Origin: Candidatus Sysuiplasma jiujiangense
Lineage (GTDB): Archaea > Thermoplasmatota > Thermoplasmata > Sysuiplasmatales > Sysuiplasmataceae
Direction: 5' to 3'
Length of the DNA stretch: 64,000 bases
Assembly: GCA_019721075.1 (NCBI GenBank)
Contig: JAHEAD010000012.1
Coordinates: 1-64,000 of the forward strand
In this document: piece after piece, positions 1 to 64,000 of the stretch
How the letters are laid out: each line of letters opens with the position of its first letter
Numbering within the stretch: the first letter of the stretch is position 1
Translations under genes and position numbers: made by a program
Notes under the pieces: model-generated
What the model saw: the letters and a program-made list of their open reading frames with translations, nothing else
What the model was told of the DNA's origin: nothing
Database searches by the model: none

Positions 1-119
1 GTTGTTTGAAATGCGAAGCGGATGGCGTTTACTTCGTATCCTGCAAAAGTATCCAGTCAGACATGCCTATCGGCAACATAAAAAGGATCGGAGATACTGG
101 GCATCCAAATAACGTTTAA
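1..119 (+). CDS. 3' end of an upstream gene (partial, unidentified)
   Basis: A reading frame is open from base 3 to a TAA at 117-119, giving a 38-residue C-terminal fragment that starts CLKCEADGVYFVSC and ends in GHPNNV. It stops one base before the purH ATG, as expected for an upstream operon member. The CxxC followed by a third Cys could be part of a zinc-binding tail, but the fragment is too short to assign. The frame could also be open by chance; the tight junction with purH is the main argument for it. Confidence 0.4.
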   Translation, partial: CLKCEADGVYFVSCKSIQSDMPIGNIKRIGDTGHPNNV

Positions 120-1724
120 ATGCCAGTAATTAATGACGGACGGGAACTTTGTACGGAGTTGAGAGGTGATTTTTCGCTTAAGATTAAGAACGCGATAATC
201 AGCGTTCATGATAAACAAGGTTTAAAGGAGTTTTCAGCTCTATTGAATAAATTTGGCGCCCGGCTGTTTGCTACCGACGGGACTGCTGACTTCCTGGAAA
301 AAGCCGGCATAACTGTAAAGAGGGTTTCATCAATAACGGGGTTTACCTCTCTTCTTGAAGGACGGGTAAAGACACTTCATCCCGCCATATTTGCAGCCAT
401 ACTTTCCAGACCTGAAAGGAGGGAGGATGAAGAGCAGCTTGACAGTCTGGGTGTCCCTCATTTCGACATGGTGGTATCCAATCTCTATCCCTTTGAGGAT
501 CTTATAGCATCTGGAGAAAAAGGTCTGGATAAACTGCTGGAGAACATAGATATTGGCGGCATTTCTCTGACAAGGGCAGCAGCAAAGAATTATTCTCACG
601 TGGCAGTGGTTTCGGACATAAAACAGTATAAGGCAGTGGCGGAGGAAATGGAAAAATTCGGTGGTGCTGTTTCCGAAACAATGCTCGAAAAACTCTGCGT
701 GCAGGCGTTTCAGAGTGTTTCATTCTATGACGGTTTGATTTCCACCGTACTGGGGGATCGCTTTAAATCCAGTCCTTTTCCTGATCGCCTGATAATGATA
801 GGAAGGAAGAAATCAGACCTCAAATACGGCGAGAATCCGTACCAGAGGGCAGCGTCGTATTTTGTTCCGTTTATCGGGAGTTCCGTTCTCAACGCTGCTG
901 TAGACTCAGGCAAAAGTCTCTCTTACAACAACCTTCTGGACATCAGTAATGCCGTTGACTTGTTACGCGACTTCACCGAACCGAGCTGTGTAGTCGTAAA
1001 ACATGCAAATCCGTGCGGTGTTGCAACGGCCGGCAGTGCCGAGCATGCACTCAGGGCCGCGTATGACGCTGACTCCCTGTCTGCATATGGCTCTGTGATT
1101 GGTCTGAACAAACCGATCGGCAGAGAGTCCGCGGAATATCTGTCAAACAAATTTGTTGAAGTCATTCTGGCTCCTGACTATGATGAAGATGCACTGGCAG
1201 TGCTCCGCCGTAAGAAGAGACTCAGGATCCTTACATTTCCGGGTATAGGCGGATATACAGATAAACCAGAAAAGGATGTGCGAAGGATCTCCGGGGGCTT
1301 CCTCGTCCAGGAAGTCGCTGCTCCCGACATCAGGCTGGAAAATTTAAAAGTGGTTACGGAAACGAAACCAACTCCCCAAGACATAGATTCGATGATTTTC
1401 GCTAACAGGGTTGTAAGGCACCTCTGGTCAAATGCAATAGTCCTTGCGGACGGAACGGTAACCGTTGGAATGGGAACCGGCCAGAGCAGCAGGGTCGATG
1501 CCGTAAAACTTGCAATAATGAAGAGCAGGGGAAAGGCCAGAGGCAGTGTCCTCGCATCGGACGCATTTTTCCCGTTCAGGGACGGTATAGACGAAGCTGC
1601 AAACGGAGGAATACGGGCGATTATCCAGCCCGGTGGTTCCATACGTGATGATGAGGTCATTTCTGCCGCAGACGAACATCACATAGCCATGGTTTTTACC
1701 GGAATAAGGCTCTTCAGACATTGA
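120..1724 (+). CDS. purH: bifunctional AICAR formyltransferase / IMP cyclohydrolase
   Basis: Catalyses the last two steps of IMP synthesis: formylation of AICAR with 10-formyl-THF, then ring closure; cytosolic. The N-terminal cyclohydrolase domain (about residues 22-165) starts with AIISVHDKQGL and carries GRVKTLHPAIFAAIL. The formyltransferase domain follows, with KYGENPYQRAA, the catalytic Lys-His pair K294-H295 in VVKHANPCGVA, DAFFPFRDGIDEAA and QPGGSIRDDE near the C-terminus. Length (534 aa) is typical. About 20 residues precede the usual N-terminus; no downstream ATG fits, so ATG 120 is kept, although a non-ATG start near 165-180 after GAGAGGTGAT is possible. folD follows after 3 bases and makes the cofactor precursor. 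Many archaea use PurP/PurO instead of this bacterial-type enzyme. Confidence 0.95.
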   Translation: MPVINDGRELCTELRGDFSLKIKNAIISVHDKQGLKEFSALLNKFGARLFATDGTADFLEKAGITVKRVSSITGFTSLLEGRVKTLHPAIFAAILSRPERREDEEQLDSLGVPHFDMVVSNLYPFEDLIASGEKGLDKLLENIDIGGISLTRAAAKNYSHVAVVSDIKQYKAVAEEMEKFGGAVSETMLEKLCVQAFQSVSFYDGLISTVLGDRFKSSPFPDRLIMIGRKKSDLKYGENPYQRAASYFVPFIGSSVLNAAVDSGKSLSYNNLLDISNAVDLLRDFTEPSCVVVKHANPCGVATAGSAEHALRAAYDADSLSAYGSVIGLNKPIGRESAEYLSNKFVEVILAPDYDEDALAVLRRKKRLRILTFPGIGGYTDKPEKDVRRISGGFLVQEVAAPDIRLENLKVVTETKPTPQDIDSMIFANRVVRHLWSNAIVLADGTVTVGMGTGQSSRVDAVKLAIMKSRGKARGSVLASDAFFPFRDGIDEAANGGIRAIIQPGGSIRDDEVISAADEHHIAMVFTGIRLFRH

Positions 1725-1727
1725 GTT

Positions 1728-2636
1728 GTGAAAATGAGTCCACCCAGAATAATTGACGGAAGAAGAATTGCGGCATCAATCAATTCTGAAACGCGGGAAA
1801 AACTGAAAAACGCCAGGTCTGAAAGAAGACCTGCCATTCTTTCAATCACCATAGGTTCGGATCCGTCATCTGAAAGTTACCTGAGACAGAAGCAAAGGGC
1901 AGCAAACTCACTTGGCATAGAGCTGAAACTGAAACAGTTTTCCAGGAGTGCGTCCGAGGATGAAATTATTGAGTTCGCGGACATGGCATCAGAAGATGGC
2001 GCGATAGATGCCATAATGCTTCATTCACCGGTCCCCCCAGGGTTTGATGCCGACAGAATAGCAGCTCATATTTCACCGTCAAAAGATGTGGACTGCATGT
2101 CTATGCACAGCCGTGGCCTGCTGTATTCAGGAAAACCTCTATATTCGCCTGCCACGGCGGAGGCAGTGGTCGAGACACTGCGCAGAGAAAATGTGCAGAT
2201 TTCCGGCAAACATGTAGTCATCATAGGAAGGAGCCTGGTTGTGGGAAAACCACTTGCATCTCTCCTCCTCGTTAACGGGGAGAGGGGCGATGCAACAGTT
2301 ACCGTCTGTCATTCAAAGACAGCTGAATTGCCATCCATAACGGTAACTGCAGACATTCTGGTGGCGGCAATAGGAAAAGCCCATTTTGTAACAGGAGAAA
2401 TGGTAAGAAAAGGAACAGTGGTTATCGATGTCGGGATCAATGCTTCCAGAACAGTAAACGGACTGTTCTCCGGCGGAATCACAGGTGATGTTGATTTCGC
2501 CTCAGTCTCTCAAGTGGCGGCGGCACTGACGCCAGTACCTGGCGGAGTTGGCCCGGTTACAACAGCCATACTCATGAGAAACGTCGTAAAATCATGGACA
2601 AGACGCATAATTGCCGGAACGAACCATCCTGGTTAG
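1728..2636 (+). CDS. folD: methylene-THF dehydrogenase / methenyl-THF cyclohydrolase
   Basis: Interconverts 5,10-methylene-, 5,10-methenyl- and 10-formyl-tetrahydrofolate using NAD(P). The catalytic N-terminal domain has the SYLRQKQ motif with the usual Tyr-x3-Lys pair and a DVDCMS loop in place of DVDGFH. The NAD(P)-binding domain has GRSLVVGKPLASLL, and TPVPGGVGPVT is near the C-terminus. Length (302 aa) fits the family. The start is GTG 1728, or the in-frame ATG at 1734. Only 3 bases separate it from purH, so they are probably co-transcribed, which links 10-formyl-THF supply to purine synthesis. About 18 residues beyond the last core motif (VKSWTRRIIAG) are unremarkable. Confidence 0.94.
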   Translation: MKMSPPRIIDGRRIAASINSETREKLKNARSERRPAILSITIGSDPSSESYLRQKQRAANSLGIELKLKQFSRSASEDEIIEFADMASEDGAIDAIMLHSPVPPGFDADRIAAHISPSKDVDCMSMHSRGLLYSGKPLYSPATAEAVVETLRRENVQISGKHVVIIGRSLVVGKPLASLLLVNGERGDATVTVCHSKTAELPSITVTADILVAAIGKAHFVTGEMVRKGTVVIDVGINASRTVNGLFSGGITGDVDFASVSQVAAALTPVPGGVGPVTTAILMRNVVKSWTRRIIAGTNHPG

Positions 2637-2705
2637 TGGATACACACCGACGGAAAATCGCGTTCACTTGCGCAACAGGGAAGCATAATTCATTCAGACA
2701 AAACA

Positions 2706-2716
2706 GTATTAAATAG
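2706..2716 (+). promoter_or_regulatory. TATA box of kptA
   Basis: TATTAAATA at 2707-2715 lies about 30 bp before the ATG at 2742, the spacing expected for an archaeal promoter giving a leaderless or nearly leaderless mRNA. No ribosome-binding site is seen before the ATG, consistent with that reading. Confidence 0.5.
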
Positions 2717-2741
2717 CCACACTATAGCAACCCCGGATAAG

Positions 2742-3428
2742 ATGCTCAGAGAATGTCAGGAACACGGTTATTTCAGGGGCGAAGCGTGCCCTGTTTGCGA
2801 GGCGGAAGGCAAATTTCTTATGAGTGACAGAGAACTTGAACACATTGGCCGGAGCATGGCAGGTGTTCTGAGACACTTTCCCGAGCGCTTCAACCTCCAG
2901 ATGGACGAGCATGGCTGGGTTGATGTAAGATCATTCATTTCAGCAATGACTGAACGTCAGCCCAGGCTGCACTGGCTCCGAATGCACCATATCGTAGCAA
3001 TCATTGAGACTGACCCGAAAGGGAGATACCAGTTCAGCAACGGCAGAATGAGAGCCACATATGGCCATTCATTCGATATTGAGCTGGATCTGCCTACGGA
3101 TAACATACCGGACCGCCTCTATTACCCTGCTACGGAGGAGGAGGCGTCCATACTTGCTGAAAACGGGCTTAAGCCGGCGGACAGGCGCATGGTCCACCTT
3201 TCTAAGACATCTGCGGATGCGTTCACAGCAGGAAGAGTGAGGACGGAGAAGCCTGTAATAATCGAAATTGATGCGTCCGCGATGATAAAGGAAAACGGGG
3301 CCATTCAGAGGGCCGGCAAGACAGTCTACCTGACAAAGGAAGTGCCTCCGAAGTACCTCAGAATAATGAGCGAAGAGGAGATAATTGTGCCCGACGAAGA
3401 TACAGATAAAGAAGCGGAAACAGATTAA
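2742..3428 (+). CDS. kptA: RNA 2'-phosphotransferase (Tpt1/KptA family)
   Basis: Removes an internal 2'-phosphate from RNA using NAD+; in archaea the natural substrate is uncertain. The protein (228 aa) starts with a zinc-ribbon-like segment (CQEHGYFRGEACPVC, residues about 4-18), an N-terminal addition seen in archaeal members. The core follows: SMAGVLRHFPERFNL, a winged-helix part with GWVDVRSF, the NAD-binding RMRATYGHS and HLSKTSADA. These carry the Arg-His-Arg-Arg type catalytic set of the family. It is read in the same direction as the DUF2797 gene 59 bp downstream. The leaderless promoter context supports ATG 2742. Confidence 0.92.
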   Translation: MLRECQEHGYFRGEACPVCEAEGKFLMSDRELEHIGRSMAGVLRHFPERFNLQMDEHGWVDVRSFISAMTERQPRLHWLRMHHIVAIIETDPKGRYQFSNGRMRATYGHSFDIELDLPTDNIPDRLYYPATEEEASILAENGLKPADRRMVHLSKTSADAFTAGRVRTEKPVIIEIDASAMIKENGAIQRAGKTVYLTKEVPPKYLRIMSEEEIIVPDEDTDKEAETD

Positions 3429-3487
3429 CCACCGTTACTGTCAGCTTCAGGTTAAGGACAAATAAAGGATTGTGAATGGAGTAACCC

Positions 3488-4324
3488 ATGTTCATTACTG
3501 CTGACAGGCTCCTTGCAATCAACAAAGGCAGCAGAAGTCATGCGATCTCCTTTTACTGGGAAGGATTCGAGCCCCATTTTGAAGTATATTCCTGTGAAAC
3601 CGATGCACTGGGGGAGCTTGAAATGAACAGGTTTTCATTTACTGTCACTGAAGAGCAGAAATGCGTCGGAAGCTTCAGGAACGGCGCTTACAGACCGTGC
3701 CCGCTCAACAGGCATGTGGAAAACATGGATCAATGCGACTTCTGCAGCAGGACGCTCATACCCATACAGAAGTGCCTTTTCGATCCGATATGTGACGGCG
3801 AAATATGCAACTGGGATCTGTGCAAAAGAGAGCATTCCGTTTATCTGGCGTTTTACGGAGGAAAAATCAAGGTTGGAATGACAAGCACCACAAGGATCAG
3901 GGAGAGATTGATAGAGCAGGGGGCGGACGCGTACATGGTTGCCGGCAGATTCCGATCCAGGAAAGCCGCGAGAGAAATGGAAAAGAAGATAAGCCATGAC
4001 CTTGGAATTTCACAGACACACAGGTACGGCGACACACTGAATGAGCTCCAGGCTGCAATTGACTATAATGCCGTTGAGGCAGGCTACAGCAGAATAAGCG
4101 CTGAGCTCGAAGAAAGATTCAACCTGAGATGCTCCGGCCTTGAGGTACTCGACGGGTATCCTATGGCACAGCCGCTGGAGAGCGCCCCTCTTTACGTCAG
4201 CATCACAGGCTTCCATGAAGGGGAGGTAATTGGGGTGAAGGGCAGAATTGCCATTTACAGGAACGGGGGGCTGAAGGCGCTGAATCTTGCCGCGATTCCA
4301 TCGCGTTTCATAATAAGCGTGTAG
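3488..4324 (+). CDS. DUF2797 family protein (zinc-binding, GIY-YIG-like part)
   Basis: A 278-residue soluble protein resembling the archaeal/actinobacterial DUF2797 family; function unknown. Paired cysteines (QKCVGSF, PCPLN, CDFCSR, ICNWDLC) make a zinc-binding first half. HSVYLAFYGGKIKVGMTS followed by RIRERLIEQGA resembles a GIY-YIG nuclease strand-helix core (YLA...KVGxT...R). A start near GAATGGAG at 3475-3482 supports ATG 3488. It lies between kptA and an ornithine cyclodeaminase-family gene, and the context does not reveal a substrate. The family call rests on the Cys pattern and the KVGMT segment. Confidence 0.7.
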   Translation: MFITADRLLAINKGSRSHAISFYWEGFEPHFEVYSCETDALGELEMNRFSFTVTEEQKCVGSFRNGAYRPCPLNRHVENMDQCDFCSRTLIPIQKCLFDPICDGEICNWDLCKREHSVYLAFYGGKIKVGMTSTTRIRERLIEQGADAYMVAGRFRSRKAAREMEKKISHDLGISQTHRYGDTLNELQAAIDYNAVEAGYSRISAELEERFNLRCSGLEVLDGYPMAQPLESAPLYVSITGFHEGEVIGVKGRIAIYRNGGLKALNLAAIPSRFIISV

Positions 4325-4457
4325 AGAAGGCATAGAAAAGCAAACAGGGCATTAATTCTGATTAGAATAAAAACCACACAAGTAATGAAGATTATAATTG
4401 CCATTTGCATTGGTATTTATTTGTGTAAGGAGCTAGCGTAAAGAAGAGTGGAGATAA

Positions 4458-5438
4458 ATGAAAGGGGATTTTGTCATTTGCACAGACGACGATATCGAGG
4501 AACTTGTTTCAAGGGACGACATGATCGGAGATATCGTCGCCGAAGTGGAGGAGTTCTTCCGTGACAAGAAGAAGGGGCAGGTTGTTTCTCCTCCCCGTTT
4601 CACATGCGAGGCATCTGATGGAAAGCTTGTGGTTACTGCAGGTGCAAGCGAGCGAAAAAGACTGATTGGACTCCGCGTTTATTCGACGTTCGGCATCAAA
4701 GAAAAAGATCCGCAGGTTACTGCAGTCTACAGCATGGACGGTTCTCTAGCGGGCATCTTCATCGGTGAAACGATTGGAAGGGTAAGAACGGCAGCGATCA
4801 ACGCCGTGGCCGTAAAACACATGTCAAGGCATGATTCCAGGATCCTGGGGGTTATCGGCAGCGGGAAACAGGCGAGATCAGTTGTTCCCTATATTGCCAG
4901 GATGAGGCAGCTTGAAAAGATAATTGTGTTCAGCCTCCACCCGGAACATGCAAAAACATACATTCAGGGTATCAGGGATGAAATGAACGATCTGGGCATT
5001 GAGCTGAGCGTTGGGGAGACGGCGGAAGGGACCGTCTCACAGTCTGACATAGTGCTCACTGTGACCACATCTTCCACTCCCGTGATAAGGAACAGCTGGA
5101 TTAAACCGGGGCAGCACATTTCCTGCATGGGACGTAAATTCAGGGAATCGCATGAGATTGAGCCTGAAACTGTGCTTACGTCTGAAATAGTTGCTTCCGA
5201 TTCGGCGCAGCAGTTGAAAGACTACGGTTCACTTTTCTTCATAGATGAAAGGGGAAGGGAGAGCATTTACGACCTTTCGGATTTGGTTGACGGAGGCGGA
5301 AGGAAAGACGAGGATAGATCGCTTTTCCTTTCCGTCGGTCTCGCTGGAACAGAGGTTGCAGTTGCAGGCAGGATATTGTCGAAAATAGAGAAGGAGAAGG
5401 AAGCTGAAGGGACAAAAAATTTTTCGCATGCCAAATGA
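4458..5438 (+). CDS. ornithine cyclodeaminase / mu-crystallin family NAD(P)-dependent enzyme
   Basis: Members deaminate ornithine to proline, oxidise alanine, or reduce cyclic imines. The 326-residue protein has the family layout. A substrate half contains RVYSTFGIKEKDPQVTAVY and the GETIGRVRTAAINAVAVKHM segment. A Rossmann half has GVIGSGKQARSVVPYIA and SDIVLTVTTSSTPVI, followed by the KPGQHISCMG loop. GTGGAGAT before ATG 4458 is a plausible ribosome-binding site, and an AT-rich TATTTATTTG lies near 4411. Substrate (ornithine, alanine or an imine) cannot be decided. metF begins 15 bp after its stop, so they are probably co-transcribed. Confidence 0.85.
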   Translation: MKGDFVICTDDDIEELVSRDDMIGDIVAEVEEFFRDKKKGQVVSPPRFTCEASDGKLVVTAGASERKRLIGLRVYSTFGIKEKDPQVTAVYSMDGSLAGIFIGETIGRVRTAAINAVAVKHMSRHDSRILGVIGSGKQARSVVPYIARMRQLEKIIVFSLHPEHAKTYIQGIRDEMNDLGIELSVGETAEGTVSQSDIVLTVTTSSTPVIRNSWIKPGQHISCMGRKFRESHEIEPETVLTSEIVASDSAQQLKDYGSLFFIDERGRESIYDLSDLVDGGGRKDEDRSLFLSVGLAGTEVAVAGRILSKIEKEKEAEGTKNFSHAK

Positions 5439-5453
5439 CAAGGGAGAGATAAA

Positions 5454-6413
5454 TTGGAAGACGGCGGGATAACTGGACGAAGTAGCAGGGAAGGAAGACT
5501 GCAGTCTCTTCTGAAGAATGGAAAATTTGTCATAACATGCGAACTCGGACCTCCGCAGGGGGCGTCCCCCGAACCGCTGATCAGAAAGGCGGAGGCTGTG
5601 AGGGATTATGTGGATGCTGCCAATCTTACCGACTGCACAAGCGCCATGGTGAGAATGTCGAGTCTTGCATCCTCCCTGATAGTCATGAGAGCCGGGATTG
5701 AACCGATAATGCAAATAACACTGCGGGACAGGAACAGGATCGGACTGCAGAGCGACGTGCTTGGAGCGTCTGCACTTGGGATACGCAACGTTCTCTGCCT
5801 GTACGGCGATCCGCCTTCCGCCGGAAATGAAAAAGAGGCAAAGGCAGTTTATGACATACCGACGGAAGCACTGATAGGCACGTTGAGAAAAATGAGGGAT
5901 GAATCTCTTCTTCTGGGCGGTGGAAAGCTGAATGCCCCGCCTGAGCTGTTCATCGGCGCCGCCGCATCACCATCCAGAGAGGAGAGTCATGTCAGAATCG
6001 ACAGGATAAGGAAAAAGGTGGATGCAGGCGCGCAATTTATTCAGACCCAGCCTGTGTTTGATACGGCGCTCTTCGAGGATTTCATGAGGGACATGAATTC
6101 TTGCGGGATAGCTGACAGAGTCGGGATCATCGCCGGGCTGATGCCAATCAGGTCGGTAAAAATGGCAAAGCATCTCAGGGAGCAGGTTCATGGCATCAGT
6201 GTCACTGACGAAATCGTCGAAAGGATGGAGAAATCTTCCTCTCCGGAAGAGACGGGAATCGAAATTGCAGTCGAGACAATAGAAAAGCTCAGGAAAATGC
6301 ACGGTCTGAAGGGAGTGCACATAATGACCGTCTCATGGGAACATATCATACCGGAGCTGATCGAAAGAGCCGGCCTGCCCCTGAGGAAAGAGGCTACACA
6401 GCAGGCAGATTGA
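5454..6413 (+). CDS. metF: methylenetetrahydrofolate reductase family protein
   Basis: Reduces 5,10-methylene-THF to 5-methyl-THF on FAD in a TIM barrel. The 319-residue protein starts at TTG 5454 after AGGGAGAG. Barrel landmarks are FVITCELGPPQGASPE, DAANLTDCTSAMVRMSS, PIMQITLRDRNR, NVLCLYGDPP (the LRGDPP-like turn), QFIQTQPVFD and GIIAGLMPIRS. These match the family in order and spacing. With purH and folD nearby it completes a tetrahydrofolate-based one-carbon set. Archaeal members may use other pterins or pair with a second subunit, and no such partner is seen here. Confidence 0.85.
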   Translation: MEDGGITGRSSREGRLQSLLKNGKFVITCELGPPQGASPEPLIRKAEAVRDYVDAANLTDCTSAMVRMSSLASSLIVMRAGIEPIMQITLRDRNRIGLQSDVLGASALGIRNVLCLYGDPPSAGNEKEAKAVYDIPTEALIGTLRKMRDESLLLGGGKLNAPPELFIGAAASPSREESHVRIDRIRKKVDAGAQFIQTQPVFDTALFEDFMRDMNSCGIADRVGIIAGLMPIRSVKMAKHLREQVHGISVTDEIVERMEKSSSPEETGIEIAVETIEKLRKMHGLKGVHIMTVSWEHIIPELIERAGLPLRKEATQQAD

Positions 6414-6416
6414 CCT

Positions 6417-7007
6417 TCACCGGTGCCGGCCCGCCTGCCGGTCCTTCCTTCCTTTTCCTTTTGTGAGCATTTTTGAATTTGAAGGAACAAACCACACGTC
6501 CCTTACCAGGTATTCCGGTTTCTTTGCAAATTTCGCCTCGACCGGCATTCCGACGTATATTTCATCTCTCCTGCAATCCTTCAGTCTTGTCATGAAAAGG
6601 CTGTCTGCACCATCAAACTCAATCAGTGCGAGGTTGTAAGGTGTTTCCTTGAGAAATGCCTCGCTTCCGAATTCGCATGTTGTCCAGGAATGAACCCTCC
6701 CCTTTAACGGAAGGCGCTTCCAGGCAGTCGGCAAACCGCAGAACATGCAGTGGCTCCTCGGTGTTGCATATACATACTCGCACTTTGCGCATTCGGATCC
6801 GTAAAGTTTCCCCTGCGCGAGACCGAGGAAAAATTTGGAGTCGTTAGCATAGCTGTGTATATAGTTGACTGAATAAGGGAATCTGATGACCAGCTGCTCG
6901 CCGGACTTTCCCTGTCTGTAAATAGCTGCTCCATGCCTGAATACCTCTTTCATCACATCTCTGTATCTGCCGAACTTTTTCGGCTGTTTCCCGGAGCTTG
7001 CTGCCAT
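6417..7007 (-). CDS. DUF35 zinc-ribbon / OB-fold acyl-CoA-associated protein
   Basis: DUF35 proteins bind thiolase-type enzymes and channel CoA intermediates. This one (196 aa) has the standard order. An N-terminal helix region is followed by a rubredoxin-like zinc ribbon (CAKCEYVYATPRSHCMFC, two CxxC pairs). An OB-fold then starts near LKGRVHSWTTCEFG and runs through YNLALIEFDG and GMPVEAKF. The thiolase-like gene ends one base upstream of its start, so the two are co-transcribed and almost certainly form a complex. The partner lacks the thiolase nucleophile, which makes the chemistry of the pair uncertain. Confidence 0.9.
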   Translation of the reverse strand: MAASSGKQPKKFGRYRDVMKEVFRHGAAIYRQGKSGEQLVIRFPYSVNYIHSYANDSKFFLGLAQGKLYGSECAKCEYVYATPRSHCMFCGLPTAWKRLPLKGRVHSWTTCEFGSEAFLKETPYNLALIEFDGADSLFMTRLKDCRRDEIYVGMPVEAKFAKKPEYLVRDVWFVPSNSKMLTKGKGRKDRQAGRHR

Positions 7008-8408
7008 CTATTTCACCGCCTCAAGTATTGAAACAGTTACAGAACTGCCTGTTCCCGCATGGGAGTGTATTGCCCCCATCTTCGGATTCTTCAGTTGCAG
7101 TCTACTGTTGCCAAAATGTTTGCCGATTGTTCCCTGCAGCTGCCATAACGCAAAGACTGCCTGCATGAGTCCGGTGGCGCCGACAGGATGACCGCATGCT
7201 ATCAGTCCGCCCGAAGGGTTGACCGGTATTCTGCCGGCTTCCGGAACAGGGAAACCATAATCCATGTCAGAAAGGAAAGGCTTTCCGCTTTCAACAAAGT
7301 CATAACCTTCGCCGTATCGGCAGAGGCCCATGTCTTCATATGTCTGTATTTCGGACGATGCATATGCATCGTGCAGTTCTATGAAGTCCAGCTGGTCCAG
7401 GGGATTGTCGATGCCTGCTGAGTTGTATGCTTCAATGGATGCCGCCCTCCCGGCACGGAAAGAATGAACACCGGGATATTGGAGCGTTTCATAGGATGAT
7501 TCACTCTCATGCTTCATAACTGGAACTTTTCCGAACGGCCTGTCCGCAAGACGCATCGTGTCAGTTCCGCATCCCACACCCTTAACCAGCACGGGATGAT
7601 CCGAAAGTCTGAATGCTTCCTGCTCATTTGCGAGAATCGCGACCGCTGCGCCATCGCTCATTGTGCATATCATTTCCCTTGTGAGGGGATATGAGATCAT
7701 CTCTGAGTTGAGAACATCCTGAACGCTGAGTTTCTTGGGATACTGTGCATAGGGATTGTGCATGGCATTCAGGTGATTTTTCACCGAAACCATCGCAAGA
7801 ATTCTGGATGCTTCCCTTATTGCCAGCTTCTGGGCTTCTTTCTCATCCCTGACATTCGCAAACCTTCCCCTGCGCATAAATTCGTAAATATGCCTGGTTA
7901 CCATCAGCGCGTAATAGCCCGAATAGAAGCCGCCTATCGGGAAGTCATAGTTTACATCAGACGCAAGCGCAATGAATTCATTGCCCTTCCAAGTCTGGAC
8001 CCTTGACATTGTTTCGAAGCCTGCTACCATGCATACATCCATTCTGCCCGATGCGACAGCCTCAAAACCTGCCTGGAAAACCTCACCGCCGGTGGCGCCG
8101 CCCCATTCGATGCGCATGCTGCCTTTTGGGTTAAGACCAAGATAATCCTGGACCATGCTTGCTGCCTTGAGCTGTCTTGCGAAGTGATCCGAAAAATAGG
8201 AAATCCTTGATCCGTCGATATCTTTCTTCTCGAGCGAGGGAATGTCGTTCATGGCGTAATCGTAAGCCACTTTGACCATGTACCTGAAATCCATCTCGGG
8301 ATGTGCCTTTGCAAACTTGGTCACACCCCCGGAGACGAGATACACCTTTCTGCTGAATTTGTAATTGTCAACACCGTTCCTGTTTTCAGCCCCGATTATC
8401 TTAATCAC
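7008..8408 (-). CDS. thiolase-like protein (SCP2/Ltp2 type, no nucleophilic Cys)
   Basis: A thiolase-superfamily protein of 466 aa. Family landmarks are DVCMVAGFETMS, MSDGAAVAILANEQ, FIELHDAYASSEI and LIACGHPVGATGLMQAVF. The position of the acyl-accepting Cys, usually in an ENACSSG-like turn, reads IEWGGATGGE, with Gly at about residue 104. The C-terminal Cys loop reads HSHAGTGSSVTV, also without Cys. The HDCF motif of SCP2 thiolases is HDAY. A normal Claisen thiolase reaction is therefore unlikely. Cys-less SCP2-like proteins paired with DUF35 (Ltp2-ChsH2 type) act as retro-aldolases on CoA thioesters, and that is the best analogy. The start is GTG 8408, about 25 bp after a TTTAATAAC TATA box. 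Confidence 0.85.
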   Translation of the reverse strand: MIKIIGAENRNGVDNYKFSRKVYLVSGGVTKFAKAHPEMDFRYMVKVAYDYAMNDIPSLEKKDIDGSRISYFSDHFARQLKAASMVQDYLGLNPKGSMRIEWGGATGGEVFQAGFEAVASGRMDVCMVAGFETMSRVQTWKGNEFIALASDVNYDFPIGGFYSGYYALMVTRHIYEFMRRGRFANVRDEKEAQKLAIREASRILAMVSVKNHLNAMHNPYAQYPKKLSVQDVLNSEMISYPLTREMICTMSDGAAVAILANEQEAFRLSDHPVLVKGVGCGTDTMRLADRPFGKVPVMKHESESSYETLQYPGVHSFRAGRAASIEAYNSAGIDNPLDQLDFIELHDAYASSEIQTYEDMGLCRYGEGYDFVESGKPFLSDMDYGFPVPEAGRIPVNPSGGLIACGHPVGATGLMQAVFALWQLQGTIGKHFGNSRLQLKNPKMGAIHSHAGTGSSVTVSILEAVK

Positions 8409-8516
8409 CGTGGCGAAGATAACAATTTGGTTATTAAACGAATTGCATATTCTGTCCTGAACCTAGAGATTCAATGCCATGCTTCAATGAAACCGGTTTT
8501 CATTAACATGCTGCAG

Positions 8517-9689
8517 CTATTCAATATCCCTGAGCACTTCCCTCGCTATGATTATTTTTCTTATCTCTGTAGTGCCTGCACCTATTTCAAGCAGTTTGGC
8601 ATCCCTCATGAATTTTTCAACCCTGAATTCCTTCATATAACCGTATCCGCCGAGAATCTGTATGGCATCAAGGGCGCTCTTTGTGGCCGCCTCGGCGGAA
8701 TACAATATGGCAGCAGCAGCTTCCTTGTTGCTCCTGCGATCCTTCTGCAATGCGCTCAGCGATTTGTATATCAGCAGTCTGCTGGATTCGATTCCAACAT
8801 ACATTTCTGCAATTTTCTCCTGTATCATCTCGAATTCCGAAATCGGTGTCCCGAACTGTTTTCTCCGCTTTGCATATTTCGCTGCAATCTCCAGCATTTC
8901 CTCCTGTATGCCAAGAGCAATAGAGGCGAGAACTGCCCGTTCGATGCTGAGCCCCGACATTACTATGTACGAGCCCTTATTCTCCTCTCCGACCAGATGA
9001 TCCGACGGAACATGACAGTTCTCAAAGAACAGTTCGCCGGTTGGAGACCCCCTCATCCCCATTTTATCGAATTTCTTTCCTCTCTTGAATCCTTCAGTCC
9101 CGCTGTCGATTACGAAAGCACTGATACCTCTGTCTCCCGCTTCTGGAGCAGTCTTGGCATATGCAAGGCAGACATCTGCGACAGGCGCATTTGTTATAAA
9201 AGTCTTGGAACCGCTGATAACATAATTTTCACCTTTCCTCCGCGCTACCGTCTTCATTGACAGCGAGTCAGAACCAGAATCCGGTTCAGTTAGTCCGAGG
9301 CAACCTATGATTTTGCCTGTTGCGAGTTTGGGAACATATGCGTCTATCAGCTGTTTGCTCCCGTTGCGGTATAGATTATCAAGACAGAGATTCGAGTGGG
9401 CACCGACTGAAAGTGCGAAAGCAGGTGAAACCCTTGAAATTTCTTCAAGGCATATTGCCTGAGAAATATAGTCGAGACCAGAACCGTCAAATTCAGTGGG
9501 CACGGTTATACCAAGCATTCCGAGTGAACCTAGCTGCCTGAAAAGATCCTCGGGAAAGTAATCGTCAGCATCCATTCTGTCGCAGACAGGTGCAAGTTCT
9601 GCGCGGGCGAACTTCCTGACAGTCTCCCTGACCATCTCATGTTCTTCATTGAGCTGAAAATTCATCTGTACCATCCGGTCTATGCACAT
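8517..9689 (-). CDS. acyl-CoA dehydrogenase (isovaleryl-CoA dehydrogenase-like)
   Basis: An FAD enzyme that oxidises an acyl-CoA to the enoyl-CoA. The 390-residue sequence has the complete family order: GCLGLTEPDSGSDSLSMKT, VISGSKTFITNAPVADV, RGSPTGELFFENCHVP, YAKRRKQFGTPISEF, QILGGYGYMKEF and EIGAGTTEIRKI. The catalytic Glu appears at residue 250 in SGLSIERAVLA, the isovaleryl/long-chain position, and the C-terminal position used by medium-chain enzymes is Gly. A TATA-like TATTTTTATC near 9698-9709 places the mRNA start close to ATG 9674 or 9665, so the true N-terminus is probably MVQMNFQL or MNFQL. It shares direction with the thiolase-like/DUF35 pair and may feed it. Confidence 0.93.
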   Translation of the reverse strand: MCIDRMVQMNFQLNEEHEMVRETVRKFARAELAPVCDRMDADDYFPEDLFRQLGSLGMLGITVPTEFDGSGLDYISQAICLEEISRVSPAFALSVGAHSNLCLDNLYRNGSKQLIDAYVPKLATGKIIGCLGLTEPDSGSDSLSMKTVARRKGENYVISGSKTFITNAPVADVCLAYAKTAPEAGDRGISAFVIDSGTEGFKRGKKFDKMGMRGSPTGELFFENCHVPSDHLVGEENKGSYIVMSGLSIERAVLASIALGIQEEMLEIAAKYAKRRKQFGTPISEFEMIQEKIAEMYVGIESSRLLIYKSLSALQKDRRSNKEAAAAILYSAEAATKSALDAIQILGGYGYMKEFRVEKFMRDAKLLEIGAGTTEIRKIIIAREVLRDIE

Positions 9690-9709
9690 CGGGATAAAAA
9701 TAGGTAAGT

Positions 9710-10190
9710 GAACACTCTTTTTGCGCGGAACTCCGGCATGCCTTATGCCGCCTTCCTCCTGGGCATCTCGTATGTACCTGCCTGCAAAACATTAATGATA
9801 CCTGCGGCAGCGCCGCTCCCGTGTCTCCGTTTCCTGAATTAGATGCTCTATCCGCCTGTCCCAGGGACACAATCACCTTCTGTTGCCGTCTGTAAGGCAT
9901 CCTGAAAGCATGATAGATGAATGGCTGCCGCTGAAGGTAAGTGCAACCAAACTGTCGACGGTATGGCAATTGCGCACAGTTCTTCAGTCAATGCAGAAAA
10001 TATCTTCTAATTGAACAGAAAAGAGGGCCATTTAGCTCTTGGAACGGACTTCTCATGAATGTCGCGCAATCGCAACTGCGTGCACCTGCTTTTCGACGGC
10101 ACATTTGCCTGGCGCCGACAGTGCGGTCCGGATTCCCATTTCGAATATGCGTTAACTATATTAAAACGCTTGAAGTAGCTTCACGGCGTA
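9710..10190. other. intergenic region, no supported gene
   Basis: About 480 bp between the divergent acyl-CoA dehydrogenase and the next plus-strand transcript. Open frames on either strand have no recognisable motif. The only structured signal is an AT-rich CTATATTAAAAC at 10157-10168, a good archaeal TATA box about 30 bp before a small ORF starting at 10191. Confidence 0.5.
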
Positions 10191-10304
10191 ATGAGGCGAC
10201 AGAAAATACGCTGCCTTCAGTTTTACACCCCGGCGCTTACGGAGTGTGAGAAGCAATTGATAGAGAGATCAGTCTCCGAGGGGTGGTGTGACGGCAAGAT
10301 TTGA
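10191..10304 (+). CDS. possible 37-aa leaderless ORF overlapping the next gene start
   Basis: ATG 10191 sits about 30 bp after the TATA box at 10157-10168, where a leaderless mRNA would start. The frame encodes 37 residues (MRRQKIRCLQFYTPALTE...) and stops at 10304, 17 bp inside the membrane-protein gene that starts at GTG 10288. The ribosome-binding site for that gene (GAGGGG, 10279-10284) lies inside this ORF, so translational coupling is possible. No homology is recognised, and chance cannot be excluded. Confidence 0.3.
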   Translation: MRRQKIRCLQFYTPALTECEKQLIERSVSEGWCDGKI

Positions 10305-11094
10305 GAAATACGGAGATGCTGATTACGGTCCCGTTCTGGTTGGCCTTACGATTGCGGCTGTTTTGCTGTTTTCATACTGGTATGCAACTGAATTTATAGG
10401 CTACAGCGGTGCGGGAAATGCAGACCTGCCATCGGTAATTTCAGCAGTCGTTGCATTGCTTTTCTGGATTTCCGTTTCACTGATTACCTTCCGGTACCTG
10501 TTCAACAACGTCCTGAGACGATTTGTTGCAATAGTCAGGGTTAAGAGATGGGCATTGTTCCTCTTCCCGGGTTACCTGATCATTCATCTCCTGATCTATG
10601 GGCTTGTTGTCGAAAACATACTTGTTCTGACATTTGGTTCTCCAGGTTTTTCAAACAGCAGCTTGGGCGGTTTCATTGTCCTCGGTAATGCATTTTTCCC
10701 CCATACACTCGCCAATGCGTTGCTGCAGATCGCTCTGAATCCGAGTCTTGCTGTGTACATACCGCCCTACTTCGGGCTGGACTGGGGTCCGTTTTCATTT
10801 TATTCTGCCATCGTGATAGGGATGCTGGTAACAGTGCACATCGAAAGACTGGGCAGATTGAGACAGCCGCTTAGGAGGGTTGGCGGTTCTGTAGTTTATC
10901 CTGCAGCAGGTGTTGTCGGCGGAGCCTCCTGCTGCATATCGCTGCCTGTGCTTCTTCTTACACTGAGCCCGCTTTCCTCTGCCACATTGCTTGTTCCGAT
11001 GTGGGTTGCGCTTGCTTACGCACTTTACTTCGTACTTCCAATATCTGTTATTGCACTTCTTTTCAGTGGACTCCGTCATCTGGGAAGAAGATAG
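10288..11094 (+). CDS. polytopic membrane protein with an intramembrane Cys-Cys motif
   Basis: A 268-residue protein of unknown function with about six hydrophobic segments. The first starts near residue 13 (GPVLVGLTIAAVLLFSY). A long extracytoplasmic loop lies around GFSNSSLGGFIVLG, and the last two helices flank GVVGGASCCISLP and LYFVLPISVIALLF. The adjacent Cys pair at the start of a helix, next to Gly and Pro, could bind metal or form a disulfide. The start is GTG 10288 after GAGGGG. It opens the respiratory supercluster and precedes another membrane protein and tatC, so a role in oxidase assembly or copper/heme handling is a reasonable guess only. Confidence 0.75.
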   Translation: MTARFEKYGDADYGPVLVGLTIAAVLLFSYWYATEFIGYSGAGNADLPSVISAVVALLFWISVSLITFRYLFNNVLRRFVAIVRVKRWALFLFPGYLIIHLLIYGLVVENILVLTFGSPGFSNSSLGGFIVLGNAFFPHTLANALLQIALNPSLAVYIPPYFGLDWGPFSFYSAIVIGMLVTVHIERLGRLRQPLRRVGGSVVYPAAGVVGGASCCISLPVLLLTLSPLSSATLLVPMWVALAYALYFVLPISVIALLFSGLRHLGRR

Positions 11095-11135
11095 AAGACA
11101 ATGCAGCCGACGAATGACAGTCCGCGAAGAATCCG

Positions 11136-11735
11136 ATGTGTGAACCGGACATGTATCTGGAGGAAAGAAGACCTACGAAATATGCTGCGAGAATAATTTC
11201 TGCCGTGTTACTGACAGTAGCATCTGTCAATCCGGAAACCGAAGCAATCGAGGGAACAAACGCGGTTGTTTTCATGTTTTCTCATTATGCACTGTTTGTT
11301 GCGGGTTTCCTGATTTCATTTCGAATTTTCAGAACAGTCAGGCATGCACTCATTGCAGGCATATTTCTCGCCGCAATCTGGCATCTTCCATTCCCCTTTG
11401 CACTTTCAGGAGCTTCGGATGAATACAGGATCATCGAGGAAATCACCATGTTTGCTGCCGGATTTCTTGTTGGTTCTTCGGTCGAACAACTTACATCCCT
11501 GTCAAAATCGGTGCTCTTTGCATTATGGATCGTAGGAGACAGCGCACTTTCAGTGATATTCATATTATTCCCGGAAATCTATTCGAGCAAAGACATCTCC
11601 ATTTCCCCGTTCCCGGCAGACCAGTTTATCATACTCGGCGTTCTGATGATATTTTTCATGAATTCAATTATCGCTATTGCCGTTTATGTGTACGTAAGGC
11701 AGTTTGGCAATTTGCTGCCCGATTTGGATGAATAA
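11136..11735 (+). CDS. polytopic membrane protein (possibly DUF1404-like)
   Basis: A 199-residue membrane protein with about six predicted helices. It has conserved-looking polar residues inside hydrophobic stretches (MFSHYALFVAGFLISF, IAGIFLAAIWHLPFPF) and an acidic cluster before a helix (RIIEEITMFAAGFLVG). The His residues within helices resemble small archaeal membrane families such as DUF1404 that are seen near terminal oxidases, but this assignment is from memory of the pattern and is uncertain. It starts 41 bp after the preceding membrane protein and lies in the same direction. Confidence 0.65.
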   Translation: MCEPDMYLEERRPTKYAARIISAVLLTVASVNPETEAIEGTNAVVFMFSHYALFVAGFLISFRIFRTVRHALIAGIFLAAIWHLPFPFALSGASDEYRIIEEITMFAAGFLVGSSVEQLTSLSKSVLFALWIVGDSALSVIFILFPEIYSSKDISISPFPADQFIILGVLMIFFMNSIIAIAVYVYVRQFGNLLPDLDE

Positions 11736-11784
11736 TTACTTTCGAAACTGGCCTGCAGATGCCTGTGTTTAGCCTGAAACAGAT

Positions 11785-11797
11785 ACATTTATAGTTT
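11785..11797 (+). promoter_or_regulatory. TATA box of tatC (leaderless promoter)
   Basis: ACATTTATAGTTT at 11785-11797 is centred about 30 bp before ATG 11821. No ribosome-binding site lies between them. This is the arrangement expected for a leaderless archaeal mRNA and supports ATG 11821 as the start. Confidence 0.6.
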
Positions 11798-11820
11798 GCA
11801 GAGTTGCTCTCATCGCACAA

Positions 11821-12708
11821 ATGAATGAAGGCACTCCGGGAAACTCATTGATTAATGCGACACCTCTGCTCGATCATCTGCAGGATCTTGCAAAGAGGAT
11901 GAGACGCATAATCTTCACAATTCTTCTCTTCACCGCATTTTTCCTTTTCTTTGGCCCTTCAAGCATAGCAATAAAACCATTTGCTTTCGACATTCCCTTC
12001 CTGGGCAATTTCACAATAAGGAGATTGCCTGTAATCGTGCCCAGCTTCATAAATAGCTTTTCGACTGTGATGATCAGGTATTTCATTTATCACGAAATAC
12101 CAAAAGGAATGGTGGTGCTGAATGTCAACGTCTTTGATCCGATTCTTTCATCCATGCAGGTTTCGCTCCTTTTCAGCGTAATCGTTTCCATGCCTGTCAT
12201 TCTCATAGAACTTTGGAAATTTGTGTCACCCGCTCTTTACCAGAGCGAAAAGACGCACATCAAGTGGACTATTATTCCGGCGATACTGCTGTTTCTCGCC
12301 GGCGCATCTTTTGCTTATTTTGTAGTAATACCCGTTCTCCTTCTGGTTGTCAAACTGTATATTGTTTCCCTTGGCATACAGGAAACATTGAGTTTCAAAT
12401 CGGTAATCACAATAATTGTCGGATTCCTGTTTGCATTCGGGCTTTCGTTTGAATTGCCGGTGATAATGGTGACGCTGACAAAGTTTGGGTTTGTTGGGTC
12501 AAAATTCTGGCTTGAGAATTGGAGGATGGGCGTACTCGGCTCATTCATAATTGCTCTCATCATATCACCCGGCGTAACAGGCGGTCTGATTGAAACGATA
12601 ATCGGGCTTACACTTTCCGGACTGTACATTGCCGGTGCGCTGGTTGCCAGGAAGGTTGAAAACGCATCGGCTGAAAAGAAACAGTTCTTTTTTGATTCAC
12701 GTTCCTGA
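11821..12708 (+). CDS. tatC: Sec-independent protein translocase subunit TatC
   Basis: The integral membrane receptor of the twin-arginine translocase. The 295-residue protein has the N-terminal LLDHLQDLAKRMRRIIFTIL segment and six helices. The diagnostic part is VSMPVILIELWKFVSPALY with the following SEKTH basic/acidic loop. FAFGLSFELPVIMV and a final helical pair ending in ALVARKVENA follow. A longer than usual extracytoplasmic loop lies between helices 1 and 2 (about residues 55-110). The Rieske protein encoded at 17450 has an SRRKFIKG Tat motif and is a likely client. tatA lies downstream in the opposite direction. Confidence 0.93.
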   Translation: MNEGTPGNSLINATPLLDHLQDLAKRMRRIIFTILLFTAFFLFFGPSSIAIKPFAFDIPFLGNFTIRRLPVIVPSFINSFSTVMIRYFIYHEIPKGMVVLNVNVFDPILSSMQVSLLFSVIVSMPVILIELWKFVSPALYQSEKTHIKWTIIPAILLFLAGASFAYFVVIPVLLLVVKLYIVSLGIQETLSFKSVITIIVGFLFAFGLSFELPVIMVTLTKFGFVGSKFWLENWRMGVLGSFIIALIISPGVTGGLIETIIGLTLSGLYIAGALVARKVENASAEKKQFFFDSRS

Positions 12709-12905
12709 ATAGACACAAATTGAAATCAATTCATTCAATTCATTGCATGGGATAGAGGAACGTGCTTAAGAGCCGATCCGATTCATTTATGTCCAGTTGA
12801 CTTCAATAATCGAAAACCTCAATGCAAAGTCCAAAAGGAGAATACATAAACTGGAACATGAAGAGTCTGCCGGATCTTCAGCAGCTTTTTAAACAGGTGA
12901 TAATT

Positions 12906-13106
12906 TTATTTAGTTTCCTTTTGAGTCTGGACTTCCTTTTCAAGCTCCTTCTGGATTTCCATCTGGCCACGTTTGAACTCGCCTGTGGCCTTGCCAATAG
13001 ACCTGAACAGTTCAGGTATCTTGTTTGCACCCCCAAAAAGGATCAATGCAACCACTATGATTATTGCCCAGTCCCAGACATTTCCTATCAATTGCTTCAC
13101 CGACAC
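12906..13106 (-). CDS. tatA: TatA/TatE family translocase pore subunit
   Basis: A 66-residue protein with the TatA plan: a short N-terminus, one transmembrane helix (AIIIVVALILFGGANKIPEL), the FG-turn and an amphipathic helix (FRSIGKATGEFKRG), then a charged tail. It forms the pore recruited by TatC. The start is GTG 13106, with TATA-like TCTATAAAC about 30 bp upstream on the minus strand. It converges on tatC with about 200 bp between the stops, so the two are transcribed separately. One TatA-type protein may serve both TatA and TatB roles, as is common in archaea. Confidence 0.93.
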   Translation of the reverse strand: MSVKQLIGNVWDWAIIIVVALILFGGANKIPELFRSIGKATGEFKRGQMEIQKELEKEVQTQKETK

Positions 13107-13460
13107 TTCAGGCTATGACCTTCTCAATGAAAGCACCTGTTTATAGACATTTCGCATTTCAATCCATTTCCTGTTCCTGTTTACTCTGCTTCATGATGAA
13201 TTACCGGAGTCATTTTCGCATCGTCAACGACCCGGTAGAAGCAACGATAAAAATCAGGAAACAGTTATTTCGGCTAGCAGGACACTTCATAAGGGAAGAG
13301 ATTGTGCTTCGCGTTTTGGTTTTCGGGTTGCCCTTCCGTAATTCTTATGACGACACTGGGAGTGGAGAGGAATTGAGATTTGCAATATTTTGAAAAGACA
13401 GCCCGATTTGGCGATGCTGCCGTATACGGATCATTTTTCAATTTTTCAATATGTCTAAAA
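13107..13460. other. intergenic region between tatA and the cupredoxin gene
   Basis: About 350 bp with divergent promoters at both ends (TCTATAAAC for tatA near 13140; TGTATATAGTAAA for the cupredoxin gene). No open frame with recognisable features is present between them. Confidence 0.5.
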
Positions 13461-13461
13461 A

Positions 13462-13494
13462 TGTATATAGTAAATGAGAAAATTAGGAGGCGGT
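13462..13494 (+). promoter_or_regulatory. promoter and strong ribosome-binding site of the cupredoxin gene
   Basis: TGTATATAGTAAA at 13462-13474 is a good TATA box, followed by AGGAGGCGGT at 13485-13494, eight bases before ATG 13499. It is the strongest Shine-Dalgarno sequence in the window. It suggests the blue copper protein is made in large amounts. Confidence 0.6.
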
Positions 13495-13498
13495 AAAA

Positions 13499-14830
13499 AT
13501 GCCGAAATCTCAGGAGAAGGGAGTAAAGGTAACCCGCCGGGACATTTATGAAGTAAGGCTAGGTGACAGAGATCCCATTCAGCTTTCAGAAGATGAAGCC
13601 GGCGAACTGTACAGGCAGTTGCATTCCACATTCTCTGCCGGAGAAACAGCAGGGACGGCTCTACCGCAGGATGAAGCCCTTGAAGTGTCAGGATCTGAAA
13701 CTGCGGCAGCTGCCGCGGCAGTTTCCTCCGCGGAGGGAGACGAAAGTGCCCGGATCAAAAAGCCAAAGATGATTAATCCCGCGAAAAGGCACAGGCAGAC
13801 CGTTCTGATGGCCGGCATCGTTATTATCGTTCTGGGACTGGCATTTGCTTCATACGATTTCGCAACCCTCCATCCGTCAAAACCGGGACAAAAACTGCCA
13901 CCGCCCAGCCCTTACGTTCACCTTTACGTCCAGGCAGGCGTCGGCGGAGGTTTGAATTTTAACGGAACATCACCGGGTCCGACACTCAAAGCACCGCTCA
14001 ATGATTGGGTGTGGCTCACATTTTCTGTCGCCAGCGATGCTGGCGTCCAGCACTCATGGGTACTGGTCCAGTCCAACGTTGCAAAGGTCAGTGCGCCGGA
14101 TTATACACCTGTATTCGCGAATGCATCAACACCAAATCCGACTGCCGGAAGTCCGATTGGAGCCACTGTGAATGTTGTCTTCAAGGCAACAACGGCCGGT
14201 GACTATATGTATATCTGCGAAGTGCCCGGGCACTTCGAGGCAGGGATGTACGGCTCATTCATAGTGGGAAATTCGACCAATGTTACTAAATCCTCCCTGA
14301 CCAAGAGCTTTTCAATTGTTGCAGGATCCGGAGGGACTCACACCTTCAACGGAACTGTTCCCGGTCCGTCCATGACAGTGACAAATGGCACAAAGGTGAG
14401 CATTGCATTTACCGTATCCAACAAGTCCACAGCTAACCATTCATGGATTCTGGTTCCCGGAAACGTTACAAATTCGACAACGCTGAACTATACACCTGTT
14501 TTCACCAATGCCTCATCGCCAAATCCGACAACCGGAACGGCCCCAAATGAGACAGTCTGGATTAACTTTACTGCCAATCGCACTGGTGATTATAAGTACA
14601 TATCAGAGGTGAACAGTGATTACAAAGACGGCATGTGGGGCTGGTTCAACGTTACTGCAAGCAATTCATCGGCCGCCGTTTCAGCATACCATACGCCTCT
14701 TCAGAAATTTTCATCCGGGCAGAGTAATCGGGACTTCGGGAAAGCCACAGATTACGCTATGCCGTCAGAGATGAACTACATGCGGGCAGTCGATTTCAGG
14801 ACGGCCACATCGGCATCCCGCTCACCGTAG
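13499..14830 (+). CDS. membrane-anchored sulfocyanin-like protein with two cupredoxin domains
   Basis: A blue copper electron carrier outside the membrane. The 443-residue protein starts with a cytosolic acidic region (residues 1-95). One membrane anchor (about 102-122) and two tandem cupredoxin domains follow. Domain 1 has all type-1 copper ligands: H185 in QHSWVLV, C240-H245-M250 in ICEVPGHFEAGM. Domain 2 repeats the fold (HSWILVPGN with H314), but the Cys is S369 and the second His is D374 (ISEVNSDYKDGM), so it cannot hold type-1 copper. Many Asn-x-Ser/Thr sites suggest surface N-glycosylation. It lies between Tat genes and the Rieske/cytochrome b genes and probably carries electrons between them and the oxidase. 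Confidence 0.9.
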   Translation: MPKSQEKGVKVTRRDIYEVRLGDRDPIQLSEDEAGELYRQLHSTFSAGETAGTALPQDEALEVSGSETAAAAAAVSSAEGDESARIKKPKMINPAKRHRQTVLMAGIVIIVLGLAFASYDFATLHPSKPGQKLPPPSPYVHLYVQAGVGGGLNFNGTSPGPTLKAPLNDWVWLTFSVASDAGVQHSWVLVQSNVAKVSAPDYTPVFANASTPNPTAGSPIGATVNVVFKATTAGDYMYICEVPGHFEAGMYGSFIVGNSTNVTKSSLTKSFSIVAGSGGTHTFNGTVPGPSMTVTNGTKVSIAFTVSNKSTANHSWILVPGNVTNSTTLNYTPVFTNASSPNPTTGTAPNETVWINFTANRTGDYKYISEVNSDYKDGMWGWFNVTASNSSAAVSAYHTPLQKFSSGQSNRDFGKATDYAMPSEMNYMRAVDFRTATSASRSP

Positions 14831-14925
14831 TTTGGAACGGAGCCGGGGAAGCAGGGATGCGATTATGGGCCGGCAAAACAATTACACCCGCATTTTCCGG
14901 AAGCACGCCATTTGAAGCAAATTCC

Positions 14926-15087
14926 TTATTTCAGTATCATAGAATAGATTCCGAGTTCTGCAAGAAGCACAGAAGCAAATGTTGTCATCAGATTACCGCC
15001 GGCAATAGATACGATTGTTCCAATAACACCTACAGAAGCCATCACATAGCCGGATGATTTTTGCTTTTTATCCATGGCCTGGTCCAT
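14926..15087 (-). CDS. 53-aa small membrane protein
   Basis: The minus strand encodes 53 residues from ATG 15087 to TAA at 14926. A Lys-rich start (MDQAMDKKQKSSGY) is followed by two short hydrophobic stretches, VMASVGVIGTIVSIAGG and LMTTFASVLLAELGIYSM, so it is a small double-spanning or hairpin membrane protein. A TATA-like ACTATAATTA about 28 bp upstream (15110-15119) fits a leaderless mRNA. No family is recognised. It lies in the respiratory cluster, divergent from the 4Fe-4S membrane protein gene, and could be an accessory subunit. Confidence 0.6.
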   Translation of the reverse strand: MDQAMDKKQKSSGYVMASVGVIGTIVSIAGGNLMTTFASVLLAELGIYSMILK

Positions 15088-15101
15088 CCGGACAATATCT
15101 A

Positions 15102-15113
15102 AATTACGTAATT
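15102..15113. promoter_or_regulatory. 12-bp palindrome in the divergent promoter region
   Basis: AATTACGTAATT is a perfect palindrome. It lies between the TATA box and the start of the 53-aa gene and about 90 bp before the divergent 15202 gene, and could be an operator. AT-rich palindromes also arise by chance. Confidence 0.3.
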
Positions 15114-15201
15114 ATAGTTTAGCAGTGATTTCAGTTTTGCAATTGCCGAATATCTGGTATAAATCGCCAAACTTATCTAATAACAGCTGCTCAGATATTG
15201 C

Positions 15202-17316
15202 GTGTATGAGCTCATTTTGATCCCTGTATCGGCTGTTATGGTTTACATAATAGCTGCCCTGATTAGATGGGCCTCAAATGTCAGGGAAAGAACAGGCTAT
15301 TCTCTCGTTCTCTTCCTATTTTCCATGATGGCCGGAATGCTGGGAGGAGCGGCGATTTATTTCTACAAACCTGATCTTTCAACCCTCGAAGTTGCCGCTG
15401 TCCTTAATTTTATCCTCATGCCCGTGGGTATCATGGCAATTCTTTTTGCATTTTTGACAAAGGGAAATGAGAAGAGGACAACACCCCCGCAGGCTGGTTT
15501 CACTGGTAATGCCATGGCCAATATCAGGACTTCGTATTCTGGAATTTTTGTCTGGTCTGTAATAGGCCTTGCGCTCCTGAACGAAGTACTGATGGGGCTC
15601 TCATTTTCAATAATATCCGGCTCAATAGTAATGCGAACTGCAGGCGCCCCAATACAGGCAACAACGCTAATCGGTGAAACGCTCAATTCTTACTGGTTTA
15701 CGCTTACAATGGGAGCAGAGATGCTTCTTACCACCTATTACTTCAGAAAGAGGATTAAGCATGAACTCAGGAACATACTGCTTTTCCAGGGAATAATAAT
15801 GTTGCTCTCTCCGCCTGCACTTTTTTCACTTGGTCTTACGCCGTTTTCCATCTATGCAGGCAGCCTGGCGATGATAACTCTGATCATTTACTTCTTCGAC
15901 TATTTCTACAAGAACCGGTCGATGAACAGACCAGTTTCTAATTATATAATACTGCTCCTGCTGCTCTATTCATTTATGATGGCTTCACTCTTTTACTGGA
16001 GATCCGGAGGAAGCGACATTTTATTCGGACTGTCCCTCGTCTTTGAAATGATAATATTCTTTGAAGCCATAATTGAACACAGGAAGTTCAACGTTGCTGA
16101 CAGGAGGAACTGGGTGGATGAGCCATGGTGGACGCTTCTGCTCCTTGCGCTTGTCTTCGTCTCGGAATACTTCATGGGTGCACTTCTGGACATTCAGTTT
16201 TACGGCATTTCGTTCCTGAACAGTGTTAAGCTGGCCGCTCTGAGCGGATCACCCGCGGCAGTTATCGGCGGAGCAATTTACAATTTCATCCGTTATTTTT
16301 CACTTATAACAAATTCGTCGTGGTTCTACATAATGATGGGAGCAGAAATGGGAACGCTCGTTGTAATGCAGATTGGGAAAGTCAGGCAACTGGAAACAAA
16401 GGTAAGACTCTCGCTGATCATTGTAGCATATGCGCTTTACACTGTTTTCTTCCCCTATTTTTTTCTGTCTCCTTCAGACCTTCCCAGAACCGCGTTTCTG
16501 GGTTGGAATATGGGGCTTGGAACCACGGGCCCTCTTGCACCCGCCTTTCTGATAGCGGTTGGCCTTACCTACCTGATAAGCGGCATACTTGCATTCCTCT
16601 TCGGCGGAAGGCAGGTGTGCTCGATGTTCTGCTCGGCGGCCCTGATGTATCAGGGCACTTTCTATGACAGTTCGAAAGCGTTCAACAGAAAGTCTTCACT
16701 GTCGAGAAAGTTGCACAGGAACAGGCTCTCCAAAACATATGTTGTAGTTGCATCGCTTGTCTGGGCAACTATGCTTTCGTCAGCGGCACTATCCTACCTG
16801 GATGCTGTCAGGTTGACAAACATCACGATTTTCGGCGAAGACCCACTCATGTTTGCCTATTCCTTCTACCTCAATTTTCTGTGGTACATAGTATTCATAA
16901 CAATACCGTTCGTGGGGACATACGGCTGTGTCTCGACTGGTTTCTGTTCATGGGGAATGTTCAACCAGTTCGTAGGCCGCATCGGCTTATGGCGTCTCAA
17001 AGTACGCGATCCGTACGAATGCGTAAAGTGCAAAACAAAGGACTGCGCCAACGCATGCCCGGTGGGGCTTACAACAATGCCTGGCAGTTTCATAAAAGGA
17101 GGGGAGTTCAGGAACTACAAGTGCATAGGTGTGGGAGACTGCGCCAACGCATGCCCGGTGGACAACATATTCTTTTATGATGTAAGGCACTGGTTTAAGG
17201 AGAGAGTTGCGAAGAAGGGTATGGAAGGGAGGCAATTCATCCCCGCGGAAGCACTTGGCAAATCTGTCGAAGACGGCAAAAAGGGCAGTTCTGATTTTAC
17301 TGCCGGACTGAAATGA
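15202..17316 (+). CDS. multi-spanning membrane 4Fe-4S protein (NapH-like C-terminus)
   Basis: A 704-residue protein with about twelve or more helices and a cytosolic iron-sulfur tail, probably moving electrons to or from quinone. After the hydrophobic part come RQVCSMFCSAALMYQG and TYGCVSTGFCSWGMF, similar to the CxxxCP-type turns of NapH/NosR proteins. The first ferredoxin-like motif is complete: C607, C610, C615, C619 (CVKCKTKDCANACP). The second has only C641, C647 and C651 (CIGVGDCANACP). A 25-bp stretch coding DCANACPV is identical in both motifs. The start is GTG 15202, about 27 bp after CTTATCTAATAAC. It lies just upstream of the Rieske and cytochrome b genes. Confidence 0.85.
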   Translation: MYELILIPVSAVMVYIIAALIRWASNVRERTGYSLVLFLFSMMAGMLGGAAIYFYKPDLSTLEVAAVLNFILMPVGIMAILFAFLTKGNEKRTTPPQAGFTGNAMANIRTSYSGIFVWSVIGLALLNEVLMGLSFSIISGSIVMRTAGAPIQATTLIGETLNSYWFTLTMGAEMLLTTYYFRKRIKHELRNILLFQGIIMLLSPPALFSLGLTPFSIYAGSLAMITLIIYFFDYFYKNRSMNRPVSNYIILLLLLYSFMMASLFYWRSGGSDILFGLSLVFEMIIFFEAIIEHRKFNVADRRNWVDEPWWTLLLLALVFVSEYFMGALLDIQFYGISFLNSVKLAALSGSPAAVIGGAIYNFIRYFSLITNSSWFYIMMGAEMGTLVVMQIGKVRQLETKVRLSLIIVAYALYTVFFPYFFLSPSDLPRTAFLGWNMGLGTTGPLAPAFLIAVGLTYLISGILAFLFGGRQVCSMFCSAALMYQGTFYDSSKAFNRKSSLSRKLHRNRLSKTYVVVASLVWATMLSSAALSYLDAVRLTNITIFGEDPLMFAYSFYLNFLWYIVFITIPFVGTYGCVSTGFCSWGMFNQFVGRIGLWRLKVRDPYECVKCKTKDCANACPVGLTTMPGSFIKGGEFRNYKCIGVGDCANACPVDNIFFYDVRHWFKERVAKKGMEGRQFIPAEALGKSVEDGKKGSSDFTAGLK

Positions 17317-17406
17317 TGCGGAACACTACAGCCCTTGTAAAGTTTTCAGGCTCTGCCGATGGATAGAGCATGTGCAACAAACGAAACTTCAACCGGCGTT
17401 TTGCAA

Positions 17407-17420
17407 AAATAAATATAAAG
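17407..17420 (+). promoter_or_regulatory. TATA box of the Rieske gene
   Basis: AAATAAATATAAAG at 17407-17420 lies about 35 bp before ATG 17450, in a 130-bp gap after the 4Fe-4S gene. It suggests the Rieske-cytochrome b pair has its own promoter. Confidence 0.5.
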
Positions 17421-17449
17421 AGTGCTGATACATTGGGAGCAGATTAAGT

Positions 17450-18373
17450 ATGACAGGTGAATTTGTTCGAAAAATTGCACCGATGACTCTTGCTGATTTT
17501 TACTACCTGCGAAAAACTTCAGGAGCAATGAAGAATCCCAGAACAAGGTTCAGCGATGAACTCTTTGTCAGCGAAGGTGAGGAGTACCTCTTCAGATATC
17601 TGACAAAAAACGTCGGCAATGTTGATGAGTCCAGGCGCAAATTTATCAAGGGAATGATGTGGGGAATAGGAGCCATTGCAGCAGGCAGCGTGCTCGACGC
17701 TGTACGCGGTCTCCAGATCCCGCTTATAGGTGCAAAGTCCTTTGCAAAAATGCAGCTTGTCGACACTGCCGGGAATCCGATAAAGGCATCGGCCATCCCC
17801 GTGAATGAACCTGTCATCACCCTCTATGAATATCCTCTGGAGAATGAAATAAATTTTGTCCTGAATCTGGGAGATTCGAACAACAATCCTGTTGCCATTG
17901 CGGCAACAGATGTGAAAATCCCGCTCACCGGTGCGACATACAAATTCCCGGGGGGAGTAGGTCCGAAGGGTTCTGTGGTTTCCTACAGCGCAATATGCCA
18001 GCACCTTGGCTGCGAACCGCCTGAAATTCATCTTTATCCCCCTGAATACATGAACAGCAATATGGCTCCACCTGCCTTCCTGCCGCCGGCGGCCCTTCAG
18101 GCTGCAAAGGCGGCCAATCTTCCCGCCGTGATACATTGCGACTGTCATGGTTCTACATACGATCCGTATCATGGGGCATCGGTGGTGACAGGACCTACAC
18201 AGAGGCCATTGCCTGCAATGGTCCTTGAATGGGATTCCTCTACCGACTACCTTTACGTAAGCGATGCAGTAGGTGTCCCGGTTTATGGCCACGTGAGCAC
18301 GCTTGTCGGCGGTGAACCCGTATCCGGCACATCAACACAGGTTTCGACTACAGTAAATCCGTTTCCGGCCTGA
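17450..18373 (+). CDS. Tat-dependent Rieske 2Fe-2S protein
   Basis: The Rieske subunit of a bc1-like quinol oxidising complex (SoxL/SoxF type), anchored on the outer face. It has 307 residues. A long cytosolic N-terminus (about 60 aa) precedes the twin-arginine motif SRRKFIKGM (R62-R63) and one anchor helix. The cluster boxes are C183-x-H185-LG-C188 and C230-D-C232-H233-GS, giving two Cys and two His ligands plus the usual disulfide pair. About 40 residues, Pro- and Ala-rich, separate the boxes, longer than in mitochondrial proteins but usual in archaeal ones. The tail is Ser/Thr-rich. Cytochrome b starts 10 bp downstream, so they are co-transcribed. Confidence 0.95.
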   Translation: MTGEFVRKIAPMTLADFYYLRKTSGAMKNPRTRFSDELFVSEGEEYLFRYLTKNVGNVDESRRKFIKGMMWGIGAIAAGSVLDAVRGLQIPLIGAKSFAKMQLVDTAGNPIKASAIPVNEPVITLYEYPLENEINFVLNLGDSNNNPVAIAATDVKIPLTGATYKFPGGVGPKGSVVSYSAICQHLGCEPPEIHLYPPEYMNSNMAPPAFLPPAALQAAKAANLPAVIHCDCHGSTYDPYHGASVVTGPTQRPLPAMVLEWDSSTDYLYVSDAVGVPVYGHVSTLVGGEPVSGTSTQVSTTVNPFPA

Positions 18374-18383
18374 GTGGAATCTT

Positions 18384-20186
18384 ATGGAACTGATGGATAA
18401 AATTTCGGAGAAGATCAAGGAGATTTCATCTAGGTTCTCGATGAAGTCAATTATCGACATAAATGAGCAGCCATTATTCAGAATGCCCAACTACATGTTT
18501 CGCCTGAAGTACTGGCTTGGAGCCATGGTTGGTGCCGCACTGATTTATGAAGTGATAAGCGGTCTTTTCCTTCTGCTGAATTATTACCCGTCCGATCCCT
18601 ACAACCAGACAATATACATGATTTACCACATACCGTTCGGCGCTGCAATACTGTTTTCCCATCTCTATGGCGCATATGTAATGATTTTTCTCATCTACAT
18701 ACACATGTTTCGTAACTATTTTGACGGTGCATACAAGAAACCGAGGCAATTTCAGTGGGTTATCGGGATCATACTTTTTGCACTAACGCTTGCCACCGCA
18801 TTCACAGGCTATTCACTGCCGGCCGACATACTCGGCATTGATGCGGACGACGTGGCGAGGGGAATTCTGGGATCCCTGCCTAGTGGTACAGCCCTTTCTT
18901 TCATCATATTCGGAAACGGACTTCCGATAAGCCAGTACACAAGGCTGCTTGGTTTCCACGTAATACTGACGGCCCTGATAGGCGCATTCTTTGCCATACA
19001 CTTCATGCTCTTTGAGCAGAATGGAGTGATGCCTTCAGAAAAGGTCAAGGGAACCGTACCCGCAATTTATCCAAAAAAGGTATGGGAAAAATTCAATCCC
19101 TGGTGGCCAAGAAACTTTGTCTATACGCTTGCAGTAACGATGATGGTATGGGGGATTATCCTGCTCATACCAAATCTGCTGGCGAATGTCAACGGGGTTC
19201 CATTTTTATTCCAGCCTGCGCCTGCACCGCCTCCGTCAAGTCCTTCAGCTGCACAAATACCTGCTTACCCTCCATGGTTCTTTCTCTTCCTCTACAAGGT
19301 GCTTGATTTCAGCACACCGACAGGCGCATCATACAATCCTGCGGTGGCATCATTGCTTGCCGGACTGGTTCCAGCCCTTTTCCTCCTGGCACTGCCATGG
19401 TTGGACAGGTCTCGAGAAACGGCACCCCATAAAAGACCGTTGTGGATCGGCATAGGCATACTGCTCATAACATACCTGGTGCAGCTCAGCGTCTGGGCAT
19501 ATACAGCAGCAGGTGTCAGGGAGCCGTTTTCCACCCAGGTGGGCATCATGCTGCCTCCTCTGGTAATTGCCTTCGTTTCCATATACGGTATTCCGAAATT
19601 GCTCATGCTCGATCGCAGGAAACTGGAACTTACACCAAAAACTGCGGGACTGCTCATTGTGGTCGGCCTTACTCTCATCGGTACAATCGGTGCTGCTTTG
19701 TCCCAGCCTTCTGTTTACGCGCTTGGAATAATCATACCGATAGGACTCACTTTTATACTGTTTGCAAAGAGGGTTCTTGCCGAAAGACCCGACAGGGCAG
19801 TTGTCGTCAAGAGCGACGAAAGGAGAATGAACCCGAATGTCGCAATGGCCATAATGTTCATATTGTTTGTAATTGCGGCAGGAATTGTTTACTTCATGAG
19901 TTTCTTCCCGATCACCGGCTACGGAAGCACCTTCTGGGGAATGGGTACGGGCGTCATACTGCTCATTTTCAGTTATGCGCTTATCCTCTGGGATTATGTG
20001 GCTTACCCGCAGGAAGAGGACGAAATACCCCTTTCCATACTGCTGCGGGAAGCTGATGCTATTCATGATGCGAAGACTACAAGGACTGCTCCGTCGGTAC
20101 GAAACCCTTCCATTTCTGTTTCGGTAAATACAACAGCAGGAGATAGGAGCTCAGCACCCAAGAAACTGGAGAACCCGGACAACTGA
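18384..20186 (+). CDS. cytochrome b of a bc1-like complex (SoxN type)
   Basis: The quinol-oxidising membrane subunit. The 600-residue sequence carries the four heme b ligands H93/H107 and H192/H206, each pair 14 residues apart as in bc1 complexes. GYSLPADILG after helix C corresponds to the Qo-site region. The Qo motif PEWY is replaced by PPWF (residues 296-299), so the Glu that takes a quinol proton is missing. The C-terminal half has about six further helices and a cytosolic tail, so it is longer than typical SoxN. It follows the Rieske gene and precedes the oxidase genes, implying one electron-transfer chain. Confidence 0.93.
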   Translation: MELMDKISEKIKEISSRFSMKSIIDINEQPLFRMPNYMFRLKYWLGAMVGAALIYEVISGLFLLLNYYPSDPYNQTIYMIYHIPFGAAILFSHLYGAYVMIFLIYIHMFRNYFDGAYKKPRQFQWVIGIILFALTLATAFTGYSLPADILGIDADDVARGILGSLPSGTALSFIIFGNGLPISQYTRLLGFHVILTALIGAFFAIHFMLFEQNGVMPSEKVKGTVPAIYPKKVWEKFNPWWPRNFVYTLAVTMMVWGIILLIPNLLANVNGVPFLFQPAPAPPPSSPSAAQIPAYPPWFFLFLYKVLDFSTPTGASYNPAVASLLAGLVPALFLLALPWLDRSRETAPHKRPLWIGIGILLITYLVQLSVWAYTAAGVREPFSTQVGIMLPPLVIAFVSIYGIPKLLMLDRRKLELTPKTAGLLIVVGLTLIGTIGAALSQPSVYALGIIIPIGLTFILFAKRVLAERPDRAVVVKSDERRMNPNVAMAIMFILFVIAAGIVYFMSFFPITGYGSTFWGMGTGVILLIFSYALILWDYVAYPQEEDEIPLSILLREADAIHDAKTTRTAPSVRNPSISVSVNTTAGDRSSAPKKLENPDN

Positions 20187-20389
20187 AAGTGGTTATGATT
20201 GTGTTTCCGGCCTGATTGTTTTCCTTGAAATGATCACATGCAATGAAGTAAACTGTGCATTGCAGACTAACCGGATCCTCTGTCGAAATTCACAAGGTAT
20301 TTATGTTAAAGTTTGTTAGTCGTGCAGCAAAGACGGGTGGGCATATCGCGCCTGTCTGAATTAACAGCGCCGGAAGGGAGATCGGTAAT

Positions 20390-22810
20390 TTGATGGGGCA
20401 TTACACCGAAAATCCGTACTCGAACAAATTTGCCAAGTCAATAAAGAGATGGCTCTTCACGACGAATCACAAGGACGTGGGTATCCTTTATCTCATTACT
20501 TCCCTCGCGTTTTTCTTTGTGGGAGGTTCGTTCGCCCTGCTGATGAGAACACAGCTCTATTACCCGAACAACACATTTCTCAATGCATATTACTACAATC
20601 AGCTCGTGACTTCGCATGGACTGATAATGGTTTTCTGGTTCATCAGTGCCTTTGCTTTCGCTTTTGCCAATTATATTGTCCCCATACAGATTGGAGCAAA
20701 GGACATGGCTTTTCCACGACTGAACGCACTGAGCTACTGGCTCTACCTCTTTTCAGGCATACTGTTTCTTTCGGGCTTCTTCATGCCTGGCGGAACCATT
20801 GCAGGCGGGTGGACAATATACCAGCCGCTGAACCAGCTGAAATATTCTCCTCAGCTGGGCGAGGATGCCGCACTTTTCGGCCTTCTTCTTTTAAGCGTTT
20901 CTGTGATAGTGAGCACGATCAATTTTGCAGTCACCATCACCATGAAAAGGGCCAAGGGCTACGGCTGGCTCGATCTGCCCATGTTCACAATTTCAATCAT
21001 GTTCACCATAATGATGATGTGGATGGCTTTTCCCGTATTCGCCACCGACATCGTGCTGCTGTTGATAAGCAGGACGGTTGGAGGCAGCATACTGCTGTCC
21101 GAGGCTGGCGGTGCCCTCCTGTGGCAGCATCTGTTCTGGTTTTTCGGGCATCCTGAGGTGTACATAGTATTCCTGCCGGCGCTTGGAATCATGTACGATG
21201 TCTCAAGCGTTTTTTCAGGTATGCCGATTTATACAAAGAAAGTGATGATTGCGACCTTCGCAGCTGAAACGCTGCTCAGTCTTACTGTCTATATGCATCA
21301 CATGTTCATGACTGGAACGAATCTGTTCTGGCTTGACGTATCCAGCGTAAACACGCTTACAATCGGCATACCGGCGGGCGTGCTCGTCCTCGGTGAACTG
21401 ACGACCAAGATCGACGGTACATTTCGCCCTGAAACGCCTGCACTCTTCACAGTCGGGGGGGTTATAGCATTCATCATCGGTGGGGCGACAGGCGTTTTCC
21501 TGTCATCCATAACGCTTGATTCCGGATTCAATGGAGGGTACTGGGTAATTGCGCATTTCCACTACATATTTGTCGGGACAATACTCTTCGGCATTTATTC
21601 CGGACTGTATTACTGGTTTCCCAAAATGTTCGGCAGGATGTACAGCGAGAAACTGGGGAAAATACATTTCGTCACGTCATTCATAGGACTGAATCTCCTC
21701 TATTTTCCCATGTTTGCCCTGTACAGCATGCCGCGAAGGTACTACACATATCCCGCGGGCCTTGGCTTTACCCTCCCTAATCAGCTCGCAACCATTGGCA
21801 GTTATCTTTTTGGCTTTGCGCAACTGATACTTGTGGTAAACTTAATATATTCATACAGGCACGGCGCCGTCGCCGGCGAGAATCCGTGGAATTCCTGGTC
21901 ATACGAATGGCTGATCCCTTCACCGCCCCCTGAATTCAACTTTGAGGGGGGAACAAGGGTAAATGACGGCAGGCTGATGATACTTCCGCCTGAGCCAGGG
22001 GTTAAAGAGGTTCATACCGGGAGTCACCTGAGCCCGTGGCCTATAACACTGTCGCTCGGTGCCACCCTTTCGTTTCTCGGCCTCACGCTAGCAATCGGTG
22101 GTTTCGGGAATATTGTCTTAGCAGCAGGTCTTATGATTTTTACCATAGCCGTTTTCGGCTGGATGATAGACGACTATTATGACGCATTTCCTGTTGTTGA
22201 GAAGGACGGAAGCAGGGATAAGGAGACATGGCCGTTCAGCGGAATGGACAGCAGAAGAATGGGAATGTGGGTATTCATTACAGGCGATTTTTTTGTGTTC
22301 ATGACACTCTTAACATCGACGATGTTTCTGAATCTTCAGATATCATTTTTCCACCTCGACCCGCCGTCTCCTGTAGAAAGCGCTTCAAATTTTGCAATTG
22401 CGGCTGCAGTTCTTATTGCGAGTATTTTCAGCATGTATGCTGCGGTATGGGGGGCAAGAAACAAGAAGAGAGATACAGTGCTGATGGGGCTCATCATGAC
22501 ACTGATATTTGCACTGATTTATGTCGGCACGGTGATGATGGACTGGGGGCAGCTGGCTTCAATAGGGGATGGCTTTGGTGCCATGGCTGCCAGCCCGTTA
22601 CTTTCCGCGTTCTACAGCGCCGACTTTATACACTTGGCACACATAGTCGCTGCAATCGCGCTGCTCATTTACTTTTCAATAAAGGCAGTAAGCAGCCACT
22701 TCTACAGGACTGACGGTACAGCTCATTCAAGCCTTGCCTCATTCTTCTATTTCTGGGTCCTTATTGCATTGATGGGCATTGTGTTCACAGGAGTTTTCGC
22801 AATGGTATGA
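20390..22810 (+). CDS. heme-copper oxidase subunit I fused to subunit III (copy 1)
   Basis: A terminal oxygen reductase subunit, 806 aa, with a SoxM-like I-III fusion. The subunit I part (about 1-500) has HGLIMVFWF (heme a His), IGAKDMAFPRLN (D-pathway Asp and Asn), HPEVY (H254, CuB ligand and cross-linked Tyr), MHHMF (H303-H304) and AHFHYIF (heme ligands). The K-pathway Lys is absent: PTGVKVF of the classical enzyme is PAGVLVL. Subunit III-like helices follow from about 615 (MGMWVFITGDFFVFMTLL) and end in HLAHIVAAIALL. TTG 20390 or ATG 20393 after GGAAGGGAG is the start; a TATA-like GGTATTTATG lies near 20296. A small TM gene and CoxII follow directly. Confidence 0.95.
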   Translation: MMGHYTENPYSNKFAKSIKRWLFTTNHKDVGILYLITSLAFFFVGGSFALLMRTQLYYPNNTFLNAYYYNQLVTSHGLIMVFWFISAFAFAFANYIVPIQIGAKDMAFPRLNALSYWLYLFSGILFLSGFFMPGGTIAGGWTIYQPLNQLKYSPQLGEDAALFGLLLLSVSVIVSTINFAVTITMKRAKGYGWLDLPMFTISIMFTIMMMWMAFPVFATDIVLLLISRTVGGSILLSEAGGALLWQHLFWFFGHPEVYIVFLPALGIMYDVSSVFSGMPIYTKKVMIATFAAETLLSLTVYMHHMFMTGTNLFWLDVSSVNTLTIGIPAGVLVLGELTTKIDGTFRPETPALFTVGGVIAFIIGGATGVFLSSITLDSGFNGGYWVIAHFHYIFVGTILFGIYSGLYYWFPKMFGRMYSEKLGKIHFVTSFIGLNLLYFPMFALYSMPRRYYTYPAGLGFTLPNQLATIGSYLFGFAQLILVVNLIYSYRHGAVAGENPWNSWSYEWLIPSPPPEFNFEGGTRVNDGRLMILPPEPGVKEVHTGSHLSPWPITLSLGATLSFLGLTLAIGGFGNIVLAAGLMIFTIAVFGWMIDDYYDAFPVVEKDGSRDKETWPFSGMDSRRMGMWVFITGDFFVFMTLLTSTMFLNLQISFFHLDPPSPVESASNFAIAAAVLIASIFSMYAAVWGARNKKRDTVLMGLIMTLIFALIYVGTVMMDWGQLASIGDGFGAMAASPLLSAFYSADFIHLAHIVAAIALLIYFSIKAVSSHFYRTDGTAHSSLASFFYFWVLIALMGIVFTGVFAMV

Positions 22811-22821
22811 GGTGAAATTAA

Positions 22822-22986
22822 TTGAGCAGCCAGGAGACAAATGAAGGAACGGCAGACAACGGAGATGAAAGGAAGGATGAACCATTTGTCGTTACAGACA
22901 ACCTGGTGATATTCCTGCTTATACTGTTTACTCTCATGATAAGCGCGTGGTGGCTTTTGAACATGTACATGGGAAGATGGATTTGA
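22822..22986 (+). CDS. 54-aa single-span oxidase-associated subunit
   Basis: An ORF of 54 residues starts at TTG 22822, six bases after a good ribosome-binding site (GAGGTGA, 22809-22815) that overlaps the CoxI/III stop. The first 27 residues are acidic and soluble, followed by one helix (LVIFLLILFTLMISAWWLL) and a short tail (NMYMGRWI). The position between CoxI/III and CoxII and the single helix fit a small structural oxidase subunit such as a subunit IV. No counterpart with a helix is present at the same place in the second oxidase cluster. Confidence 0.75.
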   Translation: MSSQETNEGTADNGDERKDEPFVVTDNLVIFLLILFTLMISAWWLLNMYMGRWI

Positions 22987-23006
22987 ACTGAAAAGGGACG
23001 ATTGAA

Positions 23007-23678
23007 ATGATAACGGAACAGATGATGCTGTCGTCGGGTGTATCGGTTACTTCGAATGTCTGGTATTCCATATTTTATCTCTACATGACTGTTGCAATCA
23101 TTGCCAGCGCTTTCTTCATAGGCTGGATAATATACCTGGTCATTTCCACCAGAGAGAGACCAAGCAGGCATACACCCAGCCAGATACACCCCGGCATCAT
23201 TCCATCGTCCACCAGAGGAAGGCCGAGAAATGTTGCATTTCTCATCTTATTCCTGATTGTCGTCTTTTTCGGGCTTTGGATATACCAGCTTCCGACTACA
23301 AACTTCATAAAACAGGCTCCCCAGAATGCAAAGAATGAGCTTGTAATTGATGTCTATGGACAGCAGTGGTTCTGGAGCTTCAGGTACCCCAACGGCTACA
23401 ATGTGTCAAAATATGCAACCTTTCCGACAAATACAACCATCCTTTTCAGAGTTACCAGCCTTGATGTGATGCATGAATTTTCAGTGCCTGCATTCGAGAT
23501 AAAAATAGATGCGTTTCCGGGTGTCTGGAACATCGCATGGACAAAGGTTTACCAGACAGGCAACTATACAGCATTCTGCACGGAACTCTGCGGTCTCGGA
23601 CATGCCACGATGTGGGCCAAACTCAATTTCGTCAGTCCGTCACAGTATCAGGCCTGGATTGCCGCCCACAATCCCTGA
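23007..23678 (+). CDS. heme-copper oxidase subunit II with CuA site (copy 1)
   Basis: The electron-entry subunit of the oxidase, 223 aa. Two N-terminal helices (about residues 17-45 and 73-91) are followed by an external cupredoxin domain. CuA ligands are all present: His in VMHEFSVP, then CTELCGLGHATM (two Cys, Glu carbonyl, His, Met). The aromatic YGQQWFWSFRYPNGY is the electron-entry region. The start ATG 23007 follows GGGACGATTGAA. It is the last gene of the CoxI/III-small TM-CoxII operon. The upstream domain-1 cupredoxin is a candidate donor. Confidence 0.95.
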   Translation: MITEQMMLSSGVSVTSNVWYSIFYLYMTVAIIASAFFIGWIIYLVISTRERPSRHTPSQIHPGIIPSSTRGRPRNVAFLILFLIVVFFGLWIYQLPTTNFIKQAPQNAKNELVIDVYGQQWFWSFRYPNGYNVSKYATFPTNTTILFRVTSLDVMHEFSVPAFEIKIDAFPGVWNIAWTKVYQTGNYTAFCTELCGLGHATMWAKLNFVSPSQYQAWIAAHNP

Positions 23679-23757
23679 CCATGACGGATGCGATTGGATG
23701 CATGACAAGAAAACGGACTGATGAAAACACCGAACCCCGGGAAATACATTACGCCGG

Positions 23758-24330
23758 TTAGCGCAGAGTTCGGCGATCAGCCAGTAGTTTCCTCCAGCTG
23801 AGCAGGAGAAGGTAGAGTATTGCCGAATCAAATGTGAACGTGATATAGCCGTAGTCACCGGCAAGCACTGACAGGTATTCAAGAAAAGAGGATCTGTAGG
23901 CCAATTCCACGAACATGACGCCGAGGGTGCTGAGGGGGGAGAGAAACATGACAGCAGTAAGAAGAAGTATCCATAGAGCTGGATTCTTCCAGAGAATGAC
24001 GTTGTTTTCCGGGACATCCGGTTTCAGGGCATTCCAGGCCGCCTGTGTGTCCTTGACCACAAGCGTTGTAATGAGCACTGAGAAAAAAGTATTTCCAAAC
24101 AGCAGCATGAGTATGATGTGGCCGGTGGGAAACCATTCAATGCCGGAGTTATATACGGAAACAGGATTGTTAGCGTGAAAGAAAAAGAACGGATTCGGAG
24201 TCCCGGTCTGTTTAAGCAGAGGATAAACGCTAATCCTGTAGTAGAATATCATATTGTTTGATTCTGCAAAAAGCAGCCAGTACACAATGCCCAGTAGAAG
24301 TGTCAGTGCTGCGCTAACATATCTGCCCAC
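23758..24330 (-). CDS. polytopic membrane protein of unknown function
   Basis: A 190-residue protein with about five hydrophobic segments (TLLLGIVYWLLFAE, GHIILMLLFGNTFFSVLITT, LWILLLTAVMFLSP, SAILYLLLLSW) and an aromatic loop (NPFFFFHANNP). It has the same general look as the membrane protein at 10288 (one external loop and a WFP/FFP-H motif), but similarity is not established. The start is GTG 24330. It is transcribed away from ctaB, sharing the intergenic region with an inverted repeat, and sits between CoxII and heme O synthase. A role in oxidase biogenesis is a guess. Confidence 0.65.
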   Translation of the reverse strand: MGRYVSAALTLLLGIVYWLLFAESNNMIFYYRISVYPLLKQTGTPNPFFFFHANNPVSVYNSGIEWFPTGHIILMLLFGNTFFSVLITTLVVKDTQAAWNALKPDVPENNVILWKNPALWILLLTAVMFLSPLSTLGVMFVELAYRSSFLEYLSVLAGDYGYITFTFDSAILYLLLLSWRKLLADRRTLR

Positions 24331-24350
24331 TTTTATTTCACGAAGGCAAC

Positions 24351-24369
24351 ATAAGTCTACTTGACTTAT
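24351..24369. promoter_or_regulatory. inverted repeat in the ctaB divergent region
   Basis: ATAAGTC-TACTT-GACTTAT has perfect 7-bp arms around a 5-bp spacer. It lies 20 bp upstream of the minus-strand membrane gene and 140 bp upstream of ctaB, in the only intergenic space between these divergent genes. The symmetry and size fit a dimeric regulator site. Confidence 0.4.
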
Positions 24370-24509
24370 TCTTTACCGCAATGGACGGAAAAACGGATTA
24401 TTAATAGTGCAGCAGAGAACACTTACCACTTCGGGCGAAGTAGAAGGTTCCAGAGAGTATTTTAGTAAGTTGCAAATAGAGCGAACTCACGGGAAAAATA
24501 TCAGACTAC

Positions 24510-25367
24510 GTGGATCTGCTGAAGTTCAGGCTTATAACAGCAGAAATCATGCTTGCATCGGCCAGTCTTATTCTGGCGGCCGGGCCCTCATTGCAGCTGA
24601 CAAAACTGCTGTACCTGATAGTTTTCGGTTACATGGGACTTGGCGGTTCTGCGGCCATAAACTCCTATCTTGACAGGGACATAGATGCGATAATGCCCAG
24701 GACTGCAGACAGACCCATACCATCAGGCAGGATAAGACCACGGAATGCCCTTACATTCGGCATTTCGCTGATAACACTCGCAATTGTACTCACATCGCTA
24801 CTGCTAAACCCGCTCACTGCGGCAATTGTCGGAATAGGCTCATTCCTGTACATCGTATTCTACTCCATCTATCTTAAGCGACGGACTTCCATGGCTGTCG
24901 TATGGGGGGGACTTGCCGGCGCGATTCCTGCACTCGGTGGCTGGTCCGTCTATACGGAAAGCTACTGGATCATACCAATACTGATATTTCTTGTCGTCTT
25001 TTTCTGGCAACCTTCTCACTTCTGGAATCTTTCCATATATTATCGCGATGACTATATAGCGGCAAAAATCCCGGTCGGACCAGCAGTAAAAGAACAGTCC
25101 GTGATCACCGCCCGGTCACTGGCATTCAACATTGCCACTGTCTCTTTCACCTATCTGCTATATTTTGTTTCACATCTTTCAGTCGAATTTTTTGCAACAA
25201 TAACAGTGATGAATGCATTTCTGCTTTATTTTTCAGTCAAAGGCATAGGTAACAACAGGAAAGAATTCTACAGGATTTCGTTCTTTTTCTCCGTGACGTA
25301 TATCTTCATTTTCATCATTGCACTGGCGATATCCGGCATAATCCTGCCTCACAGCTATATTAACTGA
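24510..25367 (+). CDS. ctaB: protoheme IX farnesyltransferase (heme O synthase)
   Basis: Attaches a farnesyl group to heme b, making heme O for the oxidases; a UbiA-fold membrane enzyme. The 285-residue protein has the first Asp-rich motif NSYLDRDIDAIMPRTADRP, the second region YLKRRTSMAVVWGGLAG, the WQPSHFWNLSIYYRDDY segment specific to this family, and nine predicted helices. The start GTG 24510 lacks a clear ribosome-binding site; translation could begin at a rarer codon a few residues earlier. No heme A synthase (CtaA) is seen in the window, so whether heme O or A/As is used is open. It ends the first oxidase region. Confidence 0.93.
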   Translation: MDLLKFRLITAEIMLASASLILAAGPSLQLTKLLYLIVFGYMGLGGSAAINSYLDRDIDAIMPRTADRPIPSGRIRPRNALTFGISLITLAIVLTSLLLNPLTAAIVGIGSFLYIVFYSIYLKRRTSMAVVWGGLAGAIPALGGWSVYTESYWIIPILIFLVVFFWQPSHFWNLSIYYRDDYIAAKIPVGPAVKEQSVITARSLAFNIATVSFTYLLYFVSHLSVEFFATITVMNAFLLYFSVKGIGNNRKEFYRISFFFSVTYIFIFIIALAISGIILPHSYIN

Positions 25368-25455
25368 TTTTTCAGTCAAGGCAGGTGTTGGGTTCATGAT
25401 TGAAAAACAGGTTACCGCCCGCAGGAGTTAAACAACGGAACGAATAGAGGGAGAA

Positions 25456-27126
25456 TCAGGTCTTTTGACCCTGGCTCTTGGACAATTTAAACAGTGCATC
25501 TGACACGTCGGTCAGAGTGTGACCATGGCGGAAAGCGGCTATCAGTAACCCGATGAGTCGCACGTCGACCGAGCCGCAGTCGGATATTGCATCCAGAAAT
25601 TTGTCGTGCCTGACCACATGTTTCGCGCGCGTGATATCATTTGCACTGGTTCCGGTAGGAGTGTAAAACTGCTTTGACCCGGTTTTAGCTTTTAGATGCT
25701 TCCCGCGCCTATGGGCAGCAAGAATATTCCGTTCAACAACCAGTTTTTCACCGGAGGATAACATATCCCTCAACTTTTCCGAGTTCTTCCGCACCGCCGA
25801 ATACACGTCACCGGTTTCAACTGCAGTCTCAAAACTTCCCAAGTCCTGGAACTTCACCAGATAGGAACGTGCTGTTTTTTCAATATCGTTTGTCATGGAT
25901 TCCACATAATAGGAGCCGCCTAGTGGATCTATGGTGTCCGTGACGCTGCACTCATTCGCGATTATTCGATGCATCATCAGGCCGCTAAGGATGTTCCTGC
26001 CTGCGGTATCGGTATAAGGTGTTCCTGCCCCGACAGCTATCCCCTGCGCCCCTCCAAGAACAGCCGCCATCGCCTGAATTGTTGAGCGCACCGAATTGAT
26101 TTCGGTGTCCGAATCGGTGAGGAGTGATTTCAGGGGCCTTGCAATGAAACGGAATCGCAGCAGATCGTCATCCAGACCCGGGAATTGTGAACGGACTGAA
26201 CTGTACCAGAGCCTCCGTGCCGCTCTGAACTTTGCAACCTCAAGTGGGAGATCCATTCCGGCACCTAGAACAAATGACAGCCTTTTGAGCAGTTCAGAAA
26301 CATCTATGCCCGCGTTGTCCGCATGCTTCAGATAAGTGAGTGCAGATGCAACCACGAATGCAATCTCCTGCGCTTCACTTGAGCCTGATTCCCTCAGATT
26401 ATAACCACTGATAGTCAATGGTGAAAAATCTGGTGCCTCATTCAGCAGATATTCAATAAGGGAAAGAGACATCCTGACTGAGAAATCTAACGGGAATCGC
26501 AGTCTACTGCTGCCGAACAGCGACGGAGCCTCAAATGCGTTGTTCTCTACAAAGCCTTTCATCTTACCAAGGCCTTTCCGTCCGGACAGCAAATATGACA
26601 TATACATTGCCATTACCTGCGGTGCGGAATAGCCTGAATGAAAGCCTATTTTGCAGTTCGGACTCCTGACAGAATTGAGAAGATACCTGAAATCGCCTGC
26701 GGTTCGAATACGCAGGCCCGCGTAGTCCTCCCCGGTCCATTCAAACAGGGCAGGGCGTGTGGTTGCTGCATCCATCACAGGATCAAACGATAGCGAAAAC
26801 GATGTCATACCGTTTGAGGCTAGTGTACCTATCTCTTTGCGCGCCCCCTCAAGATCCGGCGATTCGACGCACAAGAACAACTCCCATTCTTCTGTCCGAA
26901 ACATTTCCGGTGTTATTCCGCGAAGATAAGGAGGCTGGCCCGGGAATGAGGCATCCCTCAGATAGTCGATATTCTCTGCATCTTCCTGACTGTAATATGG
27001 CTTAGCCCTGGGGGATGCCTTATCCGGCATTTCAGGCATTTTTGAATGTTTTACTTTTTTCATATAAACGCCGGAAGCACGTTTCACAGAAAACATAATG
27101 AAGCTCAGGGTTGAAATACTTTTCAA
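25456..27126 (-). CDS. methylmalonyl-CoA mutase family catalytic subunit, divergent
   Basis: A member of the B12-dependent acyl-CoA mutase family (TIM-barrel half), 556 aa, without its own B12-binding domain. Family landmarks are TSFSLSFDPVMD, the barrel segment LTISGYNLRESGSSEAQE, FRAARRLWY, GGAQGIAVGAGTPY and DTIDPLGGSYYVE. It is unusual in key places. The active-site His of SGYHMREAG is Asn (residue 243), the tyrosine-bearing YPTMYRGRPW region reads YLRGITPEMFRTEEWEL, and the HTN-DE substrate loop is changed. It may use another acyl-CoA or have lost mutase activity. No small B12 subunit or MeaB/ArgK GTPase is nearby. TTG 27126 is the longest start; MKKVKHSK at 27063 is an alternative. Confidence 0.85.
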   Translation of the reverse strand: MKSISTLSFIMFSVKRASGVYMKKVKHSKMPEMPDKASPRAKPYYSQEDAENIDYLRDASFPGQPPYLRGITPEMFRTEEWELFLCVESPDLEGARKEIGTLASNGMTSFSLSFDPVMDAATTRPALFEWTGEDYAGLRIRTAGDFRYLLNSVRSPNCKIGFHSGYSAPQVMAMYMSYLLSGRKGLGKMKGFVENNAFEAPSLFGSSRLRFPLDFSVRMSLSLIEYLLNEAPDFSPLTISGYNLRESGSSEAQEIAFVVASALTYLKHADNAGIDVSELLKRLSFVLGAGMDLPLEVAKFRAARRLWYSSVRSQFPGLDDDLLRFRFIARPLKSLLTDSDTEINSVRSTIQAMAAVLGGAQGIAVGAGTPYTDTAGRNILSGLMMHRIIANECSVTDTIDPLGGSYYVESMTNDIEKTARSYLVKFQDLGSFETAVETGDVYSAVRKNSEKLRDMLSSGEKLVVERNILAAHRRGKHLKAKTGSKQFYTPTGTSANDITRAKHVVRHDKFLDAISDCGSVDVRLIGLLIAAFRHGHTLTDVSDALFKLSKSQGQKT

Positions 27127-27204
27127 GCTGCCAGATGAATGAGTATCTGCACAATACGCTCATCAAGACTGCCAATGCAATGCAAACGCCTAAAGCCGAT
27201 CGCG

Positions 27205-27292
27205 TGGTGCGAGGGCTCGGATTTGAACCGAGGAACTCCTTCGAGAACAGATCTTGAGTCTGCCGCCTTTGGCCATACTTGGCTACCCTCGC
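27205..27292 (-). tRNA. tRNA-Leu (anticodon CAA)
   Basis: On the minus strand a complete cloverleaf starts GCGAGGG (27292-27286) and closes with CCCTCGC, discriminator A and an encoded CCA (27205-27207). The anticodon stem CAGA/TCTG encloses the loop CTCAAGA, giving anticodon CAA (Leu, UUG). A long variable arm with TTCTC...GGAG(TT) confirms a class II leucine tRNA. The T arm GGTTCAAATCC is canonical. No intron is present. Confidence 0.95.
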
Positions 27293-27314
27293 GCTGAGCG
27301 CCCCTATTCGTTTC

Positions 27315-27326
27315 GTGTTTTTAAGC
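27315..27326 (-). promoter_or_regulatory. TATA box of the tRNA-Leu gene
   Basis: GCTTAAAAACAC on the minus strand is centred about 29 bp upstream of the tRNA 5' end, the usual archaeal spacing. Confidence 0.5.
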
Positions 27327-27767
27327 GTTGCATGACGGATGTTCAAGCCAATCACCTCCCATTTTAGCGGGAGACATGTAACACTAATTCAAAAGTTCGG
27401 AGGTCGACAGCAAAGTTATCCGTTGTTTGCATGTTGGCATCGGACTGCGGAGGTGGGACATGCCCCCGTCTGTAATGTTTTGCGCAGCACGGGGTCTTCA
27501 CTGAGACAGAAACACTGGAGTCGCCAATGAGCGATGCGTTACAGTTTCGCTCCCTGGACACTGCAGCGTGGACCTTCCCGGCCGCACTGGCAGGTTTCCT
27601 TTCATTGTTTACCTGCAGACTGTTTCAAATATACATCTCAGCAGAGATTCCGGTCTGGTGAGGCTACAGTCGCAAAAGAAGCGGTCTCCTTCCTCCAATC
27701 GGCATGCTGTGTAATTTCCGCAAGAAAGTGGGATGTGGCTCAGCATGATCGAACCATGAAAATGATA
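27327..27767. other. intergenic region, no supported gene
   Basis: About 440 bp between tRNA-Leu and the end of the copper operon. Short open frames on both strands carry no motif, no ribosome-binding site and no membrane segment, and codon use looks random. A weak hairpin CTCCC/GGGAG lies near 27356. Confidence 0.5.
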
Positions 27768-28118
27768 TCAGTAATTTGGCGTAAGGCCTGATATCCTTAT
27801 TCGGCCGAAAGGACCCGAATCCAGGTTTATTCGATCCCTGTTCTTCTGCGCCGAACTGTAAATCCTCTTATCGATATAGACTCTGACTCCGCTGCTGACT
27901 TCTACAGTTACAGTGCCCTGCGGGGGGTCATTGCCAGTCATGAAAAAAACTTTGAGTTTGCGGATAGGCTGGCACCAGTTATCTCTGCACGGTCCCTGAA
28001 CCAGCTTCAGCAAAACAACCACTGGAACTGACTTGCCGTATTTTGCTTTCATCAAAGTCAGTAACCTTTCACTAAGTTCTACAACAGGGAATTCAGTCTC
28101 CTGTCCGCCGGATTTCAT
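27768..28118 (-). CDS. small HesB/IscA-like protein of the copper operon
   Basis: A 116-residue protein whose start overlaps the copA stop (ATGA, 28115-28118), so it is translated with copA. Sequence order: helix ([13 protein letters not shown]), strand, the Cys-containing turn [11 protein letters not shown], then strands around [10 protein letters not shown] and [15 protein letters not shown]. The last part (VxVYIDKR...INLD...GRIRISG) resembles the HesB/IscA or DUF779 fold, where Cys residues bind metal or Fe-S clusters. The family match is tentative. In this operon a copper-binding or cluster-repair role is plausible. Confidence 0.65.
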
Positions 28119-30235
28119 GCTGGTACCCCCGCTCCAGCCACATACATTCTTCCGGCAGGATTGAATCGGCGCAGCAGGATTGAATTGGAAACTACCGTTG
28201 TACTGCTGAATGCCATTGCGACCGCTGCAGCAATCGGCAGATAAGTGTACATACCAAGACCGAAGAAGGGAACCAAAACGCCTCCTGCAATCGGAATCAG
28301 AACGGTGTTATAGGCAAATGCCCAGAACAGATTCTGTTTTATCTTTGAAAATGTCTTTCTCCCAAGCCGCAAAGCAACGAGAACATCTCTGGGATCTCCC
28401 TTCATCAGCACAATTCCGCCTGTAGCCTTCGCAACGTCGGTTCCGGTACCAATCGCTATGCCGAGGTCTGCAGCAGCCAGGGAAGGCGCATCGTTCACAC
28501 CGTCTCCGACCATGGCAACTATATGGCCGTCTTTTTGAAGGTCTCTGACAATCCGTTCCTTACCCTCTGGTTTAACGTTGGCAAAGAAGCGTTTTATACC
28601 GATCTCCTTTGCGACTTTTTCCGCTGTTGATGTGTTGTCGCCGGTGACCATTACTGCCTCGACCCCAATCTCAGACATCGATTTTATCAGTTCCATAGTT
28701 CCCGGCCTGATTCTGTCTTCCAGAGAAACGGCACCCAGGACCTTCTTTCCGGCTCCAAGCATTATGACAGTCCTCCCTTCTTGTTCCTCCGATTCGATGG
28801 CATTTTCATTGATCGGAGCGACTGCAGCATTCTGAAGCTTTAACATGTCTCTGTTTCCGGCCCAGTAAAGTACACCGTCCAGCCTTCCACGCAAACCGTA
28901 TCCTGGTATCGCCTCAAATTCTGCAACGGTGGCCTGTACAGGCGATATGCGTCTCGACCCTGCATAATCGACTACGGCCCTGCCTACAGGATGTTCAGAA
29001 GATCTTTCAAGTGCCGCAAGAATGCCGATCACTTTTTCTTCACTTTCCTCATTGAGTGACAGAACACTGGAAACAGATGGTCTGCCCTCAGTGAGTGTAC
29101 CTGTCTTATCGAATACAACAGTATCTACCTTTCTTGACATCTCCAGGGAATCCCCGCCCTTGTAGAGTATTCCGTTCTCGGCGCCCTTACCGGCTCCCAC
29201 CATCAGGGCAGCAGGAGTGGCAATTCCAAGAGAGCAGGGACACGCTATGATTATGACAGAAACAAACGCGAGAACAGCCACTGTTACACCAGCGTTTCCA
29301 ATGAAATACCATGATAACGAGGATATTACAGCCGCAACGGCTACAATGGGAACAAAATATGATGAAACCCTGTCCGCTATCCGCTGAATCGACGCTTTTC
29401 CTTCCCTGGCTTCGGTTACAAGTTCGACTATTTTTGCCAATGCGCTGTCGGAACCGACAGTTGTCGCTTTTTCCACAAAAGTACCAACAGTGTTGATAGT
29501 TCCTCCAACGACGGCGATGCCCGGCCTTATAACCACTGGTATGCTTTCTCCCGTTACCATTGACTGATCAACTTCACTTGACCCTTCAACCACAATCCCG
29601 TCGACAGGAATGCTTTCGCCCGGCCTGACTATTATGTTATCGCCGCTCTGTACCTCTTCGACGGGCGTCGGAATTTCCTGTCCGCCGCGTATTACTCTCG
29701 CAATTCTTGGCTGAAGATCAAGAAGTCTCCTAGTGGCCTCAGAAGCTTTGTCCTTCATCATTTCCTCCATCAGACTCCCTGTCCTGATCAGCGCGATTAT
29801 GAGGGCTGACGTGTCGAAGTATACAACCAGTGATGATGCAAAAGGATTCATCAGGACCAGATACAGGCTGTAAAAAAATGCAACTGTGGTCCCTAAAGCA
29901 ATGAGAGTATCCATGTTGGATGATCTGCTCTTAATTGCATCAGAGAATCCTCTGTAGAACTTCAGCCCCGGGACGAACTGGACGATACCCGCCATGACCG
30001 CTATTGCAATGAATACGCCCGAAAAATGGACAAAATAGCTCATCACGAAAATGGGAATGCCTAGTCCCCAGCTTAAACCTGTAAGGATTCTATTCTTTTT
30101 CCAACTTTTAGCGGGCGCATCGAATTGCTCTTTGCAGTCCGTGCTGCAGAAGTAATAAGAACGATCACCGACAATACTCTTCAGTTTAGCAGTATTCTCG
30201 TCAACATACATGCCACAAACTGGATCTTTTGCCAT
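28115..30235 (-). CDS. copA: copper-exporting P1B-type ATPase with N-terminal YHS/TRASH domain
   Basis: Pumps Cu(I) out of the cell. The protein is 706 aa. An N-terminal TRASH/YHS metal-binding domain ([10 protein letters not shown]...[12 protein letters not shown], residues 3-42) replaces the usual HMA domain. Eight helices carry the transport motif C332-P-C334 in [13 protein letters not shown]. The actuator has TGES, the phosphorylation loop [11 protein letters not shown], the nucleotide domain [11 protein letters not shown], and the hinge [18 protein letters not shown]. It follows the TRASH mini-protein gene by 26 bp and overlaps the HesB-like gene. Divergent copT probably controls the operon. 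The oxidase genes nearby create a demand for copper balance. Confidence 0.95.
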
Positions 30236-30261
30236 TCAGATATACCGCAACTAAACTGAGC

Positions 30262-30414
30262 TCAGTCTCTGACGAATTTGACAGGATTGGCATCGAAGGA
30301 TCTTTTGCAGCTGTCAGAACAGAAGTAATACTTCCTGCCCTTGTATTCGGAACTGAACTTCGCGTTCTTTTCATCGACGCCCATGTTGCAGACTACGTCC
30401 TTTACCATTTTCAT
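30262..30414 (-). CDS. 50-aa TRASH/YHS-domain copper chaperone (CopM-like)
   Basis: The minus strand encodes 50 residues from ATG 30414 (or ATG 30408). It is a single TRASH/YHS domain: VKDVVCNMGVDEKNAKF, then YYFCSDSCKRSFDANP, with the conserved Cys, CxxxC and aromatic residues. It is nearly a copy of the N-terminal domain of CopA. It lies 26 bp upstream of copA in the same direction and opposite copT, matching the copT-copM-copA arrangement of Sulfolobales. A TATA-like TCTAATATATTGG at 30441-30453 precedes it. It is expected to deliver copper to CopA or to the regulator. Confidence 0.85.
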   Translation of the reverse strand: MKMVKDVVCNMGVDEKNAKFSSEYKGRKYYFCSDSCKRSFDANPVKFVRD

Positions 30415-30481
30415 CACCGCTTTATTGAGATACCTTCCAATATATTAGATATTTCATTTAAGATTGTTAAGATATTACCTC

Positions 30482-30521
30482 AATCTGCGGATTATTGCTA
30501 GAAAAATCTGCGATTTACGCA
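30482..30521. promoter_or_regulatory. candidate CopT operator
   Basis: Between the divergent copM and copT starts lie two direct copies of AATCTGCG (30482-30489 and 30505-30512), 23 bp apart, about two helical turns. The second copy runs into a palindrome TGCG-ATTTA-CGCA (30509-30521). This sits immediately upstream of the copT TATA box (AATTATATC, 30524-30532) and upstream of the copM TATA box. It is a likely binding site for the Lrp-type regulator. Confidence 0.5.
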
Positions 30522-30560
30522 AAAATTATATCTACCACTCCGTAATACTCAGATAATATA

Positions 30561-31157
30561 ATGAAAAAAGACAAGCTTGTTCTTGACGAAGTGGATGCCA
30601 CACTTATAAGGTCGTTGCAGGGAAATGCGAGACAGTCATTGAGGGCAATTTCCAGAAGAACTGGTTCTTCCGTTCCCACATTGAGCCTGAAATTGCAGAG
30701 ATTGATGGAAACAGGCGCAATCAAGGGCTTCACCGCGGTGATAGATTCAGAGATGTTCGGATTCCACGATTACCTTGTGGAGATTGCACACAGACCCGGC
30801 GTAATGAAAGACCTGGAAAAATACGCCAGCGAGTTCTCTCATTGTGTCATAACACAGGATTCAAGGGTCGTCGGCATATTTTCAGGAAGAGAGAAAGATG
30901 TGGTTGCACTCTATTCCAAGATGTCGTCGATCAGGGGAGTGGAAAGAATAAGCATAACACCGACAGTTTCATATGAGACAAATACGATGAAACCCGAACT
31001 TGAAAGGGGGGCAAAAATAAACATACGCTGCTATTACTGCAAAGGGGAGATCGGTCCTTCGCCTGTTACAATCAGATCCGGCGGGAAGACAACGTATTTG
31101 TGCTGCAGCAGTTGCAAAAAGCTTTACGTTGAAAAGATTGCCGGGCTTAAGGGATAA
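30561..31157 (+). CDS. copT: Lrp/AsnC-type copper regulator with C-terminal TRASH domain
   Basis: A transcription regulator of 198 aa. The N-terminal Lrp-type helix-turn-helix is LDEVDATLIRSLQGNARQ to SVPTLSLKLQRL (residues 7-55). A RAM-like ligand/oligomerisation domain follows (about 60-145, with VVGIFSGREKDVVALY). The C-terminal TRASH metal sensor carries CYYCKGEIG and YLCCSSCKKLYVEK. This is the CopT architecture described in Sulfolobus, where the regulator responds to copper and controls copMA. It is divergent from copM-copA. ATG 30561 lies about 30 bp after AATTATATC, suggesting a short or absent leader. Confidence 0.9.
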   Translation: MKKDKLVLDEVDATLIRSLQGNARQSLRAISRRTGSSVPTLSLKLQRLMETGAIKGFTAVIDSEMFGFHDYLVEIAHRPGVMKDLEKYASEFSHCVITQDSRVVGIFSGREKDVVALYSKMSSIRGVERISITPTVSYETNTMKPELERGAKINIRCYYCKGEIGPSPVTIRSGGKTTYLCCSSCKKLYVEKIAGLKG

Positions 31158-31302
31158 TCGTCCCGTCACCGTATGACACACCCGATGGAAGCGGCGGGGC
31201 ATTGATGGACGCCAAACGGCTGACGCATAATCCGGGAGTAAATAGCGCTTCCGCAAATCCGTGTATTTAAATTGCGGTTTGTGCGGGAGCGCCTCCTGTT
31301 GT

Positions 31303-32070
31303 TTATCTTGCCGTATATCCTCCGTCTATTACAAGTTCCGAACCAGTCATGAACGCAGATTCATCCGAAAGAAGGAATGCAATACCATCTGCAATTTCGT
31401 CGCTTTTCCCTAGCCTGCCGATTGGATGCAGGCTCTTCAGCTGCTCATAAACAAGATTCCTGTTTCCCATGCTGTCAGCGAAGTTCTGAACCATAGGTGT
31501 GTCGATAAATCCAGGATGTACCGAGTTAACCCGTATGTTGTATTTTGCATAGAAAAGTGCGTCAGTCTTCGTCATCAAACGGACTGCACCCTTCGAAGCG
31601 TGGTATGGTGGTGCATCCTCGGCTCCCACGAGACCGTATATTGACGAGAGGTTGACGATAGAACCTGCCCTTTGCGAAATCATCTGAGGTATGGCATGTT
31701 TGGTGCAGAAAAATACACCCTTCACGTTCACAGCAAAAACACGATCCCAGTCTTTTTCATCTATTTCATGAGTTGGCTTGCTTACGCCTGAAATTCCGGC
31801 ATTGTTGACCAGGCCGAATACGGGACCAAGCTCCCTGGCGACTTTGTCGAAGACGGAAGATACCTCCGACTCCCTGCTCACATCCAGATGATAGTATTTG
31901 GCTGAAAGACCCTTAGATATTAGTTCGTCGACGGCCTTATTGCCCTGCACATCACTGATATCACACATTGCGACCTTCGAACCCTCCTGTGCCAGTCTGA
32001 CCGCAGCTGCTTTTCCTATGCCCATCGAAGCGCCTGTTACAACCATTACCCGATCTTTCAAGCCTTTCAT
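31303..32070 (-). CDS. short-chain dehydrogenase/reductase (classical SDR)
   Basis: An NAD(P)-dependent oxidoreductase of 255 aa. All classical SDR motifs are present: TGASMGIGKAAA (cofactor binding), an acidic residue in CDISD after strand 2 favouring NAD, NNAG (LVNNAGISGV), the catalytic Ser in VNLSSIYG, and YHASKG (Tyr-x3-Lys). PGFIDTPM and GSELVIDGGYTAR close the fold. It resembles 3-oxoacyl-ACP reductases and sugar or alcohol dehydrogenases; substrate unknown. TTTTAAATATC upstream on the minus strand (near 32105) could be its TATA box. It stands alone between convergent copT and divergent neighbours. Confidence 0.9.
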   Translation of the reverse strand: MKGLKDRVMVVTGASMGIGKAAAVRLAQEGSKVAMCDISDVQGNKAVDELISKGLSAKYYHLDVSRESEVSSVFDKVARELGPVFGLVNNAGISGVSKPTHEIDEKDWDRVFAVNVKGVFFCTKHAIPQMISQRAGSIVNLSSIYGLVGAEDAPPYHASKGAVRLMTKTDALFYAKYNIRVNSVHPGFIDTPMVQNFADSMGNRNLVYEQLKSLHPIGRLGKSDEIADGIAFLLSDESAFMTGSELVIDGGYTAR

Positions 32071-32239
32071 ATTGTGTCACCATTTGCTTTCACAGTTCGA
32101 CTGATATTTAAAAGAACGCTGTGATATATTAAGCAATGAATGTTTATATAATCGCCCGTATGAGCACGGGAAATCACAGGGACAATGTGCCAGATGCTTT
32201 TTGCTTCAGTTCTTCCGCACACAGATTAATTGGGTGTTT

Positions 32240-33295
32240 CTAGAAAAAATGAACAGGGATACCCAGATTGGAGAGAAGCGGATATAGAAGCAGGCCCGCA
32301 ATGTATAACCAGCCGAAGAGCTTTTCGTGCAGAAGCGCCTGGCGGTGATACCATAACGGCCATCCGACATAACCGGGCGGCGGTTCAGACGGCCTGCTCT
32401 TCCTTATCACACTAAATGATTTCAGGAGACTGCTGATGTTTATAAAAACCAGAAGAAGCGTGAAAGGCAGCAGAAGGAATATCGCGGAAATGGCGACTGT
32501 TGCGTACATCGCCACCATAGAGAAGAGGAGCATTGCCCGTGACCAGTATTCGCCCAGTCTTACCGGCAGAGTGCCTATGCCTTTCTTGCTGTCAAAGGGC
32601 ATCTGGTCGATATGCTTGCCAATCAAAACAGACATAACACCAAGCCCGAACGGGACGCTTGCCAGAACAACCGAAAGATTGATTGTACCGGTAATTGCGT
32701 AGAATCCGCCTGCAATCATCAATGGTCCCCAGACAACGAAAGAGGAGATTTCTCCGAGGCCCATCATCTTGAGAGATACTGAAGAAACGTCATACAGCGC
32801 CAGAAAAATCACACCAGCCAGTATCAGTATAAACGCGCCTGTGCCTCTCAGGAGCAGAAAATAAGCAGCAATGGAAAGCAGAACCGCTGAAATAACGAAC
32901 AATGTTACCACCATCTCCCCCATGCTCACGATTCCGTCAGCGATTGGATGGAGTGTGTACCTCCTTCGAGGAGAATCTGGTGAATCATGGCCGTACCTGA
33001 ATCCGAAGTAATCGTTCAGAAGATTGCTCTCCGTGTGAAGCAGAACAAATGACAGCAGTATGAGCAAGAAATTCAGTAAGCTGAATGATTTGAAAATATA
33101 AGCCAGCAATCCGCTGATTACGGCCGCCTGAAATGATATTACCAGAATTGTGCTTCTCATTGAATAGAGCATTCTTGTAACAAAGTCGTTCGAAGTCTTT
33201 GAACTGCCTTTGTCGTAAAAACCTCGGAAGGCATTTGACCATGAAACCATCCTGTGCTTCACCCCATCCCGGGAAACTGGCGTATCCGCTTTCAT
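32240..33295 (-). CDS. UbiA-family prenyltransferase (MenA-like)
   Basis: A polytopic membrane prenyltransferase, 351 aa. The two Asp-rich motifs are SNLLNDYFGFRYGHD (NxxxD) and GKHIDQMPFDSKKGIGTLP. The second, with DxxxD-KKGI-T-P-V-R-LG, resembles 1,4-dihydroxy-2-naphthoate prenyltransferases (MenA) more than heme O synthase. About eight helices surround them. It could prenylate a menaquinone-type precursor, but lipid or other aromatic acceptors are possible. It overlaps the 3' end of the GNAT-acyl-CoA synthetase gene by four bases, so they are co-transcribed. Confidence 0.85.
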   Translation of the reverse strand: MKADTPVSRDGVKHRMVSWSNAFRGFYDKGSSKTSNDFVTRMLYSMRSTILVISFQAAVISGLLAYIFKSFSLLNFLLILLSFVLLHTESNLLNDYFGFRYGHDSPDSPRRRYTLHPIADGIVSMGEMVVTLFVISAVLLSIAAYFLLLRGTGAFILILAGVIFLALYDVSSVSLKMMGLGEISSFVVWGPLMIAGGFYAITGTINLSVVLASVPFGLGVMSVLIGKHIDQMPFDSKKGIGTLPVRLGEYWSRAMLLFSMVAMYATVAISAIFLLLPFTLLLVFINISSLLKSFSVIRKSRPSEPPPGYVGWPLWYHRQALLHEKLFGWLYIAGLLLYPLLSNLGIPVHFF

Positions 33296-36024
33296 GAAAA
33301 TTGCTCGCCATCCCCGTCCGACAATGCTGGATTCCTCTTCATGCCGAAAATTCCATACCTTTCCACTTTCTGGATTCTAATACGTGTATCCACGATGCTT
33401 AATCCCTTGCCCTCGTCATGGACAATCACAGGGTTCATATCCATCTCAAATATCTCAGGCACATCTCTGACCAGAGAACCGATACGGACAATGAGATCGT
33501 TGAATGCACTGACATCCTTCTTTGTGTTTCCCCTGAATCCGGTCAACAGAGGATAAGATTTGAGAGAGCTTATCATGGAGAAGGCGTCGGAGTCGGAGAT
33601 CGGAGGCAGCCTGATAGATATGTCCTTAAAAAGTTCTACCGAAGTGCCGCCGTAACCGCATGCAACTACGGGACCGAAAGTTCCGTCGTTTGTTACACCG
33701 ACAAACATTTCCGTGCCCTCCGCTGCCATCGGCTGTATAAGGAAACCCGCTGTCTTTTTACCCTTCGATTCTATTTCACTCTTCATAATCTCCGCTTCCT
33801 GAGCGACTACAGACGCTTCGAGATTGACCCTGACACCGCCGACATCGCTTTTGTGTATAACCTCCGGGGAGATTATTTTAAGAGCGACTCTGCCTCCGAA
33901 TTTATTTGCCGCCTGAGCTGCTTCTAATGGAGTCTTGCACTCAGCATACTCGGAGATTTCGATGTTATACGAAGATAGCAGCCTTCTAATTTCGTCTAGA
34001 TTCAACCACTCTCTGCCTGCCGCAAGAGCAGAGGAGATGACAGATGCCACCTGATCTATCTTGCCGCCGGGGACAGGCGGGTAATTGCCTTTAGGTGATT
34101 TCTTCCATATTGCATATTCATTGACTTTGGCAAGCGCATTGACAGCCTCTTCGGGAAAATGGAACGACGGTATACGCCTCCTGTCTGATGAAAGAATATC
34201 AGCCACCCCTTTCGATGCTATGAAAACGCTGATAATAGTCGTTTCAGGATGGGCGGCGGCAGCCTCCAGAATGTGGCGGGAAACGTCCTCCGCCCTTACC
34301 ATGATCGGAGGTACGAATATCACTATTACACTCCCGACCTTTTCTTCCTGACAGACTATGGAGATTGCCTTGAAATAATCCTCTGGAAGAGCACCGGCAC
34401 TCATATCCACGGGATTGCGTATCGAGGCAAGGGGAGAAAGGGAGGAACGGAGTTTTTCTGTCGTATCTGTAGAAAAACTGACAACTTCGAGACCCGACAG
34501 TTCGCATGCATCCGCCGCCAGGATCCCTGCACCTCCTGCATTTGTGACAATAGCGACTCCCTTGCTTTTCGGAAGAGGCTGTGTCGAGAGTATCGATGCA
34601 ATGTCGAACACTTCTCCCAGCGTCTCGGCACGCAGGACACCCGTCTGCCTGAACAGGGTATCCACGGTGATATCAGAACCGGAGACAATCGAACCCGTAT
34701 GACTGAGGGCAGCTCTGGAACCAGCCCTGCTTCTACCGCTCTTTACAGCAACGATGGGTTTTGAGAGCGAGACCTTTCTGGCAATAGAAGCGAATTTCCT
34801 CGGATTGCCAAATGATTCCAGATACATCAAAATTACGGCCGTTCTGTCGTCATGTGCCCAGAATTCAAGAAGATCGTTCCCTGAGATGTCAGCCTTGTTT
34901 CCGGTCGAGATGAATTGAGAAAGACCAAGACCAAGACTGTTCATTTCTGCCATTACTGCGATGCCGAGTGCTCCCGACTGCGAAAAGAAACCGATGTTGC
35001 CCGGTGAAACATGAATCGGTGCGAACTGTGCGTTCAGGCTCACTGCGGGATCTGAATTCAGGTAACCCATACAATTGGGTCCTATGAGTCGGACACCATG
35101 ATCAAGACATAGCCTGTAAAGTTCCTCCTGCATTTTTTTGCCATTTTCAGTGCCCATTTCAGCAAAACCCGACGAAATCACCACTATTGTTTTGACACCT
35201 TTGGAAAAGCTCTGGAGTGCGACATCCCTCACGTATTTTGCCGGAACTGCGATTATGGCTACGTCAAGATCGACAGGGCAGTCTGAAACTGTCCTGTAAG
35301 AATGCATCGCCTGTACGGATTCATATTCATTGTTTACAGGATAAACCACCCCTGTGAAACCTCCCTCAACTATGTTTCGGAGCAGTTGCCATCCGATTGT
35401 TCCCTTCTTTGTTGAAGCGCCGACAACAGCAATGCGTTTTGCCTCAAAGAGAGCTTTCAATGCATTGCGTGCAGAAACCATCTCCATAGTTTCGAAAATG
35501 CGCCTGCTCTCTTCCGTGTTTGAGGGCGAAAATCGAATATCAATGACACCCGCATTTATGCTCAGCTTATATGGATAGCCAAGCTTTTCAATCAATTTGA
35601 GTAGAGTGGTATTGTCCGGAAGCACTGATGCCGTTACCTCACTGAATCCTTGTTCATTGGCATAGGAGATAGCTGCCTGTACAAGAATTGTGCCTATCCC
35701 TCTTCCCGCATATTTATCAGAGACGACAACATAAATTCTCCCTTGTCTGGAACCATCGGTGATTTCTGGAATAAGCAGCACGTGGCCAGCTACAACCTCT
35801 TCCCTGATGGCTATGAAGGCGATCTCGCCTTTCTCCGCCGGTATGAGGCTGACGATCAACTCATCTGCAGAACTGAATTTATCGAAGAACCGCTGCTTGA
35901 ATGATTCTGCGGAGAGGGTGGAAACAAAAGCCGAAAGTCTCTGCCTGTCGGAAGGTGTAACATGTTTGACTTCAATCAGCGAACCGTCCTTCAAAGACGC
36001 TGTGAATAAATGTTCTCCGGACAT
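33292..36024 (-). CDS. GNAT acetyltransferase fused to ADP-forming acyl-CoA synthetase
   Basis: A 910-residue fusion. Residues 1-165 are a GNAT domain (VVVSDKYAGRGIGTILVQAA, acetyl-CoA loop). Then come a CoA-binding domain (RIAVVGASTKKGTIGWQLLRN), the ligase region (IGFFSQSGALGIAVMAEM), a phosphohistidine loop ALSHTGSIVSGSD with H442 present, and a C-terminal ATP-grasp domain (LALKIISPEVIHKSDVGGV; ACGYGGTSVELFKDI). Bacterial Pat lysine acetyltransferases have this architecture, but their synthetase part is usually inactive. The His retained here suggests the synthetase still makes acyl-CoA with ADP release, as in archaeal acetate formation. The GNAT may act on the same or another protein. Confidence 0.9.
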   Translation of the reverse strand: MSGEHLFTASLKDGSLIEVKHVTPSDRQRLSAFVSTLSAESFKQRFFDKFSSADELIVSLIPAEKGEIAFIAIREEVVAGHVLLIPEITDGSRQGRIYVVVSDKYAGRGIGTILVQAAISYANEQGFSEVTASVLPDNTTLLKLIEKLGYPYKLSINAGVIDIRFSPSNTEESRRIFETMEMVSARNALKALFEAKRIAVVGASTKKGTIGWQLLRNIVEGGFTGVVYPVNNEYESVQAMHSYRTVSDCPVDLDVAIIAVPAKYVRDVALQSFSKGVKTIVVISSGFAEMGTENGKKMQEELYRLCLDHGVRLIGPNCMGYLNSDPAVSLNAQFAPIHVSPGNIGFFSQSGALGIAVMAEMNSLGLGLSQFISTGNKADISGNDLLEFWAHDDRTAVILMYLESFGNPRKFASIARKVSLSKPIVAVKSGRSRAGSRAALSHTGSIVSGSDITVDTLFRQTGVLRAETLGEVFDIASILSTQPLPKSKGVAIVTNAGGAGILAADACELSGLEVVSFSTDTTEKLRSSLSPLASIRNPVDMSAGALPEDYFKAISIVCQEEKVGSVIVIFVPPIMVRAEDVSRHILEAAAAHPETTIISVFIASKGVADILSSDRRRIPSFHFPEEAVNALAKVNEYAIWKKSPKGNYPPVPGGKIDQVASVISSALAAGREWLNLDEIRRLLSSYNIEISEYAECKTPLEAAQAANKFGGRVALKIISPEVIHKSDVGGVRVNLEASVVAQEAEIMKSEIESKGKKTAGFLIQPMAAEGTEMFVGVTNDGTFGPVVACGYGGTSVELFKDISIRLPPISDSDAFSMISSLKSYPLLTGFRGNTKKDVSAFNDLIVRIGSLVRDVPEIFEMDMNPVIVHDEGKGLSIVDTRIRIQKVERYGIFGMKRNPALSDGDGEQFS

Positions 36025-36417
36025 ACAAATGACACTCCTTGTATATGGTGGGAATGGATGACGTATTACTAAGGTATTCCTGACAGAGAGATAGAGTGAA
36101 CTCTCATGAACCCAGGGGATTGTGATTGTTGATTGAAAGTCGATACGACATGAGGGAACGCCGATAAGGCATGCTCAAACATTGATAAACACTGCACGAC
36201 GATCTCTCCGCCAAGATGAAACAGTCCAAATACATTCGATCTATGATTCATTACCGAAAGGTAATCGGTGTGAAATCGACTGGTGCACAGGGAAAATCCA
36301 GTTCGTCTCCTTTTATTCGTATTATACGTACTGTAATGAAGAAGGATAGAAATCGCCTCGCCGATTTTCGTTGAATCGGAACAGCATGACAGAAGAAGTC
36401 CAACGAAAGGTGAGAAG
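36025..36417. other. intergenic region with a small GNRA-type hairpin
   Basis: About 390 bp between divergent genes. ATTACC-GAAA-GGTAAT at 36250-36265 is a perfect 6-bp stem with a GAAA tetraloop. TATTATACGTAC near 36320 is a possible TATA box for the DoxD-like gene, which has a strong GAAAGGTGAG ribosome-binding site before ATG 36418. No ORF is supported. Confidence 0.5.
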
Positions 36418-37512
36418 ATGACTACCGTGCAGGAGACTGAATCAAAACAGAAGACAGAAATGGGTTATGAACACATGACGCTCAAAAGGAGCGGGCTGAT
36501 ACTTGCGAGGATTTCCGCAATAGCGTTCGGTATACTGTGGGCGTGGGACGGATATTTCAAGTTTGCAATGAACCTCTACGTCTACATGCCTGCTGCCATA
36601 CAGAGTGCGGGTGTAGGCCAGCCCGCGTATCTCAGCGGATGGTTTTCATTCTGGTACCATCTGGTGGCATGGGATCCGATGCTCTTCACCTGGTCTGTCG
36701 GCGTGATGGAACTGCTTCTCGCATTCGCGCTGATCCTCGGATTTGCCAGAAAACTCGCATATTTCGGCGGCATAGCCCTGTCGCTGATTATTTGGACTGT
36801 TCCTGAAGGGTTCGGCGGACCGTACGGTGCGGGTTCGCTCGTGCTCGGGGCAGCGCATGTCTACGCGATAGCCTTCCTTGTCCTCATAGCGCTCAATGCG
36901 ACATTTGGTCCTGACATATACACGCTTGACGCCCATATCAGCCGGAAGTACGCGTCCTGGCGCAGGATTGCGGAGATAAGGTCAAACGGAGGTGCGTCAC
37001 CAAACTGGTTCGGCAGGAACTCAATGAAACTCAGCAGATTCGCAGCGATACTCTTCGGTCTCGTATTCGCGGGCGAGACGTATCTTGTGTTCGCATACAA
37101 CACACCGTCGACGATTGTTTCTGCAATAAAGGGCGCTGCATCGGGACAGCCGGCATACATCAGCGGATGGTACTCATTCTGGATTTCACAGGTCACGGCC
37201 GCACCTGCATTCTACTACTACCTGATAGGTGCTGTCGAGCTGCTGCTGGCATTCTCGCTGCTCATGGGCTTCGCCAGGAAGGCCGGTTATATCGGCGGCA
37301 TGATATACGCACTGATGGAATGGGCGACGCTCAAGGCGTTCGGCGGACCCATATCCGCCGGCTACACCGATGCCGGGCAGGTGATAACGGCCATAGTGTT
37401 CCTGATATTCCTGGCACTCAATGCGGCGCACGGAACAGATCCATACACACTGGATGCCAGGATTGAGAAGAAGTTCCCGTTCTGGCGCAGGGTTGCAGAG
37501 ATGGCAAAGTGA
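36418..37512 (+). CDS. tandemly duplicated DoxD/DoxX-like membrane protein
   Basis: A 364-residue protein of two homologous halves (about 28-175 and 200-355). Each has four helices and the same signatures: GQPAYLSGWFSFW / GQPAYISGWYSFW, MELLLAFALILGFARK / VELLLAFSLLMGFARK, FGGPYGAG / FGGPISAG, and ALNATFGPDIYTLDA / ALNAAHGTDPYTLDA. DoxD is the membrane subunit of thiosulfate:quinone oxidoreductase in Acidianus; wider DoxX relatives have various redox roles. No DoxA-like subunit is adjacent, so thiosulfate use is not shown. Ribosome-binding site GAAAGGTGAG is strong. The PhoU-like gene follows in the same direction. Confidence 0.8.
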   Translation: MTTVQETESKQKTEMGYEHMTLKRSGLILARISAIAFGILWAWDGYFKFAMNLYVYMPAAIQSAGVGQPAYLSGWFSFWYHLVAWDPMLFTWSVGVMELLLAFALILGFARKLAYFGGIALSLIIWTVPEGFGGPYGAGSLVLGAAHVYAIAFLVLIALNATFGPDIYTLDAHISRKYASWRRIAEIRSNGGASPNWFGRNSMKLSRFAAILFGLVFAGETYLVFAYNTPSTIVSAIKGAASGQPAYISGWYSFWISQVTAAPAFYYYLIGAVELLLAFSLLMGFARKAGYIGGMIYALMEWATLKAFGGPISAGYTDAGQVITAIVFLIFLALNAAHGTDPYTLDARIEKKFPFWRRVAEMAK

Positions 37513-37731
37513 GCAGCTGCCGGAACTGAAACCATATTCGCAATGTGCGGTGGTCAGATGAGGAGGAACGCCGAAGGCATTATCTGTGCCTGGACAGGCG
37601 GCGGCCACCGCACCGCTTTACTCCATCCGTCGCCAGCCGGCAGCGATGCCGGACGGCACGGGAAACGACATGTATGCGGTAATGCCATCTCGCATCACGG
37701 AGAATGGTACAATGCAGCAGAGGGGTTCGAT

Positions 37732-38817
37732 TTGGAAAGGGAGTTGAGACGCCTTCAGCGCCTCGGAACAGCGAGTCTCGGCATATCGATACCCAAGGAG
37801 TGGGCGAAGGCGAGGGGGTTCAGGGCAGGAAGCCTGCTGAACTTGACGATGTCCGATGACGGCAACATAGTGATAAGCCCGTCCGAAGCCGGGGTGCCGG
37901 CATTCCCCGCGGACTGCACCATACATGCCGACAGCTGCCCGGATGCGAAGCTGATACTGAGAACCATCATAGGCTGCTACGTTGTCGGCTACAGCACGAT
38001 AAGGGTTGTTTCGAGCGAGGAACTCACGGGAGAACAGAACGAGAACGTGAGGCTCGCTGTGGAAATGCTCACGGGTGTCACAGTCGTTGAACAGAGCGAC
38101 AGACACATTCTCCTGGAGATCATGATACAGCCCCCGAACTACCCGATGATGTCTATGATCAGGAGACTCTATTCGCTGTCCTCCCTCATGGTGGAGAGGA
38201 CGCTCGACAGCATGTTTAGCCCGGAGACGAAGACGCATACCGAAATACTGAGGATGGAGTCGGATGTTGACAGGCTTTACAGGCTGATCCTGCGCCTTCT
38301 GCTGCTGAGCGCACGTGACAGGGATCTTGCCAGGCAGATAGGAATAACGGACATGCGCCATCTGCTCGGGGACAGGGCAATTTCCGCCAGCCTCGAATTC
38401 GTCGGCGATCTCTGCGAAGAGCTTGTTCTTGAGTTCGCCGAGGTTCCGCCTCAGAAAGAGTATGAGCACATCATGCATGGAAAAGTTGGAAAACTCTCGG
38501 CCATGTTTCATGAGCTGTCAACCAGCGCCTCCTCCTGCCTCTTTGAACACGACCTGAATGCTGCATCACAGGCGCTTGACAGCGTACTGCTGCTTGAAAG
38601 GGAGTGCTGGTCAGGCATGAAGACGATACGTGGCAGTGAAATGAAGAGGGGGAGCGCTGCGGCATCTGTGGGAAAGGACGAGACGTGCCGCTATTCCCTG
38701 CTCTTCAGCAGCATCAGGAACATAGCCAAGGAATATGAGCTGCTTGTGCAGGTAATGATGAACAGGTTCATCGAGGCACCAAATCCGAAATTTCCCTATC
38801 TTGAGATCGGGAAGTGA
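37732..38817 (+). CDS. AbrB-PhoU fusion regulator (archaeal PhoU-like)
   Basis: The N-terminal SpoVT/AbrB DNA-binding domain (ELRRLQRLGTASLGISIPKEWAKARGF...LNLTMSDDG) is followed by two PhoU-like helical repeats carrying acidic/basic residues typical of metal-binding PhoU bundles. This is the standard architecture of archaeal phosphate-uptake regulators. The frame is open upstream to 37543, but that part looks non-coding. TTG 37732 is seven bases after AGAGGGG and begins exactly at the AbrB domain, so it is the preferred start (361 aa). No phosphate transporter genes are adjacent. Confidence 0.85.
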   Translation: MERELRRLQRLGTASLGISIPKEWAKARGFRAGSLLNLTMSDDGNIVISPSEAGVPAFPADCTIHADSCPDAKLILRTIIGCYVVGYSTIRVVSSEELTGEQNENVRLAVEMLTGVTVVEQSDRHILLEIMIQPPNYPMMSMIRRLYSLSSLMVERTLDSMFSPETKTHTEILRMESDVDRLYRLILRLLLLSARDRDLARQIGITDMRHLLGDRAISASLEFVGDLCEELVLEFAEVPPQKEYEHIMHGKVGKLSAMFHELSTSASSCLFEHDLNAASQALDSVLLLERECWSGMKTIRGSEMKRGSAAASVGKDETCRYSLLFSSIRNIAKEYELLVQVMMNRFIEAPNPKFPYLEIGK

Positions 38818-39393
38818 AAGAACGAAGGTAACCCGGGTCCGCCTTTCCTCCGGTTTGCATATTGTTATTGTTTGTTTTCCTGTTCAGGATTGAACATCCC
38901 TTTACAACAGTAACGCTGTCCTATCTTTCCATCATATTTCGTGTCACCTGCCGAATGATAAGGGTCCGTGTCCCGTTAATCTGCATAGCGGCAACGCCGC
39001 CACACGGACACACCAGATTTGACAAGGGGACAGAAGATGCGCATATGTTCACTTTACCTGGACAGTCTTCCAGGCATGTTCGAGGCATAAGCGAAAAATA
39101 GCCAATAAGATGGGATTCGAAATGAGAGCGCGAATCGCCACTGCAGACAAATCGCTTTGCACATTATAGGTGTAACGACGCATCATGTGTTCGGAGGCGG
39201 AAAGCGGAAACAAGACTGGCAGATGTGACGGGCCCGAAGTCCTGAAGAGCATATACATTCTACCTGAAGCACCCCCAGACAATATACGGAAGTCACCCTC
39301 GGCGAAGGAGAAGTCATGTACACCTCATAGGCAGAGTCCGGCATATTCTAACGCTTCATAGATCAAAACTGTGTAAATGGACCCGAAGCAGTT
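38818..39393. other. non-coding region with nested stem-loops
   Basis: 576 bp between the PhoU-like gene and the end of the cupredoxin gene. No supported ORF. An 8-bp outer stem GTCCGTGT (38964-38971) pairs with ACACGGAC (39002-39009) and encloses GCGGC-AAC-GCCGC (38988-39000). A second hairpin is CCTGGA-CAGTCT-TCCAGG (39057-39074). These could belong to a terminator, a structured RNA or a decayed element. Confidence 0.4.
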
Positions 39394-40074
39394 TCAGCTC
39401 ACAACAACCGTACCCATCATCCACCCTGGAGTAGCTGTAGAGCCTCCCCATCCCGTTGGCCCTGAACCACATGCCGCCTCGCACTGCCACACATACACTG
39501 CAGAATGATAGAAGATGAAGGACGCCTGAACGATTGATAGAGGTCCCACCGGTATGTTAAGTATCACGGGATTTCCGAGGGTTCTTCCTGCTATCACGGT
39601 GAATGTGTGAGAAATGTCGTTGGCTGGAACAGAGGATGACTGTATGCCGCCGGAGATCTGAATGCCATTCTGAACCAAACTGGAATTGACATTCTGGATG
39701 TTGAATGTTGAAATTTTATCTCCCAGTGTGCCGGAGACAACGGCATAGTTTCCATTTGGATTGAGAGGACTCGTCGCATTGTCCAGATTTATTATCGTGA
39801 GAACAATGAGGCGATTTGCGGGAAACGCAAGATTGGCCGATGAATACAGATTTCCGCGATGAAGAACGAAATAGGCATCCTGATAACCCACACTTGAATT
39901 ATACCAGTTCTTTGGGGTCACGAGAAGTGTCAGGTGGAAAGGGACACCGGCAACGTTCTGTTCAGGGGACGCATTATAATATTTTGTCAGGAGGTATGGC
40001 ATGGCTGCAATTGATAAACCGCTGATCAGGACGAGGGCAACTATCACAACCTCAGCCCGTTTAGATTTGTTCAT
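39394..40074 (-). CDS. membrane-anchored cupredoxin with CuA-like CxxxC site
   Basis: A protein of about 226 aa, single N-terminal anchor (VVIVALVLISGLSIAAMPYLL), then an external beta-rich domain. ISHTFTV supplies a His ligand. The C-terminal loop WQCEAACGSGPTGWG, then GWMMG, has two Cys three residues apart and a Met, like the CuA loop of oxidase subunit II, but the CuA His four residues after the second Cys is Pro. Several Asn-x-Ser/Thr sites suggest glycosylation. ATG 40074, preceded by GGGAGTG, is the preferred start; the frame also has ATG 40098. It is not next to oxidase genes. It could be a soluble-domain electron carrier or copper chaperone. Confidence 0.75.
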   Translation of the reverse strand: MNKSKRAEVVIVALVLISGLSIAAMPYLLTKYYNASPEQNVAGVPFHLTLLVTPKNWYNSSVGYQDAYFVLHRGNLYSSANLAFPANRLIVLTIINLDNATSPLNPNGNYAVVSGTLGDKISTFNIQNVNSSLVQNGIQISGGIQSSSVPANDISHTFTVIAGRTLGNPVILNIPVGPLSIVQASFIFYHSAVYVWQCEAACGSGPTGWGGSTATPGWMMGTVVVS

Positions 40075-40098
40075 GCTGCTACACTCCCGCAGCAACAT

Positions 40099-40567
40099 TG
40101 ACTATATTCAGGCACTTGCATGCTGATCACCGATAATGTTAAAGTATTGATCATGGACTTTGCATAATAACTGACCGTCAATACAATAATTACAATATGC
40201 ATGTCGACAGGGTGAAAGATGATACTGCCTGCCCCGAAAATGCGTTCAGATGGCGATAAATCCGGCGACTTCTGAGATAACACGTTGCAAGCCGTGCAGG
40301 AATCACTAGCTGATGCTATTCATTAGAGACGATGGAAATCATGGCATGATGATCGTTTGGCAGACAGCCTGGTATGTACTATAGGCAGAGGCAAGATGGC
40401 GAGATGCGACTTGGCACAACCTGCATAGGCGCTTGTGCTGTCAGGGCGATACTTCCCATGCAACCTGGAGGATGCTTCGTACATCACTGTCCTGTTATGC
40501 AGATCTGATATTTGCACACCCGATTTGCGTTTCGTATGCAATTCCTGTCGTCTCACGCGTCATGCTT
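40099..40567. other. intergenic region, no supported gene
   Basis: About 470 bp between two minus-strand genes. It has AT-rich patches near 40130-40200 and a TATA-like GAATATAGT just upstream of the cupredoxin gene. Open frames lack motifs and look non-coding. Confidence 0.45.
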
Positions 40568-40960
40568 TCACCTCTTCGAAAGATCTTCCCTCATCTGCAG
40601 ATACTGCTCCCTCGTTATGTCCCCCTTCGCATACTTTTCATCCAGTATCTCTCTGGCTCTGTCTTGACCTCCCCCAGCCTGCGGCCCGCCGGAGTAATAG
40701 TGATGAACCTCATGAGGCCCGTTTGCAATCCTGATTATCCAGTATATGAAAAGGAACAGCAGGAGCAGTGGAATCACCATGAAGACGGCCATGAGAGGAT
40801 ATGCATAGGTCGTCATCATGCTGTAACCATACGGATAGCCGTATGTGGTTCTGCCATATCCTGCCAGGAAATAACTGGCGGCTGCTCCAGCAACGATCAC
40901 CACCGCTATCAACACTATCACAAGCCAGAAAACACGTTCGAATTCGTTCTTCTCTTCCAT
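40568..40960 (-). CDS. SHOCT-domain membrane protein
   Basis: A 130-residue protein with two helices (VFWLVIVLIAVVIVAGAAA and PLMAVFMVIPLLLLFLFIYW) separated by a Tyr/Gly-rich loop, and a cytosolic tail ending in the SHOCT motif ILDEKYAKGDITREQYLQM. SHOCT tails are found in many small membrane proteins and probably mediate oligomerisation or protein contacts; no enzyme activity is known. It follows the membrane winged-helix gene by 90 bp on the same strand, with a near-perfect palindrome between them. Confidence 0.8.
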   Translation of the reverse strand: MEEKNEFERVFWLVIVLIAVVIVAGAAASYFLAGYGRTTYGYPYGYSMMTTYAYPLMAVFMVIPLLLLFLFIYWIIRIANGPHEVHHYYSGGPQAGGGQDRAREILDEKYAKGDITREQYLQMREDLSKR

Positions 40961-41010
40961 TTAATCACCAGAGACCCTATTGGCTGAAATTGGATATCAA
41001 TCCGACCTGA

Positions 41011-41039
41011 AATTGATTGAAATGAGTTTCAAATCAATT
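41011..41039. promoter_or_regulatory. long palindrome upstream of the SHOCT gene
   Basis: AATTGATTGAAA (41011-41022), TGAG, then TTTCAAATCAATT (41027-41039) form an inverted repeat with one bulged base. It lies in the 89-bp gap between the winged-helix gene and the SHOCT gene, 50 bp before the latter. It is either an operator for the adjacent regulator or a transcript-end hairpin. Confidence 0.45.
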
Positions 41040-41049
41040 GCTGCAGACA

Positions 41050-41709
41050 TCATTTCGACTGTTTTCTGACGACAATCAAATTTGTCGATCCGTGTCTGAC
41101 CCTGTCAACCAGTCCCATGCGCTGAAGCCTGTCGAGTATCCTGGTAACCTTCGACCTCGAGTATCTGTCCTGGTTCACAATATTTCTCTGCAATATGGAA
41201 CCGCCTGCAGAGAGTATCATCTCATAAACATCCCTCTCATTTGCGTCAAGAAAATCTGTTATGTTTCTGTACTCCGCATCAGTATCACTGGATGTGCCTG
41301 TTGATGCGGACCCAGATCCGGCTTCACACATAGACTGATTCGCGCCGGCTGCCCTGATATATCTGACGTTCGAAAGCGCCTTTTTCAGAAAATAACCCGA
41401 AGCTATTGCAAGCACTAGTGCTACAATCGTTTCAATGACAAGGAATGTATACAGCAACGGATACCCGTTCCACGCTCCCAGCTCGGAATATGTCATCCTC
41501 AGAATGATCAGAAACATGGAGTTCATGACCAGGAATATCACAGAAAAAGCGAATGCAACCACGCTGACAGCAATGCTCACAATCGTAGGATTCAGGTTCT
41601 GCCCGTCCTTCTTGTCGGCACCTTCAGTATACACCTTCACACCTAGGGATGGTTTCCAATCTGGCCAATTGCTGTATGAGTAATAATTTTTTGGGCCTTG
41701 CACAAGCAC
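41050..41709 (-). CDS. membrane-bound winged-helix regulator
   Basis: A 219-residue protein. Two helices (IVSIAVSVVAFAFSVIFLVM and YTFLVIETIVALVLAIASGYF) are followed by a Ser/Gly linker and a C-terminal winged-helix domain. That domain runs ERDVYEMILSAGGSILQRNI, then the recognition helix RYSRSKVTRILDRLQRMG and the wing LVDRVRHGSTNLIVV. The DNA-binding part resembles MarR/TrmB-like archaeal regulators attached to membranes. The start is GTG 41709, about 24 bp after GAATATTCTATG. It probably controls the SHOCT gene or itself through the intervening palindrome. Confidence 0.75.
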   Translation of the reverse strand: MLVQGPKNYYSYSNWPDWKPSLGVKVYTEGADKKDGQNLNPTIVSIAVSVVAFAFSVIFLVMNSMFLIILRMTYSELGAWNGYPLLYTFLVIETIVALVLAIASGYFLKKALSNVRYIRAAGANQSMCEAGSGSASTGTSSDTDAEYRNITDFLDANERDVYEMILSAGGSILQRNIVNQDRYSRSKVTRILDRLQRMGLVDRVRHGSTNLIVVRKQSK

Positions 41710-41732
41710 TTTAGCCCCGCACTACACATAGA

Positions 41733-42536
41733 ATATTCATGCCTCCTGATGATGGTCGGACTGCCCTATAAAAGTCCTCACTGTCCGTTCTGCGGCCATT
41801 GATTATTGACTCAGCCAGCACCGGAATGCCCGTGTGTGTAAGCCTCTACAGCACTTTTAGATTCATCCACGGACATCACGTCGTCGGCCAGGAGGATCGT
41901 GTCCAACTTACAGTTCAGGCCGGCGAACGAACAGAACATCTCAATGCCTTCAGCGCTTGCCGCGTTCGAAACATGCCTCCACTATCTTCATTCTCACGCC
42001 ATTGCTGCGATGACCTCCCTTAAGGCGCGTGCATCCGGATATTGCTACTGGCACATATGGAGTAACATGCAGGACGGGGATTTAGGCGTGATACGGATAC
42101 CGTTGTATAGTGTCACCCGAGAAAGAGCGTGCATAAGTATGCATCTGGGAAAATCTGGCTAAGAGGAGAATAGGTGCAGCTGTTAGTGATGCACTTGTTC
42201 CGGCACAGTTACGAGCACTCTAACAGCTGCAGATTGAGTCCGGAAACATGTCGTTAAAGAATACTCGGATATATCATTGAAATGGCTACTGGGATACTGC
42301 CCGGCAGAAATTGCGTGAATCCTTCTCCATGCTACTACCGCGACATACACGGAATGTGATTTACTTGTGGCAGAAAAATTAACTGTGTTGCTCACACCGG
42401 TTAGGCCGCGGTGTTAAGTAACCTATTTTCTATGAATTTATTCTCATTTACCGGTTTGTCTTAACTCCATCTGACGGAATGATATGGTTTTGTATTGCGT
42501 TTTCACATGCCATTCTCAACAAATTCGTTTGTCAGT
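41733..42536. other. long intergenic region with a 12-bp inverted repeat
   Basis: About 800 bp upstream of the winged-helix gene and downstream of the siroheme reductase. No ORF with motifs, ribosome-binding site or coherent codon use. TGCAGCTGTTAG (42175-42186) pairs perfectly with CTAACAGCTGCA (42220-42231) across a 33-nt loop. This is the strongest signal here and may be a structured RNA or element end. Confidence 0.45.
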
Positions 42537-44279
42537 TTATGGCGCGCATTCCCCCTTTGCAGTCACAGGCCTGTATCTTATCAGAGAGTCCCAGTCTAGT
42601 TGTACCGGCATGGTGCCGAATCGCTGGTTGACGAATTCATCCAGTCTTAGCCTGAGAGATTCGAAACCTTCCATATCTTTCTTCCTCAACCTGGAAATCC
42701 AGTTGTTGAATGACTCTTCAGTTCCAGATTCGCCGACATATATATTGAGAAGCGCGACGACTGCATCGGGAACCAGTCTGGCGGGTACTCTGAGAAGAGG
42801 AGTTCCAAATTCAGTTTTCTCATCGCCACTTCCACCGACCAGCATTGCATAGGATGGGACCCATCCCTCCCTGAGTTTAACAGCGCATCCCACAAGTCCA
42901 ATTGATGCTATCGGATGTTGCCCGCAAGAATTCGGACATCCACTTACCTTGATGGTCACATTCCTCAATTTGCGGTTCATATCGAATCTTTCTTCAAACA
43001 GTCTTTTCTGCAATTCTCTGGTTAGCATCCTGGAGTTGGTGAGCGCGAGATTGCACGAAGTCGTTCCGGTGCAGCCGACTGCCGCTGTCACGGTGCATGC
43101 ACCTCCCTTGTCCAGATGCGATTCATGCAGCTGATCAAAGAGCGGCGCAACATCGCTACCGGAAACAAATCTCAATGCCAGTGTCTGGTTTGGCGTAAGA
43201 ATTCCAACGTTTTCTTTGGAGAATCTGGCCGTTATCGTGCTCAATATACGTAGTTGCTGAGGAGCAAAGTCTCCTGCGTTTACCAATACATAGACCATAT
43301 AAAAATTTCTCTGCTTCTGTGTAACTACATTTCCTGAAAACCACCTTTCATAATCCTGTCCCTGTTTGGGCTTAAGTTCATCGCCCACAGCAAAACTACC
43401 CGTGTTCCCGTCAATACTGAATGAGAATCCCTTCAAAGTACTCCTTTCTTCAAAGACGAGCCGTCTGAATTCAGCAAATCCCAGGTCCCTAAGCAGATAA
43501 CGCAGTCTGTTTCTGTACATATGGACTCGATCGCCTTTTCGGTCGAATACCTTTATGATGGCCGCACATGTGGAAAGGAGACGATCAATTGGAGTGAATT
43601 CTTCTAGCGGCTCAGCAACATATGGCTTGGAACCCAGTCCTCCGCCAACAAATATCCTAAAGCCCATGGAATTCATTCCGCCCACACTGTTTAGGGCAGC
43701 CACAATACCTATATCAGCAATGGACACACCGGACCAGTGGTCAGGGCAGCATGCTAGATTGATCTTGAATTTCCTTGGCAGATTCTGGTTGAGCGGATTC
43801 CTTAGAAAGAAATCTGAAAGCGCCCTTGCATACGGTGAAATGTCAAATGGTTCCTTCACACAAATGCCGGCAAGGTGCGAGCACACGACATTCCTGACAG
43901 AATTGTAACATGCTTCCCGGGAAGTCAGACCGGCTTTTCTCATCTCCTTCAGAATATCGACGACATTCTCGGTTTTCGCCCAGTGCAGCTGAATGTCCTG
44001 CCTTGTAGTGAAGTGTATGGTCTTCAACCGGAATGTCTCTGCGATATCTGCGACGGCCTCCAGCTGTTCGGGCGTGATCCTGCCTGCAGGCAGTCTTATT
44101 CTTATCATGAAATAACCGGTAGACAAACGCTCGGAATAGATGCCGTTCTGAAGTCGGATTCTCCGCAGATCTTCAGGTTCCCTGCCCTTCATATATTCGC
44201 TGAGCTTATTTGCAAGTTCCCGCAGTTCTTCATCTGTAATTGCGTTTGAGGCATGCGTGTCAATCCCTGAATTCAGCAT
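42537..44279 (-). CDS. siroheme nitrite/sulfite reductase (ferredoxin type)
   Basis: Reduces nitrite or sulfite by six electrons on a coupled siroheme-4Fe-4S centre. The two duplicated half-domains are visible: KTIHFTTRQDIQLHW in the first and the matching NVGILTPNQTLALRF in the second. The cluster ligands are GCTGTTSCNLALTNS (C-x5-C) and SGCPNSCGQHP (C-x3-C). Siroheme arginines lie in SVRNVVCSH and R/K-rich loops. The frame extends to 44351, but a palindromic TATA box at 44298-44313 lies inside that extension. ATG 44279 (MLNSGIDTH, 580 aa) at its +1 region is therefore preferred. Nitrite versus sulfite cannot be decided; no cysteine or nitrate genes are adjacent. Confidence 0.9.
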   Translation of the reverse strand: MLNSGIDTHASNAITDEELRELANKLSEYMKGREPEDLRRIRLQNGIYSERLSTGYFMIRIRLPAGRITPEQLEAVADIAETFRLKTIHFTTRQDIQLHWAKTENVVDILKEMRKAGLTSREACYNSVRNVVCSHLAGICVKEPFDISPYARALSDFFLRNPLNQNLPRKFKINLACCPDHWSGVSIADIGIVAALNSVGGMNSMGFRIFVGGGLGSKPYVAEPLEEFTPIDRLLSTCAAIIKVFDRKGDRVHMYRNRLRYLLRDLGFAEFRRLVFEERSTLKGFSFSIDGNTGSFAVGDELKPKQGQDYERWFSGNVVTQKQRNFYMVYVLVNAGDFAPQQLRILSTITARFSKENVGILTPNQTLALRFVSGSDVAPLFDQLHESHLDKGGACTVTAAVGCTGTTSCNLALTNSRMLTRELQKRLFEERFDMNRKLRNVTIKVSGCPNSCGQHPIASIGLVGCAVKLREGWVPSYAMLVGGSGDEKTEFGTPLLRVPARLVPDAVVALLNIYVGESGTEESFNNWISRLRKKDMEGFESLRLRLDEFVNQRFGTMPVQLDWDSLIRYRPVTAKGECAP

Positions 44280-44297
44280 AGTGCCAGTACATATTGT

Positions 44298-44313
44298 TTT
44301 TGTTATAACAAAA
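44298..44313 (-). promoter_or_regulatory. palindromic promoter of the siroheme reductase
   Basis: TTTTGTTATAACAAAA is a perfect 16-bp palindrome centred 26-27 bp upstream of ATG 44279. Its core TTATAA acts as a TATA box, and the symmetry makes it a candidate operator, so regulator binding would block TBP. It argues for a leaderless mRNA starting at ATG 44279. Confidence 0.5.
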
Positions 44314-44351
44314 CGTATCATTGTACATATCACGGACGCCATCATCCGCAC

Positions 44352-44960
44352 AGGGGGAATACACAGACACAGGTAGATTGAAGACGATGAAATAACCCGC
44401 CATAACCAGGGAAGGCGGAAGGCATCTCTTCAAACTTTTAGGGAGGTCGAGTCCGGATATGGTGCCAAGTATTGCGGTCGGATACGAAAATAGAATAATT
44501 ATCGCTGTGCCGGAGGCATTCAAGAGTAAAATGGAGTTGGGCCGCCGCCGTTGAGCACCGGAATGAAGAATTTGCAATCGCATATCATGCAACAGAAATG
44601 GCGCCACATGCATTGGACGGACTAGTGTGGTGATTCAAAACATACTTCTGCATTTTCCGTTACTGCTACAAACTCATTTAATGAGGGTTTGGAATAAGGA
44701 ATTCACTTCTTTGTGGTGGCAACCGATAATTTGGAATCCTGAACACAAGTTTTGAAACACGCCAATAGTGCTTTACCAGTCACTTCATGCCTTCCATTCC
44801 AGCGTCTTCTGTTTCGCTCCACTCGCGTTCATGATGAGCGATGGAAAGAATACTTTCGTCGCATTAGATTTACTTGACATTGGAAGGGCAATGAAATAAT
44901 GTTCAAACGATCGGAGATTGCCCTCAACATATTGTTGAAAACGGAAACAACTAATGCAGC
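44352..44960. other. intergenic region up to the insertion sequence
   Basis: About 600 bp between the siroheme reductase promoter and the left end of the insertion sequence. No open frame carries recognisable motifs on either strand. Confidence 0.45.
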
Positions 44961-44983
44961 GTGGGATATAAGTCGTCTACTGG

Positions 44984-45145
44984 CTACTTCTTGAGAACGA
45001 TGACATAGGCTCTCTTTCCTGTGTATTTCTTGGGCGCATCCAGCTCCGCGGAATTGCCGAAATTTGTTACGCGCCTCTCATCGAACACTTCAACCTCATC
45101 CTTCGGTAGTATTGTGCCTTCATCGACCTTTATTTCGCGGGACAT
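44984..45145 (-). CDS. DUF2080 transposon-encoded protein
   Basis: A 53-residue protein (ATG 45145 to stop 44984). The C-terminal half RRVTNFGNSAELDAPKKYTGKRAYVIVL matches the DUF2080 pattern (V-x-FGNSA-x3-P-K-x-GK-x-V), an AbrB-like small fold found with archaeal transposases. Its role is probably DNA binding or control of transposition. The frame is open further upstream, but that part overlaps the transposase start and is rich in Cys/Ser without pattern. It is divergent from the transposase with about 60 bp between starts. Confidence 0.75.
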   Translation of the reverse strand: MSREIKVDEGTILPKDEVEVFDERRVTNFGNSAELDAPKKYTGKRAYVIVLKK

Positions 45146-45204
45146 AGTGTGTTCCCCAGAGGATGACTGATGGGCATTTAACAATATTACAGTGTTGCAT
45201 GCAT

Positions 45205-46236
45205 ATGAGCATTGATGGCTGTCCATACATAGATTTGCGACCATTACCCTCTGTGCTGACGAACGAGCAGTTCGAACGTTTTCACAATGAGTTCGATTTC
45301 CTTGTGAAGAAGTACAGGGAACAGTACTCCAGGCACACCGGAAGAGACCGGAGTGCATATGAGCGGTCATATGAACAGAGAATCAGGCATGCAGCAGCTG
45401 AAGTGTACTCTGTCGTGAAGAGTGCGTCATCAATCATATTCTCTACGGACGACCGCATGGGCAGGCCGCCGAAGGTGACGCCTGAACAGAAGGTTGCCAT
45501 ACTGCTGCTGAAGGAGATATTCTCACTGAGCAACAGGAAGATGTCCGGACTGCTGTCGCTGTTCGGTCCGCTGACAGACATAGACATATGCTACAAAACA
45601 GTGGAAAGGGCATACTCCAGCCTGCCGGTCAGGCTCATAATACACAACATGTTCATTCTCCTTGCCTCCGGTACAGGAGGCAACCTGACCGGCGACGGCA
45701 CCGGCTGCTCCCTGTCGATAACGCGTCACTACCGTTCCATGCGAGTGAACGGCAACTGCATAAAGACAAATCCAGACCACAGGCTCTTCGTATATGCGTT
45801 CGCAATACTCGACCTGGGCACAAAACTCTATGTTGCCTACGGCGTGAGCATTAAGCCTGAGAAGGATGCATACCGCGAAGCGCTCAGGATGCTCGGCATC
45901 ACAGTGAGGGATGCCGGGAGCATCCGCCTCGACCAGTATTACTGCACACAGTACACACTGGACGACTTCTCTGAAGGAACAAAAGTGTTCGTAATACCCA
46001 GAAGCAGCACAACAATCAGGGAACCGCCTGCATGGAAGGAACTCATCGGCAGACTCATCGACTCGCCGATGGAGTTCCTTTCCGAATACTACAGGAGGGA
46101 GAACTCGGAGTCTCAGTTCTCCGCGGACAAAAGGACAACGGGATGGCGAATACAGCAGAGAAGAGAGGAAAGGATCAGGACGGCTGCCATGTGCAAGGGC
46201 ACATGGCATAATCTGTTCAACATGACTTCCGGATAG
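45205..46236 (+). CDS. transposase (DDE type)
   Basis: About 343 aa from ATG 45205 (an earlier ATG at 45163 is possible). The N-terminal helical region contains RPPKVTPEQKVAILLLKEIF, a helix-turn-helix-like segment. The catalytic core shows GNLTGDGTGCSLS (first Asp), FAILDLGTKLYVAYG, SIRLDQYYC (second Asp) and a C-terminal helix YYRRENSESQFSADKR (candidate Glu), a DDE arrangement. ATTTAACAATATTA about 30 bp upstream of ATG 45205 could be its TATA box, supporting this start. It lies within the inverted repeats of the element. The IS family is not certain. Confidence 0.8.
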   Translation: MSIDGCPYIDLRPLPSVLTNEQFERFHNEFDFLVKKYREQYSRHTGRDRSAYERSYEQRIRHAAAEVYSVVKSASSIIFSTDDRMGRPPKVTPEQKVAILLLKEIFSLSNRKMSGLLSLFGPLTDIDICYKTVERAYSSLPVRLIIHNMFILLASGTGGNLTGDGTGCSLSITRHYRSMRVNGNCIKTNPDHRLFVYAFAILDLGTKLYVAYGVSIKPEKDAYREALRMLGITVRDAGSIRLDQYYCTQYTLDDFSEGTKVFVIPRSSTTIREPPAWKELIGRLIDSPMEFLSEYYRRENSESQFSADKRTTGWRIQQRREERIRTAAMCKGTWHNLFNMTSG

Positions 46237-46350
46237 GGGACTCATGTCCCACTCACAACATAATGAAAAGATTGAAACAGTGTCACCCATTACTTCTCGC
46301 AGCTACGCTGAAGCGCATTAATTTCCAGCAAATAAAATAAAGGTGACAAT

Positions 46351-46719
46351 GTGACGCTGAAAGTCAGAAATGTGTTTGAAATTGAACATGAAACCGAAAT
46401 AAGCCATGGAGGGATTGGTCTTCTTGAAAAAGTCAGAGCGTTCACATCGGACGATTTCGAATCTCAAATTGCATTCATCGATTATGTGGTGGTCCCGCCT
46501 GGAACCACAGTGGGATACCACAGGCACGGCAACGACGAAGAAGTCTATTTCATCATCGAGGGGAGTGGTATCATGAGAGATGAGAATTCGGAAATAGCGG
46601 TTAAGAAGGGGGACATCATACTGAACACCAGATATGGTTCTCATGGTTTATCCAATAACACCAACGATAATATAGTCATTCTAATCCTTGAAGTAGCATG
46701 TGACCGGACTGAAAGTTGA
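46351..46719 (+). CDS. small cupin protein
   Basis: A 122-residue single-domain cupin. The first metal motif GTTVGYHRHGNDEEVYFIIEG has the H-x-H-x4-E ligands. The second has GDIILNTRYGSHGLSN with a further His, so a metal site is likely complete. The start is GTG 46351 after AAAGGTGAC. The next gene overlaps its end by 20 bp, so it is translationally linked to the sugar phosphate cyclase. Cupins in sugar pathways act as isomerases, epimerases or binding proteins; an epimerase or isomerase role on the cyclitol product is inferred from context only. Confidence 0.88.
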   Translation: MTLKVRNVFEIEHETEISHGGIGLLEKVRAFTSDDFESQIAFIDYVVVPPGTTVGYHRHGNDEEVYFIIEGSGIMRDENSEIAVKKGDIILNTRYGSHGLSNNTNDNIVILILEVACDRTES

Positions 46720-47908
46720 TTCTAATTCTGCGGCTACGGAAGTCATAACACTTTCAGAAAGCGGAAACAGGATTTCAGTGAAAAACGGATTCGACTACTC
46801 CTACGATGTGCTGTTCACGGAGGAAGATATTTTTTCCACAGACAGTCTACTCCTGCACGATGTAATCGACAGACACAGATGCCTTGTTGTGGTGAGTGAG
46901 ACGGTCAACAAGCTTTATGGCAGTAAAATAGCGGACTATTTCCGCCACTGGTCAGGAAATGAAACTTTCAGGATACTGCCGCTTCCTATCAGCGAGAACA
47001 TAAAGAATATAGAAACTGTCATGAGGATATGCAAGGAGGGGAAAAGATTTGGCCTTGACAGGAAATCACTTTTCATCGCAATAGGAGGAGGTGTTCTGAT
47101 GGACACAGTGGGCCTCGCATCCTCGATATACATGCGGAAATTGAATTTTGTGAGAATACCTACGACACTGGTAGGACAGGTGGATGCAGGCATAGGACTG
47201 AAGACAGGCGTAGATTTTGAAGGCAGGAAAAATTTTATAGGTTCATTTCACCCTCCAATTTGCGTTCTTAATGACTTCAGATTTCTGCGCACACTCAATG
47301 CGGAAGAAATAAGAAACGGACTGGCAGAGATAGTAAAGATGGCGATTATTTCCGATTCCGAATTGTTTTCAGCGCTAGAGACCAACAGCAAAAGAATCGT
47401 TAACTGCTATATGAGCGGATCCGATACCGCATTCACACAGTGGATAAACCTCACTGCGGCAAGAAGAATGCTGGAGCAGCTTCAGGCAAATCCTTATGAG
47501 AAAGAGCTTGAACGATTGGTGGACCTCGGGCATACCTTCAGCCCATTTATTGAAATGTACACACGGCACAGTATCAAGCATGGTCGGGCAGTTGCAATTG
47601 ATATAGCCATTTCAACCGAAATAGCCTGCCTCATCGGCAGAATAGACACGCAGTTACATGACAGGATTCTGTCGATGCTTGCTGCTCTTGGGTTCAATCT
47701 TCATGATGTCAAAGCATTCGAGGCCGAGCGCATGTGGCAGTCACTCGATTCGATTATTCTTCGGAGGGGAGGGAAACTGAATCTTGTTATACCAACCGGT
47801 ATCGGAACAGCCGGGTTCTTGCGTGAAGCGGAAGAACTGGAAAAAGATATACTCAAACAGGCGATGGCAAATCTCTGCAAGTTTCAGTCCGGAGGACACT
47901 TGAAATGA
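46700..47908 (+). CDS. sedoheptulose 7-phosphate cyclase-like sugar phosphate cyclase (EEVS type)
   Basis: A 402-residue member of the dehydroquinate synthase superfamily. The NAD-binding turn is IGGGVLMDTVGLASS (G129-D135 region), followed by RIPTTLVGQVDAGIGLKTGV, RKNFIGSFHPP, EIRNGLAEIVKMAII and VDLGHTFSPFIEM. The IRNGLAEIVKMA and GHTFSP forms, with GVxMDxVGLAxSxY, match 2-epi-5-epi-valiolone synthases and relatives that cyclise sedoheptulose 7-phosphate, not aroB-type DHQS (GDLAGF, GHTFGHAIE). A metal-site His lies in IKHGRAVAID. The product is probably a C7 cyclitol. Cupin upstream and ROK kinase downstream overlap it, forming one operon. Confidence 0.85.
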   Translation: MTGLKVDSNSAATEVITLSESGNRISVKNGFDYSYDVLFTEEDIFSTDSLLLHDVIDRHRCLVVVSETVNKLYGSKIADYFRHWSGNETFRILPLPISENIKNIETVMRICKEGKRFGLDRKSLFIAIGGGVLMDTVGLASSIYMRKLNFVRIPTTLVGQVDAGIGLKTGVDFEGRKNFIGSFHPPICVLNDFRFLRTLNAEEIRNGLAEIVKMAIISDSELFSALETNSKRIVNCYMSGSDTAFTQWINLTAARRMLEQLQANPYEKELERLVDLGHTFSPFIEMYTRHSIKHGRAVAIDIAISTEIACLIGRIDTQLHDRILSMLAALGFNLHDVKAFEAERMWQSLDSIILRRGGKLNLVIPTGIGTAGFLREAEELEKDILKQAMANLCKFQSGGHLK

Positions 47909-48915
47909 CATTTTCAACACTTGCGGTAGATGTTGGCGGCACATATATGAGGAGTGCAATGGTGGATGGTGATGAACTGATACTGCCAACGAAGAGGAAT
48001 GCTCCCGGATTCAGACTTCACCACGTTCCGCTTGCAGACCTTCAGAATATGTTTATCAGAGAGATGTTAAAGCTCGTGGACTCTTACACAGAAAAAGGTT
48101 TCAGAGTTTCAAGACTGGCGGTGGGCTTTCCGGGACCTATGAAGGATGGAACCGTTTACGGCGCACCAACCCTCTGGGGCGAGATGGATGTCCCGTATCC
48201 GCTTCTTTCCATGTTGAAGAAAGAACTGGGAAATAAGGGTATAACCGACATTGTAACTGTGAATGATGTTACAGCAATGGGCTGGAGCTACCTCACAGAC
48301 AAAAACAGGACATTCTGCATAATTACTGTAAGTTCTGGTATTGGAAACAAGATATTTCATGACGGCCAGGTACTGACGGGGGAGACGGCGATTGGCGGAG
48401 AAATCGGACACTGGTACTGCGGCGATACTTACAGAGAGTTTGTATGTGACTGCGGGAAAAGAGGACATCTTGGGGCAGTTTCCTCCGGAAGGGGTGTGGA
48501 AAAAATAGCCGAAAAACTAAAACCGGAATTCGTCGATGTATCGGAAATTGCCTCGCTGGGACGTATCACAACTGCCGACATAGTGGATGGGATAAAAAAG
48601 GGAGATACGCTTGCTTTGAAAACGTTGAAATTCAGTGTGTCTCCGCTAGCGAGCGCTATCGGCCTCATCAATCTGGCCGCCGGAGTCAACAATTTCATCC
48701 TGGTGGGCGGATTTGCGCTGAGTGGCGGGAAGGCATATGTAGCAACACTCAGGAAAAGTCTCGAACGCCACCGGTTTCATGGACACTTCACGGATGGTGG
48801 CGATGGAATCAATGTGAGACTGGGCGTCGACAATGACTTTCGGGCGCTTGAAGGTCTGGGCAGAATGATGAAAGAACGGGATGCTGCCGGTGCATCTGTC
48901 ATAACTGCAGCTTGA
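47905..48915 (+). CDS. ROK-family sugar/cyclitol kinase
   Basis: A 336-residue kinase of the ROK family. ATP-binding LAVDVGGTYMRSAMVD opens the fold. NDVTAMGWSYL holds the catalytic Asp, GGEIGHWYCG carries the substrate/zinc His, CDCGKRGHLGAVSSGRG is the zinc loop with His in place of the third Cys, and FILVGGFALSGG is the second phosphate loop. The start overlaps the cyclase stop (ATGA). Bacterial C7-cyclitol pathways use glucokinase-like kinases (AcbM, ValC) to phosphorylate the cyclase product, so this is the natural candidate here; glucose or another sugar remains possible. Confidence 0.88.
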   Translation: MTFSTLAVDVGGTYMRSAMVDGDELILPTKRNAPGFRLHHVPLADLQNMFIREMLKLVDSYTEKGFRVSRLAVGFPGPMKDGTVYGAPTLWGEMDVPYPLLSMLKKELGNKGITDIVTVNDVTAMGWSYLTDKNRTFCIITVSSGIGNKIFHDGQVLTGETAIGGEIGHWYCGDTYREFVCDCGKRGHLGAVSSGRGVEKIAEKLKPEFVDVSEIASLGRITTADIVDGIKKGDTLALKTLKFSVSPLASAIGLINLAAGVNNFILVGGFALSGGKAYVATLRKSLERHRFHGHFTDGGDGINVRLGVDNDFRALEGLGRMMKERDAAGASVITAA

Positions 48916-48983
48916 ACAGGAAACTTCTGACCGTTCTTCCATCGTCAAAAAACAGGATTTCGACATTGTTTGCGCAATCATTT

Positions 48984-49943
48984 TCAGTTTATCCTGTGAA
49001 TCACAGGAGAGGATTTATACGCACTTTCAACAAACACGATATCCCTCAGAGCTATCTCGGGGGGCATTGGAACACTCTCATCCCGGGACACGGCATCAAT
49101 GAAACCAGATATGCCTATCCTGAAGGGATTATACGGATCAAACACCTCCTCCTTTCCGTTTACCATAAGATTGCCGAATTTCCTTGGCTGTTTTCGATAT
49201 TCAGGCATCTCGGTAATCCACCCTTCGGTGCCGAGAATTTCCAGCCTCGGCATTGACGGAATTTCATCGAACGCCCATGAATGGATTATGGAACCGAATG
49301 CCCCGCTGGCGAACTTCACAGTCGCAGACAGCGTGTCTTCACCTGCCATTTCAGAGTGGCGCAGATTGAAGCGCATTGCACTTACTTCCACACAATCACC
49401 TCCGACATTGAGGAAGGCGTCGGCGAGATGTATGCCATCATCCACAAATGAGCCGCCACCCATCAGTTCCTGACTGCATCCCCATGGAGTGGGATCGACC
49501 CGCTTGATTTTTGTAAACCTGATTCCGCGTACCTTTCCTATCCTACCTTCATTTATCAGATCACATGCCTTCTTCACCGGTGGTTCGAAAAAGTAATTCT
49601 CAAGGACCATGAATTTCCTGTTGACCGCTTTGGCCTTCCTGATCATTTCGGCTCCTTCCGAAGAGTTCAATGCTATCGGTTTCTCCACAAGGACATGCTT
49701 TCCCATCTCCAACGCCCTCATTGCTGTGTCCTTGTGAAGATAATGTGGAAGCACTATGTCCACAACATCGGAATCTTCCATTGCCTTTGACATGCTGCTG
49801 TACGGAACAGCGTTGTATTTTTTGCTGTCCTCCGACAGAACATTTTCATTTCTATCGTAGACGAGCAAATCCACGTTCATCGATGACAGAATTTCGAGAT
49901 GCACTTTCCCGAAATTATTTCCGCCTATTACAGCAACCTTCAA
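48984..49943 (-). CDS. Gfo/Idh/MocA family oxidoreductase
   Basis: An NAD(P)-dependent dehydrogenase of sugars or inositol-like cyclitols, 319 aa. The Rossmann motif VAVIGGNNFGKVHLE is followed by the catalytic-site Lys in HVLVEKPIAL and the ENYFFEP and GGGSFVDDGIHLAD motif with Asp and His. It converges on the cyclitol cluster, and its stop is 68 bp from the ROK kinase stop. It starts at TTG 49943 after GATGAGGC. Inositol dehydrogenases belong to this family, so a role in cyclitol oxidation fits. A separate promoter means co-regulation is not shown. Confidence 0.88.
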   Translation of the reverse strand: MKVAVIGGNNFGKVHLEILSSMNVDLLVYDRNENVLSEDSKKYNAVPYSSMSKAMEDSDVVDIVLPHYLHKDTAMRALEMGKHVLVEKPIALNSSEGAEMIRKAKAVNRKFMVLENYFFEPPVKKACDLINEGRIGKVRGIRFTKIKRVDPTPWGCSQELMGGGSFVDDGIHLADAFLNVGGDCVEVSAMRFNLRHSEMAGEDTLSATVKFASGAFGSIIHSWAFDEIPSMPRLEILGTEGWITEMPEYRKQPRKFGNLMVNGKEEVFDPYNPFRIGISGFIDAVSRDESVPMPPEIALRDIVFVESAYKSSPVIHRIN

Positions 49944-50480
49944 TCTGCCTCATCCTCACAATATGATTGGTAGTATGCCCGGTGATTAACACTTTTCCAT
50001 ACTGCAATACGACAGCTTCAATCGTTTCGCACGGACATCCGGCACTTTCCACGTGACACTGAATATTATCCGATCATTACTCATCAAAGAAAAAAGGACA
50101 GGAGTTTCATGCCGCAGACATAAAACAGGCAGAAAGTAGCCTGACGGAAAACAAGAATATATCGGTTCTGATGCAGATGCAGGTTCCAACATAGTGCATG
50201 TGACAGATTATCATTGCTGTTTTTCCTTTCAGACCGGTTTCACTTCACATACCGTTCATGTGCGTGTGATCGACCGATGAATGTTGGCAGAATAGCTACA
50301 AAACGCGCCAAGCAGCAAAAACTTCGGAAAACAGGTCCAATTACTGCAGTCGCCATACAGTCCATTCATAGTGATCCTGACTCGGAAACACAGATAAAAG
50401 TCCAGAACAATATATATATATATCACCAAATCGAAATTTCTCTTACGTTTCAAAAAACCCATGTGGGCCCGTCACAAAGA
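49944..50480. other. intergenic region upstream of a sensor kinase
   Basis: About 540 bp between the divergent oxidoreductase and the kinase. CAATATATATATATATCACC near 50408-50427 is a strong AT-rich TATA element. The kinase frame is open upstream to 50214, but the extension has no domain and contains this promoter. No other ORF is supported. Confidence 0.5.
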
Positions 50481-53078
50481 ATGATGCGCCCTGTGTTAGC
50501 TCTCCGGCGGTGGATGAGAGAAGAGAGAGCAATGCCACTCTGGGGGTGGATTTTGCCGGGCACCCTGGTGTCACTGCTTGTGCTCAGCGATACACTGTAT
50601 TTCATGCATTTTCATTCGGCGATACTGCCGGCTGCAGACTTTGCCTCGGCACTTTACGATATTGGTCTGCTCATTCTTGCTCTCTCATTTCTCGCAGTCC
50701 GATATTTCAGGATCGGATTGCGCGCTGATCTGATAATAATGCTTGCACTATGGGCCAGCATGCTTGACACCGCCTATATCGCAGCTTTATCCAATTTGGC
50801 GATTGTGAATGCAAGCAACGGGGAATTGGCTTATGCTGTAAGCGAGCTGAGAGTAATCGGTTTTTTGATCCCGGGATTGATTTTTGTAGCTGTCCGCGGC
50901 CGATTGAAAGTGGGACGATACTCGCTGTTCCTGACAACGATTCTCTTTGCGATCACGAGTTCTGCGACTGCACTTATGGTTCTGTATTTCGCGGGGGAGT
51001 TGCCGTTCCTAAACCCACATTCTGCTTCGGCCTATTCATATCCGCTTGCAGCAATTGGCATGCTTGCATCAATGTTCGTGGCTGCCGGGATAGCGGGAAC
51101 TTTCTTATCGAAGGCAGGCAGAAGGATATTTGAAAATAGCTTTAAGGGTCTGGTTCTTTTCCTTGCATTTGGTCTGACAGGCAGTTTGCTCAACTCATTT
51201 CATCCTGCCTACTATTCTTATGTGTGGTATCTCGCGAAAATATTTGCCGTGCAGGCATACTTTTTCATCGTGTGGGGACTGCTGCTTGATTTTGCCATTT
51301 CACGGAAAAGGGGTGATGCTCTCAGTCTTGCCACAAGTGACCTTGCAAACCAGCTAATGCAGTCAACCGCATCAAAAGAGGCTAGGTTGCTCAATCACCA
51401 TGTTGTCAACGTGATTCATTCTGCGTTTGGAGCGGGAGAATCATTCTCATACTTCTCGAAGAACGGAAACTGGTGGCAGCTGGAGTCGAATATGCGGGGC
51501 AGCCTTCGGAATGTGCCAGAATTGCCGACAGAATTCTCTGCGAAACTTGATCGCATGAAAATAATGGATCGCGAGTTATTTTTCACCCAGTTTGGAGCAG
51601 ACAGCAGTCACATTCAGCTCACAGATATAATGAAAACAACGTTTCTGGCAGGCGTCTGCACATCAGCAAATGGCACATACCATCTTGTCGGTATAAGGGA
51701 GAAGAACAGAATAGCATGGTTTGAAGAAGAAAAAACGTTCATTGAAGGTGCCGTTGCTATTTTCGGCGCCGCGATCACCGAGAGAGAAGCGGTCATGAAG
51801 GAAAGCGAAAGTATCTCGCGTCTGCTTGCATTGATGACGACAGGCCGTTTACTGGAAAGAGTGGGGGACGGACAGCTGAACGCAGCCTGCAGCGACACTG
51901 TAGATGCGGTCATCGGGCTCCTCCATTATGAGCATGCGTCCATATGGCTTCCCGATGAAAATAACAAGCTGAGGCTTGCGGCCTCAAACCGGAATAAACA
52001 GATTGAGGAAACCGGCGGTGTGACGGAACTTAATTTTCAGGAGGGAATAATAGGCCGCGCAGCCTCCTGTTTGGCGCCAGTCCTTGCCAATGACATAACG
52101 CGTGAACCAGTCTATATCAATCTCTACGGGGAAGAGATCGGGAGTGAATTTGCTGTCCCTGCCGTACTGGATGGCAGGGTTGCTGTTGTGATTGATGTAC
52201 ACTCATCTTATGCCAATTACTTTCAGGAGATTGATATCAAAGTCATGAATTCGATTGCAGGTATGCTTTGTTCAATTATAAGAAACAACCTGGTCTATTC
52301 GAGTATTAGTGATGGAAGGAAGCTGGCTGAAACGAGAATGCATCTCATTTCCCACGACATAGGGAATATCCTTCAGGCGATAAGTGCGAACGTGAAGCTC
52401 ATAAAATTAAAAGGAAGAAAAAGATCGGAGACTTTCAAACAATGTATTGAAAATCTTGACGCAATCAGTAGTGGCGCTCTTGTGGCATGGGACTTTCTGA
52501 GTGATATTTCCAATATCCTGCGTCTCGAGACCGGCAGCGCCGATATCCAGAAAGAAGTTGAAGTTGTACCTCTGATTGAGAAGGTGAAGGAAGGAATACG
52601 GTGCATCTTCCCCGAAAAAAGGGTGATATGTCATATTGTTGAGAATGGTGCCGGCTGTTCGTACAGTGTAAACGCGTCGGTACTCATCGCCGGAGTTTTC
52701 TTCAATCTTTTTTCCAACTCAATCAAATATTCAAATGGCGATTCCGTAGAAGTGTGGATAGAGCTTTCAAGGAATGAGACCGGAGGAAGATCGTGGATAT
52801 CCATCGATTTCTCAGATAACGGCGTAGGAATAGATCCCGGAAAAATGCCTGAAGTATTTAAAAGAATTAACAAGAGTGTGAGTGTTGCCGGTCATAGCCT
52901 TTCACTCATCAAGCAGGTCATTGAAAGTTCCGGAGGAAGCATAGAAGTCAGGGAAAGAGTGAAAGGCGATTACAAGAAGGGCACTACCTTTTCAATCCGG
53001 CTGATCCCTTCGGATTCCGCAAATGATATATTGAACGTGAATACAGGCGCAAGGTCGGACAACTCGAATCTGCTCTGA
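50481..53078 (+). CDS. membrane sensor histidine kinase with GAF domain
   Basis: About 865 aa from ATG 50481 (or 50484). An N-terminal membrane module has about eight helices (WILPGTLVSLLVLSDTLYF onward to residue about 290), a GAF-like sensor follows (about 540-690; HYEHASIWLPDENNKLRLA, YINLYGEEIGSEFAVP), and a histidine kinase comes last. The H box is LISHDIGNILQAISANVK, the N box FNLFSNSIKYS, the G1 box DFSDNGVGIDP. The G2 region GHSLSLIKQVIESSGG is altered. There is no receiver or DNA-binding domain and no partner regulator nearby. The downstream diiron protein and second oxidase are in the same direction. The ligand is unknown; redox or oxygen sensing is speculative. Confidence 0.85.
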   Translation: MMRPVLALRRWMREERAMPLWGWILPGTLVSLLVLSDTLYFMHFHSAILPAADFASALYDIGLLILALSFLAVRYFRIGLRADLIIMLALWASMLDTAYIAALSNLAIVNASNGELAYAVSELRVIGFLIPGLIFVAVRGRLKVGRYSLFLTTILFAITSSATALMVLYFAGELPFLNPHSASAYSYPLAAIGMLASMFVAAGIAGTFLSKAGRRIFENSFKGLVLFLAFGLTGSLLNSFHPAYYSYVWYLAKIFAVQAYFFIVWGLLLDFAISRKRGDALSLATSDLANQLMQSTASKEARLLNHHVVNVIHSAFGAGESFSYFSKNGNWWQLESNMRGSLRNVPELPTEFSAKLDRMKIMDRELFFTQFGADSSHIQLTDIMKTTFLAGVCTSANGTYHLVGIREKNRIAWFEEEKTFIEGAVAIFGAAITEREAVMKESESISRLLALMTTGRLLERVGDGQLNAACSDTVDAVIGLLHYEHASIWLPDENNKLRLAASNRNKQIEETGGVTELNFQEGIIGRAASCLAPVLANDITREPVYINLYGEEIGSEFAVPAVLDGRVAVVIDVHSSYANYFQEIDIKVMNSIAGMLCSIIRNNLVYSSISDGRKLAETRMHLISHDIGNILQAISANVKLIKLKGRKRSETFKQCIENLDAISSGALVAWDFLSDISNILRLETGSADIQKEVEVVPLIEKVKEGIRCIFPEKRVICHIVENGAGCSYSVNASVLIAGVFFNLFSNSIKYSNGDSVEVWIELSRNETGGRSWISIDFSDNGVGIDPGKMPEVFKRINKSVSVAGHSLSLIKQVIESSGGSIEVRERVKGDYKKGTTFSIRLIPSDSANDILNVNTGARSDNSNLL

Positions 53079-53369
53079 CTGAGACACAAAAAGGCTCCGT
53101 GCGATGTTGCATGGTACACCATGTCCTGTGGTGGTGTGTTCTTTGCCTGTCTTCGGACCGCGGCTTATCGACGTCTGCGATGCGTGAAGGAGCAGACTGG
53201 TTTTACGTGATGATGCCCTCTTTTCGTGACCGCGAAATGCGTCCGCGAGACAACATATCATATCAAACATCATCTCCTCCATGAAATGATGCCGGCGTCT
53301 GTCCGGTATCCGCTGCTGCCTGACATATCATTGGACAGTTAGAAATAGGGTTTTTACAATTCATGTTCC

Positions 53370-54338
53370 ATGAAACCTGATACTAACGACGAAGAGCCTC
53401 CACAGATAAGACAGCCAAACGCGTATCCCTTTGACTGGGATTTTGTGGATCGCAGGCTGGCAAGAATATATACCCGTGCGAAGAAGGAACACTGGGATCC
53501 GGAAGAGATAGACTGGGATTCTGTCAATCCCGCCGACTATGACGAGTTGCAGAAGACGGCGATGGCCTACTGGTGGGCTGAACTTGCAAATTTTGAAAAC
53601 AATGCGGCTGCCTCCTTCGCTAAGGCACTTGTCCATGTAACCGTAAATCATTACGATAATGCGACACAGAAAGTCACGGCAACAATTGTGATGGATGAAT
53701 GCAGGCACGACGAAACATGCATGAGGGGGTGCAACAGGCTCTGTCCGAAGTTTCTGAAGGGATGGAAGCCGCGAAACGCGCTTGAAGCAAAAGCACTCAG
53801 GAATATAAGATGGATATACTACAATGGAGGCAGGTACTGGGAAGGATACACCAGATCATATGACAAGTACAGGTTTCCTCTCATTTTCACTTCATTCATG
53901 ATGGGGGAAGCGTGCGCATCGAAGCTCTTCAATGAGATGGCAGGGAAGACCGACCACCCGGCATTTCGGGAAGCATTCAAGCACCTTGCCATGGATGAAT
54001 CAAGGCATCTTGCATATACCTGGTTTGTTCTGGAAGATGCGATACCCACTCTGACCGAAGAAGAGATAATGCTTATCCCCAAGAGATTGAGGCACGGATT
54101 TGTGTATCTCTCAATGATACTTTTCGAGCCACCTGCTGAGTTCTGGGAACTACCCGCGGATTTTATGGATGTGCATAGAAAAATGGAGGATATTGCGGCG
54201 CAGGCGGGCCTGGGCGTTCTTTCGCTTGAGGAGAAGAGGGCGGCATGGAGATCCACTATACTCGAAGTCAAGAGGAAAATAGGGAAGTACGGCCTTCCTT
54301 TCCCCGAACTTCCGGAGATCGACGTGACAGGAACGTGA
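53370..54338 (+). CDS. ferritin-like diiron carboxylate protein (oxygenase-like)
   Basis: A 322-residue helical protein with a full diiron ligand set: E71 (WWAELANFE), E110-x2-H113 (MDECRHDE), E180 (MMGEACAS) and E210-x2-H213 (MDESRHLAY), spaced about 100 residues between the two ExxH motifs as in R2-like enzymes. A start motif WDPEEIDWD and the size resemble soluble diiron oxygenases of the AurF/BoxB/PaaA-like group; the precise subfamily is unclear. Cys-rich CMRGCNRLC near residues 116-124 is unusual. ATG 53370 follows an AT-rich TAGAAATAGGG stretch (leaderless type). It sits upstream of the second oxidase pair. Substrate unknown. Confidence 0.8.
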   Translation: MKPDTNDEEPPQIRQPNAYPFDWDFVDRRLARIYTRAKKEHWDPEEIDWDSVNPADYDELQKTAMAYWWAELANFENNAAASFAKALVHVTVNHYDNATQKVTATIVMDECRHDETCMRGCNRLCPKFLKGWKPRNALEAKALRNIRWIYYNGGRYWEGYTRSYDKYRFPLIFTSFMMGEACASKLFNEMAGKTDHPAFREAFKHLAMDESRHLAYTWFVLEDAIPTLTEEEIMLIPKRLRHGFVYLSMILFEPPAEFWELPADFMDVHRKMEDIAAQAGLGVLSLEEKRAAWRSTILEVKRKIGKYGLPFPELPEIDVTGT

Positions 54339-54893
54339 AAGTTACCGGTCTGAGCAGAACGTCATGGGGATCACCTATCCCGTATCCCGCTCCCTTCTGC
54401 GGATGTCAATCAGGCGCTGCGATCGGTATTATGAACCGGGTGGCTTCAAAATTTATGGCTGATAAATGGACCGGACTCAGATGGGTTGCCATAATGTCGA
54501 GATGGAACGAGCGTTTTCCCCTCCCTGTAAAGGGAGACGACCTGAATCCGCACGTGATGCCAGCCCGGAGGGAAAAGAATGAAAATTTGGAAACAGCAGG
54601 CAGATCATTCGCTTATGACACGGATCATATAATTCCGGTCAGACATTTTCTTAAAAAACATATATTTAATGTTGATGCCTAACATATCAGGAATGATTAT
54701 CAAATAGCGATCCCTGATTGGAAAACAAAAATCGCGCGAAAAGCAGAGTATATGGGCAATCGGATGCTTTGAGGTCTGGGTTGGATGGCTGCGACACCGT
54801 GAGTAAAAATTTGCGGGACCCAGAGCGGGAACGGGTATTTGCCTCAGGAGAACCGACTAGAAGTCACGGCTTATCAGTGTCCGGTGACTACGC
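54339..54893. other. intergenic and leader region of the second oxidase operon
   Basis: About 550 bp before the second CoxI/III gene. ACATATATTTAATG near 54657-54670 is a good TATA box, implying a leader of up to about 200 nt. No convincing ORF; a frame crossing the end of the diiron gene has no motifs. Confidence 0.45.
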
Positions 54894-57299
54894 GTGATTG
54901 ACAGGGGGAAGTCCGGAGCCTTGCCATCGTGCAATACACTGAAAGAATGGTTGTTCACGACAAACCACAAGAAAGTGGGAATTTTCTATCTGGTAACCTC
55001 ATTTATCTTCCTTTTCATTGCCGGTGCATTTGCGGAAATGATGCGAACCCAGCTTTACAGCCCCAATAACACTTTCCTGAATGCTGCAGAATACAATCAG
55101 CTTGTGACGATGCACGGTCTGCTCATGATACTCTTCTTCATCTCTCCCATGGGGTTTGCATTTGCAAACTACTTTGTCCCGATACAGATAGGCGCGAAGG
55201 ACATGGCTTTTCCGAGACTTAACGCGCTCAGCTATTGGATGTATCTCTTCGGGGGGATCCTTCTTCTCAGCGGTTTCCTTCTTCCCGGCGGCGCATTGAG
55301 CGGTGGATGGACACTTTATGCGCCGCTCAATGAAGTTCACTATCTGCCCCAGGCGGGCGAAGATGCAGGAATTGCCGGCATTACAATGCTCGGCATTTCA
55401 CTGATCGTCTCTACCGTAAATTTTGCGGTAACCATCGCGCTGAAAAGAGCGAAAGGAATGAGCCTCCTTGATATGCCGATGTTCACATGGTCCATACTGT
55501 TTACTGTCGCGATGCTCTGGATAGTTTTCCCCGAGTTCGCTGGCGCACTTGTGCTGCTGCTTGCGGACCGCATTATCGGATCTGTTGTCTTTCTGTCTCC
55601 GGTTGGTGGCGCGCTGCTGTGGGAACAGATGTTCTGGTTCATGGGACATCCCGAGGTTTATGTTCTCCTCCTTCCTGCTCTGGGGGCCATGTTTGATGTT
55701 GCAAGTGTATTTTCCGGCAAGGCGATCTATGCAAAGAAGCTGATGATAGGATCGTTTGCGACAATTTTTATCATGAGTATGCTGGTGTTCATGCACCACA
55801 TGTTTATGACTGGAGTCAATCTCGTGTGGCTCGAGATACAGGAGATAACCACTGAACTCATATCCATACCATCAGGTGTTCTGATAATAGGCATAATCGC
55901 GACGATGCTTCGCGGCAGGATAAAACTCAGGACGCCGGTGCTCTTCACGATAGGTGCGGTCATTGTGTTCATCATCGGAGGAGCGACAGGCGTTATGCAA
56001 TCCTCGATCGAACTGGATACGGCATTCAACGGGGATTACTGGGTAATAGCCCATTTCCATTATATTCTTGCCGGAACGGTGCTCTGGGGACTGTACGCCG
56101 CACTCTACTTCTGGTTTCCGAAACTTACAGGAAAAATGTACAGTGAAAGGCTTGGTGTCATTCACTTCGTCTTTTCATTCATTGGTCTGAATCTGACCTT
56201 CGCTCCGATGTTCTGGCTGCTCAACATGCCGAGAAGGTATTACACTTATCCGTCCGGCCTGGGTTTTACCCTTCCCAATGAGATTGCTACTGCCGGCGCA
56301 CTGTTCTATGGCTTTTCGCAGCTGCTGCCCGTCGTGAATATGCTGTATTCCACACATTTTGGCGATACTGCGGAGGCAAATCCCTGGGGTGCATACAGTC
56401 TGGAATGGCTCATTCCAACACCTGTGCCCGAATTTAATTTCACAGGCACGCCTTACATCGTAGACGGCAAATTTATCATGGACAGCAAGGATGCATCGAA
56501 AGATGAGCATGGCACGTCCGGTCATTTGAGTCCATGGCCCCTGGCGATAAGCCTCGGTATGTTTCTCTCATTTCTAGGGCTTGTTCTGTTTCTCTATGGT
56601 GACGGGAATGCGGTGCTCGCAGCAGGTCTTATGATTTTTACCATTTCCGCGTTTGGATGGATGATTGATGATTACTATAATGTCTTCCCTGAGGTGGAAA
56701 AGGACGGAGTTTCCACCAAGGAAACATGGCCATTCAGGCATATGGACAGCACAAGGCTCGGCATGTGGATATTTGTGTCCGGCGATATTCTGCTGTTTAC
56801 CACATTCATCAGCGCCTCGCTCTTTATTTTTCTCCAGAGCCAGTATTTCGGCGATCCGGCGACAAGCCTGAGGGGTAGTGCCGTGTACGATATCATCTCA
56901 ATCATGGTTCTCATAGCAAGCATAGGAAGCATGTACGCGGCTGCGGAGGGTGCAAAGAGGGGAAACAGGGAGATGACAGGCCTGGGCCTTCTTCTCACCT
57001 TTTTCTTTGGCCTGTGTTACATTGCATCCACGTTGATTGACTGGAGTTATCTCAATGCAGCTGGCTCAGGGCTGGGTGCGATTTCAGGCAGTGCGCTTCT
57101 TTCTATTTTTTATGATTCGTCAATTGTACATATTGTGCATATAATCGGGGGACTCGCACTGGTTATCTACTTTTTTGTGAAGAATGCCGGGAACAGGATT
57201 GCAGAGAGATCGGTGCCCAGCATGTACGCTCTTCTCTATTTCTGGAGTTTCATTGCGGTTGCAGGTGTGATAATGATAGGTACGTTCGCCATGATCTGA
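54894..57299 (+). CDS. heme-copper oxidase subunit I fused to subunit III (copy 2)
   Basis: A paralogue of the 20390 gene (801 aa, same domain order). Landmarks are KEWLFTTNHKKVGIFYL, MHGLLMILFFIS, IGAKDMAFPRLNALSYW (D-pathway residues), HPEVYVLLLPALG, MHHMFMTG, AHFHYILAGTV and the subunit III part LGMWIFVSGDILLFTTF. The K-pathway Lys is also missing here (SIPSGVLIIG). The start is GTG 54894 after GGTGA. It lacks the small helix-bearing gene between I/III and II found in copy 1. It may be an alternative oxidase for different oxygen or donor conditions. Confidence 0.95.
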   Translation: MIDRGKSGALPSCNTLKEWLFTTNHKKVGIFYLVTSFIFLFIAGAFAEMMRTQLYSPNNTFLNAAEYNQLVTMHGLLMILFFISPMGFAFANYFVPIQIGAKDMAFPRLNALSYWMYLFGGILLLSGFLLPGGALSGGWTLYAPLNEVHYLPQAGEDAGIAGITMLGISLIVSTVNFAVTIALKRAKGMSLLDMPMFTWSILFTVAMLWIVFPEFAGALVLLLADRIIGSVVFLSPVGGALLWEQMFWFMGHPEVYVLLLPALGAMFDVASVFSGKAIYAKKLMIGSFATIFIMSMLVFMHHMFMTGVNLVWLEIQEITTELISIPSGVLIIGIIATMLRGRIKLRTPVLFTIGAVIVFIIGGATGVMQSSIELDTAFNGDYWVIAHFHYILAGTVLWGLYAALYFWFPKLTGKMYSERLGVIHFVFSFIGLNLTFAPMFWLLNMPRRYYTYPSGLGFTLPNEIATAGALFYGFSQLLPVVNMLYSTHFGDTAEANPWGAYSLEWLIPTPVPEFNFTGTPYIVDGKFIMDSKDASKDEHGTSGHLSPWPLAISLGMFLSFLGLVLFLYGDGNAVLAAGLMIFTISAFGWMIDDYYNVFPEVEKDGVSTKETWPFRHMDSTRLGMWIFVSGDILLFTTFISASLFIFLQSQYFGDPATSLRGSAVYDIISIMVLIASIGSMYAAAEGAKRGNREMTGLGLLLTFFFGLCYIASTLIDWSYLNAAGSGLGAISGSALLSIFYDSSIVHIVHIIGGLALVIYFFVKNAGNRIAERSVPSMYALLYFWSFIAVAGVIMIGTFAMI

Positions 57300-57380
57300 G
57301 GAGAAAAGGAAAAATGGATTCAGGAGCAAACAGCATGACAAAAGGGATCGCGGAAGAAATCAAATGCGAGACAGGCCGGC

Positions 57381-58079
57381 ATGCGGTGGGTGGATATGCT
57401 TATTGAAATCACAATAACTTCCATTACGTCCGCGAAGTGGCTTTCACTGTTCGACATTTACCTCATCACCGGCGTTCCAATTTCTGCGTTCGTGATCGGA
57501 TGGATAATTTATGTTGTAATCAGAAACAGGGAAAAGACAATTACAGGAAACGTGGAAGATGTGGAATCCATCGTGCCGGGTTTCATTCCGACAGCGGAAC
57601 GCGGAAAGAAAAAACCATTTTTATTTTTCATTGTTTTCATGGCAGTGTTATTCCTCGGGCTGACTTCAATTGCGTTGCCTGTTGCCTCTTTTACGAGAAC
57701 TGCTCCCGCTGATCAGGGAAATGCGCTGGTCGTTGATGTCTACGCATCACAATGGACCTGGACTTTTCACTATCCTGACGGATACAATGTGACCGGATCG
57801 GCACTTATTCGCAACTATTCGATAGAATTCCCCGTAAACACAACCCTCATATTCAGGGTGACCAGTACGGATGTGTTGCATGAATTCGCCGTACCGTCTC
57901 TCAAGATAAAGGTGGACGCTTTTCCCGGCATATGGAATGTCGTATGGACAAATGTCAGTGTACCTGGAACGTATACGGCATTCTGCATGGAGCTATGCGG
58001 ACTCGGGCATGCAGGGATGTGGGTGAAAATCAGTTTTGTGGGGCAGTCTGCATTCCGGTCATGGTACGCGTCACACTGA
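57381..58079 (+). CDS. heme-copper oxidase subunit II with CuA site (copy 2)
   Basis: The electron-entry subunit, 232 aa. N-terminal helices (YLITGVPISAFVIGWIIYVV and FFIVFMAVLFLGLTSIALP) are followed by the cupredoxin domain with ASQWTWTFHYPDGYN. The CuA set is VLHEFAVPS plus CMELCGLGHAGM. It is clearly paralogous to the 23007 gene, with an insertion NYSIEFPVN. The start ATG 57381 is 81 bp after the CoxI/III stop; ATG 57396 (MLIEI) is an alternative. It completes the second oxidase pair. Confidence 0.94.
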   Translation: MRWVDMLIEITITSITSAKWLSLFDIYLITGVPISAFVIGWIIYVVIRNREKTITGNVEDVESIVPGFIPTAERGKKKPFLFFIVFMAVLFLGLTSIALPVASFTRTAPADQGNALVVDVYASQWTWTFHYPDGYNVTGSALIRNYSIEFPVNTTLIFRVTSTDVLHEFAVPSLKIKVDAFPGIWNVVWTNVSVPGTYTAFCMELCGLGHAGMWVKISFVGQSAFRSWYASH

Positions 58080-58788
58080 CCGTCGACATGCCGTCGCCTA
58101 ACCTGATGGCGACAGGATATTTTTCATCTCTGAAGACACGGCGCGGAATCAGGATTTTACCTGCCAACATTGTTGCCACACAGCTCTTCAAATCCGCAGG
58201 CTGTCACTATTAGGATATACATGACGTGATCGCGGTCTTAACATATTTGCGACTGCCTGAAATTTCGCCGAAAAGACATCCGTCTCCACCGTCCAAGTTT
58301 GCACTGCTGACGCTGTTGTAATGCCGTATGCCGGCTGTATATCATAATATCAAGCGGGAAGACCCCCAACCTGTTGGTGGATGAAAACGAGCAAAACTTT
58401 CAAACTGTGTAATGACAATGCCCGACCAGGTAGGCAAGAGCCTTCCCGGATTAACGCACGTGGAGAGAGTTGTCTACATAACCCGCAAGGTGGATCGAAC
58501 GGCCTCCGGGATGCGTGAACTGGCGGAGGGAAGCGGGAACACAATCCGGCAATGATGTCGAAGGTGAACAGCATGCCACGCCTCCTCTCCCGAAATTGTA
58601 GTTTTTTATAGCATAACTCAAAAGTTCTGTGGATACCATTCTGCTGAATCGATGGAAAGACTTTCCACAAGACTTTTGTGACTTGCCATAAGTATCGATA
58701 CAAAGACATGGTTATTGTCTTACTTCCATCTAGGAAAATTCTGAACTTGTTCTGAGGAGAATGTCACATGAGGACCATGCCATTCGGA
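58080..58788. other. intergenic region with GC-rich potential RNA structure
   Basis: About 700 bp. CGGGAAG (58352-58358) can pair with CTTCCCG (58442-58448), and CCTCCG with CGGAGG around 58504-58530. TATA-like elements flank on both strands (TGTATATCATAATATC before 58350; TATAAAAAAC on the minus strand near 58605). Short frames exist but carry no motifs. It could be a non-coding RNA or a decayed element. Confidence 0.35.
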
Positions 58789-61700
58789 TTAATTTTCCAG
58801 ACCCGATCGCTTTTCTGTTTCCAGATCAATAAACCTGTAACTGCCCGAAGGAACCTTAAATTCAAATACAGCCCCTTTTCCCTGGGTGCCTTTTTCGCTT
58901 ATTGAGATATTTGTAATTTTCAGTACGTCACTAACCAATTTCAACCCATGAGGTTGTCTGTCCATACCACCGGAAAAAATGGACTCTTTCATCGAGTCAG
59001 GTATTCCCCTACCATCATCGGAATACACGATAAGCAGATAATTATCCTTCACTGAAACATTGAGGGCAATGCTCCTTACTGGTCCGCCGTGTTTAGTTGT
59101 GTTGACAATCAGATTGGAAAATGCCCGTTCGAGGAGCGGATCGGCCAAGATTTCCACATCCGGGCCCGTCGTGCTTACACCTATTCTTCCAAGATCCATC
59201 GATTCTATGCAGCCCATGAATGTTTTCTTCGGGTCCGTCCAGCGGGGGCTTCCCGAAAACTGCAGCTCCTTCAACGTTTGGAGCTGTGTCCTCATTCTTT
59301 CGGTGATGCCGATTATTCTGTCAGTTCGCTCCGAAAGACCTTTGTCAACTGTGGAGTCCACAACCATGCGCGTATAGGCTTCTATCGCCTGTATGTGGTT
59401 CATCATGTCATGCCTGCTTATCGTCTCCATGAGATTCAGTTTGTCGTTTATCTTCTTCAGGTTTTCACGGTACAGAGCTGAATCGGTTATGTCCTTCTGT
59501 ATCAGAACCCAGACCACAGCGCCATCCGTACTATTCTTCATTGGGAAGAAATTCGTATCCAGAATGATCTCCTTTCCGTCCGTCCCGTAGCTCACAACCT
59601 CGCCCGAGTAGGGTGTCCCGCTGATGTATGAGGCATACATCCTGTTCAGAGAAGCGGAATCAACGGCATCACCCTGAAGATCCCAGAGTGTCTTTCCAAT
59701 CACCTCGTTTCTGGAATAGCCGATCGTACGGACATATGCGCTGTTAACATACTTCACAACGGGCTCATTGATGTCGTTCAGTTCCGAGATCACAACCATT
59801 TCTTTGAGGTTTTCCATTACCTCGTGGTTGAGCCTGTTTTCGGCATCGGCCAGTCTTTCCTTTGTGATGTCTCTTGCGATGCTGGACATGCTGATCACTC
59901 TTCCTTTCGAGTCCACGACAGGAGAAGCAGTTATTCTCATGTAAATGCGAGTGCCGTCCTTCCTCAGTCTCGCAGCCTCATACGTAAAACTGCTGCCGGA
60001 AGAGACAGCCTTCAGTTTCTCTTTCACATCCTGACGTAATTCGGGCGGAACAATACAATCCACCGATTTGCCGACAATTTCTTCCCGCTTCCAGCCATAT
60101 GTTGCTTCGAACGCGTTATTGACGGAAACTATTGTTCCGTCGATCTTGCTGGCAATTATTACAAGCGGTGTGTTCATTATAAAAGATTCAAGGTTGTGTA
60201 ACAGTGTTTTAAGTTCCTCCTCAACTCTTATTCTCCCTATGAAAAGACCGATCTGCTTTCCTATATCCTCCATCGTATTGAGTGTGTTTCTGTCCGCGTC
60301 CAGCTGTGAACTGCTGAAGAACAGCATCGCTCCCTCCACTTTACCCTTGTTTGAGAGCGGAACTCCAAATGCAGATCTGGCGTCGGCAGGTTTTGCTTCA
60401 TTCACGACCACACCAGGCTGATCAGCCGTCAAATCGCTGATCCAGAGAGGTTTCCCAGTTCTGTATACTGTAATCAGCAATCCGGCTGCTGATTCGGGAT
60501 CCGCCTTGACAGAAGTTTCCCCATGGTCCGAACCGGAGCCTTTGTCTGCGGGCACGCGCGTTTCCAGGTGTATTCTGCCGTCCTCAGGACTGAGCAGCCA
60601 TATTTCTCCAGACTGGAAGTTCAACTGACTGCAGACGTTTTCGGCAATACTTTTGAAAGCTCCCTCCATGGATTTTTCCGTCGCAAGTGCAAGAGACACC
60701 GCATACCGTGTTCTTCTTCTCCTTTCGGTCAGTTTTTCCTCAGTGGCATCTTTGAAAACCATCACTATACCGCTGATTTTCCCGGATTGGTCCTTTATCG
60801 GCGCAGCGGAGTCCTCTATCATGTATTCCCTGCCATTTTTCGATATCAGAACAGTATGGTTTGCGAGACCGACAATCTCTCCTTTCAACATCACGATTTC
60901 CACAGGTATGCTGACTTTTTTTCTTGTTTCCTCATTTATTATATTGAATATCTCATTCACAGGTCTTCCAATCGCTTCTTCTTCAGTGTAGCCTGTGAGT
61001 TTTGAAGCTATGCCGTTGATTACGGTGATCCTCCCATGCGTGTCCGTCGCAATTACACCGTCGCCTATGCTTGCAATCGTAACCTTCAATTCCTCTCTCT
61101 GCCTTGCATTTATCTCCAGTGCTCTTGTAAGTTCGGTAACATCCCGTCCGATGCCGGCGATACCTACGATTTCGCCCTTTGAATTCTTCACCGGGGTGAT
61201 TGTCATGCTCATTTCAAATAATTCGCCGTTTTTGCGCATTCTGCGTCCGATATAGCTGACCGTCTTCCGTGTGGTTAAAAGCTCCTGAAACTTCCCCTTC
61301 GCTTCATCAATGCAGTCGGGAGGCACCATCAGTAACCCCTTCCCAATGGCCTCTTCCGCGGACCAGCCGTAGATTTTCTCAAATGCGTTGTTGACAGAAA
61401 CAATCTTTCCGTCGAGATCGAAAAAAGCAAACGCATCGGAAGTATTCCTGATTATCGATTCCATTCTTTCATTCGCAAGTGCGAGCTGTTCCTCCCGCCG
61501 CTTCCTCTCAACTGCGAGTATTATATAATGGTGAAGTTCAGCAAAAAGCGCGATCGGATTTCCACCCTTCTGCATGTAGTAATCAGCACCGCTGTTAAGT
61601 GCTTCAATAACAATTTCTTCTCTTCCTTTACCCGTGAAAAGAATGAAGGGAATGCTGCTGGATTTTCTCAGTTCTTTGAGAAATTGAATACCATCCACTT

Positions 61701-61899
61701 CAGGCATCTGATAGTCTGAAACAATTGCGTCAAACTCTTCCCTTCCCATTGCTTCAATAGCCTCATCAGGAGACGAAACTACTGTTACCTTGATGTCGAA
61801 CTGCAGTTCCATGAACTGTTTGAACGAATCACGCATTGCGAACTCGTCGTCAACGTAGAGGATATTAGGGGGTTTTCCAGCACTTTCTTCAATTCGCAT
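58789..61899 (-). CDS. hybrid sensor kinase: receiver, PAS/GAF array, histidine kinase
   Basis: A 1036-residue soluble kinase. Domains in order: receiver (residues 12-130; DDE, phospho-Asp in IVSDYQMPEVDG, ILFTGKG, Lys in YYMQKGG); PAS (about 145-270); PAS (285-395); GAF (410-565, FQSGEIWLLSPEDG); PAS (580-700); PAS (705-835); histidine kinase. The H box is SRHDMMNHIQAIEAYT, typical of archaeal kinases. N box SNLIVNTTKHGG and G1 box YSDDGRGIPD follow. AAAGGAG lies upstream of ATG 61899. With the receiver at the N-terminus it probably takes phosphate from another kinase, or uses the receiver to control its own. No transcription factor is adjacent. Confidence 0.9.
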   Translation of the reverse strand: MRIEESAGKPPNILYVDDEFAMRDSFKQFMELQFDIKVTVVSSPDEAIEAMGREEFDAIVSDYQMPEVDGIQFLKELRKSSSIPFILFTGKGREEIVIEALNSGADYYMQKGGNPIALFAELHHYIILAVERKRREEQLALANERMESIIRNTSDAFAFFDLDGKIVSVNNAFEKIYGWSAEEAIGKGLLMVPPDCIDEAKGKFQELLTTRKTVSYIGRRMRKNGELFEMSMTITPVKNSKGEIVGIAGIGRDVTELTRALEINARQREELKVTIASIGDGVIATDTHGRITVINGIASKLTGYTEEEAIGRPVNEIFNIINEETRKKVSIPVEIVMLKGEIVGLANHTVLISKNGREYMIEDSAAPIKDQSGKISGIVMVFKDATEEKLTERRRRTRYAVSLALATEKSMEGAFKSIAENVCSQLNFQSGEIWLLSPEDGRIHLETRVPADKGSGSDHGETSVKADPESAAGLLITVYRTGKPLWISDLTADQPGVVVNEAKPADARSAFGVPLSNKGKVEGAMLFFSSSQLDADRNTLNTMEDIGKQIGLFIGRIRVEEELKTLLHNLESFIMNTPLVIIASKIDGTIVSVNNAFEATYGWKREEIVGKSVDCIVPPELRQDVKEKLKAVSSGSSFTYEAARLRKDGTRIYMRITASPVVDSKGRVISMSSIARDITKERLADAENRLNHEVMENLKEMVVISELNDINEPVVKYVNSAYVRTIGYSRNEVIGKTLWDLQGDAVDSASLNRMYASYISGTPYSGEVVSYGTDGKEIILDTNFFPMKNSTDGAVVWVLIQKDITDSALYRENLKKINDKLNLMETISRHDMMNHIQAIEAYTRMVVDSTVDKGLSERTDRIIGITERMRTQLQTLKELQFSGSPRWTDPKKTFMGCIESMDLGRIGVSTTGPDVEILADPLLERAFSNLIVNTTKHGGPVRSIALNVSVKDNYLLIVYSDDGRGIPDSMKESIFSGGMDRQPHGLKLVSDVLKITNISISEKGTQGKGAVFEFKVPSGSYRFIDLETEKRSGLEN

Positions 61900-62198
61900 T
61901 TATCAGCGAACTCCTTTCCTCGACTCCACCTTACCGACGAGAAGCGCGATGGGTTCTGCTCGGAATCGCATTATGTGACTTCTCTTTATCGACTTATAAT
62001 CCCTCTGTCATACTTATCACATCAGATAATTTCAGTCTTGCCCCTACCATAATCAATTTATCGACGCGTGCCACACCGAAATTCATCAGGTGACTGATTA
62101 CTTTTGTTTATCCGTGTCGGGTAGAGCGTAGACAAGGGTTGTATCTTCCCGGCTTCCATCTAATCCACTCCAGAGAGTAACAGATAAGATTAATGTAG
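61900..62198. other. divergent intergenic region between kinase and prenyl synthase
   Basis: About 300 bp between divergent genes. AT-rich GACTTATAATC near 61991-62001 may be the kinase TATA box on the minus strand, and GATAAGATTAATG just before 62198 may contribute to the prenyl synthase promoter. No ORF is supported. Confidence 0.4.
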
Positions 62199-63197
62199 TT
62201 GATGAAAAGTGTCATTATTATGAACGATTACGTTGCCGTTGACTTCGGCGTCGCGAAGGAGCTAAAACTCGTGGAGGATACCCTCAAGAAGAGCGTTAGA
62301 TCTGAAAGCCCTGCGCTGACCGAAATTGCAATGCATGTGATAGCCGCCGGCGGCAAACGGATCAGGCCCGCGATATGCATACTCGCGTACAAGGCGGTAG
62401 GCGGCGGAGACAGTAAACTGCACTCGGCAGTCGACGCTGCTGTGGCTGTGGAGCTCATTCACAGTGCAACTCTCATACATGACGACATAACTGATGAAGG
62501 AGAACAGAGGAGGGGAAAAGTCACAGCATACAGGAAGTATGGCGTTCACAATGCGCTGGTTGCAGGTGATTTCATGTTCGTACAAGGATTCAAGTATGGT
62601 CAATTTCTCAGCCCCGAATCCATTAGAATAGCGGCTGAAGCATATGAAAAACTTGCAGAAGGGGAAATGCTACAGGAGCAGTGGAGAAACAATCCATCGG
62701 TACCGATGAATGAGTACGTAAACATCATAAGCGGAAAGACTGCCTCTGTATTTTCAGCAAGTGCACAGCTAGGAGCTTTCCATGGTGGTGGAACTGATGA
62801 CGAAATTGAGGCACTGGGATACTTTGGTACCAACGTGGGAATTGCTTTTCAGATAATTGACGACATCCTGGACATAACATCAGATGCCGACACCCTTGGA
62901 AAGAGCGTCGGAAACGACATAAAAGAAGGGAATATGACATTGCCGCTGATACTGGCGATGAATAATGGCGTCGACAAAAAACTGCTTGCGGATGTCATAG
63001 CCAAGAAGAACAAACCCAGGGAACTCATTGAGAGTGCAATAGAGATGATAAGGGGAAGCGGATGTGTGCCGGAATCTCTCGGGATTGCAGAAAAGTATGC
63101 TAAATTGGCTAATGAAAGTCTGAAAAGACTAAAACCGTCTGCCCACAAGGATGCGTTAATAAAGCTCTCCGGTTCCATCATCAGCAGAGTGAGGTAG
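62199..63197 (+). CDS. polyprenyl diphosphate synthase (GGPP synthase family)
   Basis: Makes long-chain all-trans prenyl diphosphates for archaeal lipids or quinones. The 332-residue protein has AAGGKRIRPAICILAY (substrate Arg/Lys), the first Asp-rich motif LIHDDITDEGEQRRGK, GKTASVF, and the second motif FQIIDDILDITSD followed by GKSVGNDIKEGNMTLPLI. Four to six residues before the first motif are SATL with Ala at the -5 position, a small residue that often permits products longer than C20. TTG 62199, ATG 62202 or ATG 62220 may be the start. A geranylgeranyl reductase gene follows, supporting membrane-lipid synthesis. Confidence 0.93.
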   Translation: MMKSVIIMNDYVAVDFGVAKELKLVEDTLKKSVRSESPALTEIAMHVIAAGGKRIRPAICILAYKAVGGGDSKLHSAVDAAVAVELIHSATLIHDDITDEGEQRRGKVTAYRKYGVHNALVAGDFMFVQGFKYGQFLSPESIRIAAEAYEKLAEGEMLQEQWRNNPSVPMNEYVNIISGKTASVFSASAQLGAFHGGGTDDEIEALGYFGTNVGIAFQIIDDILDITSDADTLGKSVGNDIKEGNMTLPLILAMNNGVDKKLLADVIAKKNKPRELIESAIEMIRGSGCVPESLGIAEKYAKLANESLKRLKPSAHKDALIKLSGSIISRVR

Positions 63198-63276
63198 ATC
63201 CCTTGGTTCTTCGATACAGGGTAATTTCTTTTCTAAATCATCCGTCCGACTTGAGCAATGCATAGGTGATGCTCAA

Positions 63277-64000
63277 ATGCGGAAATACGATGTTGTCGTT
63301 GTGGGAGCGGGTCCTGGAGGGAGTTCTGCAGCAGAGTATGCGGCAAGGAGCGGACTCAGTGTTTTATTCATCGACAGCAGAAGGGAGATAGGATGGCCTG
63401 TTCAGTGCGGGGAGTTTATGCCAAAAACAGAGGAGATTCACAGGCTCTTTTCCGAAGTGGACGAACCTTCTGAACTCTTCGATGTACCTGCACGGGTCGT
63501 ATCTAAGCCCACTTCAATAATACGGATGGTCTCTCCGGGCGGCAGAGACTATGACATAAATTTTTCAGGCTATTCTACAGAAAGAAGAGATTTTGACAAA
63601 TACCTTGCCGAAAAAGCTGTGAAGGCAGGCGCCGAATTGATGACAGACACAAAATTTCAGAAGTTTGACGGCCGAAACAGGGTGGTCACTTCCAGGGGGA
63701 CCTTTGAAGCAAAGGTCATCGTTGGAGCTGACGGTCCGTTTTCCACCGTGAGGAAGGAGATAGGGATTGAGTCACCGAAGCTGCTTTACCCTGCAATGTC
63801 AACAACGATGAACGGTGAGTTCGGGGACACTGTATACATGTACTTCGGCAATGCTGCTCCAGCCGGATATGCTTGGATTATTCCGAAAAATGGTGGAGCC
63901 AACGTTGGACTCGGAGCCGATCCTAACCTGACAAAAAGAAAGGTTGGTTTCTATGCAAGGGACTTTATCGAGGAGATAGGCAGAAAATTCAATACGAAAC
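63277..64000 (+). CDS. geranylgeranyl reductase family protein (partial, runs off the window)
   Basis: Saturates isoprenoid chains of archaeal lipids using FAD. The first 241 residues are present. They include the FAD motif VVVVGAGPGGSSAAEYAA, SRREIGWPVQCGEFMP with the family CGE turn, ERRDFDKYLAEKAVKAGAE, VIVGADGPFSTVRKE and the substrate region YMYFGNAAPAGYAWIIPK. AGGTGAT (63264-63270) lies six bases before ATG 63277. No stop occurs before 64000, so the C-terminal half is outside the window. Spacing of 79 bp from the prenyl synthase suggests a shared lipid operon. Confidence 0.93.
   Translation, partial: MRKYDVVVVGAGPGGSSAAEYAARSGLSVLFIDSRREIGWPVQCGEFMPKTEEIHRLFSEVDEPSELFDVPARVVSKPTSIIRMVSPGGRDYDINFSGYSTERRDFDKYLAEKAVKAGAELMTDTKFQKFDGRNRVVTSRGTFEAKVIVGADGPFSTVRKEIGIESPKLLYPAMSTTMNGEFGDTVYMYFGNAAPAGYAWIIPKNGGANVGLGADPNLTKRKVGFYARDFIEEIGRKFNTK

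Follow-up and report, generated by a model that had tools for sequence, protein, structure and literature searches.

C7-cyclitol chemistry is established in bacteria and, through 2-epi-5-epi-valiolone synthase (EEVS) and desmethyl-4-deoxygadusol synthase (DDGS), in some eukaryotes. To our knowledge, no C7-cyclitol pathway of the type that opens acarbose and validamycin biosynthesis has been described in archaea. The cyclitol kinases AcbM and ValC resemble ROK proteins (PMC9200736). Small cyclitols begun by EEVS are encoded by the kirkamide and streptol clusters of leaf-nodule Burkholderia (PMC8599487), which are bacterial, unlike the locus described here. EboD, the cyclase of the ebo operon, belongs to the same sugar phosphate cyclase (SPC) superfamily and is presumed to form a cyclitol derived from sedoheptulose 7-phosphate (S7P; PMC5133447). 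Characterised AcbC/ValA-type pathways need additional genes for any known product.

The window, a 64,000-nucleotide stretch of a 92-kb contig of the archaeon Candidatus Sysuiplasma jiujiangense, contained a cassette of four genes: a small, single-domain cupin (46351..46719, + strand, 122 aa), an SPC with a GTG start (46700..47908, + strand, 402 aa), a ROK-family kinase (47905..48915, + strand, 336 aa), and a Gfo/Idh/MocA oxidoreductase (48984..49943, - strand, 319 aa). Pfam searches returned Cupin_2 (1.9e-10), DHQ_synthase and DHQS_C for the SPC (5.6e-35 and 3e-23), ROK (6e-27), and GFO_IDH_MocA (1.5e-18), in agreement with the families and positions given in the earlier note, and the motifs IRNGLAEIVKMA and GHTFSPFIEM quoted there were found in the SPC. 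The translational coupling proposed for the cyclase was also borne out: the cupin and SPC genes overlapped by 20 bases, and the SPC stop and ROK start by 4 bases (ATGA), so the tight coupling of the three genes is real. The Gfo/Idh/MocA gene was convergent to this operon and 68 bases away, and is therefore transcribed separately. As in the acarbose and validamycin C7N-aminocyclitol pathways, whose logic had been proposed for this cluster, a cyclase was combined with a ROK-type kinase (the AcbC/AcbM core; PMC9200736) and a ring oxidoreductase lay close by. Unlike those pathways, the cassette carried no canonical epimerase, aminotransferase, nucleotidyltransferase, or glycosyltransferase, but a cupin and a Gfo/Idh/MocA enzyme instead.

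The best PDB matches of the SPC were ValA (2.3e-63) and AvDDGS (5.5e-63), with dehydroquinate synthases (DHQS) at 4e-43 or worse. These two were its top solved relatives by both sequence and fold; its AF2 model matched the folds of 5tpr and 4p53 and gave TM scores of 0.82-0.91 against ValA. The SPC-superfamily residues E210, H278, H294, K168, and N178 were conserved. With the DHQ_synthase/DHQS_C fold, annotation pipelines would name the protein aroB, and the genome held no other PF01761 protein, both of which could suggest a divergent DHQS of the shikimate pathway. We consider this highly improbable. An archaeal DHQS-II for the shikimate pathway was already encoded in the genome (E 1.5e-114), the SPC was not near shikimate genes, and it was absent from the fourth congener and from all four sister-genus genomes sampled. 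Its scores against AroB-type equivalogs, 238 and 216 bits, fell below the respective cut-offs of 333 and 305. The DHQS residues Arg264, Asn268, His275, and Lys356 (Aspergillus nidulans numbering) were replaced by E (R in carrier G064), D, P, and L. In the tree, the SPC was set apart from 22 DHQS at 100/98, and its union with DHQS was rejected by the AU test (p 4.7e-6). Assignment as a glycerol-1-phosphate dehydrogenase was rejected, with 28.9 bits against NCBIfam PRK00843 (cut-off 413); by tree and scores, the protein thus lay in neither of the two clades that would have spoken against the cyclitol reading. EboD formed a separate clade (100/100), and the cassette had different neighbours, without other ebo genes; identity as EboD was rejected.

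The earlier note had called the protein EEVS-type. It is an SPC of the S7P-cyclase type close to EEVS, but archaeal and Firmicutes SPCs branched together as a sister lineage that fell outside the EEVS clade as sampled and was distinct from DDGS, in a tree built without labelled DOIS, EVS, or aminoDHQS references; a union of the SPC with EEVS that left out DDGS was weakly rejected (AU p 0.012-0.041). Fingerprint positions were taken from an in-house alignment of ValA, AvDDGS, and DHQS. The SPC carried EEVS-like L261, D275, P282, and N206, and shared with ValA the fold, the NAD/Zn site residues, the equivalents of L267 and D281, and the GHxFSP motif. Unlike ValA, it is known here from sequence, at approximately 36% identity, and had Arg (R355) at the position of EEVS His360. 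This Arg was present in all three archaea and in a Streptomyces relative (L055), whereas His occupied the position in the four Firmicutes sisters where it was covered. DDGS (PDB 5tpr), which acts in mycosporine pathways, resembled the SPC in S7P-cyclase clade and fold score. However, L, D, and R replaced the Glu, Ala, and Thr of DDGS, and no O-methyltransferase or ATP-grasp partner was present in the cassette, so that a DDGS assignment was rejected.

Because of its position outside the sampled EEVS clade and of R355, the cyclic product may differ from that of EEVS. The enzyme could then make another S7P-derived ring (2-epi-valiolone, a DDG-like compound, or a new epimer), which would still be a cyclitol pathway but with non-EEVS chemistry. 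In addition to the lineage and the Arg, the cupin standing where a known epimerase is expected would fit this possibility. Against it, two of the three positions separating ValA from AvDDGS (L261 and D275) were EEVS-like in the archaeal SPC and none DDGS-like, the Firmicutes sisters had all three EEVS residues where covered, and the linked ROKs carried the motif of other cyclase-cluster ROKs. We regard such different chemistry as rather unlikely.

The metal site of the cupin was complete (HxH..E..H: H57, H59, E64, and H98), and its ligands did not vary among nine cupins linked to cyclases in archaea, Firmicutes, and Streptomyces. The AF2 model (pLDDT 87.6) matched the single-domain cupins TM1287 and TM1459, DddK, and an archaeal phosphomannose isomerase. 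The cupin is a candidate cyclitol epimerase or isomerase, an unproven substitute for the canonical enzyme, and our literature search found no paper joining a cupin with valiolone.

The ROK kinase adjoined the SPC in archaea and in most linked loci. In all 11 cyclase-linked ROKs examined, a set without the AcbM and ValC sequences, a CxCGxxxH motif replaced GCLE, which was retained in the other ROK paralog of the same genome. These features suggest that the cassette kinase is likely a C7-cyclitol 7-kinase, and CxCGxxxH could serve to pick cyclitol kinases out of ROK proteins.

The Gfo/Idh/MocA protein had intact EKP and DDGxHxxD motifs in all three species and is likely a reductase or dehydrogenase that acts on a cyclitol or cyclitol phosphate with NAD(P). 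Its cassette-type ortholog was found in all three genomes with the SPC and in none of the five without it. A gene of this family does face the cyclase operon, as had been noted, but the enzyme showed no closer affinity to inositol dehydrogenases than to the rest of the Gfo/Idh/MocA family. It was absent from the Firmicutes clusters seen, where a Zn-dependent dehydrogenase was present; its pathway role is thus argued from synteny and co-occurrence in three genomes.

The cassette was detected in three of the four sampled members of the genus. Beyond the genome first described, two further species conserved all four genes with order and orientation unchanged, with protein identities of 64-77% and 47-62%; the three carriers are related archaea from acid environments. 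No ORF of at least 100 codons was common to the flanks across the three species. A set kept intact between unshared flanks and under purifying selection goes beyond a chance grouping. No further archaeal carriers were found in 300 genomes of the class and 390 of the phylum, where the one other strong match (G892) was an ordinary AroB beside trp genes, and viral contigs yielded no relative.

Two alternatives concern the cassette as a whole. The genes might come from bacterial contaminants in the bin or from a recent transfer without function, given that the nearest non-archaeal relatives were Firmicutes and that a transposase-like ORF with unusual GC3 lay just upstream. Contamination was nevertheless rejected, and this reading as a whole has very little probability: the SPCs of three separate bins of one genus formed a supported archaeal clade (97/92), the Gfo partner was archaeal-only, cassette GC and GC3 were near host values, and dN/dS of approximately 0.09-0.19, in comparisons where dS was computable, indicated purifying selection. 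Moreover, the same contig carried sulfocyanin and SoxL2 genes. A salvage or catabolic module for sugars or cyclitols, in which an imported sugar is phosphorylated by the ROK kinase and oxidised by the Gfo enzyme while the SPC makes a side metabolite, would agree with the frequent occurrence of ROK and Gfo/Idh/MocA proteins in sugar and inositol catabolism and with the separate transcription of Gfo. SPC reactions are biosynthetic, however, and the ROK gene was tightly coupled to SPC in archaea and adjacent to it in most Firmicutes loci. The Glu of GCLE in ordinary sugar kinases was lost, and no transporter was conserved with the cassette. Salvage thus appears improbable, if somewhat less so than contamination.

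Our preferred reading, to which we give about two chances in three, is that the four genes specify a short C7-cyclitol (carba-sugar) phosphate pathway in archaea; the best reading of the sequences is a C7-cyclitol 7-phosphate pathway common to archaea and Firmicutes. We infer all substrates and products from gene content, coupling, conservation, phylogeny, and residues. Genes for a transaldolase-family protein and for a protein with a transketolase domain, located within 1.6 kb of each other in the genome, may provide S7P through the non-oxidative branch of the pentose phosphate pathway. Using NAD+ and Zn2+, the SPC would very probably cyclise S7P to a keto-cyclitol, of which 2-epi-5-epi-valiolone or an epimer of it is the likeliest identity. 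The metal cupin might then epimerise or isomerise it at C2, replacing the actinomycete epimerases. Like AcbM and ValC, the ROK kinase would plausibly transfer a phosphate to the hydroxyl at C7, and the Gfo/Idh/MocA enzyme would plausibly reduce the ring ketone, giving a carba-hexose 6-phosphate analogue of the valiolol/validol 7-phosphate type. Since the cassette contained no dedicated aminotransferase, glycosyltransferase, or transporter, the product is probably a solute, a metabolite mimic, or a precursor that feeds general metabolism, and not a complete compound of the acarbose kind. The present data fit the osmolyte, sunscreen-like, glycan, and cofactor roles proposed in the earlier note alike.

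A more far-reaching version is put forward tentatively, as somewhat doubtful: a third, archaeal-bacterial S7P-cyclase lineage, with a cupin for the known epimerases and the archaeal His-to-Arg change, would make an undescribed carba-sugar phosphate, which acidophilic archaea would employ as a glycan precursor, a solute, or a metabolite mimic; this would be the first archaeal C7-cyclitol pathway. The cassette would carry this chemistry into the third domain in a minimal version of four small genes (cyclase, cupin, kinase, and dehydrogenase), and suggests that cupins can perform a step usual for other epimerases. Automatic annotation as '3-dehydroquinate synthase' would mask it.

Orthologous cupin, SPC, and ROK genes also occurred together, with order kept in most cases, in rare Firmicutes loci (L034-L038), whose SPCs joined the archaeal ones in a clade supported at 100/99. 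These loci additionally encoded a class-III aminotransferase, a xylose-isomerase-like TIM barrel, a Zn-dehydrogenase, and, in some, HAD phosphatases, whereas the archaea use the Gfo enzyme and, for the aminotransferase and isomerase, had no more than distant homologs: in eight family genomes, these were generic, at approximately 34% identity or less and at most 27%, respectively. A class-III aminotransferase upstream of the cassette in G064 was rejected as a member; it matched the Firmicutes enzyme weakly, and its position close to the cassette was kept in neither of the other carriers. The rare Firmicutes clusters, flagged by this comparison, look like aminocyclitol clusters and probably make aminocyclitols. 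Among 400 genomes of the [Bacillus] enclensis class, the query genome was the sole one found to carry the SPC lineage. An SPC-cupin pair was present in Streptomyces L055 and SPC-ROK pairs in L054, L056, and L059. In L037, the SPC was placed after the isomerase gene, and the genomes of all five Firmicutes hosts encoded a further PF01761 protein in addition to the cyclase.

The cassette was located on a 91.8-kb contig (C12), which contains the window, in an archaeal genome of 2.29 Mb (97% complete); Candidatus Sysuiplasma superficiale and a further Thermoplasmata bin are among the relatives of this genome. Archaeal-type respiratory genes, including those for sulfocyanin and SoxL2, were encoded on the same contig. 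As the earlier note had reported, and with its coordinates borne out, the cassette comprises an overlapping trio on the forward strand (46351-48915), namely cupin (122 aa; 46351-46719), sugar phosphate cyclase (SPC, 402 aa; 46700-47908), and ROK kinase (336 aa; 47905-48915), with head-to-tail overlaps of 20 and 4 bases, and a convergent gene for a Gfo/Idh/MocA enzyme (319 aa; 48984-49943, reverse strand). A transposase-like ORF without a Pfam match (357 aa; 45163-46236, forward strand) stops 114 bases before the cupin gene and has a GC3 of 0.65 against about 0.5 in its neighbors; it is possibly the vehicle of the cassette or a later insertion. In addition, the product of a gene that directly precedes a cytochrome oxidase gene (53370-54338, forward strand) matched the AurF family of di-iron N-oxygenases below threshold (1.4e-5), and another gene (33292-36024, reverse strand) encoded an N-terminal GNAT acetyltransferase domain fused to an ADP-forming type acyl-CoA synthetase.

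Bit scores of the SPC were 238 and 216 for the AroB-type equivalog models (cut-offs, 333 and 305) and 29 for the glycerol-1-phosphate dehydrogenase model (cut-off, 413). Its top solved relatives by sequence were ValA, a 2-epi-5-epi-valiolone synthase (EEVS; 2.3e-63), and the desmethyl-4-deoxygadusol synthase (DDGS) of Anabaena (5.5e-63), which also ranked first for the predicted structure; the best dehydroquinate synthase (DHQS) match was about twenty orders of magnitude behind. When the SPC was aligned with ValA, DDGS, EboD, and a DHQS set (from E. coli, other bacteria, and plants, plus AroB proteins of other Thermoplasmata), the DHQS residues at the R264, N268, H275, and K356 positions were absent from the SPC, and the EEVS-type N206, L261, D275, and P282 were present. 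A maximum-likelihood tree of 48 proteins placed the SPC outside the DHQS clade, in the part containing sedoheptulose 7-phosphate (S7P) cyclases, split from DHQS with support of 100/98 and from EboD with 100/100, and a constraint joining the archaeal SPCs to DHQS was rejected (p 4.7e-6). An AroB identity is ruled out by these results, in agreement with the earlier claim that the protein is not a DHQS. The genome also encodes an archaeal-type DHQS-II (PF01959, 1.5e-114), so the SPC is not needed for the shikimate pathway; no second PF01761 protein was found in this genome. S7P synthesis is plausible, since genes for a transaldolase-family protein and a transketolase pyrimidine domain are only about 0.5 kb apart (C2:57873-59441).

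Within the S7P cyclases, three archaeal and five Firmicutes proteins formed a clade of their own (support 100/99). Grouping this clade with four EEVS-type proteins to the exclusion of DDGS was weakly rejected (p 0.012; p 0.041 with the Streptomyces plasmid SPC of locus L055 added), which argues for a sister lineage of EEVS and DDGS rather than a nested EEVS. The position of ValA His360, which is Thr in DDGS, was Arg355 in all three archaeal SPCs and His in the four Firmicutes sisters covering it. The proposed EEVS-type assignment was thus upheld in part: the four EEVS-type residues and the best match to ValA favor it, whereas, given the sister position and Arg355, the exact ring product may differ from 2-epi-5-epi-valiolone. 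The L055 SPC (Streptomyces sp. NBC_00467; SPC-cupin-aminotransferase, L055:7956-10938) shares with the archaeal proteins an Arg at the His360 position and is not part of the sampled EEVS clade.

Synteny extended to related Thermoplasmata, in that the four genes were kept in the same order and orientation in two other genus members, G064 (64-77% identity) and Ca. S. superficiale G049 (47-62%). Values of dN/dS were about 0.09-0.19 against G064; in the G049 comparison dS was mostly saturated. No flanking ORF of at least 100 codons was common to the three genomes, indicating that the four genes are a conserved unit. An ortholog of the Gfo/Idh/MocA enzyme occurred in all three SPC-bearing genomes and in none of five family genomes without SPC; these had only a paralog (about 39% identity), a weaker match, or no match at all. 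No further cassettes were found among 300 class and 390 phylum genomes. In G064, a class-III aminotransferase and an HTH_10 regulator were encoded upstream on the cassette strand (L046:6356-8535, reverse strand). In neither of the other two species was this pair conserved next to the cassette.

The motif CxCGxxxH[LIV] was present in all 11 cyclase-linked ROK proteins compared, at the site where the other ROK protein of this genome has GCLE. The cyclase-linked proteins lack the Cys and the Glu of GCLE, which bind zinc and substrate in ordinary ROK sugar kinases. AcbM and ValC, the kinases of the acarbose and validamycin pathways, have been described as ROK-like (PMC9200736). The cupin metal ligands H57, H59, E64, and H98 were invariant across the nine cyclase-linked cupins compared, even where identity fell to 38%. 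Among the small single-domain cupins matched by the cupin model were archaeal phosphomannose isomerases and DddK, a DMSP lyase. The cupin may be the missing epimerase, but this is no more than a sensible guess; no paper in the open-licence literature searched mentions both cupin and valiolone. By analogy with AcbC-AcbM-AcbO-AcbL, from which the order of steps is taken, we propose that the SPC would cyclize S7P, the cupin might epimerize the product, the ROK kinase would phosphorylate C7, and the Gfo/Idh/MocA enzyme would reduce the ring ketone to yield a carba-hexose phosphate. No archaeal C7-cyclitol pathway was found in the open-licence literature, and an earlier mention of archaeal sequences is possible.

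The Firmicutes sister SPCs (45-50% identity) were found in [Bacillus] enclensis, two Paenibacillus, Rummeliibacillus, and Eubacterium plexicaudatum, accompanied by cupin and ROK orthologs, a class-III aminotransferase, and a xylose-isomerase-like TIM barrel; a Zn-dependent dehydrogenase was encoded upstream in four of the five clusters, and HAD phosphatases, a NUDIX hydrolase, and a hexapeptide-repeat protein in some. All five hosts had an additional PF01761 protein. Judged by gene content, these look like aminocyclitol clusters. The archaeal family genomes had only distant homologs of the Firmicutes aminotransferase and isomerase, and the archaeal cassette accordingly has no dedicated amination step. 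Among 400 genomes from the class of [Bacillus] enclensis, the lineage was found only in the query genome itself; SPC-ROK pairs were also present in S. clavuligerus, Rhizobium rhizogenes, and Agrobacterium vitis. In one Paenibacillus cluster the gene order was shuffled, and an extra phosphohexomutase and GH3 hydrolase (L037:7188-10144) suggest a pseudo-sugar resembling a hexosamine and, perhaps, an enzyme for self-resistance or release. In Rummeliibacillus, the Zn-dehydrogenase gene was interrupted by a two-gene insertion, transposase-like and ATPase (L036:2154-5567), and the cluster may therefore be decaying. The cluster of E. plexicaudatum (L038:6001-9378) is degenerate: a frameshift falls close to the C-terminus of the cyclase, and transposase-like genes separate the ROK remnant from the aminotransferase.
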